A program made the translations under genes and the position numbers. From an uncultured Flavobacteriaceae bacterium (GTDB lineage Bacteria; Bacteroidota; Bacteroidia; Flavobacteriales; Flavobacteriaceae): a stretch of DNA of 47,332 bases. Shown one piece after another: positions 1-47,332 of the stretch. The DNA lies in assembly GCA_905479095.1 (NCBI GenBank), contig CAJQLD010000008.1:1-47332 (forward strand). The letters run 5' to 3'. Position 1 is the first letter of the stretch; each line of letters starts with the position of its first letter. The notes under the pieces are model-generated. The model searched no databases. It was not told the origin of the DNA and was given only the letters and a program-made list of their open reading frames with translations.

Positions 1-440
1 ATTTGTTTCGTTTCGGATTCTAAACTCCACTCAATCGGTTGTAACGCATCATTAATCAAAAATTTCTTTCCATAAAACTCCTGCTCTTGAAGTTGCGTAT
101 TTGTTTTAACATTTTTATACTGTCTGCCTGGTGCGAAATTTTTACCCCAAGAATCCGTCGCTCCAGAAATAGCATCTAACTGATCTTCCTCATTAAAAAC
201 AGATTCTTCTTTATTAAATGACAAGACATAACTTTTTTCGAGTCTGTTTTTCATACGGGCTTCTACTTCTTTTTTTTGAGCCTCACTAAGACGAGCACCC
301 CACTTCCCTAGATCCATTTTGGATTTTGAAAAATAATAAGCTTTAGCTTGAAATTCTTGAACAACTTGAGTTTGATTAACACTTGTTGAGATTAAAAAAA
401 CAAATACTAAGGCGAGGATACTAAAAAGTTTTGACTTCAT
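1..440 (-). CDS. GLPGLI family protein, N-terminal part (cut by window edge)
   Basis: Reading leftwards from the ATG at 438-440, about 146 residues are open and the frame runs off the window. The first ~20 residues (MKSKLFSILALVFVFLIS) form a signal peptide, so the product is exported. The later stretch, with GKKFLINDALQPIEW followed by SLESETKQ, matches the conserved 'f.v.d.l.piW.l..etk.I' block of the Bacteroidota GLPGLI family (TIGR01200). The family's naming motif would lie beyond the visible end. Function of the family is unknown; members are secreted or periplasmic and often sit near TonB receptors. A -7 box lies at 467-474. Family call is by pattern memory only. Confidence 0.7.
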   Translation of the reverse strand, partial: MKSKLFSILALVFVFLISTSVNQTQVVQEFQAKAYYFSKSKMDLGKWGARLSEAQKKEVEARMKNRLEKSYVLSFNKEESVFNEEDQLDAISGATDSWGKNFAPGRQYKNVKTNTQLQEQEFYGKKFLINDALQPIEWSLESETKQ

Positions 441-466
441 TACGGAGACTTAAATTGGTTATTTTT

Positions 467-474
467 CAAATATA
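467..474 (-). promoter_or_regulatory. -7 promoter box (TATATTTG) for the GLPGLI gene
   Basis: On the minus strand TATATTTG matches the Bacteroidota sigma-ABfr consensus TAnnTTTG, 27 bases before the start codon. I see no clear TTTG -33 element, so this rests on one box and its position. Confidence 0.45.
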
Positions 475-495
475 ACCATTTTGAAGTTTGTTGGA

Positions 496-738
496 TCATT
501 TTGAAGTCTCAAAAAGCTGTCCCCTGTTAGGCTTAAGTGATGACTTAATAACCTCTAAATTATTTTTATCAATCACAGCATACGTATAGTAGTGAAACTC
601 ATTGACGACTTCAATTCCAGAGAGAATTAGTTCTAATTTTTCTGATTTAAAAAATTCTATCAAATGGGTCTTAAAATGTGCTGCGGTACGACTGCAAGCG
701 GGCCCTCTAAAGTCCCAAATAAGTTTAATTTTTTCCAT
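496..738 (-). CDS. Conserved hypothetical protein, 80 aa
   Basis: I chose the ATG at 736-738 (protein begins MEKIKLIWDFRGPACSRTA). A longer reading to 804 would begin at a non-ATG codon and run back into the LysE-type gene, which ends at 747. The short protein is charged and has no signal peptide or membrane segment. It contains CSRTAAHFKTHLIEFF and ends with GQLFETSK. Only 8 bases separate it from the upstream exporter gene, so the two are probably co-transcribed. I do not recognise a domain; the compact size and the conserved-looking WDFRGPAC start suggest a real gene of unknown role. Confidence 0.65.
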   Translation of the reverse strand: MEKIKLIWDFRGPACSRTAAHFKTHLIEFFKSEKLELILSGIEVVNEFHYYTYAVIDKNNLEVIKSSLKPNRGQLFETSK

Positions 739-746
739 ACGATAAT

Positions 747-1370
747 TTAATTTATGAATAGGATAAAAAATGAAATCCCTAGAAATATTAAAATTTGAGC
801 CCATTTAATAACAAATTCAAATCTGGTGTTCGTTTTTAAAATGAATGCAACTGAGCTTGAAAAAAAGACAAGCATCGAAAAAATTATAAATGACGTTAGC
901 ATAAATAAAAATCCAAGCGTATAAAATTGAAGTACTAAGGACTGTGTTTGGCTATATAAAAATGCTGGAAAAAAGGCCATGAAAAATATGGAAACTTTTG
1001 GATTGATTACGTTCATAATAAATCCTTGTTTAAATAACGCCCATAATGATTTACGTTTAACAGCCTGTTTATCTGTATTTAAAACTTTTGTCGATTTGAA
1101 GGCTCCATATGCTAAATAGAGCATATATCCCACTCCAAATAACTTTAGAACCAACAGCAGTTCTGCCTTAGATTTTATAAATGACGAAAGACCAAACGCG
1201 ACCAAAGTCGTATGAATTAGGCATCCAGAAATCAGTCCACACACAATTGCTATACCTTGTTTTTTGCCATAAGTTATACTCTGAATAAGCACAAACATCG
1301 TATCAGGACCAGGGGCGATTGCCAAAGTGGCTGTAGCGATTATAAATGAAATTAAGATCTCTAAATCCAA
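747..1370 (-). CDS. LysE/RhtB-family amino-acid exporter
   Basis: A 207-residue inner-membrane protein with about six hydrophobic segments. Near the N-terminus it has APGPDTMFVL, the family's signature around the first helix (typically PGP). LysE/RhtB proteins export basic amino acids, homoserine or threonine; the substrate here cannot be told. The start appears to be TTG at 1368-1370: the usual family N-terminus is encoded directly after it and no ATG fits before the PGP motif. The start lies only 5 bases after the pyrD stop, so it is probably read from the pyrD transcript. Confidence 0.85.
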   Translation of the reverse strand: MDLEILISFIIATATLAIAPGPDTMFVLIQSITYGKKQGIAIVCGLISGCLIHTTLVAFGLSSFIKSKAELLLVLKLFGVGYMLYLAYGAFKSTKVLNTDKQAVKRKSLWALFKQGFIMNVINPKVSIFFMAFFPAFLYSQTQSLVLQFYTLGFLFMLTSFIIFSMLVFFSSSVAFILKTNTRFEFVIKWAQILIFLGISFFILFIN

Positions 1371-1375
1371 ACTAA

Positions 1376-2419
1376 TTAGTACTTAAGTGAAGCCTTTAAA
1401 ATCGCTTTATTAATACGCTTTATAAGCGCAGGACCTTCATAAATAAAACCGGTATAAATTTGTACTAAATCGGCCCCAGCAGCGATCTTATCTAAAGCGT
1501 CTTGTTCGGAATGTATTCCTCCAACTCCAATAATTGGAAATGCTTTTTGACTTTTTTCGGATAAATACTTTATGACTTGCGTACTTTTATCTTTAATAGG
1601 CTGTCCGCTGACGCCCCCATTTCCAATGGCTTCTAAGCTTGTTTGAGGTGTTTTTAGATGTGTCCTAGAAACAGAGGTGTTTGAGGCGATAATCCCTTCA
1701 ATTTTGGTCACCTGAACGAGTTCGATTATTTCATCTAATTGAGCCTCGTTTAAATCGGGAGCAATTTTTAATAAAATTGGTTTTGAAACCTTAAAAGTGG
1801 CGTTTAATGTTTGGACCGCCTTTATCAATTCCTCTAAATAATCCTTATCGTTTAATTTGGCATGGCTCCCAACATTGGGACAACTAACATTTAAAACAAA
1901 ATAATCAACATACGGGTGTAAGGCCTTAAAACATTCTAGATAATCCGCTGTATAACCTTCAACAGGCGTTTGGGTATTTTTCCCAATATTACCACCTATT
2001 ATAAGTTGTTTTTTATTTTTCTTTAATTGATCAATTGCTGCGTCAAGTCCCGCATTATTGAACCCCATTCGGTTGATAATCCCGTTATCATCTTCAAGTC
2101 TGAACAATCGTTTTTTGGGATTGCCTTCTTGAGGTTTTGGAGTGACTGTACCAATTTCAATAAATCCGAATCCAAAATTAGCAAGTTCATTATAAAGCAC
2201 TGCATTTTTATCAAACCCGGCCGCAAGGCCAACTGGATTTTTAAAATGAAGCCCAAATAATTCACGTTCCAATGCAGGATGGTTGAACTGAAAAAGCTGT
2301 TTGATTAGAAAAGGAACAAATGGTATTTTTGATAATAGTTTGATTACATCAAACGTAAAATAGTGGACGACCTCTGGATCAAACTTAAAAAGGATTGGGC
2401 GAATGATCGATTTGTACAT
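1376..2419 (-). CDS. pyrD: Quinone-dependent dihydroorotate dehydrogenase (class 2)
   Basis: This enzyme oxidises dihydroorotate to orotate in pyrimidine synthesis, passing electrons to membrane quinone. At 347 residues it has the class 2 length, including the N-terminal helical extension (about residues 1-40) that contacts the membrane. Visible motifs are [15 protein letters not shown] (FMN and substrate region, ~65-79), NRMGFNNAG (~117-124), [10 protein letters not shown] with the catalytic Ser near 179, IASNTS, and GVGGI near the C-terminus. Class 1 enzymes would have Cys in place of this Ser. It heads a small operon with the LysE-type exporter and the 80-residue protein. Confidence 0.96.
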
Positions 2420-2436
2420 GAAGCGTATTTTGAGAA

Positions 2437-2444
2437 CAAAAATA
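2437..2444 (-). promoter_or_regulatory. -7 promoter box (TATTTTTG) for pyrD
   Basis: TATTTTTG on the minus strand, 17 bases before the pyrD start. A TTTG lies about 15 bases further upstream, slightly closer than the usual 17-19. Confidence 0.4.
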
Positions 2445-2507
2445 CATTAAATAGAAATACAAAAAAAGAAACCGATAAGAACTCTTGGCACTTTAGATGG
2501 GGTTAAT

Positions 2508-2515
2508 TATTTTTG
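2508..2515 (+). promoter_or_regulatory. -7 promoter box (TATTTTTG) for pepT
   Basis: TATTTTTG fits TAnnTTTG and lies 17 bases before the pepT ATG. No convincing -33 element. Confidence 0.4.
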
Positions 2516-2532
2516 GGGAAAGACAAAACTAA

Positions 2533-3774
2533 ATGTTAGATAAAAAACACATTCTAAATCGATTTATTAGCTACGTAAAAATAGACACAGAAAGCGATCC
2601 CAATTCCACATCAACTCCTAGTACTGAAAAACAATGGGACTTAGCGAACAAGCTTACTGAAGAACTTAAATCCATTGGAATGCAAGAAGTTTCTATTGAT
2701 AAGAATGCCTATATCATGGCTACACTCCCCTCCAATGTGTCGCACCAAGTTCCAACAATAGGGTTTGTGTCTCATTTTGACACCTCTCCAGATTTTACAG
2801 CCGCTCATGTCAATCCACAAATTATTGAAAACTATGACGGATCAGATATCGTATTAAACAAGGATGAAAACATTATTTTATCCCCTGATTATTTTGAAGA
2901 TTTATTATTATACAAAGGAAAAACCTTAATTACAACCGATGGCACAACGCTTTTAGGGGCTGATGACAAGGCAGGAGTTTGTGAAATTGTGAGTGCCATG
3001 GAATATCTAATTCAACACCCTGAAATAGAGCACGGTACTATTAAAGTTGGATTCACACCAGACGAAGAAATTGGTCGCGGTGCACATAAATTTGATGTCA
3101 AAAAATTTGGAGCCGACTGGGCATACACCATGGACGGCAGTCAAATTGGGGAATTAGAATATGAGAATTTCAATGCAGCAGGTGCAAAAATTAAGGTAAA
3201 AGGTAAAATTGTCCATCCTGGATATGCCAAAGGCAAAATGATTAATTCGATGTATTATGCTACTAAGTTTATTGAAGCACTTCCAAAAAATGAAACGCCT
3301 GAACAAACCGAAGGCTATGAAGGGTTTTATCATTTGCACAGCATGGAAGGCAACGTTGAATACACCCTATTACACTACATTGTGAGAGATCATGACCGTG
3401 AAAAGTTTGAAACGCGAAAACAATATCTTATTGATTTAGTTGACACGTTGAACTCCGAATTTGGAAGCTCTATTTTTGAAATTGAAATCAATGACCAATA
3501 CTACAATATGAAAGAAATGGTCGTCCCAGTGATGCACATTGTTGATATTGCAGAGGAAGCCATGAAAGCGCTGAACATAACGCCACTTATCAAGCCTATT
3601 AGAGGCGGAACTGATGGCTCACAGTTAAGTTTTATGGGATTGCCATGCCCTAACATCTTTGCTGGGGGACATAACTTTCACGGCCGTTATGAATACGTCC
3701 CTTTAGAAAGTATTTTGAGTGCAACGGAAGTGATTTGCAAAATTGCAGAGCTGACTCAAAAAAAATATTTATAA
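2533..3774 (+). CDS. pepT: Peptidase T (tripeptide aminopeptidase)
   Basis: A cytoplasmic zinc peptidase of family M20B that removes the N-terminal residue from tripeptides. The 413-residue length is standard. Metal and catalytic motifs are all present: [12 protein letters not shown] with the first metal His near 81, LGADDKAG with the bridging Asp near 144, and [10 protein letters not shown] with the catalytic Glu near 178. Also present are the late [11 protein letters not shown] segment and GGHNFHG near the C-terminus. It stands alone, divergent from pyrD, with its own promoter box and a strong bidirectional terminator behind it. Confidence 0.96.
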
Positions 3775-3806
3775 AAAAAAGACCGCTAAAATAGCGGTCT
3801 TTTTAT
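3775..3806. terminator. Bidirectional intrinsic terminator between pepT and yajC
   Basis: A perfect stem, AAAGACCGCT / AGCGGTCTTT, with an AAAAT loop, is flanked by A and T tracts on both sides. It lies between two convergent genes and can stop transcription from either direction. Confidence 0.9.
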
Positions 3807-3821
3807 ATTGTTTTTGAAATC

Positions 3822-4112
3822 TTATTTCTTGGTAACTGTTGAATTAAGTTTTTGACTCATTTCCATTGAAATTGAAGAACGATCAAATTTAATTTTACCA
3901 GCAAGAGTTTCAATGACGCACGAATTGTCTTTATCATTCAGTTCGGCAATCTTACCATACATTCCACTTTTAGTAATTACTTTAGCACCTTTTTTGAGCT
4001 CTGCTGAAAATGCCTTTTCTTTTTTAGCACGTTTCATTTGCGGTGCAATCATAAAAAAATAGACTATTACAGCCATTAAAATAAAGGGGGTAAACTGACT
4101 TAGACCTTCCAT
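3822..4112 (-). CDS. yajC: Preprotein translocase subunit YajC
   Basis: A 96-residue single-pass inner-membrane protein of the Sec holo-translocon (partner of SecD-SecF). The membrane segment is about residues 8-22 (FILMAVIVYFFMIAPQMKRA). The following AKKEKAFSAELKKGAKVITKSGMYGKI block is the family hallmark: a basic stretch, then the KVvT.gGi.G motif. It is the last gene of the nusB - DUF1573 - yajC group on this strand, 28 bases after the DUF1573 gene. Confidence 0.93.
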   Translation of the reverse strand: MEGLSQFTPFILMAVIVYFFMIAPQMKRAKKEKAFSAELKKGAKVITKSGMYGKIAELNDKDNSCVIETLAGKIKFDRSSISMEMSQKLNSTVTKK

Positions 4113-4140
4113 AGTGTCGTATTATTATAAATTATTAATA

Positions 4141-4641
4141 TTATTTAGTGGGTGCAAAACCAGGTGTTTTAGCTGAAGTCTTTGCCGGTGCATTTGGATC
4201 TGGAACGATAAAAGCAGAAATTTTAACTTGCTCATTTCCTTTCTCCGTGTTCGTGGTCAATGTAATTGTTTTAGAAATTTTGTTCGCACCTTTTCCATTA
4301 AAATTTACTGTAAATTGAGAGGATTCTCCTGGCATCAATGGCTCTTTACTATAATCTTTAGGCACGGTACATCCACAAGTACTTTTAATATCTGTGACCA
4401 CTAATGGAGATCTCCCAGTATTGGTGTATGAAAACGTAGTTTCAACGGGGGTTCCATTCATAATTTGACCAAAGTCGTGCTCAGTCTTATCAAATGATAC
4501 TGTTGGAAAAACAATGGCTTGGGCGTCTCTTTCAGCCGCTTTCGTTACGTTTTCGGTGTTTATTTTTTTAGTTGCATTTTCTTTACAAGAAGTAAAAAAA
4601 ACAAGTCCTGCGACAGATAATGTTAGAATTAATTTTTTCAT
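4141..4641 (-). CDS. DUF1573 lipoprotein
   Basis: A 166-residue protein starting at the ATG at 4639-4641; the longer frame to 4683 would need a TTG start and would not open with a signal peptide. The N-terminus MKKLILTLSVAGLVFFTSCKEN is a lipoprotein signal with the acylated Cys at 19. The DUF1573 domain covers about residues 55-150: FDKTEHDFGQIMNG opens it, SPLVVTDIKSTCGCTVPK follows, and later comes GKGANKISKTITLTTN. It is an immunoglobulin-like (ASH/MSP-like) fold abundant in Bacteroidota, with unknown molecular function. It sits between nusB and yajC, an arrangement I recall as common in Flavobacteriia. Confidence 0.9.
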   Translation of the reverse strand: MKKLILTLSVAGLVFFTSCKENATKKINTENVTKAAERDAQAIVFPTVSFDKTEHDFGQIMNGTPVETTFSYTNTGRSPLVVTDIKSTCGCTVPKDYSKEPLMPGESSQFTVNFNGKGANKISKTITLTTNTEKGNEQVKISAFIVPDPNAPAKTSAKTPGFAPTK

Positions 4642-4714
4642 GAATTGATGATTTATAGTTAATAATTTCGATTTAATTTTCAAATGAAAATCAGAGCATA
4701 AATGTAATAAAAAT

Positions 4715-5659
4715 TTACATTAATCCACGCCCTATCTTATTTAAGGTTTTATTTTCGGCATACTCTTTAACAATTTTATCTAAAACGCCGTTGATAAACA
4801 CATTGCTTTTCGGAGTCGAATACTCTTTTGCAATCTCAATGTATTCATTGATCGAAACCTTTGTAGGAATCGATGGGAATTGTTGAAACTCACAAATAGC
4901 CATTTGAAGCAATACAAAATCAATATCGGCAATACGGTCTTTATCCCAATTTTGAGTTTTTAAACTAATTTCGTCTGTGTATGATTCAAGATTTTCAATG
5001 GTATTTTTTAATAAAGCGACCCCAAACTCTCTGTCATCATCGTCTTTAAATAAGTGTGGTGTGAAGAAATTCTCAGAGTTCCCTTCTTTAGATTTATTTA
5101 AAAGTTTAACCAATGCCGTGTTTACAACCGGTAAATCGTCGATCCAAGTCAAATTTCGATCTTCTAAATAATTGTATAATTTTTCGTTGGGCGCAATTAC
5201 CTCTTTAAAAAGATCCACTACAAACTGACGATCTTTCTTATACGAAGCCACTTCAGATTCCATGTAAGTGGCGTATATCTTACTTTCTAAAATGGCTCTA
5301 AATATGACCTCGACATATTCATTATCTAATTCCCAGTTTGAAATTTTGTGTTTTTCAAGTGTGTTCTTTAAAACCAAACTATCGGACAACTGAACCAATA
5401 GTTCGTTTTTAATAAACTTCATATTAGGATTTAGATCCTCCGAAGTTAAAAGGTGTTTTTGTTGCGATTTTTCTTGTTGATCTTTTGCTTTTTCATGCAC
5501 TTTAACAAGCAATGAAATTAATAACAAATAGAGATCGTACATATTCTCCATGCTCGATTTAAGAAATTTTTCTTCAGATGCTACATTAATTTCTTCAGAT
5601 CGTTTAAGGGCGTAGATCACTTGCATTACTTTGGTTCTAATATGGCGTCTGTTCAGCAT
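4715..5659 (-). CDS. nusB: Transcription antitermination factor NusB, long Bacteroidota form
   Basis: NusB binds boxA RNA with S10 (NusE) in rRNA transcription complexes. The protein starts MLNRRHIRTKVMQVIYALKR, the NusB N-terminal helix (R..r..a.q.lya). The C-terminal ~140 residues hold the rest of the fold: DKDRIADIDFVLLQMAICEF, FPSIPTKVSINEYIEIAKEY and SNVFINGVLDKIVKEY, the usual NusB ending. At 314 residues it is about twice the length of the E. coli protein because of a long charged helical insert (about 30-170), normal for this phylum. It heads the nusB-DUF1573-yajC group; a -7 box is at 5739-5746. Confidence 0.92.
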   Translation of the reverse strand: MLNRRHIRTKVMQVIYALKRSEEINVASEEKFLKSSMENMYDLYLLLISLLVKVHEKAKDQQEKSQQKHLLTSEDLNPNMKFIKNELLVQLSDSLVLKNTLEKHKISNWELDNEYVEVIFRAILESKIYATYMESEVASYKKDRQFVVDLFKEVIAPNEKLYNYLEDRNLTWIDDLPVVNTALVKLLNKSKEGNSENFFTPHLFKDDDDREFGVALLKNTIENLESYTDEISLKTQNWDKDRIADIDFVLLQMAICEFQQFPSIPTKVSINEYIEIAKEYSTPKSNVFINGVLDKIVKEYAENKTLNKIGRGLM

Positions 5660-5738
5660 GGTGTAAAGAACTTATTTGTTTTAAATCAAAATGAATTGAC
5701 CAGTTTTGGTTAACGGTTATACAATTAAAATTGCTCGA

Positions 5739-5746
5739 CAAAAATA
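5739..5746 (-). promoter_or_regulatory. -7 promoter box (TATTTTTG) for nusB
   Basis: On the minus strand TATTTTTG lies about 80 bases upstream of the nusB start, within the 206-base divergent intergenic region shared with the ABC exporter. Confidence 0.35.
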
Positions 5747-5814
5747 GTATTAATTTGGTTCTAAAATTCCAAAAAAATGTTTTTTTACGCCATGTCTTTT
5801 TTGCTTAAAACAAG

Positions 5815-5822
5815 TATCTTTG
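5815..5822 (+). promoter_or_regulatory. -7 promoter box (TATCTTTG) for the ABC exporter
   Basis: TATCTTTG matches TAnnTTTG and sits 43 bases before the ATG. T-rich stretches lie 11 to 30 bases upstream, but there is no clean TTTG at the ideal spacing. Confidence 0.45.
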
Positions 5823-5865
5823 TAACCTAAGAAAAAAGCCGTCTTGAAAGGCTATATTTGATTCA

Positions 5866-7620
5866 ATGAAAGAGCTTAAGTATTTAAATAAATATTTTTT
5901 AAAATATCGATATCGAATCATTTTGGGGATTCTTATCACGATTGGATCTAAGGTGTTTGCATTATTTACGCCTCAACTCATTGGAAAATCGATCACACTC
6001 ATATCGAACCAACTAACAGACCCTACAACTATTGGTGATTTTAAACAAGAAATTGCAATATATATTTTATATATATTTGGAGCTGCAGTGGCAACAGGAA
6101 TCTTTACCTTTTTGATGCGTCAAACGATTATAAATGTATCGCGATATGTTGAATTTGACTTAAAGAATGAAATTTACGATCATTACCAAAAACTATCGAT
6201 CTCTTTTTACAAACGCAATCGTACAGGAGATTTAATGAGTCGAATTAGTGAAGATGTGAGTAAAGTTCGCATGTATATTGGCCCAGCAGTCATGTATACA
6301 ATTAACATGCTCACACTTTTTATTGTGGCACTTTTATACATGTACCGAGAATCGCCTACACTCACACTTTATACCATATTACCCCTCCCCTTTTTATCAA
6401 TCTCAATCTATTTTTTAAGTAAGCTTATTAATAAACGAAGTACCATTGTACAAGCACATCTTTCTACTTTATCTTCTTCTACACAAGAGTTTTTTAGCGG
6501 AATTTGGATTACCAAAGCCTATGCTTTAGAAACTCAAACCGAACAGACGTTCTCGGACTTAGCCAACTCTCAACGCAAAAAACGTTTAGAGTTATCTAAA
6601 ATTCAAGCGTTATTTTTTCCATTAATGCTTCTTTTAATTGGCGCTAGTAATCTTTTGGTGATTTATATTGGTGGCAAACAATATATGGATGGACAAATTG
6701 AAAATCTAGGTACCATTGCCGAATTTATCATCTATGTAAATATGCTAACCTGGCCAGTGGCTTCTTTGGGATGGGTTACTTCATTAGTACAAGAAGCAGA
6801 AGCTTCTCAAAAACGAATTAATGAGTTTTTAAAACAAACGCCAAGCATCTTCAATACCAATTCAAAAGAGACACCAATAAAAGGAACTATTGTTTTTAAG
6901 GACGTTTACTTTCGGTATGAAGACACCAATATTGAAGCCTTAAAAGGAATTTCATTTGGAGTTGAAAAAGGAAAAACACTCGCTATTATTGGAAATACAG
7001 GTTCTGGGAAATCGACCATTTTAGAACTTATTGGACGACTGAATGATGTTGATAAAGGAACGATTGAAATCGATGGAAAAGACATTAAAGAACTAAATCT
7101 AAACAACTTGAGAACCAGTATCGGATTTGTACCTCAAGATCCATTTTTATTTTCAGATAGTTTAAAAAACAATATCAAGTTTGGAGATGGGAATGCCTCT
7201 GATAACACTGTAATTGAAGCTGCTAAAAAAGCAGTGGTTCACGATAATATTGTCAATTTTAATAATGGTTATGACACCATACTAGGGGAACGAGGCATCA
7301 CGCTTTCTGGCGGTCAGAAACAACGTGTTTCTATTGCGAGAGCATTTATCAAAAATCCTCAAATTCTTCTTTTAGATGATTGTCTTTCGGCTGTTGACAC
7401 AGAGACTGAAGAACAAATATTGAATAATATCGAATTAGTTACTAAAAACAAAACGACTATCATTGTGAGTCATCGAATTTCATCCGCTAAAAACGCCGAT
7501 ACGATCATCGTTTTAAATGACGGAATCATCACGCAGGAAGGCACGCATTCTGAACTCATTAATGTTGAAGGTTATTACAAAGAGCTTTATCAAAAACAGC
7601 TAAGAGAGACTTCAAATTAG
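5866..7620 (+). CDS. ABC exporter half-transporter (permease fused to ATPase)
   Basis: A 584-residue type IV ABC exporter of the MsbA/LmrA/YheI class: six membrane helices in residues ~1-310, then a nucleotide-binding domain. The ATPase motifs are Walker A GNTGSGKST (~375), Q-loop FVPQDP (~418), signature LSGGQKQR (~479), Walker B ILLLDDCLSAVD (~500-511) and H-loop VSHRIS. The residue after the Walker B Asp, normally the catalytic Glu, is Asp (~505). This is typical of the non-catalytic half of heterodimeric exporters such as BmrC or MdlA, so a partner half may be encoded elsewhere. Substrate is unknown. It is monocistronic, divergent from nusB. Confidence 0.9.
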   Translation: MKELKYLNKYFLKYRYRIILGILITIGSKVFALFTPQLIGKSITLISNQLTDPTTIGDFKQEIAIYILYIFGAAVATGIFTFLMRQTIINVSRYVEFDLKNEIYDHYQKLSISFYKRNRTGDLMSRISEDVSKVRMYIGPAVMYTINMLTLFIVALLYMYRESPTLTLYTILPLPFLSISIYFLSKLINKRSTIVQAHLSTLSSSTQEFFSGIWITKAYALETQTEQTFSDLANSQRKKRLELSKIQALFFPLMLLLIGASNLLVIYIGGKQYMDGQIENLGTIAEFIIYVNMLTWPVASLGWVTSLVQEAEASQKRINEFLKQTPSIFNTNSKETPIKGTIVFKDVYFRYEDTNIEALKGISFGVEKGKTLAIIGNTGSGKSTILELIGRLNDVDKGTIEIDGKDIKELNLNNLRTSIGFVPQDPFLFSDSLKNNIKFGDGNASDNTVIEAAKKAVVHDNIVNFNNGYDTILGERGITLSGGQKQRVSIARAFIKNPQILLLDDCLSAVDTETEEQILNNIELVTKNKTTIIVSHRISSAKNADTIIVLNDGIITQEGTHSELINVEGYYKELYQKQLRETSN

Positions 7621-7621
7621 A

Positions 7622-7636
7622 TTGTGAATTTCACAA
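7622..7636. repeat. Short perfect inverted repeat after the ABC exporter gene
   Basis: TTGTGAA and TTCACAA flank a single T, two bases after the exporter stop codon. It is too short and lacks a T tract for a terminator; it could be a protein-binding site for the downstream PUR gene or chance. Confidence 0.3.
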
Positions 7637-7755
7637 AACATCAATTTCTCGAAAAGAAAACAGAAAATTAGTTGGTGTCTTAACTTTTTTTTTAGACTTT
7701 TGATTGTATTAAAAAGCTATTAATTGAATTGCTTAGTATTATTGACACGATAAAT

Positions 7756-8118
7756 ATGGAACAACAAGAAGAAATCTATTCAAAAGTTTTAAGAGCTGGT
7801 AGACGTACTTATTTTTTTGACGTAAGAGCCACCAAAGCAGGAGATTACTATTTGACTGTTACTGAGAGTAAAAAGTTTACAAATGATGACGGATCGTTTC
7901 ACTACAAGAAACATAAAATTTACTTGTACAAAGAAGATTTTACAGAATTCAATGCGATTTTGAGTGAAATGACGGATTATATTGTAAATGAAAAAGGGCA
8001 AGAAGTCATTAGCGATAGACATCAAAAAGACTATGTTAAGGAAGAGTTTCCATCAGAGGATTCAAAAAAAAATGAATCAGCTGATAGCTTCACGGATGTG
8101 AGTTTTGATGATATATAA
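7756..8118 (+). CDS. PUR-alpha-like DUF3276 protein
   Basis: A 120-residue protein from the ATG at 7756; an extension to 7729 would start with TTG and add nine residues without family support. The body (EEIYSKVLRAGRRTYFFDVR, then DYYLTVTESKKF, HKIYLYKEDFTEF) is the PUR repeat of DUF3276, a Bacteroidota/spirochaete relative of eukaryotic Pur-alpha that binds single-stranded nucleic acid. The C-terminal ~30 residues are acidic and Ser-rich and probably disordered. Its cellular role in Bacteroidota is not established to my knowledge. No clear promoter box is visible in the preceding 135 bases. Confidence 0.88.
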   Translation: MEQQEEIYSKVLRAGRRTYFFDVRATKAGDYYLTVTESKKFTNDDGSFHYKKHKIYLYKEDFTEFNAILSEMTDYIVNEKGQEVISDRHQKDYVKEEFPSEDSKKNESADSFTDVSFDDI

Positions 8119-8175
8119 TGCTTTATTTTAGTTATATACAAACCGTTACATCGTAGCAGTTTAATAATTTCAAAA

Positions 8176-8511
8176 TTATCTTATTGGAGTTCCGTTGGGA
8201 ACCTTTTCTTCTGGTGACAACAAAATTACCTTCGCATCTTTTACAGCGCCAACAACTAAACATTGGCTTTTAATATTAGCGATTTGTTTCTCTTTAAAAT
8301 TAACATTCGCTACAATCTGCTTTCCCAATAAATCATTTTTTGAATACAAAGCAGTAATCTGTGCAGATGATTTTTTAATCCCTAAGAGCCCAAAGTCTAT
8401 GGTGAGAATATAGGCTGGTTTATGAGCTTTGGGGAAATCACTCACTTCAATGATCGTCCCTATTCTGAGGTCAATTTTAGAGAAATCTTCAAATGTAATT
8501 ATTTCACTCAT
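8176..8511 (-). CDS. CsaA-like tRNA-binding domain protein
   Basis: A 111-residue stand-alone OB-fold tRNA-binding domain like B. subtilis CsaA or E. coli YgjH. It opens with ITFEDFSKIDLRIGTIIEV, the family's F.kvDlRvG.I. motif. KPAYILTIDFGLLGIKKSSAQ and LLGKQIVANVNFKEKQI follow, the last being the 'G.qv..v.Nf.pk.i' block. CsaA was described as an export-related chaperone, but the domain's ancestral activity is tRNA binding. It is convergent with the PUR gene and has no obvious operon partner. Confidence 0.9.
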   Translation of the reverse strand: MSEIITFEDFSKIDLRIGTIIEVSDFPKAHKPAYILTIDFGLLGIKKSSAQITALYSKNDLLGKQIVANVNFKEKQIANIKSQCLVVGAVKDAKVILLSPEEKVPNGTPIR

Positions 8512-8587
8512 AGCAATTGTGTTAAATCAAGCCATGAAGATATAGAAATTTGGGTCATTCATGGACTGTGAAATTCAAATCTTTGTA

Positions 8588-8595
8588 TATATTTG
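8588..8595 (+). promoter_or_regulatory. -7 promoter box (TATATTTG)
   Basis: A consensus TAnnTTTG box 17 bases before the start of the thioredoxin-family gene at 8613. Confidence 0.45.
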
Positions 8596-8612
8596 AATAT
8601 AAACATTAATAA

Positions 8613-9173
8613 ATGGCATTAACTCCGTCAAATATGCTTCCATTAGGAACTGAAGCACCAAGATTTGAATTATGGGATTCTGTTTCAAATTCCATGAAAA
8701 CATTAAACAATTTGCAAGGATCTAAAGGCACTCTAGTGCTCTTTATTTGTAATCATTGTCCGTTTGTTATTCATATAAATAAAGCCTTAGTCGCATTAGC
8801 TAACGAGGTTCAAACTAAAGGAATTAGTATGGTCGCTATTTCAAGTAACGATGCAAAAGCATATCCACAGGATGGCCCCGATGCTATGAAATCACATGCC
8901 AAAAAATTGAATTATCCTTTTCCTTATTTATATGATGAAACACAACTAGTAGCAAAAGCATATGACGCCGCTTGTACTCCAGATTTTTACCTTTTTGACG
9001 CCAATTTAAAACTAACTTACAGAGGGCAGCTAGATGACTCAAGACCTGGAAACGGACTACCTATCGATGGCAATGATTTAAAGCATGCCATCCAATGTTT
9101 AATTGAAATAAACACGAATACTCGTCATCAAAAACCAAGTATCGGTTGTAATATAAAATGGAAAAACAATTGA
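8613..9173 (+). CDS. Thioredoxin-family (redoxin) protein
   Basis: A 186-residue cytoplasmic thioredoxin-fold protein of the AhpC/TSA-like redoxin type; no signal peptide is visible. The active-site segment is LVLFICNHCPFV, with a C-x-x-C pair at residues 46 and 49, and the cis-proline region is ACTPDFYLFD near residue 127. The late RGQLDDSRPGNGLPIDG is characteristic of a family widespread in Bacteroidota and Proteobacteria annotated only as thioredoxin family. It is probably a thiol reductase or peroxidase-related protein, substrate unknown. Its neighbour downstream is another thioredoxin-fold protein, but with its own promoter box. Confidence 0.85.
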   Translation: MALTPSNMLPLGTEAPRFELWDSVSNSMKTLNNLQGSKGTLVLFICNHCPFVIHINKALVALANEVQTKGISMVAISSNDAKAYPQDGPDAMKSHAKKLNYPFPYLYDETQLVAKAYDAACTPDFYLFDANLKLTYRGQLDDSRPGNGLPIDGNDLKHAIQCLIEINTNTRHQKPSIGCNIKWKNN

Positions 9174-9201
9174 ATTTAGTTGTTTAAACGCTAAAATTTT
9201 A

Positions 9202-9209
9202 TACATTTG
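9202..9209 (+). promoter_or_regulatory. -7 promoter box (TACATTTG)
   Basis: TACATTTG lies 28 bases before the ATG at 9238, with GTTG about 19 bases upstream as a possible imperfect -33 element. Confidence 0.45.
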
Positions 9210-9237
9210 AAATAAGAACTCCCAAACTCTTAACCTT

Positions 9238-10128
9238 ATGAAATCAACCCTACTTCTGGTACTATGTACCTATTTCACTTACAGCTATTCTCAAGACATT
9301 AATTTTTACAAAAACGCCAAAGGCGATACGCATTTATGTGGTGAATTTCCTGTATCCTATTTAGAACACGATAGCCTTTATTCTATTTGGTACCATAAAA
9401 ACTATTCGGAATTTAAACTCCCCGAAAAACGTTTAAAGATAAAATCTAAACTTAAAAACACTAGGGTAGACATCTATTTAGGCACCTGGTGTGGCGATAG
9501 CAAGAAGTGGGTGCCTCGGTTTGTCAAGTTATGGGATGAACTTGGACTTAAAAGAAGTCGACTTCGGTTCATTGCTCTATACAATGATGAAGCTCGTTAT
9601 AAAACATCCCCGGATGGTGCGGAAAAAGGACAACAAGTTCATAGAGTTCCAATGTTTATTTTTAAATCTAAGGATGTTGAATATGCACGTATTGTAGAAT
9701 TTCCAAAAAATGATTTAGTAACAGATGTTGCTCAAATAGCGCTAGGTTTTCCCTCTTCCCCAAATTATGAAGGTGCTAATTATTTGTTTAAATTATTCGA
9801 TACGGAGACAATTGAATCCATCGAGAATAACTTTAACACGCATTACAAAACACTTAGAAAAAAGACGAACCACAGTAAGGAGTTAAACACATTAGGCTAT
9901 GTCTTACTTCGTAGCAATCGAATTAAAGAAGCCTTAGTCTGTTTTAAACTCAACACCTATTTATTTAAATACACTCCAAATGTGTATGATAGTTATGGTG
10001 AAACTTTAGCACTTAATGGAGAACACGAAGAAGCGATTAAAATGTATGAAAAGGTATTAGAAATAGACACAGAAAATAAACATGCTAAATCTCAAATTAA
10101 AAAATTAAAATCGCGAATTGAGCTCTAG
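9238..10128 (+). CDS. Secreted thioredoxin-like / TPR protein
   Basis: A 296-residue exported protein. Residues 1-19 (MKSTLLLVLCTYFTYSYSQ) are a signal peptide. A thioredoxin-like region follows at about 75-170 with LGTWCGDSKKW, so the usual C-x-x-C is C-G-D-S (Cys85, Ser88): a single redox Cys. Residues ~200-290 contain TPR-like helices (LNTLGYVLLRSNRIKEALVC; YDSYGETLALNGEHEEAIKM). The combination suggests a periplasmic or surface-associated thiol protein with a protein-binding tail; no substrate can be inferred. Its stop overlaps the convergent LysM gene's stop in the sequence CTAG. Confidence 0.75.
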   Translation: MKSTLLLVLCTYFTYSYSQDINFYKNAKGDTHLCGEFPVSYLEHDSLYSIWYHKNYSEFKLPEKRLKIKSKLKNTRVDIYLGTWCGDSKKWVPRFVKLWDELGLKRSRLRFIALYNDEARYKTSPDGAEKGQQVHRVPMFIFKSKDVEYARIVEFPKNDLVTDVAQIALGFPSSPNYEGANYLFKLFDTETIESIENNFNTHYKTLRKKTNHSKELNTLGYVLLRSNRIKEALVCFKLNTYLFKYTPNVYDSYGETLALNGEHEEAIKMYEKVLEIDTENKHAKSQIKKLKSRIEL

Positions 10129-12065
10129 TCAATAACTTTAATAATATGTAGGTTTTCGTGTTTGAGAATGTAACCCGATTCATTTTTGTAACCGCCAGAT
10201 GGTTGGAGAACATATTGAAATTTATTTTCTAAATAAACAGTCTGAATATCTAATGGATTCGCTAATAACGTTCCGTATGTAGAAAGTCGCAACAAAATAT
10301 CCATTGTTACATCAAAGCCTCTAATGGCATATTTGTTAGGTGAAATTCCGAATTTGCTCAAATACTGTTGACCAAAAAAACCTAAACTATCAGAGTTGAA
10401 ATTAACAGAAGGATACTGGAAATGTAGATTCGACAAATCATAATTTGATACATTTGCGCCGTCAAAAGCTCTGTTTTTAGAAGTAGTCATCAACGTAATA
10501 TCGCGTTCAATTTTAGTGTCTGTAATATCTTTACCACCTTTAACGACAGAGACTCCGTTCATCGCATTTAGCATACTAGAAACATTAGAGACAAAGCCTT
10601 CATTATTAGTTTCTAAAAAAACAAAGGTCCTTCCTTCACCTAAGACAGCTTCAACATCTTTTAACATTAAATAAAACTGTTCTTCGCCGTCTTCGTCTTT
10701 GTTAGACGTTAAAAACGTTGCCGATGGAAATGCTGACTTTAAATGGTTTGCTGTATCAGAATTTTGGGAGTCATAAATAATAAGCGTTTCATGGGGAATC
10801 GTATCATTTTTAACATAGTTAATCAATTTGTTTTGTAACCATGCATCATCTGGAATGGTTTGAAATAAATGAGAATATACTTTTTCAGACTTCACAAAAG
10901 GGGACACTACAGGCACACTTTTATTTTGAACATACTCAGTTGTTAATTCTAAATTCGGAAGTGTAATAGGCCCAAGAATTGCGTTGTATTCAGAGAAATC
11001 CGTTTGTCTCAATATGGTGTTAAGATCGGTGGTCTTAGCATTGGTATCAAACACATCAAGTTTTGTTGAAATACCAAGGCGTTTTGCAGAATCAATGGCC
11101 ATCACAACCCCTGAGTAAAAATCAGCAGAAATATTAATATATCCATCTCTCTTAAGTTGATTTTTTGCAAGTTTAAGGGAATCAAAATCAATGCTTTTTG
11201 TTTTAAACGGCAGTAAGAGAGCAATTTTTTTTGGAGAAAAATCGATCAAACGATCCGTTAATTTAGTAACAGGAACTGATTGTGTTGTTAAAAACTGAAC
11301 ACTTGTTTTTGGGACTTTTAAGACCATCCCTAACTTTAATCCATTTTGAACCAATTCAGGATTAAGAGCTTCTAAACGTGCTTGCGTTAATCCTAATTTT
11401 TTTTCAAGTCTGAAAAATCCTTCTTTAGCCTTTACTTCATAGTAGCCAAATTGGGCCTCTTCTACGATTTTTTCATCTGCAACAGCAATATTAGGAACGT
11501 TTAGTTGTTGACCTTCTTTAAGATTTATTCCCATGTTTGAATTGAGTGCTTCTAACTCAGGAACTGAAATCCCAAATTTATACGCAATTCGCCATTTACC
11601 TTCTTTTGGTAAAACAGTATATGTTTGGATTGAGTTTAACGAAGCTGGGCTTGGTACCATTTTATATATCGGAATGTAAATCTTATTTCCAGACCGTAAA
11701 TTTTTTGAATACAACCGTTTGTTGTGCGTTTTTATATCCTCAACGGTCAAATTAAATTTTTGAGAGATACTGAATAGTGTCTCTTTTCGTCTGACTTTGT
11801 AAACTTTATAAGAAACTAACTCTTTTATTTCAGTTGAAGAATTGGTTGTTGAAGCAAAAGATTCTGGAATAATCAAAACCATGTTCTGAGAAAAATCAGA
11901 TTTTGCATCTGGATTTAAGGCATAAATATCAGCAGGCATGATTTTGTATACCCTTGCAATACTTTCAATAGACTCCCCAACTTTTACACGATGTGTTTTT
12001 AAGTTTTGAGCGAAGCCAAAACCACTAAAAACAAAAAACAACGAAATAATTAAAAATTTTCTCAT
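10125..12065 (-). CDS. LysM repeats fused to a periplasmic-binding-like domain
   Basis: A 646-residue exported protein with signal peptide MRKFLIISLFFVFSGFGFAQ. Four LysM-like peptidoglycan-binding repeats follow, at about 23-68, 85-132, 146-190 and 207-253; examples are HRVKVGESIESIARVYKI and YKVRRKETLFSISQKFNL. From about residue 278 (KKIALLLPFKTKS) to the end it resembles a type I periplasmic-binding fold, as in branched-chain amino-acid receptors: YSGVVMAIDSAKRLG, NAILGPITLPN, VPVVSPFV. It lies immediately downstream of guaA on the same strand (38-base gap), an association I recall from other Flavobacteriia. A cell-wall-associated sensor or scaffold is a plausible inference; no enzyme motif is visible. 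Confidence 0.85.
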   Translation of the reverse strand: MRKFLIISLFFVFSGFGFAQNLKTHRVKVGESIESIARVYKIMPADIYALNPDAKSDFSQNMVLIIPESFASTTNSSTEIKELVSYKVYKVRRKETLFSISQKFNLTVEDIKTHNKRLYSKNLRSGNKIYIPIYKMVPSPASLNSIQTYTVLPKEGKWRIAYKFGISVPELEALNSNMGINLKEGQQLNVPNIAVADEKIVEEAQFGYYEVKAKEGFFRLEKKLGLTQARLEALNPELVQNGLKLGMVLKVPKTSVQFLTTQSVPVTKLTDRLIDFSPKKIALLLPFKTKSIDFDSLKLAKNQLKRDGYINISADFYSGVVMAIDSAKRLGISTKLDVFDTNAKTTDLNTILRQTDFSEYNAILGPITLPNLELTTEYVQNKSVPVVSPFVKSEKVYSHLFQTIPDDAWLQNKLINYVKNDTIPHETLIIYDSQNSDTANHLKSAFPSATFLTSNKDEDGEEQFYLMLKDVEAVLGEGRTFVFLETNNEGFVSNVSSMLNAMNGVSVVKGGKDITDTKIERDITLMTTSKNRAFDGANVSNYDLSNLHFQYPSVNFNSDSLGFFGQQYLSKFGISPNKYAIRGFDVTMDILLRLSTYGTLLANPLDIQTVYLENKFQYVLQPSGGYKNESGYILKHENLHIIKVID

Positions 12066-12103
12066 ACTCTATATTACTTAGCTCCTAAAAAGGATTTCAG
12101 GGA

Positions 12104-13639
12104 TTATTCCCATTCAATCGTCGCCGGTGGTTTTGAACTTATATCATATACAACTCTATTGACACCCTTTACTTTATTGATAATATCATTGGAGGTTTTC
12201 TGAAGAAATTCATAAGGTAAATTGACCCAATCGGCTGTCATTCCATCCGTACTTTCAACAGCTCTCAATGCTACACATTTTTCATAGGTACGCTCATCGC
12301 CCATAACTCCTACACTATTAACTGGCAAGAGCATTGCGCCGGCTTGCCAAACTTTGTCATATAAATCCCATTCCCGTAATCCATTTATAAAAATAGCATC
12401 TACTTCTTGTAAAATCTGAACTTTTTCGGGAGTAATATCTCCTAAAATTCGAATGGCTAATCCCGGTCCAGGAAAAGGATGACGCCCTAATAATTTGGCA
12501 TCAATACCCATCGAAGCACCTACGCGGCGAACTTCATCTTTAAACAAAGCTCTTAATGGTTCTACAATATTTAACTTCATATAATCTGGCAAACCACCAA
12601 CATTATGATGACTTTTGATCGTAGCACTAGGCCCCCCAGTAGCAGAAACACTTTCGATCACATCAGGATAAATTGTTCCTTGCGCTAACCATTTCACATC
12701 TTTTATCATTTGAGCTTCGTCATCAAAAACTTCGATAAACACACGGCCAATGGCTTTACGTTTGAGTTCTGGGTCTTCAAGTCCTGCAAGCGCATCCAAA
12801 AAGCGTGCCGAAGCACCCACTCCTTTGACATTGAGCCCCATACCTTCGTATTGCGTTAAGACACTCGAAAACTCATCTTTTCTTAATAATCCATTATTTA
12901 CAAAAATACAATAGAGATTTTTTCCAATCGCTTTGTGCAATAAAATAGCGGCAACGGTCGAATCAACTCCGCCAGACAATCCAAGAACAACTTTATCGTC
13001 TTGAATTTTAGCTTTTAAATCGGCCACAGTCTCATCCACAAAAGAATCTGGGGTCCAATCTTGTTGAAGTCCAGAAATTGTGACTAAGAAATTTTGCAAT
13101 ATTTTTTTTCCGTCTGTAGAATGATAGACTTCAGGGTGAAATTGAATCGCATACGTTGATTCACCTTCAATTTTATAAGCAGCGTTTTCCACATCATGAG
13201 TACTGGCTAACAAAACGCCGTTCGTTGGCAATTCTTTGATGGTATCACTATGACTCATCCAAACTTGACTCCCTGAGCTCACTCCTTCTAAAAAGGCTTC
13301 ATTTACTTTTACGTAAGATAAATTTGCACGTCCATATTCTCTTGTATTTGATGGAGCGACGATACCACCCGAAAAATGGGCTAAATACTGAGCACCATAA
13401 CAAACTGCCAACATGGGCTTAAGTCCGCGAATGTTTGATAAATCGGGATGTAAGGCGTCATCACCTCGCACCGATTGTGGGCTGCCCGAAAGCACAACGG
13501 CTTTGAATTCGTCTAAGTTGGTTGGAATTTTATTGAAGGGATGAATCTCACAATATATATTTAGCTCCCTAACACGGCGAGCTATAAGTTGAGTATATTG
13601 GGATCCAAAATCGAGAATTAATACCTTATCGTGTTGCAT
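12104..13639 (-). CDS. guaA: GMP synthase (glutamine-hydrolysing)
   Basis: Converts XMP to GMP using ATP and glutamine; cytoplasmic. I start at the ATG at 13637-13639 ([14 protein letters not shown]), giving 511 residues; two more codons to a TTG at 13645 are possible but unnecessary. The class I amidotransferase domain has the Cys80 nucleophile ([14 protein letters not shown]) and QFHPE (His168, Glu170). The ATP pyrophosphatase domain has the PP-loop [12 protein letters not shown] near 219-230. The dimerisation domain ends in the usual [11 protein letters not shown]. All expected motifs are intact. Confidence 0.97.
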
Positions 13640-13689
13640 AGTCAAAAGTAATATTTATAAATAAAATGAGCCCCTAAATTTTGAAATTT

Positions 13690-15291
13690 TTAAAGGGTTA
13701 ATACATGAAATCTCTGATTTAATGGTGCAAGCTCTAATTTTAAGTGTTTTATAAATTCTTCGCCATGCTCAAGGTAGAATTCTGTAAAATTTGTGTAACG
13801 CTCTTGCAAGCCGCCATTTGGAAAAAGCTCAAGGTGGATCGTTTCCAAACGATTGATGTAATCTTTATGCGATTTTTTTTCTGCTTTTAGAAGCCGCTTT
13901 TCTAAAGCTTCCAAACCTTTGAGTTGTTTTTTTTCTTGAGCTGATACAGCACCTTTAAAAGACTTATCGGTCTGATCAGCAATCAAATAAAGTGCCTCAA
14001 ATTGTTTTTTTAGATGTGATTTTTGAATTGAAAAATCAACAGCTAATGATGATATCTTTTTAATTTGAGATTGAATCAGCGCTTGTTTATTTTGAAACAA
14101 TTCAGACACAGATACTTTTAATTTATCTAATTTTTGATGCTGCTTTTCACTGATTAAAAGCACCGAGTTTCGATGTAATAAAATCGGAAAAGTGATCTGT
14201 TCCACATCAAAATAGGATTTCAATTGAAGCCAATAAGATACTTCACCGCCACCCCCAATATAGCAGAGATTTGGCAAAATAGTTTCTTGATACAGTGGAC
14301 GCATAATTACATTCGGAGAAAAACGTTCTGGATTTGATTGCACTTCTGCTAATAATTCCTTTAAATTCCATTGTATGTCGGTATTTAAAACGGAAAAATA
14401 TGATTCATTTTTAACGATACGCTCGCGTAAATTTGCTTTAAGATAAAATAAATTCAGTTCGCGTGGATTCACTTGAATCTTATAAGCAGCATCAATAGAT
14501 GTTAACTGTTCATTGGTCTGAGAAACGGACTTATAAGCTTGTTGATTTGTAAACTCAGAGGTGAGTTGTGGAATAAATAATCGTTTTAAAGCCGCATCAT
14601 TTCCATCGATGATTAGCAAACCATCCTCCCCAAATAAGGAATGAACTAAATAGCGAGTGGCATCTGCTAAGTTTGAATGGTTTAAATACGCATTTTTAAC
14701 GAGCTCTTTAAGTGTCTGGGCGTGACTCGAATCTCCCAAAATATTGGAAAAAACAGTGACAAATTCAGACAACTCAGAAGTGTCTAAAACGCCTACCGCT
14801 CCAGACGTATTTTGCGACCATTGGAACCGTTTGTTTTGAAAATTAAAATGATTAATTTCTTCAAAATCATGGTCTTCTGTGGCCATCCAAAAAACAGGGA
14901 TAAAATTGTTTTCAGGAGCGTTTGCTTTTAATTCTTTCGCTAAATTGATGGTCGAAATAATCTTATATAAAAAATACAAAGGGCCGCCCATCAGGTTTAA
15001 TTGGTGCCCTGTGGTCACCGTAAATGTGTTTTCTTTTGTAAGAGACTGAATCGCCTTCGTGGTCAATTTAGAGGGGGCCAGGCCAGAATATTGTTGTGTG
15101 AATGCTTCCACTAAGACCGAACGTTTTTCGGAAGTGAATTCGGATTTTTTAGCTTCACATTGTGCTTTAAAATTTTCTAAATTTGGAAACCGATGATACA
15201 GTGACTGTAATTCCGGGCGATTTTCTACATAATCGCAGATCAGCTTAGAAACATAGGCAGTGTCTCGGAACGAAATAAAGTCTGTTGACAT
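13690..15291 (-). CDS. bshC: Bacillithiol biosynthesis cysteine-adding enzyme BshC
   Basis: The putative last enzyme of bacillithiol synthesis, adding Cys to GlcN-malate. At 533 residues it matches the family length. Diagnostic stretches are TTGHQLNLMGGPLYFLYKI (~93-111; family 'tGhQp.l..GPly..yKi'), PVFWMATEDHDFEEINH (~133-149), RPLYQETILPNLCYIGGGGE, and a coiled-coil region at ~400-480. It sits directly upstream of guaA with a 50-base gap on the same strand. Downstream genes bshA and bshB are not in this window. Confidence 0.94.
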   Translation of the reverse strand: MSTDFISFRDTAYVSKLICDYVENRPELQSLYHRFPNLENFKAQCEAKKSEFTSEKRSVLVEAFTQQYSGLAPSKLTTKAIQSLTKENTFTVTTGHQLNLMGGPLYFLYKIISTINLAKELKANAPENNFIPVFWMATEDHDFEEINHFNFQNKRFQWSQNTSGAVGVLDTSELSEFVTVFSNILGDSSHAQTLKELVKNAYLNHSNLADATRYLVHSLFGEDGLLIIDGNDAALKRLFIPQLTSEFTNQQAYKSVSQTNEQLTSIDAAYKIQVNPRELNLFYLKANLRERIVKNESYFSVLNTDIQWNLKELLAEVQSNPERFSPNVIMRPLYQETILPNLCYIGGGGEVSYWLQLKSYFDVEQITFPILLHRNSVLLISEKQHQKLDKLKVSVSELFQNKQALIQSQIKKISSLAVDFSIQKSHLKKQFEALYLIADQTDKSFKGAVSAQEKKQLKGLEALEKRLLKAEKKSHKDYINRLETIHLELFPNGGLQERYTNFTEFYLEHGEEFIKHLKLELAPLNQRFHVLTL

Positions 15292-15412
15292 AGTAGTTAC
15301 TTAATAGATGTAAAGATACTTTATTTCTTTTGCAGTTGGAACGAAAATTTTTAAAGTAAAAACGAGAGGATTAAATAGCCACAAATTATGTCAAGTCGTT
15401 TTTTATAAGGAG

Positions 15413-15438
15413 ATTGCCACGTCGTACCTCCTCGCAAT
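15413..15438. repeat. REP-like palindromic element, copy A
   Basis: A 26-base segment starting ATTGCCACGTCG and ending CCTCGCAAT, with inverted ends ATTGC/GCAAT and further internal pairing. An identical 26-mer occurs at 16478-16503. The sequence resembles a dispersed palindrome seen in many bacterial genomes (a REP-like unit); no transposase is nearby. It lies just beyond the toxin stop of cassette 1 in the original frame, and the frameshifted toxin frame now reads through it. Confidence 0.7.
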
Positions 15439-15470
15439 GACGGAAGACGGAGGGGGGAATTAGACAGGAA

Positions 15471-15706
15471 TTACTGATGGTCGGAGATTTCAGTGACCAA
15501 AAAACCGTTTTCTTTAAAAAACTACGAGCACGGTATTTATCGTTTATCCTAAATTGGTATTCTTTATTTTTCTTAGGCTGTAATAGTTTTAATTTAACTA
15601 TATGAGTATGTCCTTGCTCAAAGTAGTCTTTGGCTTTGAGATAGGGTTTAATGAGTTCACTCTTTTTTAAATAAGCAACTGCTGAGTCAGTTTCATAAAC
15701 TTTCAT
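15471..15706 (-). pseudogene. Toxin of cassette 1 (RelE/ParE-like), frameshifted
   Basis: The first ~60 codons from the ATG at 15704-15706 (MKVYETDSAVAYLKKSELIK) match the cassette 3 toxin almost residue for residue. Near 15514-15524 one base is missing relative to cassette 3 (TTTTTTAAAG against TTTTTATAAAG on the coding strand). The end of the original frame (FLVTEISDHQ then TAA at 15471-15473) is therefore out of frame. As it stands, translation continues to 15386 and gives a 106-residue protein with an unrelated tail. The ATG overlaps the antitoxin end by 14 bases. RelE/ParE-like assignment rests on small size, the YQFRI.dKYRA and ISDHQ motifs and the antitoxin-first overlap; it is an inference. 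Confidence 0.75.
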
Positions 15707-15884
15707 CAGTCAGATAGTTGAAAGATGATAATGGTTTATCTTTTATAGTTTCGGGGATGGCAGAAGATTCTTTGGTTTGCTTAAACTGAAGCGCCATAAA
15801 ATTCAATACATTTCTCAGTTCTTCCCAGTTGCTAAATGTTTTTTGGGGAAGTGGTTGCCCGTTTTTGATGGTGATAGTAGTCAT
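15693..15884 (-). CDS. Antitoxin-like protein of cassette 1
   Basis: A 63-residue protein starting MTTITIKNGQPLPQKTFSNW. It shares the N-terminus MTTITIKNG with the other two cassettes and differs from the cassette 3 copy at only a few positions (P/S, A/T, S/A, E/K). The N-terminal half would carry DNA binding and dimerisation and the C-terminal half (ETIKDKPLSSFNYLTDESL) toxin binding, by analogy with small type II antitoxins. Its last codons overlap the toxin ATG. I cannot assign a named antitoxin fold from sequence alone. Confidence 0.7.
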   Translation of the reverse strand: MTTITIKNGQPLPQKTFSNWEELRNVLNFMALQFKQTKESSAIPETIKDKPLSSFNYLTDESL

Positions 15885-15945
15885 TTTTTTATCTATTATG
15901 CATCATGAATATAAGCAAAATGTGATATTTGTGCAAATTTTTGTT
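15885..15945 (-). promoter_or_regulatory. Promoter/operator region of cassette 1
   Basis: These ~60 bases upstream of the cassette 1 antitoxin are nearly identical to 16374-16436 upstream of cassette 2. Shared elements on the coding strand are TTTGCACAAA, a TTATATT box, an ATGCAT core and the A-run before the start. TTTG about 20 bases before TATATT could be a -33/-7 pair. Autoregulation by the antitoxin is expected for such systems but is not shown by the sequence. The cassette 2 toxin stop touches its upstream edge. Confidence 0.5.
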
Positions 15946-16182
15946 TTATTGATGATCCGAGATTTCAAAAACAAACAAGGATTGTTCTTTTCTAACAGCA
16001 AAAGCACGGTATTTTTTAGAGATCCTGAACTGGTAGATCCCTTTTGATTTAGGTTTACGAAGTTTTAATTGAACTTTATAATACTGTTCATCCCGTATAT
16101 AATCACAAGCTTTTTTGTACTGCTTGGTCAATTGAAATTTTTGTAAATCCTTTCGAGCGTTTTCATTATCAAAAACGAGCAT
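15946..16182 (-). CDS. Toxin of cassette 2 (RelE/ParE-like), intact
   Basis: A complete 78-residue protein, MLVFDNENARKDLQKFQL to FVFEISDHQ. It is a divergent homologue of the cassette 1 and 3 toxins: same length, same block YQFRISKKYRAF, same ending ISDHQ. Small size, basic residues in the second half and an antitoxin-first arrangement fit a RelE/ParE-superfamily mRNA interferase or gyrase toxin; which of the two cannot be told. Its ATG overlaps the antitoxin stop by one base (TAATG), implying coupled translation. This is the only one of the three toxins without a visible lesion. Confidence 0.7.
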   Translation of the reverse strand: MLVFDNENARKDLQKFQLTKQYKKACDYIRDEQYYKVQLKLRKPKSKGIYQFRISKKYRAFAVRKEQSLFVFEISDHQ

Positions 16183-16373
16183 TATTGAGCCTGTTTAAAA
16201 GTTGAGTTTATCGATGAGATTTCTTCCTTTGCTTTTATTGCATTTTCAATGGTTTTGGCAGACAAAGGCATTTCTTCTTGAAAATGGTCAACAGCCCATT
16301 CTAGAAAATCTTTCATAGTTCCAAACTCAGTCTTTGATAATTTTTCACCGTTTTTGATCGTGATTGTAGTCAT
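16182..16373 (-). CDS. Antitoxin-like protein of cassette 2
   Basis: A 63-residue protein beginning MTTITIKNGEKLSKTEFG. It has the same length and first nine residues as the cassette 1 and 3 antitoxins but diverges after that (WAVDHFQEEMPLSAKTIENA), in step with its divergent toxin. This matched divergence supports a cognate pair. Translation is coupled to the toxin through TAATG. Confidence 0.7.
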   Translation of the reverse strand: MTTITIKNGEKLSKTEFGTMKDFLEWAVDHFQEEMPLSAKTIENAIKAKEEISSINSTFKQAQ

Positions 16374-16436
16374 TTTTTTATCTATTATGCATCATCAATA
16401 TAAGTAAAATATGGTTTTTGTGCAAATTTTTGTTTC
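16374..16436 (-). promoter_or_regulatory. Promoter/operator region of cassette 2
   Basis: Near-identical to the region upstream of cassette 1 (see 15885-15945), whereas the sequence upstream of cassette 3 (16944 onward) is different. The conservation of non-coding sequence between two otherwise divergent cassettes suggests recent exchange or a shared operator. Confidence 0.5.
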
Positions 16437-16477
16437 AAAGAGAAGTACCCTCACTGTCTTGTTTTTTTTAAAAAGAG

Positions 16478-16503
16478 ATTGCCACGTCGTACCTCCTCGC
16501 AAT
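16478..16503. repeat. REP-like palindromic element, copy B
   Basis: Identical over 26 bases to copy A at 15413-15438, and in the same position and orientation relative to its toxin gene (just beyond the stop codon). The homology between the cassette 1 and 3 segments therefore extends past the coding sequence. Confidence 0.7.
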
Positions 16504-16528
16504 GACGGAGAGGGGGATTAGACAGGAA

Positions 16529-16765
16529 TTACTGATGGTCGGAGATTTCAGTGACCAAAAAACCGTTTTCTTTATAAAAACCACGAGCACGATATTTATC
16601 GGTTATCCTAAATTGGTATTCTTTATTTTTCTTAGGCTGTAATAGTTTTAATTTAACTATAAGAGTATGTCCTTGCTCAAAGTAGTCTTTGGCTTTGAGA
16701 TAAGGTTTAATGAGTTCTCTCTTTTTTAAATAAGCAACTACTGAGTCAGTTTCATAAACTTTTAT
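16529..16765 (-). pseudogene. Toxin of cassette 3 (RelE/ParE-like), start codon lost
   Basis: The frame is open for the full 78 codons and ends in the family's EISDHQ, but the start codon is ATA at 16763-16765. In cassette 1 the same position is ATG. The single G-to-A change also turns Glu into Lys near the end of the overlapping antitoxin. No other in-frame start lies close by, so full-length toxin is probably not made, unless ATA is used weakly. Residue differences from cassette 1 are few (for example GHTLIV against GHTHIV). Confidence 0.75.
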
Positions 16766-16943
16766 CAGTCAGATAGTTGAAAGCTGATAATGGTTTATCT
16801 TTTATAGTTTCGGGGATGGTAGAAGATTCTTTGGTTTGCTTAAACTGAAGTGCCATGAAATTCAATACATTTCTCAGTTCTTCCCAGTTGCTAAATGTTT
16901 TTTGAGAGAGTGGTTGCCCGTTTTTGATAGTAATAGTTGTCAT
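16752..16943 (-). CDS. Antitoxin-like protein of cassette 3
   Basis: A 63-residue protein nearly identical to the cassette 1 antitoxin. It begins MTTITIKNGQPLSQKTFSNW and ends FNYLTDKSL, the Lys reflecting the mutation that removed the toxin start. The frame is intact and preceded by a T/A-rich leader unlike that of cassettes 1 and 2. If expressed, it could neutralise a related toxin without having a functional partner of its own. Confidence 0.7.
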   Translation of the reverse strand: MTTITIKNGQPLSQKTFSNWEELRNVLNFMALQFKQTKESSTIPETIKDKPLSAFNYLTDKSL

Positions 16944-17023
16944 GATCTATTTTTTTACACTATAAATATATTAAAAAAGGATGTAATTTAGAATCAAAGA
17001 CTTAAAATATTCAAATTAAGCGA

Positions 17024-18325
17024 CTAAACCACTTCGGCATACAGATCAAAATCGGCAGCTTCTGTGACTTTAACCGTTGCAAATTCGCCTGTTTTTAGAT
17101 AGGTTTTAGACGCATCGATTAACACTTCATTATCCACATCTGGAGAATCAAATTCTGTGCGCCCTACAAAGTATTCGCCTTCTTTACGATCAATGACTAC
17201 TTTAAAGGTTTCGCCAATTTTAGCTTGGTTCAATTCCCATGAAATTTGAGATTGAATTTCCATGATTTCGTTGGCTCGGGCTAATTTTACGTCTTCTGGC
17301 ACATCATCCTCTAAATTAAACGCATGTGTGTTTTCTTCATGTGAATATGTAAAACACCCTAATCGCTCAAAACGCATGGCTTCAACCCATGCTTTTAGGG
17401 TTTGATAGTCTTCTTCTGTTTCCCCTGGATACCCAACGATTAAGGTCGTTCGGATGGTCATTTCTGGGACCGCTGCTCTAAATTGCTTAAGAAGTTTAGT
17501 TGTTTTTTCTTGAGTAGTCCCACGACGCATACTTTTCAGAATTTTATCTGAAATATGTTGTAGTGGAATATCAAGATAATTACAGATTTTAGGTTCGCGT
17601 TTCATCACCTCTAACACATCCATCGGAAAACCCGTTGGAAATGCATAATGCAAACGAATCCATTCAATTCCTTCTACTTTCACCAAAGCCTCTAAAAGCT
17701 CGGCAAGGTTTCGTTTTTTATAAATATCTAATCCGTAATATGTTAAATCTTGTGCAATCAACACCAATTCCATGACACCATTAGCTGCTAACTTTTCGGC
17801 CTCTATGACTAGGTTTTCGATAGGTGTTGACTTGTGTTTTCCACGCATCAAAGGGATGGCACAAAAGCTACACGGACGATCACAACCTTCCGCAATTTTT
17901 AAATAGGCGTAATTTTTAGGCGTAGTCGTTAAACGTTCACCAATAAGTTCATGCTTATAATCAGCGCCTAGTGCTTTGAGTAATTGAGGTAATTCTGTCG
18001 TTCCAAAATACTGATCGACATTGGGAATTTCTTTTTGTAAATCTGGTTTATAACGTTCGCTCAAACACCCAGTTACAAAGACTTTATCAACCTCGCCATC
18101 TTCTTTCTTTTGCATGTAATCTAAGATGGTATTCACACTTTCTTCTTTGGCATTATTAATAAAGCCACAGGTGTTGATCACTACAATATTACCCTCTTCT
18201 TCGTGAACCACTTCTTTCCCACTGGCTTTGAGTTGACCCATTAACACTTCGCTATCATAGACGTTTTTACTACAGCCTAAAGTGATGACGTTAATTTTAT
18301 TTTTTTTAAGTGTTTTGGTTCTCAT
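17024..18325 (-). CDS. rimO: Ribosomal protein S12 methylthiotransferase RimO
   Basis: A radical-SAM enzyme that adds a methylthio group to the conserved Asp of ribosomal protein S12. The N-terminal UPF0004 domain has its three cluster cysteines at about 18 (TLGCSKN), 53 (NTCGFI) and 87 (TGCLSE). The radical-SAM cluster motif is CDRPCSFC (148, 152, 155). The C-terminal ~65 residues form the TRAM domain (GETFKVVIDRKEGEYFVGRT). The GCSKNVYDSE form and the length of 433 favour RimO over the tRNA enzyme MiaB. It follows ftsY with a 23-base gap. Confidence 0.95.
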   Translation of the reverse strand: MRTKTLKKNKINVITLGCSKNVYDSEVLMGQLKASGKEVVHEEEGNIVVINTCGFINNAKEESVNTILDYMQKKEDGEVDKVFVTGCLSERYKPDLQKEIPNVDQYFGTTELPQLLKALGADYKHELIGERLTTTPKNYAYLKIAEGCDRPCSFCAIPLMRGKHKSTPIENLVIEAEKLAANGVMELVLIAQDLTYYGLDIYKKRNLAELLEALVKVEGIEWIRLHYAFPTGFPMDVLEVMKREPKICNYLDIPLQHISDKILKSMRRGTTQEKTTKLLKQFRAAVPEMTIRTTLIVGYPGETEEDYQTLKAWVEAMRFERLGCFTYSHEENTHAFNLEDDVPEDVKLARANEIMEIQSQISWELNQAKIGETFKVVIDRKEGEYFVGRTEFDSPDVDNEVLIDASKTYLKTGEFATVKVTEAADFDLYAEVV

Positions 18326-18348
18326 TTAGTGGAGTTAAATACTGTGAT

Positions 18349-19302
18349 TTATTTAAAAAATGAATCTACAAATTCATATTTATTAAAAACTTGAAGGTCT
18401 TCTAATCCTTCACCAATACCAATATATCTGACAGGAATTTGAAATTCATCACTAATTCCGATGACTACCCCGCCTTTGGCAGTGCCATCTAATTTGGTAA
18501 TAGCTAAGGCTGTTACTTCCGTCGCAGCGGTAAATTGTTTCGCTTGTTCAAATGCATTTTGTCCAGTAGAACCATCGAGAACCAACAACACTTCATGCGG
18601 TGAGTAGTCTACAACTTTTTGCATAACGCGTTTCACTTTGGTTAATTCGTTCATCAAATTAACTTTGTTGTGTAAACGACCTGCGGTATCAATAATTACA
18701 ACGTCGGCCTTAGAAGTCACAGCACTTTGTAAGGTATCAAATGCTACAGAAGCAGGATCACTCCCCATCGATTGTTTTATAATTGGAACTCCCACACGGT
18801 CCGCCCAAACTTGTAACTGATCAATGGCAGCCGCTCTAAACGTGTCGGCAGCACCTAAAACGACGCTTAAGCCTTGTTTTTTAAGTTGGTAAGCCAGCTT
18901 TCCAATGGTCGTTGTTTTACCAGCACCATTCACTCCCACCACCATAATTACGTAGGGTTTGTGTGTTGAAGGGATCGAAAAATTAGTTTCTTCTCCAGAG
19001 TTGGTTTCTGATAATAAACCGGCTATTTCTTCTCTTAGAATTAGATTTAAAGCATCGGTTCCAACATATTTATCTTTGGAGACGCGTGCTTCAATTCGGT
19101 CAATTATTTTTAAAGTTGTATTCACTCCTACGTCGCTAGAAACGAGGATTTCTTCTAAGTTATCTAATACATCTGCATCCACTGTGGATTTTCCAACAAC
19201 GACTTTGCTTAGCTTATCAAAAAAAGTGGTTTTAGATTTCTCTAAACCCTTATCAAGCGTAGCTTTTTTGTCGGATGAAAAAATGTTTTTAAAAAAACTC
19301 AT
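18349..19302 (-). CDS. ftsY: Signal recognition particle receptor FtsY
   Basis: The SRP receptor GTPase, which brings ribosome-SRP complexes to the membrane. The 317 residues are the NG core without the long acidic A domain of E. coli. G-domain motifs are GVNGAGKTTTIGKL (P-loop, ~123-136), the insertion-box region DTFRAAAIDQL, DTAGRL (~206) and TKLDGTAKGG. A short charged N-terminus (SFFKNIFSSDKKA) likely gives membrane contact. It is followed by rimO on the same strand and separated from DUF4295 by a terminator. Confidence 0.96.
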   Translation of the reverse strand: MSFFKNIFSSDKKATLDKGLEKSKTTFFDKLSKVVVGKSTVDADVLDNLEEILVSSDVGVNTTLKIIDRIEARVSKDKYVGTDALNLILREEIAGLLSETNSGEETNFSIPSTHKPYVIMVVGVNGAGKTTTIGKLAYQLKKQGLSVVLGAADTFRAAAIDQLQVWADRVGVPIIKQSMGSDPASVAFDTLQSAVTSKADVVIIDTAGRLHNKVNLMNELTKVKRVMQKVVDYSPHEVLLVLDGSTGQNAFEQAKQFTAATEVTALAITKLDGTAKGGVVIGISDEFQIPVRYIGIGEGLEDLQVFNKYEFVDSFFK

Positions 19303-19349
19303 AAGTCAACTATGTATCTATTTACAAAAATAACATTAAAAGTGAGTAA

Positions 19350-19387
19350 ACTAAAAAATAAAAGCCGCTTTATAAAAAAGCAGCTTT
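19350..19387 (-). terminator. Intrinsic terminator after the rpmB-rpmG-DUF4295 operon
   Basis: On the minus strand AAAGCTGCTTT and AAAGCGGCTTT form an imperfect 11-base stem (one mismatch), followed by TTTTATTTTTT. It separates the ribosomal protein operon from ftsY. Confidence 0.75.
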
Positions 19388-19415
19388 AAATATGTTTATG
19401 AAAAAGGGGTCTTAA

Positions 19416-19565
19416 TTACTTACTTAAGAACTCATTTACCTTTTCAGGCGTCATAATAGATTCTACAAAAGTGTAAGCACCAGATTTTGGAGACTTCACC
19501 ATTTTGATCGCTTTTGTTAAACGCTTTGATCCTGTTTGTAAGGATGCTACTGATTTCTTTGCCAT
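19416..19565 (-). CDS. DUF4295 small basic protein
   Basis: A 49-residue protein, MAKKSVASLQTGSKRLTKAI to MTPEKVNEFLSK, found by reading the gap between rpmG and ftsY; the ATG is at 19563-19565 and the stop at 19416-19418. It is rich in Lys and Ser. Bacteroidota genomes encode such a protein (DUF4295) next to rpmG, and the setting with L28 and L33 suggests a ribosome-associated role, though none is proven to my knowledge. The gap to rpmG is 47 bases. Confidence 0.88.
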   Translation of the reverse strand: MAKKSVASLQTGSKRLTKAIKMVKSPKSGAYTFVESIMTPEKVNEFLSK

Positions 19566-19612
19566 GATTCAAATGTGTTACATTTGAAATTTTACTTGCG
19601 TAAAATTTCTAA

Positions 19613-19795
19613 TTATTTAATTTCTTTATGAACCGTCATTTTCTTAAGGATAGGATTAAATTTCTTAATCTCCATACGATCCGGTGTATTCTTCTTGTTC
19701 TTAGTGGTAATATATCTAGAAGTTCCTGCTTTCCCAGAATCCTTGTGCTCGGTGCACTCTAATATTACTTGAACTCTATTTCCTCTTTTTGCCAT
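19613..19795 (-). CDS. rpmG: 50S ribosomal protein L33
   Basis: A 60-residue L33: [18 protein letters not shown], then [20 protein letters not shown] and the ending [10 protein letters not shown]. The single Cys of the C-x-x-C zinc ribbon is present (ECTEH) but the partner Cys pairs are absent, so this is the zinc-independent (C-minus) form. It lies 23 bases after rpmB. Confidence 0.96.
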
Positions 19796-19818
19796 TTTGA
19801 AATGCTTTTAACGGTGGT

Positions 19819-20055
19819 TTATTTTAAAAAACCTTTAGACTTTGCTGCTTTTATTGCTGCGTAAATACCAATTTTATTGATAGTTTTCAAGGCTGCAGTA
19901 GACACCTTTAATGTTACCCAGTTATCATCTTCTGGAATATAAAAACGTTTTTTGATTAAATTGACATTAAATCTACGTTTAGTTCTATTCAAGGCATGAG
20001 AAACGTTGTTTCCAAACATTGCTCTTTTACCTGTAAGTTCACAAATTCTTGACAT
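19819..20055 (-). CDS. rpmB: 50S ribosomal protein L28
   Basis: A 78-residue L28, [20 protein letters not shown], then [20 protein letters not shown] and the ending AKSKGFLK. First gene of a three-gene operon with rpmG and DUF4295, with the best promoter match of the window just upstream. Confidence 0.96.
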
Positions 20056-20096
20056 TTTTCTTAACTTTAATTGTTTTGTTGTTTCAAAACGAGGTG

Positions 20097-20127
20097 CAAA
20101 AATACGAATTCTTTAGAAGTACGCAAA
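20097..20127 (-). promoter_or_regulatory. Promoter of rpmB (TTTG-N19-TATTTTTG)
   Basis: On the minus strand a TTTG -33 element (20124-20127) is followed after 19 bases by TATTTTTG (20097-20104). This is a full match to the Bacteroidota consensus TTTG-N17-23-TAnnTTTG, 41 bases before the start codon. Confidence 0.75.
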
Positions 20128-20134
20128 CTTTATA

Positions 20135-21385
20135 TTAGCATTTTTTAAAAATTTCTTTTTGAAACAATGTAAATGCCATTGTCACTGCTTTTTGAACGAC
20201 CCTAAGTCGTTGTTTTCCAAAGTTAAACTGCTGCGAAAACACCCCGTCTGGTGTTGCAATTGCGATGCAAACGGTTCCGATTTCTTCGTCCGAATCGCCT
20301 TTCGAAGGGCCTGCATTGCCTGTAGTTGCGATTCCGTAGTCTGAATTAAACAAGGTTTTTACATTTTGAGCCATCGCTTCAGCAACTTCCAAACTGACCA
20401 CGGAATTCGAAGCGATCAATTCAGAATCAACTTTTAAAACATCTATTTTAATAGCAGTTGAATACGCCACTAACCCCCCTTTAAAATAGGCAGAAGCTCC
20501 TGGATGTGCTGTTATATTTTCTGCAATTTTACCGCCAGTACAACTTTCGGCTACTGCAAGCGTTTTTCCGTGTTTTACAAGTTGATTGCCAATGATTTGT
20601 TCAATAGACGATTGCTCTTCAAACCCTACAAACACATCATTTATTAAGGGTAATAAGGCCGAAACTTGTGCGTCGACCCCCGCAGTGATTGCTGCTTTAT
20701 CGAAACCTGTTGAGGACAATCGCAATCGAACTCTTCCTAAATTTGGCAAATAGGCAAGTTTTATAGATTCTGGCAAGGCCGCTTCCCAATCCTTAATCCG
20801 ATCGGCAATGACACTCTCCCCTAGCCCATAGGTTAGAAGTGTTTTGTGTAGTATAAATGGACGGTCAAATTTTTCAGAGATTCTAGGCAAAACCTCATCA
20901 TTCATCAAGCCTTTCATCTCGTAAGGCACCCCGGGTAATGAAATAAAAATAGTGTTATTTTTTTCGAGCCACATGCCGGGCGCACTCCCTGATTTATTCA
21001 TTAATGCTGTGGCTTTAGAAAGCACCAGCGATTGATCGATATTAACCTGTAACAAGGGTTGTTTTACAAAATGCTCCCATAGGTACTTGATATTTTTCAA
21101 GACTGCTTCATCATACACCAAGGTATCATCAAAATACTGGGCTAAAGTTGTTTTGGTAATATCATCTTTTGTAGGACCAAGTCCGCCTGTAATGATCACA
21201 ATATCAACCTGTTTTTCAGCCGCTTCAAACGCTTTCAAAATATGAGTCTTATCATCTTGAACGGATGTGATTTGATACACTGATACGCCTATTTTATTCA
21301 ACTCTGTCGCTATAAACGCAGAATTAGTGTCCACGATTTGACCAATTAAAATTTCATCTCCAATCGTAATTATTTCTGCTTTCAT
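20135..21385 (-). CDS. cinA: CinA family protein (pyrophosphatase / NMN deamidase type)
   Basis: A 416-residue two-domain protein. The N-terminal MoaB/MogA-like domain (to ~170) has IGDEILIGQIVDTNSAF and TGGLGPTKDDITK. The C-terminal CinA domain (~255-416) has AVAESCTGGKIAENIT and ATTGNAGPSKGDSDEEIGT. Family members hydrolyse ADP-ribose-type pyrophosphates or deamidate NMN in pyridine-nucleotide recycling; the competence link is by name only. The C-terminal motif reads TGNAGPS where TGiAGP is common. Three bases separate it from the FAH gene upstream. Confidence 0.93.
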   Translation of the reverse strand: MKAEIITIGDEILIGQIVDTNSAFIATELNKIGVSVYQITSVQDDKTHILKAFEAAEKQVDIVIITGGLGPTKDDITKTTLAQYFDDTLVYDEAVLKNIKYLWEHFVKQPLLQVNIDQSLVLSKATALMNKSGSAPGMWLEKNNTIFISLPGVPYEMKGLMNDEVLPRISEKFDRPFILHKTLLTYGLGESVIADRIKDWEAALPESIKLAYLPNLGRVRLRLSSTGFDKAAITAGVDAQVSALLPLINDVFVGFEEQSSIEQIIGNQLVKHGKTLAVAESCTGGKIAENITAHPGASAYFKGGLVAYSTAIKIDVLKVDSELIASNSVVSLEVAEAMAQNVKTLFNSDYGIATTGNAGPSKGDSDEEIGTVCIAIATPDGVFSQQFNFGKQRLRVVQKAVTMAFTLFQKEIFKKC

Positions 21386-21388
21386 ATG

Positions 21389-22000
21389 TTATTTAACTTT
21401 GATTGAAAAAAATTCTTCCTCACCAATATATCCTTTTAAAGAATCATTCGGTTGCACCCGACTCACGCCAGAAGGGGTTCCTGTAAAAATAATATCTCCA
21501 ATTTTTAAAGTGAAAAATTGAGAGACGTATGCGATGATATCGTCAATATTCCAAAGCATCTCATTGGTACTCGCTGACTGTACAATTTCATCGTTTTTAT
21601 GTAAACTAAATTGAAGATTAGAAAGAGACTCAAAATTGGATTTTGACACCCATTTACCAACGACAGCCGAGCCGTCAAAGGCTTTTGATTTTTCCCAAGG
21701 CAATCCTTTTTCTTTGAGTTTCTGTTGAAGATCTCGTGCCGTAAAGTCAATCCCTAAACCAATTTGATCGTAGTATTTATGAGCGAATTTTGAATCGATG
21801 TATTTGCCAACGCGATTTATTTTTACTAAGACTTCGACTTCGTGATGCACCTCATCAGAAAAATCGGGAATAAAAAAGGGTTGTTTTTTTAAAAGGATTG
21901 CGGTATCAGGTTTCAAAAAAATAACCGGTTCTTTTGGCTTTTCATTTTTGAGCTCTGAAATGTGTTGCGCATAATTACGCCCAATACAAATTAGCTTCAT
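21389..22000 (-). CDS. Fumarylacetoacetate hydrolase family protein (acylpyruvase-like)
   Basis: A compact 203-residue single-domain FAH protein, similar in size to FAHD1/acylpyruvase. It begins MKLICIGRNYAQHISEL. The metal ligands lie in DEVHHEVEVLVKI (E-x-E pattern) and further on in YDQIGLGIDFTARDLQQK. KAFDGSAVVGKW and FTGTPSGVSRVQPND are the other family blocks. It probably cleaves C-C bonds in acylpyruvates or decarboxylates oxaloacetate; the exact substrate is unknown. Its start overlaps the exonuclease stop by one base (TAATG), so translation is coupled. Confidence 0.92.
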   Translation of the reverse strand: MKLICIGRNYAQHISELKNEKPKEPVIFLKPDTAILLKKQPFFIPDFSDEVHHEVEVLVKINRVGKYIDSKFAHKYYDQIGLGIDFTARDLQQKLKEKGLPWEKSKAFDGSAVVGKWVSKSNFESLSNLQFSLHKNDEIVQSASTNEMLWNIDDIIAYVSQFFTLKIGDIIFTGTPSGVSRVQPNDSLKGYIGEEEFFSIKVK

Positions 22001-22776
22001 TATTGAAGTTTATTATTAAACGCCCGTAGTTTGATGGCTGTTAATACTTTTTTGGTGTAAAGCGGGAAATCTGCAGAAAGTAACCACCCAAAATATCCAG
22101 GCTCTTTTTCAAGAATTTCCGTCACTTTTTTTCCCTTATGTTTTCCAAAAGAAAAGCATTCATCACCGTCTTTATCATACGCAATAAAACCAGCAAAGTC
22201 AGCGAGTTTTTTTCGAGAACTAAAGTCGGCTAAAAATTTTGTATCGTTTTCTAAATCTTCATAACGATCCAGTTGTGCTTTTAAAACTTCATAGGTCGCC
22301 ATGGTATCGGCTTCTGCACTATGCGCATCTTCGAGACTTCTATCGCAGTAAAACTTAAATGCTGCAGTCAACGTGCGTTGCTCCATTTTATGAAAAATCG
22401 TTTGTACATCTACCGATTGCCTGTTTTTCATATCAAAATCAATACCTGCTCTTAGCATTTCTTCGGCCAATAAAGGAATGTCGAAACGATTGGAATTAAA
22501 GCCTCCTAAATCAGAATCTTTAATCCATGTATTAACTTCTTTAGCAAGTGTATTAAATGTGGGAGCATTGGCCACTTTCTCATTGGTGATGCCGTGAACT
22601 GCAACGACTTGTGGCGGAATTGGCATTTCTGGATTTACTAACCAGGTTTTCTTTTCTTCTGAACCGTCGGGGTTTACTTTTAAAATAGAAATTTCAACAA
22701 TTCGGTCTTTGGTAATACTGATACCAGTGGTTTCTAAATCAAAGAAACAAATGGATTTGTTTAGGTTTAGTTGCAT
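22000..22776 (-). CDS. DnaQ-like 3'-5' exonuclease with ExoX-like C-terminal domain
   Basis: A 258-residue DEDDh exonuclease. Exo I is FFDLETTGIS (Asp/Glu near 12-14), Exo II GFNSNRFDIPLLAEEM (Asp near 99), and Exo III holds DAHSAEADTMAT with the catalytic His and Asp (~150-156). The C-terminal ~50 residues (FSFGKHKGKKVTEILEKEPG, then YFGWLLSADF) are the ExoX-like/DUF3820 module. It could act in DNA repair or trimming. It is embedded in a tight cluster: 2 bases from the E2 gene and a 1-base overlap with FAH. Confidence 0.92.
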   Translation of the reverse strand: MQLNLNKSICFFDLETTGISITKDRIVEISILKVNPDGSEEKKTWLVNPEMPIPPQVVAVHGITNEKVANAPTFNTLAKEVNTWIKDSDLGGFNSNRFDIPLLAEEMLRAGIDFDMKNRQSVDVQTIFHKMEQRTLTAAFKFYCDRSLEDAHSAEADTMATYEVLKAQLDRYEDLENDTKFLADFSSRKKLADFAGFIAYDKDGDECFSFGKHKGKKVTEILEKEPGYFGWLLSADFPLYTKKVLTAIKLRAFNNKLQ

Positions 22777-22778
22777 AA

Positions 22779-24104
22779 TTATAGTGTTCGAGTTTCATCC
22801 CATGCTTCGAGGTATTCTTTGACAGTTTTTATAAACTGACCGCCAAGCGCTCCATTGACCACCCGGTGGTCATAAGAATGTGATAAAAACATTTTTTGTC
22901 TAATTCCAATAAAATCGCCTTCACTAGTTTCAATCACTGCTGGGACTTTTCTGATGGCTCCAAGCGCAAGAATTCCAACTTGTGGTTGATTGATAATAGG
23001 CGTTCCCATGATACTTCCAAATCCGCCAACATTAGTCACGGTATAGGTTCCATCTTGAATATCATCTGGTTTTAATTGATTCGTTCGTGCACGGATCGCC
23101 AAATCATTGACTCTTTTGGTCATCCCAATAAGGTTTAATTGATCTGCATTTTTGATGACGGGGACAATTAAATTGCCATCTTCTAAAGCCGCAGCCATTC
23201 CGATATTGATGTTTTTTCGTTTGATTATTTTTCCATCTTGAACCGACACATTCAGCATTGGATGCAAGGTTAATGCATGTGCCACAGCTTCCATAAATAT
23301 TGGGGTAAAAGTGATGTTTTGCCCTTCTCGAGCTTTAAAACTATCTTTAATTTTTAGCCTCCAATTCCAAATCTTAGTCACATCTACTTCAATAAAAGAC
23401 TGCACATGTGCCGCCGTTTGAAGTGAATTAGTCATATGCTTAGAAACTAGCTTGCCCATACGCGTCATCTCTATGATTTCATCTTCTCCACGGCTCATTA
23501 CTGGAGTGACGGCAGATATAGAAGGCGTCGAAAGGACACTAGTATCCACTTGCGTTTCTTGTACGACTGGTTGTGACTGCGGTTGTGGCGAATTAGGTTT
23601 ATTTGACAAATAGGACAATATATCTTGTTTGGTCACTCGTCCTTCTTTTCCAGAGCCTTTTACGGCATCCAGTTCAGATTGTGTAATGCCTTCTTTTTTA
23701 GCAATGTTTTTTACTAGGGGCGAATAAAAACGTGCGTCATTTGAGGCTATCGAAGTCAAGGTTTCTTGAACTTTTTCAATAGAGGATTCTAATTCCACAG
23801 CTTCTACTGGTTCTTTAGATGGGATGACGTCTGGAATAGACGCGTTGACAGTCTCGAAACTAGATTCTGTCTCAATAATTGCGATCGTTTGTCCAACTTC
23901 TATAATCGCATCCACTTCAAATAATTTCTGAATTAAGATGCCTTCAACTTCACTCGGTATTTCACTATCGACCTTATCTGTTGCAATTTCTAAAACTGCT
24001 TCATCAGCTTCAATGGTATCGCCTACTTCTTTGAGCCATGCTGTCAGCGTGGCTTCGGCTACACTCTCACCCATTTTGGGTAATTTAAGTTCAAATTTTG
24101 CCAT
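22779..24104 (-). CDS. 2-oxo acid dehydrogenase E2 (dihydrolipoamide acyltransferase)
   Basis: A 441-residue E2 subunit. The lipoyl domain holds EIATDKVDSEIPSEVEG with the lipoylated Lys44. A flexible Glu/Ser-rich linker follows, then the E3-binding domain (~125-165, RFYSPLVKNIAKKEGITQSE) and a Pro/Gln-rich linker. The catalytic domain ends with SYDHRVVNGALGG (His ~413). The residue often Asp in HRVxDG is Asn here, as also seen in Azotobacter E2p, so activity is expected. Branched-chain or pyruvate specificity cannot be settled; E1 and E3 genes are not adjacent. A -7 box lies at 24139-24146. Confidence 0.93.
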   Translation of the reverse strand: MAKFELKLPKMGESVAEATLTAWLKEVGDTIEADEAVLEIATDKVDSEIPSEVEGILIQKLFEVDAIIEVGQTIAIIETESSFETVNASIPDVIPSKEPVEAVELESSIEKVQETLTSIASNDARFYSPLVKNIAKKEGITQSELDAVKGSGKEGRVTKQDILSYLSNKPNSPQPQSQPVVQETQVDTSVLSTPSISAVTPVMSRGEDEIIEMTRMGKLVSKHMTNSLQTAAHVQSFIEVDVTKIWNWRLKIKDSFKAREGQNITFTPIFMEAVAHALTLHPMLNVSVQDGKIIKRKNINIGMAAALEDGNLIVPVIKNADQLNLIGMTKRVNDLAIRARTNQLKPDDIQDGTYTVTNVGGFGSIMGTPIINQPQVGILALGAIRKVPAVIETSEGDFIGIRQKMFLSHSYDHRVVNGALGGQFIKTVKEYLEAWDETRTL

Positions 24105-24138
24105 AGTTTTATGCGAATAGGTAAATTAATATAGACTA

Positions 24139-24146
24139 CAAAATTA
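24139..24146 (-). promoter_or_regulatory. -7 promoter box (TAATTTTG) for the E2 gene
   Basis: On the minus strand TAATTTTG, 34 bases before the E2 start codon; the -33 region reads GTTG with a 16-base spacing, a weak match. Confidence 0.35.
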
Positions 24147-24175
24147 ACTAAAATAGATGAAACAACTTATAAATA

Positions 24176-25264
24176 TCAGAATTGTATTACGTCTCCGATA
24201 CTGTCCGCTGAATTACTCCCAAGAATATAGGTGCAATTTCTGGGTTGAATTTTATAAATAGACTGTTTGGGTTTAGAAACCTGCATCTGATCAATAATCG
24301 ACTTAAATGACATCGTTGATGCATCAAAAATAAATTCAGAACTTGCGCTTACTTCATCTACTGAAGCGATCAGCGTTGGATTCAATTTTTTAACTAATTG
24401 AGCTTCTGGGTTTGATGAAATTAATACAGATTTATACTTAATTTCAGGCTGTTGCTGTTTCAATGGCTTTAATAGAACTAATAGTTTGATTGCTACAGAA
24501 ACCAACAAATCAGAAAAGAAATTGGATTTAAAATGTTTTTGATGAAAAATCTGCATGGCGCCATAAAACCGTTTAAGATACATTTCATTTCTTCGTGTAC
24601 TTTCGCCTTTATAATGAATAACGGTGGTGCCTCCAAAATAATAATTATCATAGCCCTCTTTAAGCGATTTATAAGAAAAATCGATATCTTCTCCATACAT
24701 AAAGTAATCTTCGTCGAAGCCCTTTAAGGACTCATATAACGATCGTTTGAGTAACATAAATGCACCCACTAAAACCTCAACTTTTGCAGTCTCATGTTCC
24801 TTAACATGAGTCGCATAATACGGTTGAGAATTTCCAAGTATTTTTTTAATCGCAATTTTAACTACAGGAATATTTCGTTTACTCTCAGGAAGAAATTTCC
24901 CAGAACCATCAACCAATCGACAGCCAATAATTCCTAAGTTTGTTTGTGTATCTGCAAAGTTGAGAATTGTTTTAAAAGTGTCTTCCGCGACCACTGTATC
25001 TGGGTTTAGAATACAGACATACGCACCCTTGGCAACTTTAACTGCTTGATTATTGGCTATTGAAAATCCTACGTTTAATGTGTTCTGAATTAAAAGTACT
25101 GATGGGAATTGTTCCTTTACCATCTTGCAACTGTCATCCTTTGAATTATTGTCTATCACAATAATTTCTGAAGGAATATCGACTAAAGCTGCTTCTACAC
25201 TTTGCAAGCAAAGTTCCAGAAAGTAGCGCACATTATAATTTAGAATGACAACTGATAGCTTCAA
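24176..25264 (-). CDS. Family 2 glycosyltransferase
   Basis: A 362-residue GT-A fold enzyme. It opens with the canonical KLSVVILNYNVRYFLELCLQ, then IIVIDNNSKDDS. ILNPDTVVAEDT carries the metal-binding Asp region, and DEDYFMYGEDIDFSYK matches the family's 'eDiDl' motif of rhamnosyltransferase-like enzymes. The C-terminal ~60 residues are an unassigned extension. The start codon is TTG at 25262-25264: the family's usual 'MKLSVVILNYN' begins exactly there, and it lies 6 bases after the recR stop. It probably builds a cell-surface polysaccharide; donor and acceptor are unknown. Confidence 0.9.
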   Translation of the reverse strand: MKLSVVILNYNVRYFLELCLQSVEAALVDIPSEIIVIDNNSKDDSCKMVKEQFPSVLLIQNTLNVGFSIANNQAVKVAKGAYVCILNPDTVVAEDTFKTILNFADTQTNLGIIGCRLVDGSGKFLPESKRNIPVVKIAIKKILGNSQPYYATHVKEHETAKVEVLVGAFMLLKRSLYESLKGFDEDYFMYGEDIDFSYKSLKEGYDNYYFGGTTVIHYKGESTRRNEMYLKRFYGAMQIFHQKHFKSNFFSDLLVSVAIKLLVLLKPLKQQQPEIKYKSVLISSNPEAQLVKKLNPTLIASVDEVSASSEFIFDASTMSFKSIIDQMQVSKPKQSIYKIQPRNCTYILGSNSADSIGDVIQF

Positions 25265-25270
25265 GACAAT

Positions 25271-25888
25271 TTAGGATTTAAGAGAGAGTTCAAATGGAAT
25301 TCTATTGGTGATGCTTCGTCCAAGCGTAACTTCGTCGGCATATTCTAACTCGTCTCCGGCAGAAATTCCACGCGCAATGGTTGAGATTTTTACATCGGTA
25401 TCTTGAATTTGTTTAAAAATATAAAAATTGGTCGTATCGCCTTCCATCGTAGAACTTAACGCAAAAATAAGTTCTTTCGTATTTCCTAACCGAATTTTTT
25501 CAATTAAGCTGTTAATTTTTAAATCGTGAGGTCCGACGCCGTCCATCGGAGATATTTTACCCCCTAGCACATGATAAACACCTCTGTAAGATGCGGTACT
25601 TTCAATAGCCATCACATCTCTAATATCTTCTACCACACACACCACGTCTTGTTGACGGTTGGTATTGATGCAAATTTCACACAATTCTGAATCACTAATA
25701 TTGTGGCAGTTTTTACAAAAGTTAATATTCTGACGCATCTTTTGCAAGGCATCCGCCAAATGAAGTGTTTGCGACTCAGGCTGACGCATCAAATGCAACA
25801 CGAGGCGTAAAGCAGTCCGACGTCCGATACCAGGCAATTGCGCAACTTCGTCCACAGCACTTTGTAATAATTTTGATGAAAATTCCAT
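25271..25888 (-). CDS. recR: Recombination protein RecR
   Basis: A 205-residue RecR, part of RecFOR-mediated loading of RecA at gaps. The helix-hairpin-helix segment is [17 protein letters not shown] (~18-34). The zinc finger has four cysteines at 58, 61, 70 and 73 (CKNC..LCEIC), and the Toprim domain begins [15 protein letters not shown]. The C-terminus has [19 protein letters not shown]. It begins at ATG 25886-25888, which lies inside the left arm of a 40-base palindrome. Confidence 0.96.
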
Positions 25889-25926
25889 GACACAAATTTA
25901 GATAAATTTATGCGAACTTGTGTCAT
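25887..25926. repeat. Palindrome overlapping the recR start codon
   Basis: ATGACACAA and TTGTGTCAT form a 9-base perfect stem around a 22-base loop. On the minus strand it lies downstream of the first T9SS gene and covers the recR ATG. A related sequence lies downstream of the second T9SS gene (29099-29128). It could act as a terminator-like or translation-modulating hairpin. Confidence 0.6.
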
Positions 25927-25960
25927 CAATTTAAAGACTCCTGAAACTTCGAAATAGAGG

Positions 25961-28900
25961 TTAGTTTATAATTAATTTTTTAGTGACTTCCTTATTTAAT
26001 GAATTGACTTTTAAGAAATAAACCCCTTTTGGAGCCTGTAATTCTATTAGAGGGTTTTGGGATAAATTTCTATTTTTTTCATAAAAAACTAATTTCCCTA
26101 GCGGATCATAAATTTTTAGGGTCACTTGAGTGTTTAATTTCCAATTCAGTTTAAAAATTCCTGTGGTCGGGTTTGGTGATAAAATCAACTCCGAAACTTC
26201 TAAGTCATCCACGCCTAAGCTAGCTGGGTTGTACAAATTAACACGCCACAATCCACGTCCGAATGTTGCCACATACAATTTTTTATCTGCCGTGTTTATC
26301 TCCAGTTCATTAATTTGAATATTTGGCAGTCCCGTATTATAAGACGTCCACGATGTTCCATCTTCTCTAAGGTAATAAATCCCATAATTCATTCCTAGGT
26401 ACAATATATCTTCGTCGTAGGTCGTATCCCACACCAAGGCTAAGGCACTAAAATTCGGTAAGTCATAAACTACACTAGTCCAAGTAGCGCCACCATCACT
26501 TGAAATATATACTTTGGCTGACGAAGTTGTTGCAATGGCTATTTTATTTGGATTTGTAGGATGAATGGCAATTGAAGTAATATAACCCGAAAATCCTATT
26601 AGTCGTGACCAATTTCCGACTGCTCCACCGTTCGTTGTTTTATAAATACTTGATCTAAATGCCGCATACATGGTATTGCTATCCGAGGGTGCTATTTTTA
26701 GTTGAGTGGCATTATTACCAAAATCTTGTGAAATTGAGTTCCAAGTAGTCCCACGATCTGTTGATTTATATATTTGACTATACCCAGAATACAGCGTCGC
26801 AGCTTCGCTAGGATCTTGCTCAAAGGGAGTTACAAAATTGCCATCAGTAGAACCATCTCTGTTAAAATCTCCAAAATTAATGTCAATCCTGGTAGCTCCC
26901 TGATTAAATGATTTATATAACCTTCCTCTTTGAGATGAACCATATAAAATATTGGAATTTGAATGGTCTACAAAAGATTCCGTGCCATCGGCCCCTAACC
27001 AATCATACCAAACGCCATCTGCTCTATAAACCGAGGTTCCATTGTCTTGAGAACCTCCAGAAACAATGACCGGATCTGTTTGACTAATTCCAATTTTATA
27101 AAATTGACGTATCCCCAAACCAGCGGATAAATCGGTATAGTAAGTTCTACTGACATTCAGTGGGTCATTGGCTACAAAAATACCGCCATCACTACCCACA
27201 TATATTTTGTCATTATGATATATCATTATATCAATATCAGCATGGCAGTACCCTATGTCTTGACTTGCTGCAGTCTGTGGAATCCATTGTGAGGTCACCG
27301 TAAAATCCACCCCGCCATTGGTTGATCTCCAAGAAAGGATGCCCGCAATATGAACGTCATTCACATCAGATGGGTTAACGATGATATCCATATCTCTAGG
27401 CGCTTGGCCATTGACATCATCCGCACTTGAGCTATAGCCGAAATAATTTTTATTGGCATGCTCTAATTTTGAAAATTGATCGCCTCCATCAATGGACTTG
27501 TAAAGGCCACCGAATTGTCTATTTTTCTCTTCTAAGATATAAACAACTTCAGGGTTGTCTGCAGAAACGCCTATCATTTTTGCACCATAATTAAAACCGT
27601 TGAATTCTGGAAGAGACTCAAAATCATCTGAAAAAACAACCCCTAGTGTAGGATCTTCAACTGAAATATCATCCAATGTCAATCCTCTTGCATAGTTTGA
27701 CGTCCCTTCAAACGCTATATAATAATCTCCAGACGGATCTGGTAAATTAATTGAAATCTCTGCCCAATTATTAACTTCTACTGCAGTAGTTCCAAGTAGA
27801 AACCATGGTTCATTCAATCCTGTTTTATAAAAAACCTTGAGCTCTTCAGTATTCCCTGCAAAACTAACATTTGTAAAAGAAAATTTTAAAATAGGGGCCG
27901 TGCTGCCTATAATATTGAGTGGTGGTGATATTAATTTGGTCTTTGGACGGGTAAAATCCGGCTGATAAAAAAGCGCTAACCTTGATCCGCTTCTAGCAGT
28001 CACAGAATTATTTTGGTTAGATCCAGCTAATATCCAGTCTGTAGACCCAGATTCATAGTCTTGAGACCACAAATCTAAAGCATCACCTCCTTGAATCTTT
28101 ACAAAAGTTTCACCACCATCCTCCGATTTGAAAAATTTATTTCCAGAAGCATAAATCGTATTTGTGTCTCCAGGTTTAAACTCTACATCGTAAGCGGTTT
28201 TAGACTCTGAATGAATTTTTACCCAGTTTAAGCCGCCATCTGTAGATTGAAAAACACCTTCACCTCTTGAAGAACAAAATAGTTGGTTAGTATTTGTTGG
28301 ATTAATTAAAATTTTGTTGACAGTTCCATTTCCTGTGTCCGCAAATTCATTCCAAGTAGACCCAGCATCTATAGATTTAAAAATCACCCCAAAAGAACTT
28401 CCCCAATAATATGTATTTGAATCCAGTGGATCTATGGTCAATGCATAGACTACTATATTAGAAAGGTTATCGGTTAATGGCGACCAAGTTGCTCCGCCGT
28501 CAAGGGATTTCCAAACGCCGCCCGTTGGAGATCCAACAATGATATGATTTACATCACTAGGATCTATTGCGATACTGGTAATTCGCCCAACTCCCGGATT
28601 CCAACCAGAAGTTTGATTCCAGTCTGTAGGTCCCAATTGTTCCCAACTAGAAACGGTGGTCGCTCGACCTAATTGAATCGATTTATTTTTGAATGAATTG
28701 TACCGCTCTAACTCGTTGTAGTAAAACGAAGGCGACTTTAAAAACCCACTGTTATCTTGCATACGAAGGGCATTATACTCCCAACGTTTAAAACTTTTAT
28801 AGCCAGTCCCTCTTCCTTTATCTTTGTTTTTAAAATAGGCTTGTGCAGCATTTTGAATGTCTTGAACAGTGTATTGCTCTAAATTGATCATCTCTTGATA

Positions 28901-28966
28901 CTCTTGAGATTCGAGATTTAAAAACACCAATAAGCAGGAGAATAATAGTAAGGTAGGTTTATTCAT
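25961..28966 (-). CDS. T9SS-secreted Asp-box beta-propeller protein, paralogue 1
   Basis: A 1001-residue secreted protein with signal peptide MNKPTLLLFSCLLVFLNLES. Roughly ten Asp-box/BNR-type motifs (for example KSLDGGATWSPL, KSTDRGTTWNSI, ISSDGGATWTSV) indicate sortilin/VPS10-like propeller blades. A ~160-residue domain (about 295-450) interrupts the blades. It has SQDYESGSTDWILAGSN, a central KFSFTNV..ELKVFYKTG part and the ending YARGLTLDDISVED, like a MAM/cleaved-adhesin jelly roll. The last ~75 residues (LILSPNPTTGIFKLNWKLN to KKLIIN) are a type A T9SS sorting tail. No catalytic motif is seen. Probable cell-surface or released binding protein; the homologue next door is closely related. 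Confidence 0.88.
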   Translation of the reverse strand: MNKPTLLLFSCLLVFLNLESQEYQEMINLEQYTVQDIQNAAQAYFKNKDKGRGTGYKSFKRWEYNALRMQDNSGFLKSPSFYYNELERYNSFKNKSIQLGRATTVSSWEQLGPTDWNQTSGWNPGVGRITSIAIDPSDVNHIIVGSPTGGVWKSLDGGATWSPLTDNLSNIVVYALTIDPLDSNTYYWGSSFGVIFKSIDAGSTWNEFADTGNGTVNKILINPTNTNQLFCSSRGEGVFQSTDGGLNWVKIHSESKTAYDVEFKPGDTNTIYASGNKFFKSEDGGETFVKIQGGDALDLWSQDYESGSTDWILAGSNQNNSVTARSGSRLALFYQPDFTRPKTKLISPPLNIIGSTAPILKFSFTNVSFAGNTEELKVFYKTGLNEPWFLLGTTAVEVNNWAEISINLPDPSGDYYIAFEGTSNYARGLTLDDISVEDPTLGVVFSDDFESLPEFNGFNYGAKMIGVSADNPEVVYILEEKNRQFGGLYKSIDGGDQFSKLEHANKNYFGYSSSADDVNGQAPRDMDIIVNPSDVNDVHIAGILSWRSTNGGVDFTVTSQWIPQTAASQDIGYCHADIDIMIYHNDKIYVGSDGGIFVANDPLNVSRTYYTDLSAGLGIRQFYKIGISQTDPVIVSGGSQDNGTSVYRADGVWYDWLGADGTESFVDHSNSNILYGSSQRGRLYKSFNQGATRIDINFGDFNRDGSTDGNFVTPFEQDPSEAATLYSGYSQIYKSTDRGTTWNSISQDFGNNATQLKIAPSDSNTMYAAFRSSIYKTTNGGAVGNWSRLIGFSGYITSIAIHPTNPNKIAIATTSSAKVYISSDGGATWTSVVYDLPNFSALALVWDTTYDEDILYLGMNYGIYYLREDGTSWTSYNTGLPNIQINELEINTADKKLYVATFGRGLWRVNLYNPASLGVDDLEVSELILSPNPTTGIFKLNWKLNTQVTLKIYDPLGKLVFYEKNRNLSQNPLIELQAPKGVYFLKVNSLNKEVTKKLIIN

Positions 28967-29098
28967 AATGTAAATTACTAGGGGCTAGCAATATAATTAA
29001 AAATAAATAAACCTCATGGACTTCATTTTAACTTTAACACTTCTTATTAACTAATTTTGCTACAACGTACTGGGGCATTAGACTTTTTAAAAAAAAAA

Positions 29099-29128
29099 AT
29101 GACATAAATTCAGATAAACTTATGTCAT
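29099..29128 (-). terminator. Terminator hairpin of the second T9SS gene
   Basis: ATGACATAA and TTATGTCAT form a 9-base stem. On the minus strand the hairpin is followed by a run of about ten T, after the stop of the gene ending at 29163. The sequence resembles the palindrome at recR. Confidence 0.75.
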
Positions 29129-29162
29129 AATTTTAAAAACCTATAAACCCTTAAAATTGGAA

Positions 29163-32100
29163 TTAGTTTATAATTAATTTTTTAGTAATCCCCTGACTTA
29201 ATGAATTGACTTTTAAGAAGTAAATTCCTTTTGGAGCCTGTAATTCTATTTCAGGATTTTGAGATAAATCTCTGTTTTTTTCATAAAAAACCAACTTTCC
29301 AAGCGTATCATATATTTTGATAGTCACTTGAGTGTTTAATTTCCAATTCAGTTTAAAGATCCCTGTGGTCGGGTTTGGTGATAAAACCAACTCCGAAACT
29401 TCTAAGTCATCCACGCCTAAGCCTGCAGGATTGTACAAATTAACACGCCACAATCCACGTCCGTATGTTGCCACATACAATTTATTATCTGCCGTATTGA
29501 TTTCTAGCTCATTAACTTTAACATTAGGCAGTCCAGTATCATAAGGCGTCCACGATGTTTCATTATTTCTGAGGTAATAAATCCCATAATTCATTCCTAG
29601 GTACAATATATCTTCGTCATAAGTCGTATCCCATACCAAGGCCAAGGCACTAAAATTCGGCAAGTCATGTTTTGCAACACTCCAAGTTGCGCCACCATCA
29701 ATTGAAACATAGATTTTATCTGATGAAGCGGTCGCAATGGCTAGTTTACTAGGATTGGTAGGATGAAGGGCAATGGAATTGATATCTCCAGAAAACCCTG
29801 TCAGTTGCACCCAATCGCCGTCTGAGCCACCATTGGTCGTTTTGTAAAGATTACTCCTAAACGCAGCATACATGGTATCGCTATCCGAGGGTGCTATTTT
29901 TAGATGATTCGCTTTGGCACCAAAATCTTGTGAGATAGAGTTCCAAGAATCACCACCATCAAGGGATTTGTATATTTCACGATATCCAGAGTATAATGTC
30001 GCAGCAACATTAGGGTCTTGCTCAAAAGGGGTCACCCAACTACCATCAGGGCCATCAATATCGTCAAAATATCCATGGTTGATCCAATTACTACTAGCTC
30101 CTTGATCGTATGATTTGTATAACGTCCCTCCTTGAGAGGTCCCATATAAGATATCAGGATTTGAATGGTCAACAAAAGTTTCCATCCCATCAGCTCCTAA
30201 CCAATCATACCAAATACCGTCTGCTCTATAAACCGAAGTTCCATTGTCTTGTGAGCCTCCGGAAACAATCACAGGGTCTGTTTGGCTGATTCCAATTTTA
30301 TAAAATTGACGAATTCCCAAACCAGCTGTTAAATCGGTATAGTAAGTACTACTGACATTCAGCGGGTCATTAGCCACAAAAATACCACCATCACTCCCCA
30401 CATATATTTTGTCATTATGATAGATCATAAGATCAATGTCGGCATGACAGTACCCTATGTTTTGATTTGCTGCAGAGCCTGGTTGCCATTGTGAGGTCAC
30501 CGTAAAATCCGTACCGCCATTGGTTGATCTCCAAGAAAGGATGCCCGCAATGTGAACGTCATCTACATCAGATGGGTTAACGATGACATCCATATCTCTT
30601 GGCGCCTGCCCTCTGTTGTCACTTGCATCTGATTCATAGCCAAAATAATTTTTTCCGGCATGGTCTAATTTAGAAAAACTAGAACCACTATCGGTTGATT
30701 TATAAAACCCTCCAAATCTGCCACTATTAGCTTCAAGTACATACACAACCTCAGGATTGTTTGCAGAAACGCCTATCATTTTTGGGCTATTACTAAAGCT
30801 TTCGGGAATAGGAGAAATTAAAGCATCAAAATCATCTGAAAACACAATCCCTAATGTAGGATCCTCTACAGAAACATCATCTAGAGTAATCCCTCTAGCA
30901 TAGTTTGATGTTCCTTCAAACGCTATATAATAGTCTCCAGATGGATTTGGTAAATCAAGTGAAACCTCTTGCCATGCTGTAACCTCACCGGATATAGTCG
31001 CAAGTGAAGTCCATGTTGCTTCGGGTCCTGTTTTATAAAAAATATTGAGCTCATCTACGTCGCCATCCCAATTGACACTTGTAAAATAAAATTTTAAAAC
31101 TGGGTCCGAGCTGCCAGAAATATTAAGAGCTGGTGATATTAACTTGGTAATTGGATAGGAAGCATAATTCTTAGCAAAACGAGCTAACTTTAATCCACTT
31201 CTAGGAGTCACAGAATTATTCAGGTTAGATTCAGCTATGGTCCAATCCGTAGTCCCAGACACATATCCTTGACTCCAAAATTGTGGCGTTACTGGGAAAT
31301 AAGGGATTACAGTATACTGTTGAGTTTTTGTAAAACTCTGACCGCCATTTGTTGATTTAAAAAATGAATCCCCCGAAGCGTAAATCGTACTGGTATCATC
31401 TGGCTTAAACTCTATATCGTACCCTCTATAAGAATCTGTGTGGATTTTCTCCCAACTCTGACCACCATCTATAGATTGAAAAACTCCAGAAAATTGGGTT
31501 GAACAAAATAGCTGATCTATATTATTTGGGTTGATTAAAATTTTATTAACATTTCCATCCCCTGTATCAGCTAATTCGTTCCAAGTTGCCCCAGAGTTTA
31601 TAGATTGAAAAATAACACCATTACTACTTCCCCAATAATATACATTTGGCTTACTAGGGTGTATTGTCAATGCATACACCTCAATATTGGAGAGATTATC
31701 TGTTAATGCAGTCCAGGTTGCAGTACCATTAGTAGTTTTCCAAACACCGCCCCCTGGAGATCCAATAATGATATGATCTTCATCGTTGGGATCAATGGCT
31801 ATACTGGTAATTCGTCCAACACCTGGATTCCAACCCGAAGTTTGATTCCAATAGGATGGCCCTAATTGTTCCCAGTTAGGGATCGTATTCATTCGTCCTA
31901 ATTGTGTAGACTTGTTTTGATAGGAATTGTACCGTTCTAACTCCTTATAATAAAACGAAGGTGACTTTAAAAGTCCATTGTCATCTTGCATGCGAATCGC
32001 ATCATACTCCCAGCGTTTAAAACTTTTGTAGCCAGTTCCTCTACCAGTATCTCTGTTTTCAAAATAGGCTTGTGCAGCATTTTGAACTTCTAAAACTGTG

Positions 32101-32195
32101 TATTGGTTTGAGTTCATCATCTCAAGATAGTCTTGAGCTTCGATAGATAAAAACGACAATAGGAAAACCCCTAAAATAAAGGTTGATTTATTCAT
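29163..32195 (-). CDS. T9SS-secreted Asp-box beta-propeller protein, paralogue 2
   Basis: A 1010-residue protein from the ATG at 32193-32195 (MNKSTFILGVFLLSFLSIEA, a signal peptide); 13 more codons upstream lack support. It aligns with paralogue 1 along its whole length: WEQLGPSYWNQTSGWNPGVG near the N-terminus, the same Asp boxes, the same jelly-roll-like insert, and the sorting tail beginning LVLSPNPTTGIFKLNWKLN. Differences are clustered in surface-type segments, including a short insert before the jelly-roll (around TVIPYFPVTPQFW). The two genes are tandem, same strand, 196 bases apart, so they arose by duplication. Ligand unknown. Confidence 0.88.
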   Translation of the reverse strand: MNKSTFILGVFLLSFLSIEAQDYLEMMNSNQYTVLEVQNAAQAYFENRDTGRGTGYKSFKRWEYDAIRMQDDNGLLKSPSFYYKELERYNSYQNKSTQLGRMNTIPNWEQLGPSYWNQTSGWNPGVGRITSIAIDPNDEDHIIIGSPGGGVWKTTNGTATWTALTDNLSNIEVYALTIHPSKPNVYYWGSSNGVIFQSINSGATWNELADTGDGNVNKILINPNNIDQLFCSTQFSGVFQSIDGGQSWEKIHTDSYRGYDIEFKPDDTSTIYASGDSFFKSTNGGQSFTKTQQYTVIPYFPVTPQFWSQGYVSGTTDWTIAESNLNNSVTPRSGLKLARFAKNYASYPITKLISPALNISGSSDPVLKFYFTSVNWDGDVDELNIFYKTGPEATWTSLATISGEVTAWQEVSLDLPNPSGDYYIAFEGTSNYARGITLDDVSVEDPTLGIVFSDDFDALISPIPESFSNSPKMIGVSANNPEVVYVLEANSGRFGGFYKSTDSGSSFSKLDHAGKNYFGYESDASDNRGQAPRDMDVIVNPSDVDDVHIAGILSWRSTNGGTDFTVTSQWQPGSAANQNIGYCHADIDLMIYHNDKIYVGSDGGIFVANDPLNVSSTYYTDLTAGLGIRQFYKIGISQTDPVIVSGGSQDNGTSVYRADGIWYDWLGADGMETFVDHSNPDILYGTSQGGTLYKSYDQGASSNWINHGYFDDIDGPDGSWVTPFEQDPNVAATLYSGYREIYKSLDGGDSWNSISQDFGAKANHLKIAPSDSDTMYAAFRSNLYKTTNGGSDGDWVQLTGFSGDINSIALHPTNPSKLAIATASSDKIYVSIDGGATWSVAKHDLPNFSALALVWDTTYDEDILYLGMNYGIYYLRNNETSWTPYDTGLPNVKVNELEINTADNKLYVATYGRGLWRVNLYNPAGLGVDDLEVSELVLSPNPTTGIFKLNWKLNTQVTIKIYDTLGKLVFYEKNRDLSQNPEIELQAPKGIYFLKVNSLSQGITKKLIIN

Positions 32196-32208
32196 AATAA
32201 AGTTATAA

Positions 32209-32234
32209 TTGGTTAATATTGTAAAGGTAACCAA
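32209..32234. promoter_or_regulatory. Inverted repeat in the divergent promoter region
   Basis: TTGGTTA and TAACCAA, separated by 12 bases, lie in the 53-base gap between the start of T9SS paralogue 2 and the divergent symporter gene. The centre-to-centre distance of ~19 bases suits a dimeric regulator. No regulator is known; low certainty. Confidence 0.35.
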
Positions 32235-32248
32235 TACTATTTTAGCAC

Positions 32249-33706
32249 ATGAGTTCTTTTTTAATTATTACACTCCTTTTAGGGTATTTTCTAGTATTAA
32301 TTCTCATTTCATATTTGACAGGGAAAAACGACTCCAATGTGGACTTTTTTAAAGCCGGTAAACAATCGCCCTGGTACCTGGTGGCTTTTGGAATGATTGG
32401 CGCATCGTTGTCGGGGGTTACTTTTATATCGGTTCCTGGCTGGGTGGATGCCTCTCAGTTTAGTTATTTTCAAGTGGTATTGGGTTATATGGTGGGCTAT
32501 GTGGTGGTCGCTTTTGTGCTGCTTCCTGTGTATTATAAATTAAATTTAACCTCCATATACGAGTATCTTTTTCAACGGTTTGGGTTTGTAAGCCACAAAA
32601 CTGGGGCTTTTTTCTTTTTTGTGTCTCGGGTTTTAGGCGCTGCCTTCCGATTGTATTTAGTCGCCATTGTATTGCAACAATTTGTATTTAATAAGTGGAA
32701 TGTCCCTTTCGAAATTACGGTCATGATTTCTATTTTACTAATTTGGATTTACACCTTTAGAGGCGGCATTAAAACCATTGTTTGGACGGATACGCTTCAA
32801 ACCTTATTTATGATCACGGCAGTGGTATTGTCCATCTATTTTATCACCGATAGTTTGGGCTGGAGTTTTACAGAATTTCTGGCTTCTGATGAATTAAAAT
32901 CCTACAGCACTATTTTTAATACTGATAATATTCTAGAAAAAAACTACTTTCTGAAATCCTTTTTTGGCGGTCTGTTTATCACCATTTGTATGACCGGATT
33001 GGATCAGGACATGATGCAAAAAAACCTAACGTGCAAATCACTAAAAGACGCTCAGAAAAATATGCTATCCTTTAGCATTGTACTTACTTTTGTGACCTTT
33101 TTATTTATGCTTCTTGGGGCGCTATTATTTATTTATGCCAAGAAAAATAATATCGCAATTCCACTTCTAGACGGCAAACCTAAAACAGATTTATTGTTTC
33201 CAGAAATTGCTTTGAACAGTGGTTTAGGAATTACACTAGGTATTACTTTTATTTTGGGATTGATTGCCGCTGCTTACAGTAGTGCCGATAGTGCCTTGAC
33301 GTCCTTGACGACCTCTTTTTGTGTGGATATTTTGGATCTGAAAGATAAATCTGAACACGAGCAAAAATCAATTCGTAAAAAAACACATATTGGAATGAGT
33401 GTGCTTTTGGTGGTGGTCATCATCGCTTTTAAATACATTCTAAACTCCAACGTTATTGACAGCTTATTAACCGTCGCGGGTTACACCTACGGGCCTCTTT
33501 TGGGACTCTTTTCTTTTGGAATCTTTACAAATTATAAGATAAAAGATCGGTATGTTTGGATGGTTGCACTCGCTTCAGTGACGATCGTGTTTTTAATTGG
33601 AAAAATCCCTTCAGAATCTTTAGGCGGCTATGTCATCGGCTACGAACTCCTCCCCCTTAATGGGCTCTTAACTTTTTTAGGATTAATACTGATTCGTCGA
33701 AAGTAA
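32249..33706 (+). CDS. Sodium:solute symporter (SSS family)
   Basis: A 485-residue inner-membrane carrier with about 12-13 hydrophobic segments. Family features are the unwound first core helix ([18 protein letters not shown]), [18 protein letters not shown] (the 'GG..aV..TD..Q' motif), [16 protein letters not shown] and [17 protein letters not shown] (Ser/Thr sodium-site region). It resembles the proline/pantothenate-type carriers, but the substrate cannot be fixed. The last 24 bases overlap the convergent CoA-binding gene. Confidence 0.93.
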
Positions 33707-34048
33707 GACCAAGGTACATGCCACTTCATAACTGATAAAAGCCTGGTTTAACCGCTCATAAAATACGGGATTTTCGGTCCCAGGGTTAAAGATCACACGC
33801 GCAGGTTTTAGGCCGATGATATACTCATAATACACTTCTTGTCTTTTTGGGTTTAAATATAAGGTGACCGTATGAATGTCTTTATAAGTTTGTAACTCTG
33901 TATCAATTTCAATTCCACAAACCGTTCCTTTTTTTAAACCAAATGCTTTGGTTTCAATAGCATTGGAGTTCAATTTATGCAGCGCGATATTAGAATATCT
34001 TTCAGGATTTAATGAAGCCCCAAGAACGAGTGTTTTAGTTTCTGACAT
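33683..34048 (-). CDS. CoA-binding domain protein (YccU-like)
   Basis: A 121-residue Rossmann-fold CoA_binding protein. It begins [20 protein letters not shown] (the G-a-S-x-x-p motif), followed by [20 protein letters not shown] and [39 protein letters not shown] is the strongly conserved 'r.if.pGtEn' block. The family is small, cytoplasmic, and of unclear function. Its end overlaps the symporter's end by 24 bases on the opposite strand. Confidence 0.92.
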
Positions 34049-34140
34049 TGTGTTAAAAATGAATTAATTTAAAAAAAATAGTAACAATAGTATTTTATGG
34101 TCGTCTAACCAACTAAAGCCCCTAAATTATATCCAAAGAA

Positions 34141-36603
34141 ATGAAAAAAATTGCAGTATTACTTACTCTGTTTGTGTTTTTAAATCCAACGCTCTACGCC
34201 ATCAATTCCATAGGTGGTGGAGAAATCAGCGGTCATGTGATCGACTCAAAACTCAAACAAGCCCTTCCTTACGTCAATATTATTATTAAGTCCACATCAG
34301 GAGCCATCATCACCGGTGGAATCACAGATGAAGAAGGCTATTTTAAAATTTCGAATATTAAAGAAAATGCCTTTATCGTTTCTATTCAATACATTGGTTA
34401 TAAGACGTTAGACCGCAAAATTACGATGGATAAAGGCACCAATAAGATTGATTTAGGAACCCTTATGTTGGAAGAAGACAACACAGCTCTTGAGGAAGTC
34501 ACGGTCATCGCTGAAACGTCTAGTATCCAACAAAAAGTAGACCGAAAAGTGATTACGATTGGAAAAGATTTAGCGGCTAGTGGAACCGCTTCAGAACTCA
34601 TGGTTGGCATCCCTTCAATAAGTGTTGATACACAAACGGGGGATATTAGCATGAGAGGAAATACAAATGTTCGGGTCATGGTCGACGGGAAATTATCGAA
34701 TATCCCAACCGCTCAATTGTTAAAACAAATTCCGTCTACCGCCATAAAATCCATCGAATTGATCACCAATCCATCTGCAAAATATAACCCCGAAGGGATG
34801 AGTGGATTGATTAATATCATTTTACATAAAAATACCATGCTGGGTTTTAATGGGAACTTTAGTACAGGTATTTCTTATGAAAAAACAGCGAAACTCACCA
34901 ATGCCCTCACCACCAATTACCGAAATGGGAAGTTCAATGTTTTTGCGAATTACAGTAATAATATTTCTAAGAATAAAAATCACGGTATCATTCTGCGACC
35001 TGAAAACAGCTCTAAACAATTGTTTAAATTTAACGATGACAGCAAATCTCATTTGTTTAAATTTGGAGTGGATTATTACATTAACGACAAACATACACTG
35101 TCCATTTTTACAAATCAAAATACATCAGATTCCAAAAATGACGGGGAATCAAATGCTATATATGCCAACGATGCTTCATTCAATCAGACTCAATTTTGGC
35201 TTGATGATGGCGATGATTCCACCAGTCAATACAATTTTGATTATAAGATAGATTTTGATGACGATGGTCATAACCTAGAATTTGAAATTGACCACAACAC
35301 CTACTCCAGCAAAAGCGTTGCCGACTTTTTATTCACTGTGGGCAATAGCACTGATTATATCGACCTCAACAAAACAGACCGAAAACGAACGACGATCAAT
35401 CTTGACTTTGCGAATTCTATTGACGAACACTCAAAAATAGAACTTGGCGTACAAGCGAATCTCTTTAATTCTTTAATTGGATATGAATCTACAGGGGATA
35501 CTTTTAACGATGAAGGAGTACTTATCCCAACCCCAAATACAAATTTTGATTACACACGAGATATTTATGCACTGTATGGGAATTATAACCGGAAAATTGA
35601 CAAATGGTCGTATCAGTTGGGATTGCGATTGGAAAATGTAGAAGTGAATGCCTTAGCGATTCAAGCAAGTCAACCGTTAAATAAGATTACTGAAGATCGT
35701 TTTTCAAATGACTATTTCGAGCTCTATCCGTCGGCTTACATTACGTATGAAGCTTCTGAAAAAAATTCTTTTCAACTTAATTACAGCAGACGTATCGACC
35801 GTCCAGGGATTGGCCAAATAAACCCTATCAAAGAATGGAGCACACCCTTAGTATCTTCCTATGGAAACATCAATCTTCAACCTCAATTCACCAATTCGGT
35901 TGAATTTAATTACATCCGGAACATTAAAGGTGGTAGTGTTACTTTTGGAACTTATTACCGACAAATTTCAAATGAAATTAACCGAGCTTTATTTATTGAT
36001 CGTTCCGACGTGAATTCGGGTCGTTTGATTTTAACCCATGATAATTTCGACGATTCAACTGCTTTTGGAGTTGAATTATCGACTAGCTTAAAACCAAAAA
36101 AATGGTGGAGTTTAAACGGTAGTTTTGATTTGTATTCTCAAACACTTATGGGGATCGCAGAGCGGCTAAACGCCCCAATTGAAACTGCCGTTATTAAGGA
36201 TATCATCACAGAAACAAATTCAGTTGACAATGTCGCGTGGAATTTTAGATTATACAACAGTTTCAAAGTTAGTAAGAAAGTTAACCTCACTGCCTTTGGT
36301 TTTTACAGAGGACGAAACTCAAATTTGCAGTTTAACGTGAAGCCAATGTACTTTGTGAATGTCGGATCACGCTTCAGTTTTGACGAAGGCAAAGGCAGTA
36401 TCAGCCTGAACTACAATGACATTTTTAATACCATGAAATTTAGGTTTGATGGGACAAGCCCTTATGTACAAGAAGGTGAGTTTAACTGGGAAAGCAACAC
36501 CATTTATTTGGGTCTCACCTATCGATTTGGAAGCACTAAATACAGTGCGAAATCGCGTAAAAACAGATCAGATGACGAAAAATCTGGTGGTGGATTTCTG
36601 TAA
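34141..36603 (+). CDS. TonB-dependent receptor / outer-membrane beta-barrel protein
   Basis: An 820-residue outer-membrane protein with signal peptide MKKIAVLLTLFVFLNPTLYA. A carboxypeptidase-regulatory-like (CNA-B type) domain follows at ~28-115 (GHVIDSKLKQALPYVNIIIK, EEGYFKISNI). A plug-like domain at ~140-225 includes SMRGNTNVRVMVDGKLSNIP and IELITNPSAKYNPEGMSG. The rest is a large beta barrel (PF14905-like) whose strands include LNYSRRIDRPGIGQINP. The C-terminal tail after the last strand (NTIYLGLTYRFG) is a short basic segment. Substrate is unknown; no SusD partner is adjacent. A solitary gene convergent with fabH. Confidence 0.88.
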   Translation: MKKIAVLLTLFVFLNPTLYAINSIGGGEISGHVIDSKLKQALPYVNIIIKSTSGAIITGGITDEEGYFKISNIKENAFIVSIQYIGYKTLDRKITMDKGTNKIDLGTLMLEEDNTALEEVTVIAETSSIQQKVDRKVITIGKDLAASGTASELMVGIPSISVDTQTGDISMRGNTNVRVMVDGKLSNIPTAQLLKQIPSTAIKSIELITNPSAKYNPEGMSGLINIILHKNTMLGFNGNFSTGISYEKTAKLTNALTTNYRNGKFNVFANYSNNISKNKNHGIILRPENSSKQLFKFNDDSKSHLFKFGVDYYINDKHTLSIFTNQNTSDSKNDGESNAIYANDASFNQTQFWLDDGDDSTSQYNFDYKIDFDDDGHNLEFEIDHNTYSSKSVADFLFTVGNSTDYIDLNKTDRKRTTINLDFANSIDEHSKIELGVQANLFNSLIGYESTGDTFNDEGVLIPTPNTNFDYTRDIYALYGNYNRKIDKWSYQLGLRLENVEVNALAIQASQPLNKITEDRFSNDYFELYPSAYITYEASEKNSFQLNYSRRIDRPGIGQINPIKEWSTPLVSSYGNINLQPQFTNSVEFNYIRNIKGGSVTFGTYYRQISNEINRALFIDRSDVNSGRLILTHDNFDDSTAFGVELSTSLKPKKWWSLNGSFDLYSQTLMGIAERLNAPIETAVIKDIITETNSVDNVAWNFRLYNSFKVSKKVNLTAFGFYRGRNSNLQFNVKPMYFVNVGSRFSFDEGKGSISLNYNDIFNTMKFRFDGTSPYVQEGEFNWESNTIYLGLTYRFGSTKYSAKSRKNRSDDEKSGGGFL

Positions 36604-36612
36604 CCCGAAAAA

Positions 36613-37623
36613 CTACCATTTTATAATCACAGATCCCCAGGTAAACCCACTGCCAAAAGCAGCTAAGACAACGGTGTCGCCTTCTTTAATTTTTCCTTGT
36701 TCGTGCGCTTCGGACAATGCAATTGGAATGGAGGCAGCAGTTGTGTTGCCGTATTTTTGAATGTTATTATAAACCTGATCGTCAGAAAGTGCAAATCGTT
36801 TTTGAATGAATTGAGAAATCCTCAAATTAGCTTGATGAGGAATTAACATATCAATATCAGACACCTCTAAATTATTTTTTTGTAACCCTTCAGTAATCAC
36901 CTCGCTAAAACGTTTGACAGCATGTTTAAACACAAATTGACCATTCATATAAGGACGGTAACTTAAATCTTCAGCATCATTATCTTTAATAATATCGGTC
37001 ACCCAACGGGTGCCCATTCCTGGTGCTTCGGTTGCTAGCTCAAGAGCATGCTTTCCTTCAGAGTGTATATGAGTGGAAAGAATCCCTTTTGAAATATCTT
37101 CTTCACGTGATAATACAGCAGCACCAGCGCCATCCCCAAAAATAACTGAAATACTGCGACCTCGAGTCGATTTATCAATTCCATGAGATTGTAATTCACT
37201 TCCAATCACAAGAATATTTTTATACATCCCTGTTTTAATAAACTGATCGGCTACAGAAATCGAGTATACAAATCCAGAACATTGCGCTCTAATATCTAAG
37301 GCGGCAACAGTATCAATTTCTAAAGCTTCTTGAATTTGAACTCCAGGACCTGGGAAATAATAATCTGGACTTAAAGTAGCAAAAACAATAAGATCGAGGT
37401 CTTCTTTGTTGATCCCAGCGTTTGAAATGGCCTTTTTGGCAGCTTCCAAACCCATTGTAAAGGTTGATTGTCCATCGCCTGGTTTTACCCATCGACGTTC
37501 TTTGATGCCAGTGCGTTCCTGAATCCATTCGTCCGTCGTGTCCATGACTTTAGACAAATCGTCATTCGTGACAATGTTTTCTGGCACATAATGACCTAAA
37601 CCTATGATTTTTGAGTTGTACAT
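36613..37623 (-). CDS. fabH: Beta-ketoacyl-ACP synthase III (FabH)
   Basis: Starts fatty-acid synthesis by condensing an acyl-CoA with malonyl-ACP. The 336 residues hold the catalytic triad: Cys115 (IRAQCSGFVYS), His263 (DMLIPHQANLRI) and Asn293 (KYGNTTAASIP). The final block is AFGSGFTWGSVIIKW. TTDEWIQERTGIKERRW near residue 30 is the CoA-binding region. It is divergent from htpG with a -7 box at 37649-37656. A secondary, non-essential paralogue of FabH is possible, since Bacteroidota often have several. Confidence 0.94.
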   Translation of the reverse strand: MYNSKIIGLGHYVPENIVTNDDLSKVMDTTDEWIQERTGIKERRWVKPGDGQSTFTMGLEAAKKAISNAGINKEDLDLIVFATLSPDYYFPGPGVQIQEALEIDTVAALDIRAQCSGFVYSISVADQFIKTGMYKNILVIGSELQSHGIDKSTRGRSISVIFGDGAGAAVLSREEDISKGILSTHIHSEGKHALELATEAPGMGTRWVTDIIKDNDAEDLSYRPYMNGQFVFKHAVKRFSEVITEGLQKNNLEVSDIDMLIPHQANLRISQFIQKRFALSDDQVYNNIQKYGNTTAASIPIALSEAHEQGKIKEGDTVVLAAFGSGFTWGSVIIKW

Positions 37624-37648
37624 CCTGTGTTTTTTGTAAAAAGTGAAA

Positions 37649-37656
37649 CAAATATA
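37649..37656 (-). promoter_or_regulatory. -7 promoter box (TATATTTG) for fabH
   Basis: Consensus box on the minus strand, 25 bases before the fabH start; no clear -33 partner. Confidence 0.4.
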
Positions 37657-37742
37657 AACTAAAATGTCAGTTTGTCACTTTTTAATATTTGGTATTTTTT
37701 TTGACTATAGAATTCAAATATAACTTAAAAACAATCACAATT

Positions 37743-39656
37743 ATGTCAAAAGGAACGATTAATGTATCCGTAGATAATATTTTTCCACTGATTAAAAAAT
37801 TCCTCTATAGCGATCACGAAATATTCTTGCGTGAGCTTGTCAGTAATGCAACCGATGCAACTCTAAAACTAAAGCACCTCACCAATATTGGGGAAGTCAG
37901 TGTAAAGTATGGCACGCCTAAAATTGAAATTAAAATCGATAAAGAAGGAAAAAAGCTTCATATTATTGATCAAGGTTTAGGAATGACTTCAGAGGAAGTT
38001 CAAAAATACATTAATGAAGTTGCTTTTTCTGGGGCAGAAGAGTTTTTAGATAAGTATAAAGATAAATTAGATGATTCTGGCATTATAGGTCATTTTGGGT
38101 TAGGCTTTTACTCGGCATTTATGGTGGCTGAAAAAGTTGAAATCATCACAAAATCTTTCAAAGACGAGCCCGCAGCGCATTGGACTTGTGATGGTAGCCC
38201 TCAATACACACTTGAAGGGTCGGACAAAACAGAACGAGGGACTGAAATTATTTTACATATTGCTGAAGATTCTACAGAATTTCTTGAAGAAGGTCGTATC
38301 ACAACCCTTTTAAATAAATATAATAAATTCATGCCGATTCCAATTAAATTTGGAACCAAAGAAGAAAATGATGAGACGCATGTCCCTGAAACTACTACTG
38401 ATAAAGACGGTAAAGAAACCACGGAGTCTCAACGTAAAGTAACGGTAGACAACATCATTAACAACCCGTCACCAGCTTGGACAAAGCTTCCTGCCGATTT
38501 GAAAGATGAAGATTATAAAAGTTTTTACCGCGAACTGTATCCTATGCAGTTTGAAGAGCCTTTATTTAACATTCATTTAAATGTAGATTATCCTTTCAAT
38601 TTGACAGGGATTTTATATTTCCCAAAAATGGGTAATGATATGAACATGCAAAAGGATAAAATCCAATTGTATCAAAACCAAGTATTTGTAACGGATAATG
38701 TTGAAGGGATTGTCCCTGAATTTTTAACCATGCTTCGTGGGGTGATTGATTCTCCAGACATTCCCTTAAATGTATCTCGTTCGTACCTTCAGGCTGATGG
38801 TGCTGTCAAAAAAATTGCTTCTTATATCACTAAAAAAGTGGCAGATAAAATGAAATCTCTTTTCAATTCAAACAGAGACGATTTTGAATCTAAATGGAAT
38901 GATATTAAAATCGTGATTGAGTACGGGATGCTTTCTGAAGATAAATTCTTTGAAAAATCTGAAGCATTTGCCTTGTACCCTTCTGTGGACGGAACGTATT
39001 ATACGTATGAAGAGCTTTACAACAAAATTAAAGCCAACCAAACAGATAAGGATGATAAGTTAGTGATTTTGTATGCTTCCAATAAAGACGAGCAACACAG
39101 TTATATAGAAGCAGCAAAAACAAAAGGCTACGAAGTTTTATTGTTAGATTCACCGATTGTATCTCACTTAATCCAAAAATTAGAAAGCGAGAAAGAAAAC
39201 ACTTCGTTTGTTCGAGTCGATTCGGATCATGTTGATAATTTGATTAAAAAAGATGAAGCAACGGTTTCTAAACTTAATGAAGAAGAAAAAACAACCCTTG
39301 AAGCCATTCTGAAAGAAGTGGTACCTTCAGAAAAATTCATGGTTCAACTAGAGACTATGGATAGCAATTCTGCGCCCTTCATGATCACACAACCCGAATT
39401 TATGCGTCGAATGAAAGAGATGCAACAAACTGGCGGCGGAGGCGGTATGTTTGGAATGGGAAATATGCCAGAAATGCATAACCTTATTGTAAACATTAAC
39501 TCGGAACTGGTTAGTGAAATTTTAAATACTAAAACTAAGAAAAAACAAGAGCGCTTAATCACCCAAAGTTTAGATTTAGCACAATTGTCTCAAGGTCTTC
39601 TTAAAGGAGAAGCGTTGACGAATTTTATTAATCGTAGCTACGAAATGATAAAATAA
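37743..39656 (+). CDS. htpG: Molecular chaperone HtpG (Hsp90)
   Basis: A 637-residue Hsp90 starting at ATG 37743 (MSKGTINVSVDNIFPLIKKF). The frame also stays open further upstream, but without the conserved N-terminus. The ATPase motifs are EIFLRELVSNATDA (Glu and Asn of the GHKL fold, ~26-39), DQGLGMT (~77) and GHFGLGFYSAFMVA. The middle domain has RGVIDSPDIPLNVSRSYLQ with the conserved Arg. The charged linker near residue 215-240 (ETTTDKDGKETTESQRK) is short. The C-terminal Gly-rich MQQTGGGGGMFGMGNMPEMH loop is typical for Bacteroidota. Ends in a strong terminator. Confidence 0.96.
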   Translation: MSKGTINVSVDNIFPLIKKFLYSDHEIFLRELVSNATDATLKLKHLTNIGEVSVKYGTPKIEIKIDKEGKKLHIIDQGLGMTSEEVQKYINEVAFSGAEEFLDKYKDKLDDSGIIGHFGLGFYSAFMVAEKVEIITKSFKDEPAAHWTCDGSPQYTLEGSDKTERGTEIILHIAEDSTEFLEEGRITTLLNKYNKFMPIPIKFGTKEENDETHVPETTTDKDGKETTESQRKVTVDNIINNPSPAWTKLPADLKDEDYKSFYRELYPMQFEEPLFNIHLNVDYPFNLTGILYFPKMGNDMNMQKDKIQLYQNQVFVTDNVEGIVPEFLTMLRGVIDSPDIPLNVSRSYLQADGAVKKIASYITKKVADKMKSLFNSNRDDFESKWNDIKIVIEYGMLSEDKFFEKSEAFALYPSVDGTYYTYEELYNKIKANQTDKDDKLVILYASNKDEQHSYIEAAKTKGYEVLLLDSPIVSHLIQKLESEKENTSFVRVDSDHVDNLIKKDEATVSKLNEEEKTTLEAILKEVVPSEKFMVQLETMDSNSAPFMITQPEFMRRMKEMQQTGGGGGMFGMGNMPEMHNLIVNINSELVSEILNTKTKKKQERLITQSLDLAQLSQGLLKGEALTNFINRSYEMIK

Positions 39657-39685
39657 TTTGTTTTCAAGCATTTTGAAAAAAGTGA

Positions 39686-39717
39686 AGAGACTGTCTGAAA
39701 AGGCAGTCTCTTTTTTT
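39686..39717 (+). terminator. Intrinsic terminator after htpG
   Basis: AGAGACTGTCT and AGGCAGTCTCT pair (one G-T pair) around a short loop, followed by seven T. Confidence 0.85.
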
Positions 39718-39766
39718 GTTAAAATTTTTGCCTCCAATTAAAACTTAAGTTAATTTAGAGCAAATT

Positions 39767-40375
39767 ATGAGCATGTCACTATTTGATACATCCGAAATTA
39801 TAACGCTTCCACTACAAGACGCAGAAATTGATTACTATCCGCAGTTTTTTGGGTTGGAAGACGCAAACGCACTCTTAGAAGAATTATATCAAAACACGCC
39901 TTGGCAAGAAGACGATATCAAAGTATATGGAAAGGTTTACAAACAACCCCGATTGACTGCTTTTTATGCGAACAACCAAACAGCGTACCGTTATTCTAAT
40001 ATTTCAATGACACCACATCCCTTTACCCCTCTTTTAAACTCTATTAAGACAACGATTGAAGAAACTACAAAAATGACTTTTTCTTCCTGTTTATTAAATT
40101 TATACAGAGATGGGCAAGACAGCAATGGCTGGCATGCCGATGATGAAAAAGAACTCGGAAAAAACCCTGTAATCGCCTCGGTAAGTTTTGGAGCAGAACG
40201 CCTATTTCATTTAAAACACAAAAAAATAAAAACACATAAGCACAAACTTAATTTACAAAACGGTAGTTTATTAGTCATGAAAGGCGAAACACAACACCAA
40301 TGGTTTCACCAAATTTCGAAAACTAAAAAACGAATTGGTAAACGCATCAATTTAACATTTAGACTCCTAAAATAA
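39767..40375 (+). CDS. AlkB-like 2-oxoglutarate/Fe(II) dioxygenase
   Basis: A 202-residue AlkB-family enzyme, of the type that removes alkyl groups from nucleic-acid bases. The iron ligands are His123 and Asp125 (GWHADDE) and His181 (QHQWFHQ). Arg193 and Arg199 in KRINLTFR bind 2-oxoglutarate. The N-terminal PWQEDDIKVYGKVYKQPRLT region gives the nucleotide-recognition lid common to the ALKBH2/3-like group. It stands alone between htpG and the hairpin-repeat region. A DNA repair role is likely but not proven. Confidence 0.92.
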   Translation: MSMSLFDTSEIITLPLQDAEIDYYPQFFGLEDANALLEELYQNTPWQEDDIKVYGKVYKQPRLTAFYANNQTAYRYSNISMTPHPFTPLLNSIKTTIEETTKMTFSSCLLNLYRDGQDSNGWHADDEKELGKNPVIASVSFGAERLFHLKHKKIKTHKHKLNLQNGSLLVMKGETQHQWFHQISKTKKRIGKRINLTFRLLK

Positions 40376-40398
40376 CTCTCTATTTTATTCGAAAAGAA

Positions 40399-40426
40399 AA
40401 AAGCATCATTAGGAAATGATGCTTTT
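40399..40426 (+). terminator. Hairpin 1, probable terminator of the AlkB gene
   Basis: AAAAGCATCATT and AATGATGCTTTT form a perfect 12-base stem. The following T run is only four bases within the stem end, so termination would be moderate. Confidence 0.6.
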
Positions 40427-40548
40427 AACTACTAACCAACCAAAATATATTACTTACAAAAAACTAATAAATAATATATAATACTGAAGTCAACTTTCGT
40501 GCCAGAATATTTGAGTTATTATATTTTAACTTAAGTTTCACAAACTGA

Positions 40549-40576
40549 AAAAGCATCATTTGAAAACGATGCTTTT
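40549..40576 (+). other. Hairpin 2, diverged copy of hairpin 1
   Basis: AAAAGCATC and GATGCTTTT form a 9-base stem; the top of the stem has lost pairing relative to hairpin 1. No gene lies immediately upstream, so it is not needed as a primary terminator. Confidence 0.55.
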
Positions 40577-40664
40577 ATCACTAACCAACCAAAATATATT
40601 ACTAACAAACGTTAGGCAATACATTTATACACTAACCAATATTCGTGCCAAAAACGATTTTACT

Positions 40665-40672
40665 TATATTTG
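40665..40672 (+). promoter_or_regulatory. -7 promoter box (TATATTTG) for the DUF819 gene
   Basis: Consensus box 20 bases before the ATG. The duplicated TTCGTGCC segment falls about where a -33 element would be expected (TTCG in place of TTTG). Confidence 0.45.
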
Positions 40673-40692
40673 AATCAAACTAGAAAAAAACC

Positions 40693-42009
40693 ATGATAGA
40701 CACGACGCCTTTATTCACAGATGATACCATTGTTTTTGGCTTGCTTATGTCAGCCATCGCATTAATTTTTTATACAGAATCTCGTCCGTCTGGATTTTGG
40801 CATAAATTTTATAAAATCGTTCCAGGACTGTTTATGGCCTATATGATTCCTGCGTTATTTACAACTTTAGGATGGATTGCTCCAGAATGGAAAACACTCA
40901 GTCCTAGTGGCCAATTAACTCAACACAACAGTAGTTTATACTATGTAGCGAGCCGCTATTTATTACCCGCCGCTTTGGTATTAATGACTCTAAGCATTGA
41001 TTTAAAAGGCGTTGTTAACTTGGGCTGGAAAGCATTAATTATGTTTTTTACTGGAACTATTGGAATCATTATTGGAGGGCCTATTGCTATCTATCTAATT
41101 GCATTGGTATCTCCTGAAACGGTTGGTGGAATTGGTCCAGATGCCGTTTGGAGAGGCCTCTCAACTTTAGCGGGGAGCTGGATTGGTGGCGGTGCCAATC
41201 AAACTGCGATGCTTGAAATTTATGGCTATAATCAAAAGTTATTTGGAGGGATGGTATTTGTAGATATCGTTGTCGCCAATATTTGGATGGCGTTGTTATT
41301 AATTGGGATTGGAAAATCGGATCGAATTAATAAATGGCTTAAAGCAGACACTTCTGCGATTGAAACGCTTAAAAAAAAGGTGTCAGAATTTACTGAAAGA
41401 GTGAAGCGTACCCCTACACTCACCGATATTATGATTATGGTAGGAATCGCCTTTGGAACCGTTAGTTTTGCGCACATCTCTTCTAATTTTCTTGCCCCAT
41501 TTTTTAATGATTATGTCGCTACTATTGAATCTGAAACGTCAAGAAATATTTTTACATTTTTAGGTTCTTCGTTCTTTTGGATGATCAGTATTTCTACACT
41601 TGTAGCGGTTGGTCTTTCATTTACGAGTGCAAAAAATTATGAAGGGGCAGGAGCTAGTAAATTTGGTAGTGTATTTATTTACATCCTCGTTGCAACGATT
41701 GGAATGAAAATGGATTTAACTTTAATCTTTGACAATACTGGACTCATCGCTATTGGAGTCGTTTGGATGTCTATTCACGCCGTACTTTTAATTATAGTTG
41801 CAAAATTAATAAGAGCGCCTTATTTCTTTTTGGCGGTTGGTAGTCAAGCAAATGTAGGGGCTGCTGCCTCCGCTCCTATCGTCGCTGCCGCGTTTCATCC
41901 CTCATTAGCGACTGTTGGTGTGTTGTTAGCTGTATTAGGCTATGCCATTGGAACGATTGCTGCGATTGGTTGCACAATACTTTTAGAATTAGCAGCGGCA
42001 ACAGCTTAA
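40693..42009 (+). CDS. DUF819 family membrane protein
   Basis: A 438-residue polytopic inner-membrane protein with about ten or more hydrophobic segments. The DUF819 (YjcL-like) pattern is seen in GLSTLAGSWIGGGANQTAML (~158-177), the Gly-rich inverted-repeat core motif, and in AVGSQANVGAAASAPIVAAA near the C-terminus. The family is thought to be a transporter related to sodium/anion exchangers, but no substrate is known to me. Two similar motifs in opposite halves suggest an inverted-repeat fold. It lies 31 bases before the DUF4369 lipoprotein gene, which has its own -7 box. Confidence 0.88.
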   Translation: MIDTTPLFTDDTIVFGLLMSAIALIFYTESRPSGFWHKFYKIVPGLFMAYMIPALFTTLGWIAPEWKTLSPSGQLTQHNSSLYYVASRYLLPAALVLMTLSIDLKGVVNLGWKALIMFFTGTIGIIIGGPIAIYLIALVSPETVGGIGPDAVWRGLSTLAGSWIGGGANQTAMLEIYGYNQKLFGGMVFVDIVVANIWMALLLIGIGKSDRINKWLKADTSAIETLKKKVSEFTERVKRTPTLTDIMIMVGIAFGTVSFAHISSNFLAPFFNDYVATIESETSRNIFTFLGSSFFWMISISTLVAVGLSFTSAKNYEGAGASKFGSVFIYILVATIGMKMDLTLIFDNTGLIAIGVVWMSIHAVLLIIVAKLIRAPYFFLAVGSQANVGAAASAPIVAAAFHPSLATVGVLLAVLGYAIGTIAAIGCTILLELAAATA

Positions 42010-42016
42010 AAATAAT

Positions 42017-42024
42017 TATATTTG
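42017..42024 (+). promoter_or_regulatory. -7 promoter box (TATATTTG) for the DUF4369 gene
   Basis: Consensus box 16 bases before the ATG at 42041, in the short gap after the DUF819 gene; without a clear -33 element. Confidence 0.4.
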
Positions 42025-42040
42025 AGTCTAAAAATCAACC

Positions 42041-42730
42041 ATGAAAAATAGTTTATACTTTGTCCTTGCGATCTTAATAACGTCTTGCTCACAAACCCTT
42101 AAAAACACGTCTGTTAGCGGAACTATAAAAGGGCTTCAAAAAGGAACGCTCTATCTTCAACAAGTGGTTGATTCTGAATTTGTGACTTTAGATTCTTTGG
42201 TCATGAATAGCACCACTGATTTTGAGCTAGGATGTGACTTAGAAGAAGCTGAAATGTTGTTTTTAAGTTTATCCGAAGACCTGAACGCCAAACGAATTTC
42301 ATTTTTTGCCGACAAGGGGCTGACCAAAATAAATACGACTTTGAAACGCTTCAAGTATGATGCTCAAATAGAAGGTGGAGTTCAACAAGAGTTGTTGGAA
42401 ACGTACTATAAAAACATTGGACGTTTCAAAGATCAGAAGCTCGAATTGATTGAGCAACAGTTGAATGCGCAAAAGGACAAAAAAAGAGAACTTGCCGATG
42501 AGCTGCTTAATAAAATAGATAACTTAACAAAACGCAGCTATTTATACACCATTAATTTCGCCCTCAATAATAAAGATAGTGAGGTTGCACCTTTTGTAGC
42601 CGTTTCAGAAATTTATGATGCCAACATAAAATACTTGGATACCATAAACAAAATATTGCCTCCAAAAATTGCCAATTCTAAATATGGAATTATTTTGGAG
42701 GCCTATATTAAAACTAGAAAATCGAAGTGA
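42041..42730 (+). CDS. DUF4369 lipoprotein
   Basis: A 229-residue protein with lipoprotein signal MKNSLYFVLAILITSCSQ (acylated Cys at 16). The region ~25-115 (SVSGTIKGLQKGTLYLQQVV, TLDSLVMNSTTDFELG) matches the DUF4369 beta-sandwich. The rest is charged and helical (DKKRELADELLNKIDNLTKR). Many DUF4369 proteins carry a C-terminal thioredoxin domain with C-x-x-C; this one stops short and has none. It is probably anchored in the outer or inner membrane facing the periplasm; function unknown. Its stop adjoins the convergent 88-residue gene by one base. Confidence 0.85.
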   Translation: MKNSLYFVLAILITSCSQTLKNTSVSGTIKGLQKGTLYLQQVVDSEFVTLDSLVMNSTTDFELGCDLEEAEMLFLSLSEDLNAKRISFFADKGLTKINTTLKRFKYDAQIEGGVQQELLETYYKNIGRFKDQKLELIEQQLNAQKDKKRELADELLNKIDNLTKRSYLYTINFALNNKDSEVAPFVAVSEIYDANIKYLDTINKILPPKIANSKYGIILEAYIKTRKSK

Positions 42731-42731
42731 T

Positions 42732-42998
42732 TTAGAGCTTATTAATCTTGTCGATTAAAGATTGTCCTTTAGCCTCAAGCTCTTTCGCAATCGACTTGAA
42801 ATGTACTTTTTTATCTTCAACTCCTTTAGCATTTACTTTTTCAATCAATGCATCAAACGTTGCAATGGCTTCATCAATCAAAGCTTCACTTTTTTTGGTA
42901 TCCTTGTCTGTATTGGCATATTCCCAAATGTAAACTGCTTCGATTATATCCCCTAATACGTAATTAATATCTTTTTTTAAATTCTTAACGTTAGCCAT
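42732..42998 (-). CDS. Conserved hypothetical protein, 88 aa
   Basis: A small, highly charged and mostly helical protein beginning MANVKNLKKDINYVLGDIIE. Near its end are KVHFKSIAKELEAKGQSLID and INKL. There is no signal peptide, membrane segment or cysteine. I recall homologues in Flavobacteriia without an assigned function. It is transcribed alone, followed convergently by the DUF4369 gene, and lies 36 bases beyond the manA relic on the same strand. Confidence 0.75.
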   Translation of the reverse strand: MANVKNLKKDINYVLGDIIEAVYIWEYANTDKDTKKSEALIDEAIATFDALIEKVNAKGVEDKKVHFKSIAKELEAKGQSLIDKINKL

Positions 42999-43034
42999 AA
43001 TGTATTATTTTTGTTTTTGCAAAACTACGTAATT

Positions 43035-43581
43035 TTAAATATAAACTTCTAAAAGTTTTGCATGATTTGCAGAAATAGAAAACGTCTCAATACACGCAGG
43101 GATTAAAACCGTCTCACCCACTAATAATTCTGTTATATACCAATTCACATTCAGGGTTGCATTTCCTTCTATACACATATAAATCATAAAGGAGTCATAG
43201 AGATTCTCTTTTGATACGGTTCCTTTTAAATCGATGACGGTGGTGGTGAAATAAGGGCAGGAAACGAGTCGTTCAGAGCTGGTAGAGTCTGTATTATAAT
43301 TAACTCGAAAATTATCGGGCATCCCAAGGTCAAAAGCTGCCAATGCAATGTCATTATGCAATTCCCTTTCATTACCATCTACACGATCACAATCATAAAC
43401 ATGATAAGTAATAAAAGCCGTTCGCAACCATCGAAGTATCACCTTCTACATCACTAATTTACCAACTTTCGCCAGCTTGTGTGGACGTTGTTGATTTATT
43501 TAGAATATGTTTAAGTTTTCGACCACCCCAAATTTTATCTTTAAGAATCGGTTGAAATTTAAAAGGATATAGCGTTTCCAT
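43035..43581 (-). pseudogene. manA: Mannose-6-phosphate isomerase (manA) relic
   Basis: From the ATG at 43579-43581 the reading gives METLYPFKFQPILKDKIWGG, then RKLKHILNKSTTSTQAGESW: a standard class I ManA N-terminus. The next codon is TAA (43459-43461) where ManA has Glu (GESWEIS). The frame then continues ISDVEGDTSMVANG to about 43417 and jumps, in another frame, to ITYHVYDCDR and on to KLLEVYI at the C-terminus. The middle of the protein, including the metal-binding cupin histidines, is missing. So there are a nonsense codon, a large deletion and a frame change. The C-terminal 135-residue open stretch (43035-43442) starts in an out-of-frame ATG and is unlikely to be a real gene. It lies 4 bases after the pterin synthase gene. 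Confidence 0.85.
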
Positions 43582-43585
43582 AAAA

Positions 43586-43996
43586 TTAGTCTCCAGAGTA
43601 CGTTACAAAATTACGTGGCGTTTCGTAGAGTGTGACTGACAGTTCTAAATTTGACTCGAGAACCGCTTTTAGTTTATCAAAAATCACCACGACAATATTT
43701 TCAGCAGTGGGATTTAAATTTTTAAATTCTGGCACATCCACATTTAAATTTTTGTGATCGAAGGCATCTTCGATTTCAGATTTAATAAAATCCTTTAATA
43801 TCTTAACATCGACAACATAGCCTGTTTCAGGGTCAATTTCTCCAGTAACACTCACCGTTAGATCATAATTATGTCCATGAAAATTTGGGTTGTTACATTT
43901 TCCAAAAATGGCATCGTTTTTTTCAAAACTCCAGTCGGGGCGATACAATCTGTGTGCGGCATTAAAATGCGCTTTTCTACTTACGGTAACTTTCAT
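43586..43996 (-). CDS. 6-pyruvoyl-tetrahydropterin synthase-type enzyme (QueD/PTPS family)
   Basis: A 136-residue COG0720 enzyme. Zinc ligands are His15 (AAHRL), His40 and His42 (HGH). The catalytic Cys34 lies in GKCNNPNFHGHNY, Asp80-His81 in AFDHKNL, and Glu125 in YETPRN. The C-x5-HGH spacing and the GKCNNPN..HGHNY wording match animal 6-pyruvoyl-tetrahydropterin synthase; E. coli-type QueD has C-x3-HGH. It acts on 7,8-dihydroneopterin triphosphate in either case. A database label of 6-carboxytetrahydropterin synthase would therefore need checking. Start overlaps the idi end by 20 bases. Confidence 0.88.
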   Translation of the reverse strand: MKVTVSRKAHFNAAHRLYRPDWSFEKNDAIFGKCNNPNFHGHNYDLTVSVTGEIDPETGYVVDVKILKDFIKSEIEDAFDHKNLNVDVPEFKNLNPTAENIVVVIFDKLKAVLESNLELSVTLYETPRNFVTYSGD

Positions 43997-44516
43997 TGGT
44001 CGTGTTTATATGTTCGTAAAATTTTTCAAATATGATTTTAAACCATTCAGTATATAAATTTGGATGTATTTCTATATCCGCTTTTACAACTTCCAAAGGC
44101 ATCCATTTCCAAGCTTCAACTTCATCAGTATTAATAATTGGTGGCTTTTCATAATACCCTACCATAATATGATCTAATTCGTGTTCGGTAAGTCCATTAT
44201 CAAACGGTGCTTTGTATACGAAAGAGGTCGTTTCTTTTAGAGGAGTCACAAAGCCCATCTCTTCTTGTAATCGGCGAGTGCCTGCTTCAACATTAGATTC
44301 TCCCACACGTTGGTGCGAACAACAGGTATTGGTCCACAGAAGAGGTGAATGGTATTTATGCGCTGCGCGTTGTTGCAGCATCAATTCATTTTTAGCATTA
44401 AATATGAAAACCGAAAAAGCTCGGTGTAATACCGCTTTTTCATGTGCCTCCATCTTTGGCATGGTTCCTAGTTGTTCGTCCTGTTCATTAACTAGAATGA
44501 CTTGTTCTTCCATCAT
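43977..44516 (-). CDS. idi: Isopentenyl-diphosphate delta-isomerase, type I
   Basis: A 179-residue Nudix-fold enzyme that interconverts IPP and DMAPP for isoprenoid synthesis. The key motifs are LLWTNTCCSHQRVGESN, with the catalytic Cys66 (aligned to E. coli Cys67) and metal His68, RRLQEEMGF in the Nudix-like helix, and EHELDHIMVGYYE with the second catalytic acid near 111-113. Start is MMEEQ at 44514-44516; the second Met is possible. It heads the idi - pterin synthase - (former) manA group. Type I Idi alongside a methyltransferase of unknown role gives no more context. Confidence 0.94.
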   Translation of the reverse strand: MMEEQVILVNEQDEQLGTMPKMEAHEKAVLHRAFSVFIFNAKNELMLQQRAAHKYHSPLLWTNTCCSHQRVGESNVEAGTRRLQEEMGFVTPLKETTSFVYKAPFDNGLTEHELDHIMVGYYEKPPIINTDEVEAWKWMPLEVVKADIEIHPNLYTEWFKIIFEKFYEHINTTNESYRK

Positions 44517-44635
44517 GTGACAAAAATATTAACTAAATATTAAAAAATTACTAATTTCTTCCTAAAAAATATTTTGAATCCTGAATCTAAAAATGTTGAA
44601 AAATAAAGTATCTTTAATGCACTAAAAAATAGTTA

Positions 44636-45493
44636 ATGAAAAAAAATAGTTCCCTAAGAAATTTTTGGTATTCCATGTCGTCCAAGCAGCGATTTTTAAT
44701 TAGAAAAATGTACTATTTACCAATAGATTTTTATGATAGACTTACTGGAAACTACCATAAATACGTACCACCAAGAGGTTATATATACACTGGATCCCCT
44801 GCAAGTTACAAGGATTATATCAAACAAGGCGAACAGCAATTAGGGTTGTTAAAGTCGGAAATTGATCTAAAACCAAGTGATCGTGTTTTGGACATCGGAA
44901 GTGGTATTGGCCGGACCGCTATTGCACTAACTTCGTACCTCAATAAATCCGCAACATATGAAGGATTTGATGTTGTACCATTGGGAGTTAAATGGTGTAA
45001 TTCGAAAATTAAGAAAGATTATCCAAATTTTAATTTTCGATATATTTCTTTATTTAATGATTTGTATAACAAGTCTAAATTAAAGGCCAGCGAATTTACA
45101 TTTCCTTATGAAGAAAATTCCTTTGATAAGATTTTCTCCTTTTCAGTTTTTACGCACATGCAGATCGATGAAATACAAAATTATTTTTCAGAAATCCAAA
45201 AAGTTTTAAAACCAAACGGTGTTGCATTTTCTACATTTTTCCTGTATGACGATGATTCAGAAAGCCTATTACCTAGCAATAAAGGGTTTGATTTTTCGAA
45301 TAAAAAGGAAGGGTATAAATTGATGAGTGATAAAGTGAAGTCCGCTAACATCGCCATTCATAACGATAAATTAAAAAAAATGCTAGAGTCCGAAAATTTA
45401 ACTCTAGTTAAAATTATTGATGGTTTCTGGAAAGGAGAAAAAGATAAAAAAATAGAATATCAAGATATTGTAATTTTTAAAAAAAACAGCTAA
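44636..45493 (+). CDS. Class I SAM-dependent methyltransferase
   Basis: A 285-residue methyltransferase. The SAM-binding motif I is DRVLDIGSGIGRTAIALTSY (~82-101), the acidic motif II GFDVVPLGVK (~114), and FDKIFSFSVFTHMQIDEIQ (~164-182) resembles the motif IV region, followed by LKPNGVAFSTFFLY. The ~75-residue basic N-terminus (RNFWYSMSSKQRFLIRKMYY) lies before the fold. It resembles surface-polysaccharide or lipid methyltransferases; the substrate is unknown. It is preceded by a weak TATCTTTA box at 44609-44616. Confidence 0.85.
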   Translation: MKKNSSLRNFWYSMSSKQRFLIRKMYYLPIDFYDRLTGNYHKYVPPRGYIYTGSPASYKDYIKQGEQQLGLLKSEIDLKPSDRVLDIGSGIGRTAIALTSYLNKSATYEGFDVVPLGVKWCNSKIKKDYPNFNFRYISLFNDLYNKSKLKASEFTFPYEENSFDKIFSFSVFTHMQIDEIQNYFSEIQKVLKPNGVAFSTFFLYDDDSESLLPSNKGFDFSNKKEGYKLMSDKVKSANIAIHNDKLKKMLESENLTLVKIIDGFWKGEKDKKIEYQDIVIFKKNS

Positions 45494-45532
45494 TCCATTA
45501 ACTTACAACTCCACTTCTTTAGTGAATAATAG

Positions 45533-45540
45533 TATCTTTG
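45533..45540 (+). promoter_or_regulatory. -7 promoter box (TATCTTTG) for prfC
   Basis: Consensus box 16 bases before the prfC ATG; no clear -33 element. Confidence 0.45.
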
Positions 45541-45556
45541 GCAAAATTATCTTTTT

Positions 45557-47143
45557 ATGTCTTTTTTAAGTGAAATTGAACGCCGTCGAACTTTTGGAAT
45601 TGTCTCGCATCCCGATGCAGGTAAAACAACCCTAACTGAAAAGTTGCTTCTTTTTGGAGGGGCTATACAAGAAGCGGGGGCTGTTAAGAGCAATAAAATT
45701 AAAAAAGGGGCCACAAGTGACTTCATGGAAATTGAACGTCAGCGTGGAATTTCGGTCGCAACTTCGGTCTTAGCCTTTGAATATAATGGCATCAAAATTA
45801 ACATTTTGGACACGCCTGGACACAAGGATTTTGCAGAAGACACCTTTAGAACACTCACTGCTGTTGACAGTGTGATTGTTGTTATTGATGTTGCAAAAGG
45901 GGTTGAAGAACAAACTGAAAAACTCGTAAAAGTGTGTCGAATGCGCAACATTCCAATCATTGTATTCATAAACAAAATGGATCGTGAAGGAAAAGATGCC
46001 TTTGATTTATTGGATGAAATCGAGCAAAAACTAAACCTTAAAGTGGTGCCATTAAGTTTTCCAATTGGGATGGGCTATGACTTTAAAGGGATTTATAATA
46101 TTTGGGAAAAGAACATCAATTTATTTACTGGAGATAGTAAACGAGATATTGAGGAAACCATTAAAATTTCGGATGTAGCAGATCCTGCGCTAAATACGCT
46201 TATTGGGGATACGGCTGCGGATACGCTCAGAGAGGAACTAGAATTAGTAGATGGTATTTATCCCGAATTTAATAAAGAGGATTATTTAAATGGCGATTTG
46301 CAGCCAGTCTTCTTTGGCTCTGCATTAAATAATTTTGGAGTTCGCGAATTGTTAGATTGTTTCGTATCTATTGCGCCTAAGCCACGTCCAAAGCATAGTG
46401 AAGAACGCCTAGTAGAACCGGATGAGGCTAAATTTACGGGCTTTGTATTTAAAATACATGCCAACATGGATCCAAACCATCGGGATCGCTTAGCATTTAT
46501 CAAAATTGTTTCTGGCGAATTCAAACGAAACACGCCCTACCTTCATGTTCGACACAATAAAAAATTAAAATTCTCGAGTCCAAATGCATTTTTCGCAGAA
46601 AAGAAAGAGATTGTGGACATCTCATACCCAGGAGATATCGTTGGTTTACACGATACTGGAAATTTCAAAATTGGAGATACGCTTACCGAAGGTGAAGTTT
46701 TAAACTATAAAGGCGTTCCTAGCTTTTCGCCAGAGCATTTCAGATATATTAATAATGCAGACCCTTTAAAATCAAAACAATTATTTAAAGGGATTGACCA
46801 ATTAATGGATGAAGGTGTTGCTCAGCTTTTTACCTTGGATTTGAACGGCCGAAAAGTCATTGGAACCGTTGGTGCTTTGCAATATGAAGTGATTCAATAC
46901 CGATTAGAGCATGAATATGGTGCAAAATGTAGTTATGAAAATTTAAATGTCCATAAGGCCTGTTGGATTGAGCCCGAAAGCCTGAACCACCCCGAATTTA
47001 TTGAATTTAAACGGGTGAAACAACGCTTTTTAGCAACGGACAAACAAGGGCAACTTGTGTTTTTTGCAGACTCCATATTTTCACTTCAAATGACCGAACA
47101 AAAATACCCTTCCATAAAATTCCATTTGACGTCTGAGTTTTAG
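45557..47143 (+). CDS. prfC: Peptide chain release factor 3
   Basis: A 528-residue GTPase that recycles RF1/RF2 after termination. G1 is SHPDAGKTTLTEKL (~17-30), followed by DFMEIERQRGISVATSV (switch I), DTPGHKDF (G3) and INKMDREGKDAF (G4). The C-terminal domain III is present in full (SEDRF-like block YPSIKFHLTSEF). The gene is solitary and ends at a good terminator, converging with the DUF3467 gene. Confidence 0.95.
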   Translation: MSFLSEIERRRTFGIVSHPDAGKTTLTEKLLLFGGAIQEAGAVKSNKIKKGATSDFMEIERQRGISVATSVLAFEYNGIKINILDTPGHKDFAEDTFRTLTAVDSVIVVIDVAKGVEEQTEKLVKVCRMRNIPIIVFINKMDREGKDAFDLLDEIEQKLNLKVVPLSFPIGMGYDFKGIYNIWEKNINLFTGDSKRDIEETIKISDVADPALNTLIGDTAADTLREELELVDGIYPEFNKEDYLNGDLQPVFFGSALNNFGVRELLDCFVSIAPKPRPKHSEERLVEPDEAKFTGFVFKIHANMDPNHRDRLAFIKIVSGEFKRNTPYLHVRHNKKLKFSSPNAFFAEKKEIVDISYPGDIVGLHDTGNFKIGDTLTEGEVLNYKGVPSFSPEHFRYINNADPLKSKQLFKGIDQLMDEGVAQLFTLDLNGRKVIGTVGALQYEVIQYRLEHEYGAKCSYENLNVHKACWIEPESLNHPEFIEFKRVKQRFLATDKQGQLVFFADSIFSLQMTEQKYPSIKFHLTSEF

Positions 47144-47160
47144 AAACTAATAGTGCATAA

Positions 47161-47190
47161 AAAAATCCCACTGAAAAGTGGGATTTTTTT
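47161..47190. terminator. Bidirectional intrinsic terminator between prfC and the DUF3467 gene
   Basis: AAAAATCCCACT and AGTGGGATTTTT form a 12-base stem with a GAAA loop; A and T tracts on both sides allow use from both convergent genes. Confidence 0.9.
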
Positions 47191-47204
47191 GTGTTTAATA
47201 AGAA

Positions 47205-47332
47205 TTAAGCTTGACCTGTGGGCCCGAAATTAAGAGGGACTGGTGGTTGCTCATAATCTTTAATTTCTCCATGAGCTTTTTCAAACCGCTTTACATTTTC
47301 ATGTAATGCTTTGGCAAGCCGTTTAGCGTGTT
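47205..47332 (-). CDS. DUF3467 protein, C-terminal part (cut by window edge)
   Basis: The last 42 codons, reading HAKRLAKALHENVKRFEKAH then GEIKDYEQPPVPLNFGPTGQ and a final A. This C-terminus is characteristic of the Bacteroidota DUF3467 family ('HGEI.d.eqP.iPlNFGP.g.a'). The start lies beyond position 47332. In Bacteroidota such genes usually lie just downstream of rpoC, so rpoC may follow outside the window; that is an inference. Function of the family is unknown. Confidence 0.85.
   Translation of the reverse strand, partial: HAKRLAKALHENVKRFEKAHGEIKDYEQPPVPLNFGPTGQA

Follow-up and report, generated by a model that had tools for sequence, protein, structure and literature searches.

T9SS surface proteins are a principal means by which Flavobacteriia interact with algal matter, and propeller cargo of the kind described here is mostly labelled "VPS10" or "glycosyl hydrolase". 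The closest described relatives of the two proteins analyzed here, A and B, are the GH74 xyloglucanases (2cn2, 1sqj, 6p2l, and 5fkt), with which they share tandem seven-bladed propellers bearing Asp-boxes (an alignment of about 590 residues, with a Z of about 27). Unlike these enzymes, A and B have a replacement of the Asp aligned to P147 that recurs in 55 of 55 homologues, have a different invariant polar block, and add a T9SS signal and a MAM-like insert. Sortilin, in turn, forms a ten-bladed ring; the sortilin/VPS10p domain (PF15902) gives an above-cutoff profile match to several Asp-box stretches of A and B, which differ in being without a 10CC region, in fitting a tandem-propeller fold better, and in their predicted bacterial T9SS export. 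PorZ (5m11), at Foldseek rank 24, is likewise a Bacteroidota surface protein with propellers but is a component of the T9SS machine and a weaker match than GH74; it is not known to have a MAM insert.

The insert has its own relatives in the MAM, Cleaved_Adhesin, and choice-of-anchor J modules of T9SS cargo (e.g., L065 and L067), where modules are strung in a row, whereas in A and B the module is spliced inside a propeller. One report lists Flavobacterium columnare C6N29_07780, comprising Sortilin-Vps10 and a PA domain, as a possible subtilisin-like protease (PMC9936825); compared by profile and description, it resembles A and B in being a propeller secreted by the T9SS, in matching the same profile, and in having an additional module, but this module is a PA domain where A and B have MAM. 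Our literature search returned no papers linking T9SS, Asp-box, and propeller; VPS10 domain-containing and Bacteroidetes; or GH74, type IX secretion, and propeller.

Two propeller proteins between recR and a symporter gene

The window, the whole 47,332-nucleotide stretch analyzed from an uncultured marine Flavobacteriaceae bacterium, carries both open reading frames on its minus strand. A preliminary description had placed Asp-box propeller proteins here, between recR and a symporter gene, and both the proteins and their neighbors were recovered, although "giant" overstated the size of the products (1,001 and 1,010 aa).

25271..25888, minus strand: recR, co-oriented with A and downstream of it (named by reading the sequence)
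25961..28966, minus strand: protein A, 1,001 aa; a signal peptide, a helical N-terminal region, a GH74-like tandem propeller containing the insert, and a type A signal for the T9SS
25964..26179, minus strand: T9SS type A C-terminal signal of A (TIGR04183, 51.4 bits; PF18962, 47.2)
27599..28099, minus strand: MAM-like insert of A, about residues 290 to 456 (alignment boundaries; PF00629, 22.0 bits)
29096..29162, minus strand: 3'-flank copy behind B, repeating 25894-25960, the flank preceding recR behind A
29163..32195, minus strand: protein B, 1,010 aa; same architecture as A; orthologue of the single-copy gene of relatives and 99% identical to the sole copy in G009
29166..29381, minus strand: T9SS type A C-terminal signal of B (TIGR04183, 49.7 bits; PF18962, 50.3)
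30801..31328, minus strand: MAM-like insert of B, about residues 290 to 465 (alignment boundaries, PF00629, and structure models)
32249..33706, plus strand: symporter gene of the SSS type, transcribed divergently from B (named by reading the sequence)

For B, the ATG at 32195 was preferred over an upstream TTG as the start. The two proteins are 73% identical, and pattern counts gave eight Asp-box motifs in A and eight to nine in B. Both begin with a signal sequence, read by eye and followed by Q21 (Q at +1), and both end in the shared T9SS tail noted in the preliminary description, a type A sorting domain well above the TIGR04183 cutoff of 23 bits; A and B thus combine the Sec signal peptide and C-terminal sorting domain of type A cargo. 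A genome-wide search with their N-terminal region, as a possible shared module, returned A and B only, and Rfam at its gathering cutoff gave zero matches across positions 25000 to 33000.

Our preferred reading, to which we give a probability of roughly 0.55, is that A and B are T9SS-exported surface binding proteins, possibly enzymes, in which a GH74-like scaffold carries an exchangeable accessory insert. Both would be exported by the T9SS and held at the cell surface, and both would descend from a gene resident between recR and the symporter gene across the Flavobacteriaceae. We searched 299 genomes of the family, 55 of which had a match at E 1e-80, and examined 40 regions from 39 of those 55; for four further genomes of the 55 (the source genome itself, G010, G022, and G029), the regions were obtained separately or are the window. 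In 31 of the 40 Flavobacteriaceae regions fetched, recR and the symporter gene both lie within 250 bp. The recR-symporter slot, whose occupancy in related genomes had been proposed as a check, is the ancestral home of the propeller gene in this family.

The propeller scaffold, its polar block, and the question of catalysis

GH74 enzymes are the best sequence relatives in the PDB (6p2l, E 4e-31; 2cn2, 2e-27). A structure model of B of moderate quality (pLDDT 71, pTM 0.58) returned GH74 structures at all of Foldseek ranks 1 to 23, and VIA-align of the same model gave the alignment over some 590 residues of GH74 structures (Z 27). The tandem seven-bladed propellers of GH74 are present in this model, on which the scaffold of A and B is predicted to be GH74-like. 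Three features bear on whether it also catalyzes.

31755..31757, minus strand: codon P147 of B; the aligned residue is Asp in xyloglucanase 2cn2 and Ala in 2cn3
30168..30446, minus strand: polar block of B, H584-x-D586, D602-G-G, Q649-D-N-G652, D669-G-x-E672, and D676, with conservation of 98% or more across 55 ingroup sequences
26966..27244, minus strand: polar block of A, numbered minus 9 relative to B, with T in A instead of M671

The residue that is D in 2cn2 and A in 2cn3, which we take to be the GH74 catalytic Asp of the N-terminal propeller (the GH74 structures listed by Foldseek include the titles of D60A and D465N mutants), is P147 in both A and B. Across 55 homologues, this column holds N in 24, P in 14, E in 8, Q in 5, and A, R, V, or S in one each, with D in none. 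Because this Asp is replaced, the scaffold is not that of a standard GH74 enzyme; for the second GH74 catalytic Asp, a local profile of the 545-760 region gave no alignment there.

In the C-terminal half, by contrast, Q649, D650, N651, D669, and E672 are identical in 55 of 55 ingroup sequences, and the block is largely kept in the outgroups L069 and L064; the 57-row tree was built without the near-identical L007 and L050_6210. Such invariance of the HxD, DGG, QDNG, and GADGxE motifs argues for a conserved site, and the block is probably a ligand or active site that this half of the protein would have retained, although a profile search against solved structures found no counterpart. The initial view that the proteins contain no catalytic motifs therefore stands for the GH74 Asp at P147 but not for the C-terminal half, where the invariant block resembles a functional site.

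The best-surviving alternative, tentative and on balance unlikely, holds that A and B are active surface hydrolases (glycosidases or other) working through this block, with the insert as an internal carbohydrate-binding module that delivers substrate to the cleft. The invariance of the block in the ingroup and both outgroups and the GH74-like scaffold speak for it, as do a CBM_4_9-like module in the L012 orthologue (subthreshold, 15.9 versus 25.9 bits) and F5/8C or LamG modules in distant relatives; with the second GH74 Asp unplaced and E occupying the first in 8 of 55 homologues, catalysis is conceivable. Against it stand P147 itself, the lack of a counterpart to the block by profile among solved structures, the F510_1955 glycosylhydrolase model (NF045728), which scores 118.6 and 102.1 bits, far below its curated cutoff of 175, and neighbors that, as we read them, are unlike a polysaccharide utilization locus.

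The insert, its exchange, and the remaining readings

As first described, a MAM/cleaved-adhesin-like segment of about 160 residues separates Asp-box blades: the insert spans 167 residues in A and 176 residues in B, at a position occupied by 3 residues in most homologues, and in B it is flanked by the final strand of the preceding blade (289-291) and the first strand of the following one (472-476). PF00629 (gathering cutoff, 26.4 bits) is marginally exceeded by B (26.6) and missed by A (22.0), and L009 and L013 gave no MAM match at E 0.01. In a fold search with a weak insert model (pLDDT 58, first 47 residues below 50), MAM, Eph ligand-binding, and CBM structures ranked top; the Foldseek leaders were MAM chains (E 1e-4; MAM-chain Z 7.5), and the best overall Z of 7.7 is below the trustworthy level. 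Within the limits of that model, the insert has no resemblance to an enzyme. It shares 46% identity with the MAM portion of a G040 protein of Cleaved_Adhesin-fn3-MAM-T9SS architecture, and in relatives, propellers of this kind are joined to MAM, CBM-like, F5/8C, or LamG modules.

In part of the family, then, a MAM-like beta-sandwich appears to have been spliced into an inter-blade loop of the N-terminal half. In propellers, the loops between blades and the b-c loops are found together on the upper face, so that the insert would sit on the face that also bears the polar-block loops. The binding role suggested at the outset is plausible for a T9SS surface protein that contains a jelly-roll/MAM-type module internally and is variable around the insert. 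Next to the conserved site, the insert would most likely offer a further surface for binding an algal polysaccharide, a glycoprotein, or matrix.

Insert length is bimodal (162-179 versus 3-8 residues). Nineteen of 57 rows carry the insert and 38, counting the scarred copy and two outgroups, are without it; on a core tree built without the insert, its presence or absence changes eight times, five of them forced by starred branches. It was deleted once, leaving an 11-residue scar in the slot-2 copy of G010, with a scar of the same kind in G007. In four species, all six pairs have a synonymous divergence (pS) of 0.07-0.15 inside the insert versus 0.41-0.58 outside (Fisher p 3e-8 to 8e-17), and other inserts of the genus are 35-45% identical to these. 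Near-identical inserts inside divergent genes imply recombinational exchange. A clade of the four species carrying the type II insert was not rejected by the AU test (p 0.30), and low-pS tracts elsewhere in the propeller gene indicate that recombination extends beyond the insert. The insert behaves as a cassette that species swap through homologous recombination in the blades on either side.

The boldest version of this proposal, which we consider doubtful, is that the propeller in the recR slot serves the whole family as a surface enzyme or receptor whose site (HxD, DGG, QDNG, and GADGxE) is undescribed, and that the MAM insert is a specificity cassette traded by marine flavobacteria through homologous recombination. 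Were it true, species could retarget one conserved surface protein (to an algal host or polysaccharide, or for phage or grazer avoidance) with its core untouched, and tandem or flanking copies would store alternative alleles. If the insert sets the ligand, exchange at the level of domains would be one way for a surface protein to be retargeted from species to species. With its fixed place on the chromosome, its conserved but unexplained site, and its exchangeable internal module, the gene offers a compact natural experiment: one scaffold with, without, or with different inserts.

Quite unlikely, in our judgment, is that the insert is a neutral domain, repeatedly acquired and lost without a specific role, its low pS reflecting ordinary homologous recombination at a conserved locus. 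It is dispensable, since the 38 rows without it mostly occupy the same slot, and the further low-pS tracts in the gene fit this account. The dN/dS of the A-B insert, 0.54, is the highest among segments, as relaxed constraint could produce, but it is still below 1 (for which reason we claim no positive selection); nine sequences agree without exception at 38 columns of the insert and its edges, four species have near-identical inserts, and empty sites are exactly 3 residues rather than decayed.

That A and B are sortilin/VPS10p-like receptors binding peptides or proteins, as Pfam names them, is very improbable: PF15902 scores 91.9 and 84.3 bits (cutoff, 33) and sortilin chains appear at E ~1e-6 in the PDB sequence search, but GH74 is far better in sequence and fold, the domain search found no 10CC cysteine-rich region after the propeller (A has 3 cysteines in 1,001 residues), some 590 residues follow tandem propellers rather than a ten-bladed ring, and the ten-bladed fold was provisionally set aside, with no sortilin chain among the 50 structure matches listed by Foldseek and VIA-align.

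Divergence and age of the pair

A and B had been portrayed as alike along their length but different in clusters, insert included, and so they are. The 272 differences over 1,001 aligned sites are far from uniform (30-residue window variance of 18.0 versus 5.8 in shuffles, with 0 of 5,000 shuffles as high), and they affect 41% of the 164 sites inside the insert versus 24% of the 837 outside (Fisher p 3e-5); with the insert removed, clustering persists (13.8 versus 5.3, 0 of 5,000). However, A and B differ at 51% of the 472 sites found to be variable in a set of eight homologues from the genus, compared with 6% of the 529 sites invariant in that set. The clusters thus appear mostly to follow family-wide constraint, and we rejected the diversification specific to the duplicates that had been proposed.

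Neither is the duplication recent, as had also been supposed: A-B dS is 0.39-1.18 across segments, whereas dS is 0-0.06 between B and the near-identical orthologue found in G009, a sister genome without A. The A/B split therefore predates that species split. The signal peptide of A (MNKPT...) and its promoter-near bases are similar to those of slot-2 copies, which would fit a pure transfer of such a copy, yet the AU test neither supported nor rejected a clade of A with slot 2 (p 0.14), and a clade of A with B was not rejected (p 0.097). The 15-row tree was built without the frameshifted L014, the remnant L016, and the G007 fragments; structure alignment A1 (15 rows) is without L007 (near-identical), L016 (remnant), and L017 (masked stretch). 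A may be an older or foreign second allele beside B rather than a fresh copy. The repeat unit includes the 3' flank, one copy of which lies behind each gene.

Propeller genes between recR and the symporter gene

The two neighbouring T9SS-exported Asp-box propeller proteins, A and B, are 73% identical by protein comparison and are encoded as follows:

25961-28966, minus strand: A, intact ORF, 1001 aa
29163-32195, minus strand: B, intact ORF, 1010 aa

Each protein starts with a signal peptide (Gln at position 21) and a helical N-terminal region, continues with Asp-box blades and an internal insert, and ends in a T9SS type A tail; the repeated DNA unit takes in about 67 bp of 3' flank. The helical region (residues 22-105 of both; window 28652-28903 and 31881-32132) precedes the propeller and has a conserved GxGxK..KRWE element; no family model was found for these residues, and in this genome the region was found in A and B only.

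In the genus of the source bacterium, the gene is flanked by recR, which has the same orientation, and by a symporter gene that diverges from it. Of 299 Flavobacteriaceae genomes, 55 had a match at E 1e-80. In 31 of the 40 regions retrieved (39 genomes), recR and the symporter gene were arranged likewise, both no more than 250 bp away; one region (L104) had an additional ORF ahead of recR, and eight were without both neighbours in the retrieved stretch (L112, one of these, near a contig end). Thus, the slot is ancestral, and the A/B-type gene represents an orthologue group and no local oddity. In the window (25271-25960), recR starts 72 bp behind A on the same strand and approximately 12-235 bp behind the propeller gene in the 31 relatives with the strict arrangement, suggesting shared transcription of recR and a secreted-protein gene.

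Copy number varies among close relatives. The window has two copies and genome G009 has one (99% identical to B), while the slot gene of G006 (L062:7940-8559) survives only as 172 codons, interrupted by a stop and shortened by a large internal deletion, beside neighbours that are 98% identical. A second copy lies beyond the symporter gene in G010 (without insert) and G003 (with insert), as does a fragmentary insert-less copy in G007. The preliminary description took A and B for a recent duplication, which the synonymous divergence contradicts: segment by segment, A-B dS was 0.86, 1.18, 0.54, 0.62, 0.65, and 0.39, versus 0 to 0.06 between B and the G009 copy (L007), so the A/B split predates that of the two genomes. 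In the tree, A falls outside B and the other copies from the recR-symporter slot (fork without A, 83/99 on nine rows and 98 on seven rows of the other tree), with an A+B clade not rejected by the AU test (p 0.097). The lower dS of the tail suggests that partial conversion between the copies may have occurred.

Clustering of the A/B differences, also proposed earlier, was upheld, exceeding that in shuffles both within the insert and outside it. Differences occurred at 51% of the 472 sites variable among eight genus homologues versus 6% of the 529 invariant sites, with 0-2 per 30 residues at 580-669; the divergence is one of constraint plus a fast-changing insert. Since A departs from only three of 158 strongly conserved positions and B from none, both look functional from their sequences.

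Identity, loss, and exchange of the insert

The insert of B matched the MAM model PF00629 barely above cutoff. When modelled alone (weakly, pLDDT 58), its best structural matches were MAM domains, Eph ligand-binding domains, and CBMs, and in line with the earlier expectation no known enzyme fold stood out; arabinanase and galacturonidase entries appeared among the binding-domain matches (Z 7.2, ~95-116 residues), all matches being below Z 8. Outside propellers, the insert is most closely related to the MAM portion of a Cleaved_Adhesin-fn3-MAM-T9SS protein. The propellers of other relatives bear F5/8C, PKD, and LamG modules, and the pairing of propeller and binding module is recurrent. A G195 tandem pair (L115:6970-11793 and L115:12020-16105) comprises insert-less orthologues whose propellers are followed by one and by three MAM stretches, respectively. 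In the G014 orthologue (L012:8001-11450), an extra module of ~145 aa separates the propeller from the T9SS tail and matches CBM_4_9 below threshold (15.9 bits against a cutoff of 25.9).

In the B model, the insert follows strand 289-291 and precedes strand 472-476. Among 57 sequences, this gap holds either 162-179 or 3-8 residues, except for 11 in the G010 copy beyond the symporter gene. This copy and that of G007 most likely lost the insert by deletion, since a tail resembling its end (NNFISGAN, NNVVSGAN) is kept before F..GPKM. On a tree built without insert columns, insert presence required eight changes, five forced by starred branches; the pattern could stem from the insert being lost repeatedly, leaving a clean 3-residue site, or from exchanges with alleles that lack it.

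The genus has two insert types. Type II inserts (L009, L010, L011_8001, and L012) are 92-94% identical to one another and 35-45% to other genus inserts, and in all six type II pairs pS was 0.07-0.15 in the insert versus 0.41-0.58 outside. Conversely, L010 and L013 share 92% identity in the blades before the insert and 43% within it. Judged from these sequences, the pattern is a mark of recombinational exchange, a reading limited by further low-pS tracts elsewhere in the gene in some pairs and by an AU test that did not reject the four type II carriers as a clade.

Propeller fold and conserved polar block

GH74 enzymes were the first matches of sequence profiles and occupied Foldseek ranks 1-23 with the B model (pLDDT 71, pTM 0.58), aligning over ~590 residues at Z 27. 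Single seven-bladed propellers such as G-beta reached equal Z, but over only ~280 residues; in these model comparisons GH74 is therefore singled out by aligned length, not by Z alone. Unlike in GH74, whose Asp (Ala in 2cn3) aligns to P147, this column contains N, P, E, Q, and singles across 55 homologues, with D in none.

The C-terminal half contains an invariant series (B numbering), H584-x-D586, D602-G-G, Q649-D-N-G652, D669-G-x-E672, and D676. The outgroups L069 and L064 keep most of this series, and L018, L020, and the paralogue on contig C96 of the window's own genome keep part of it. By the strands of the B model, these residues occupy blade-to-blade or b-c turns, which as a rule lie on one propeller face. 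Profile search found no solved structure aligning to the block, which is the strongest candidate for a site of binding or catalysis. Most likely, the protein would be exported and anchored via T9SS and would display the invariant block in a cleft; in insert-bearing species, the MAM-like module beside it would probably provide a second contact surface.

The analyses back the export signals, the fold class, and the exchange; T9SS anchoring, the propeller face, and the ligand are inferred. Propeller and MAM are each already known. What is new, as far as we know, is that the gene keeps a fixed slot, that it has a conserved site without explanation, and that a module inside the propeller is exchanged; targeted searches of one open literature library found no paper. 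Locus L063:3282-6836 on contig C96 encodes a distant paralogue of the propeller that has PKD as well as two F5/8 type C domains but no MAM insert.
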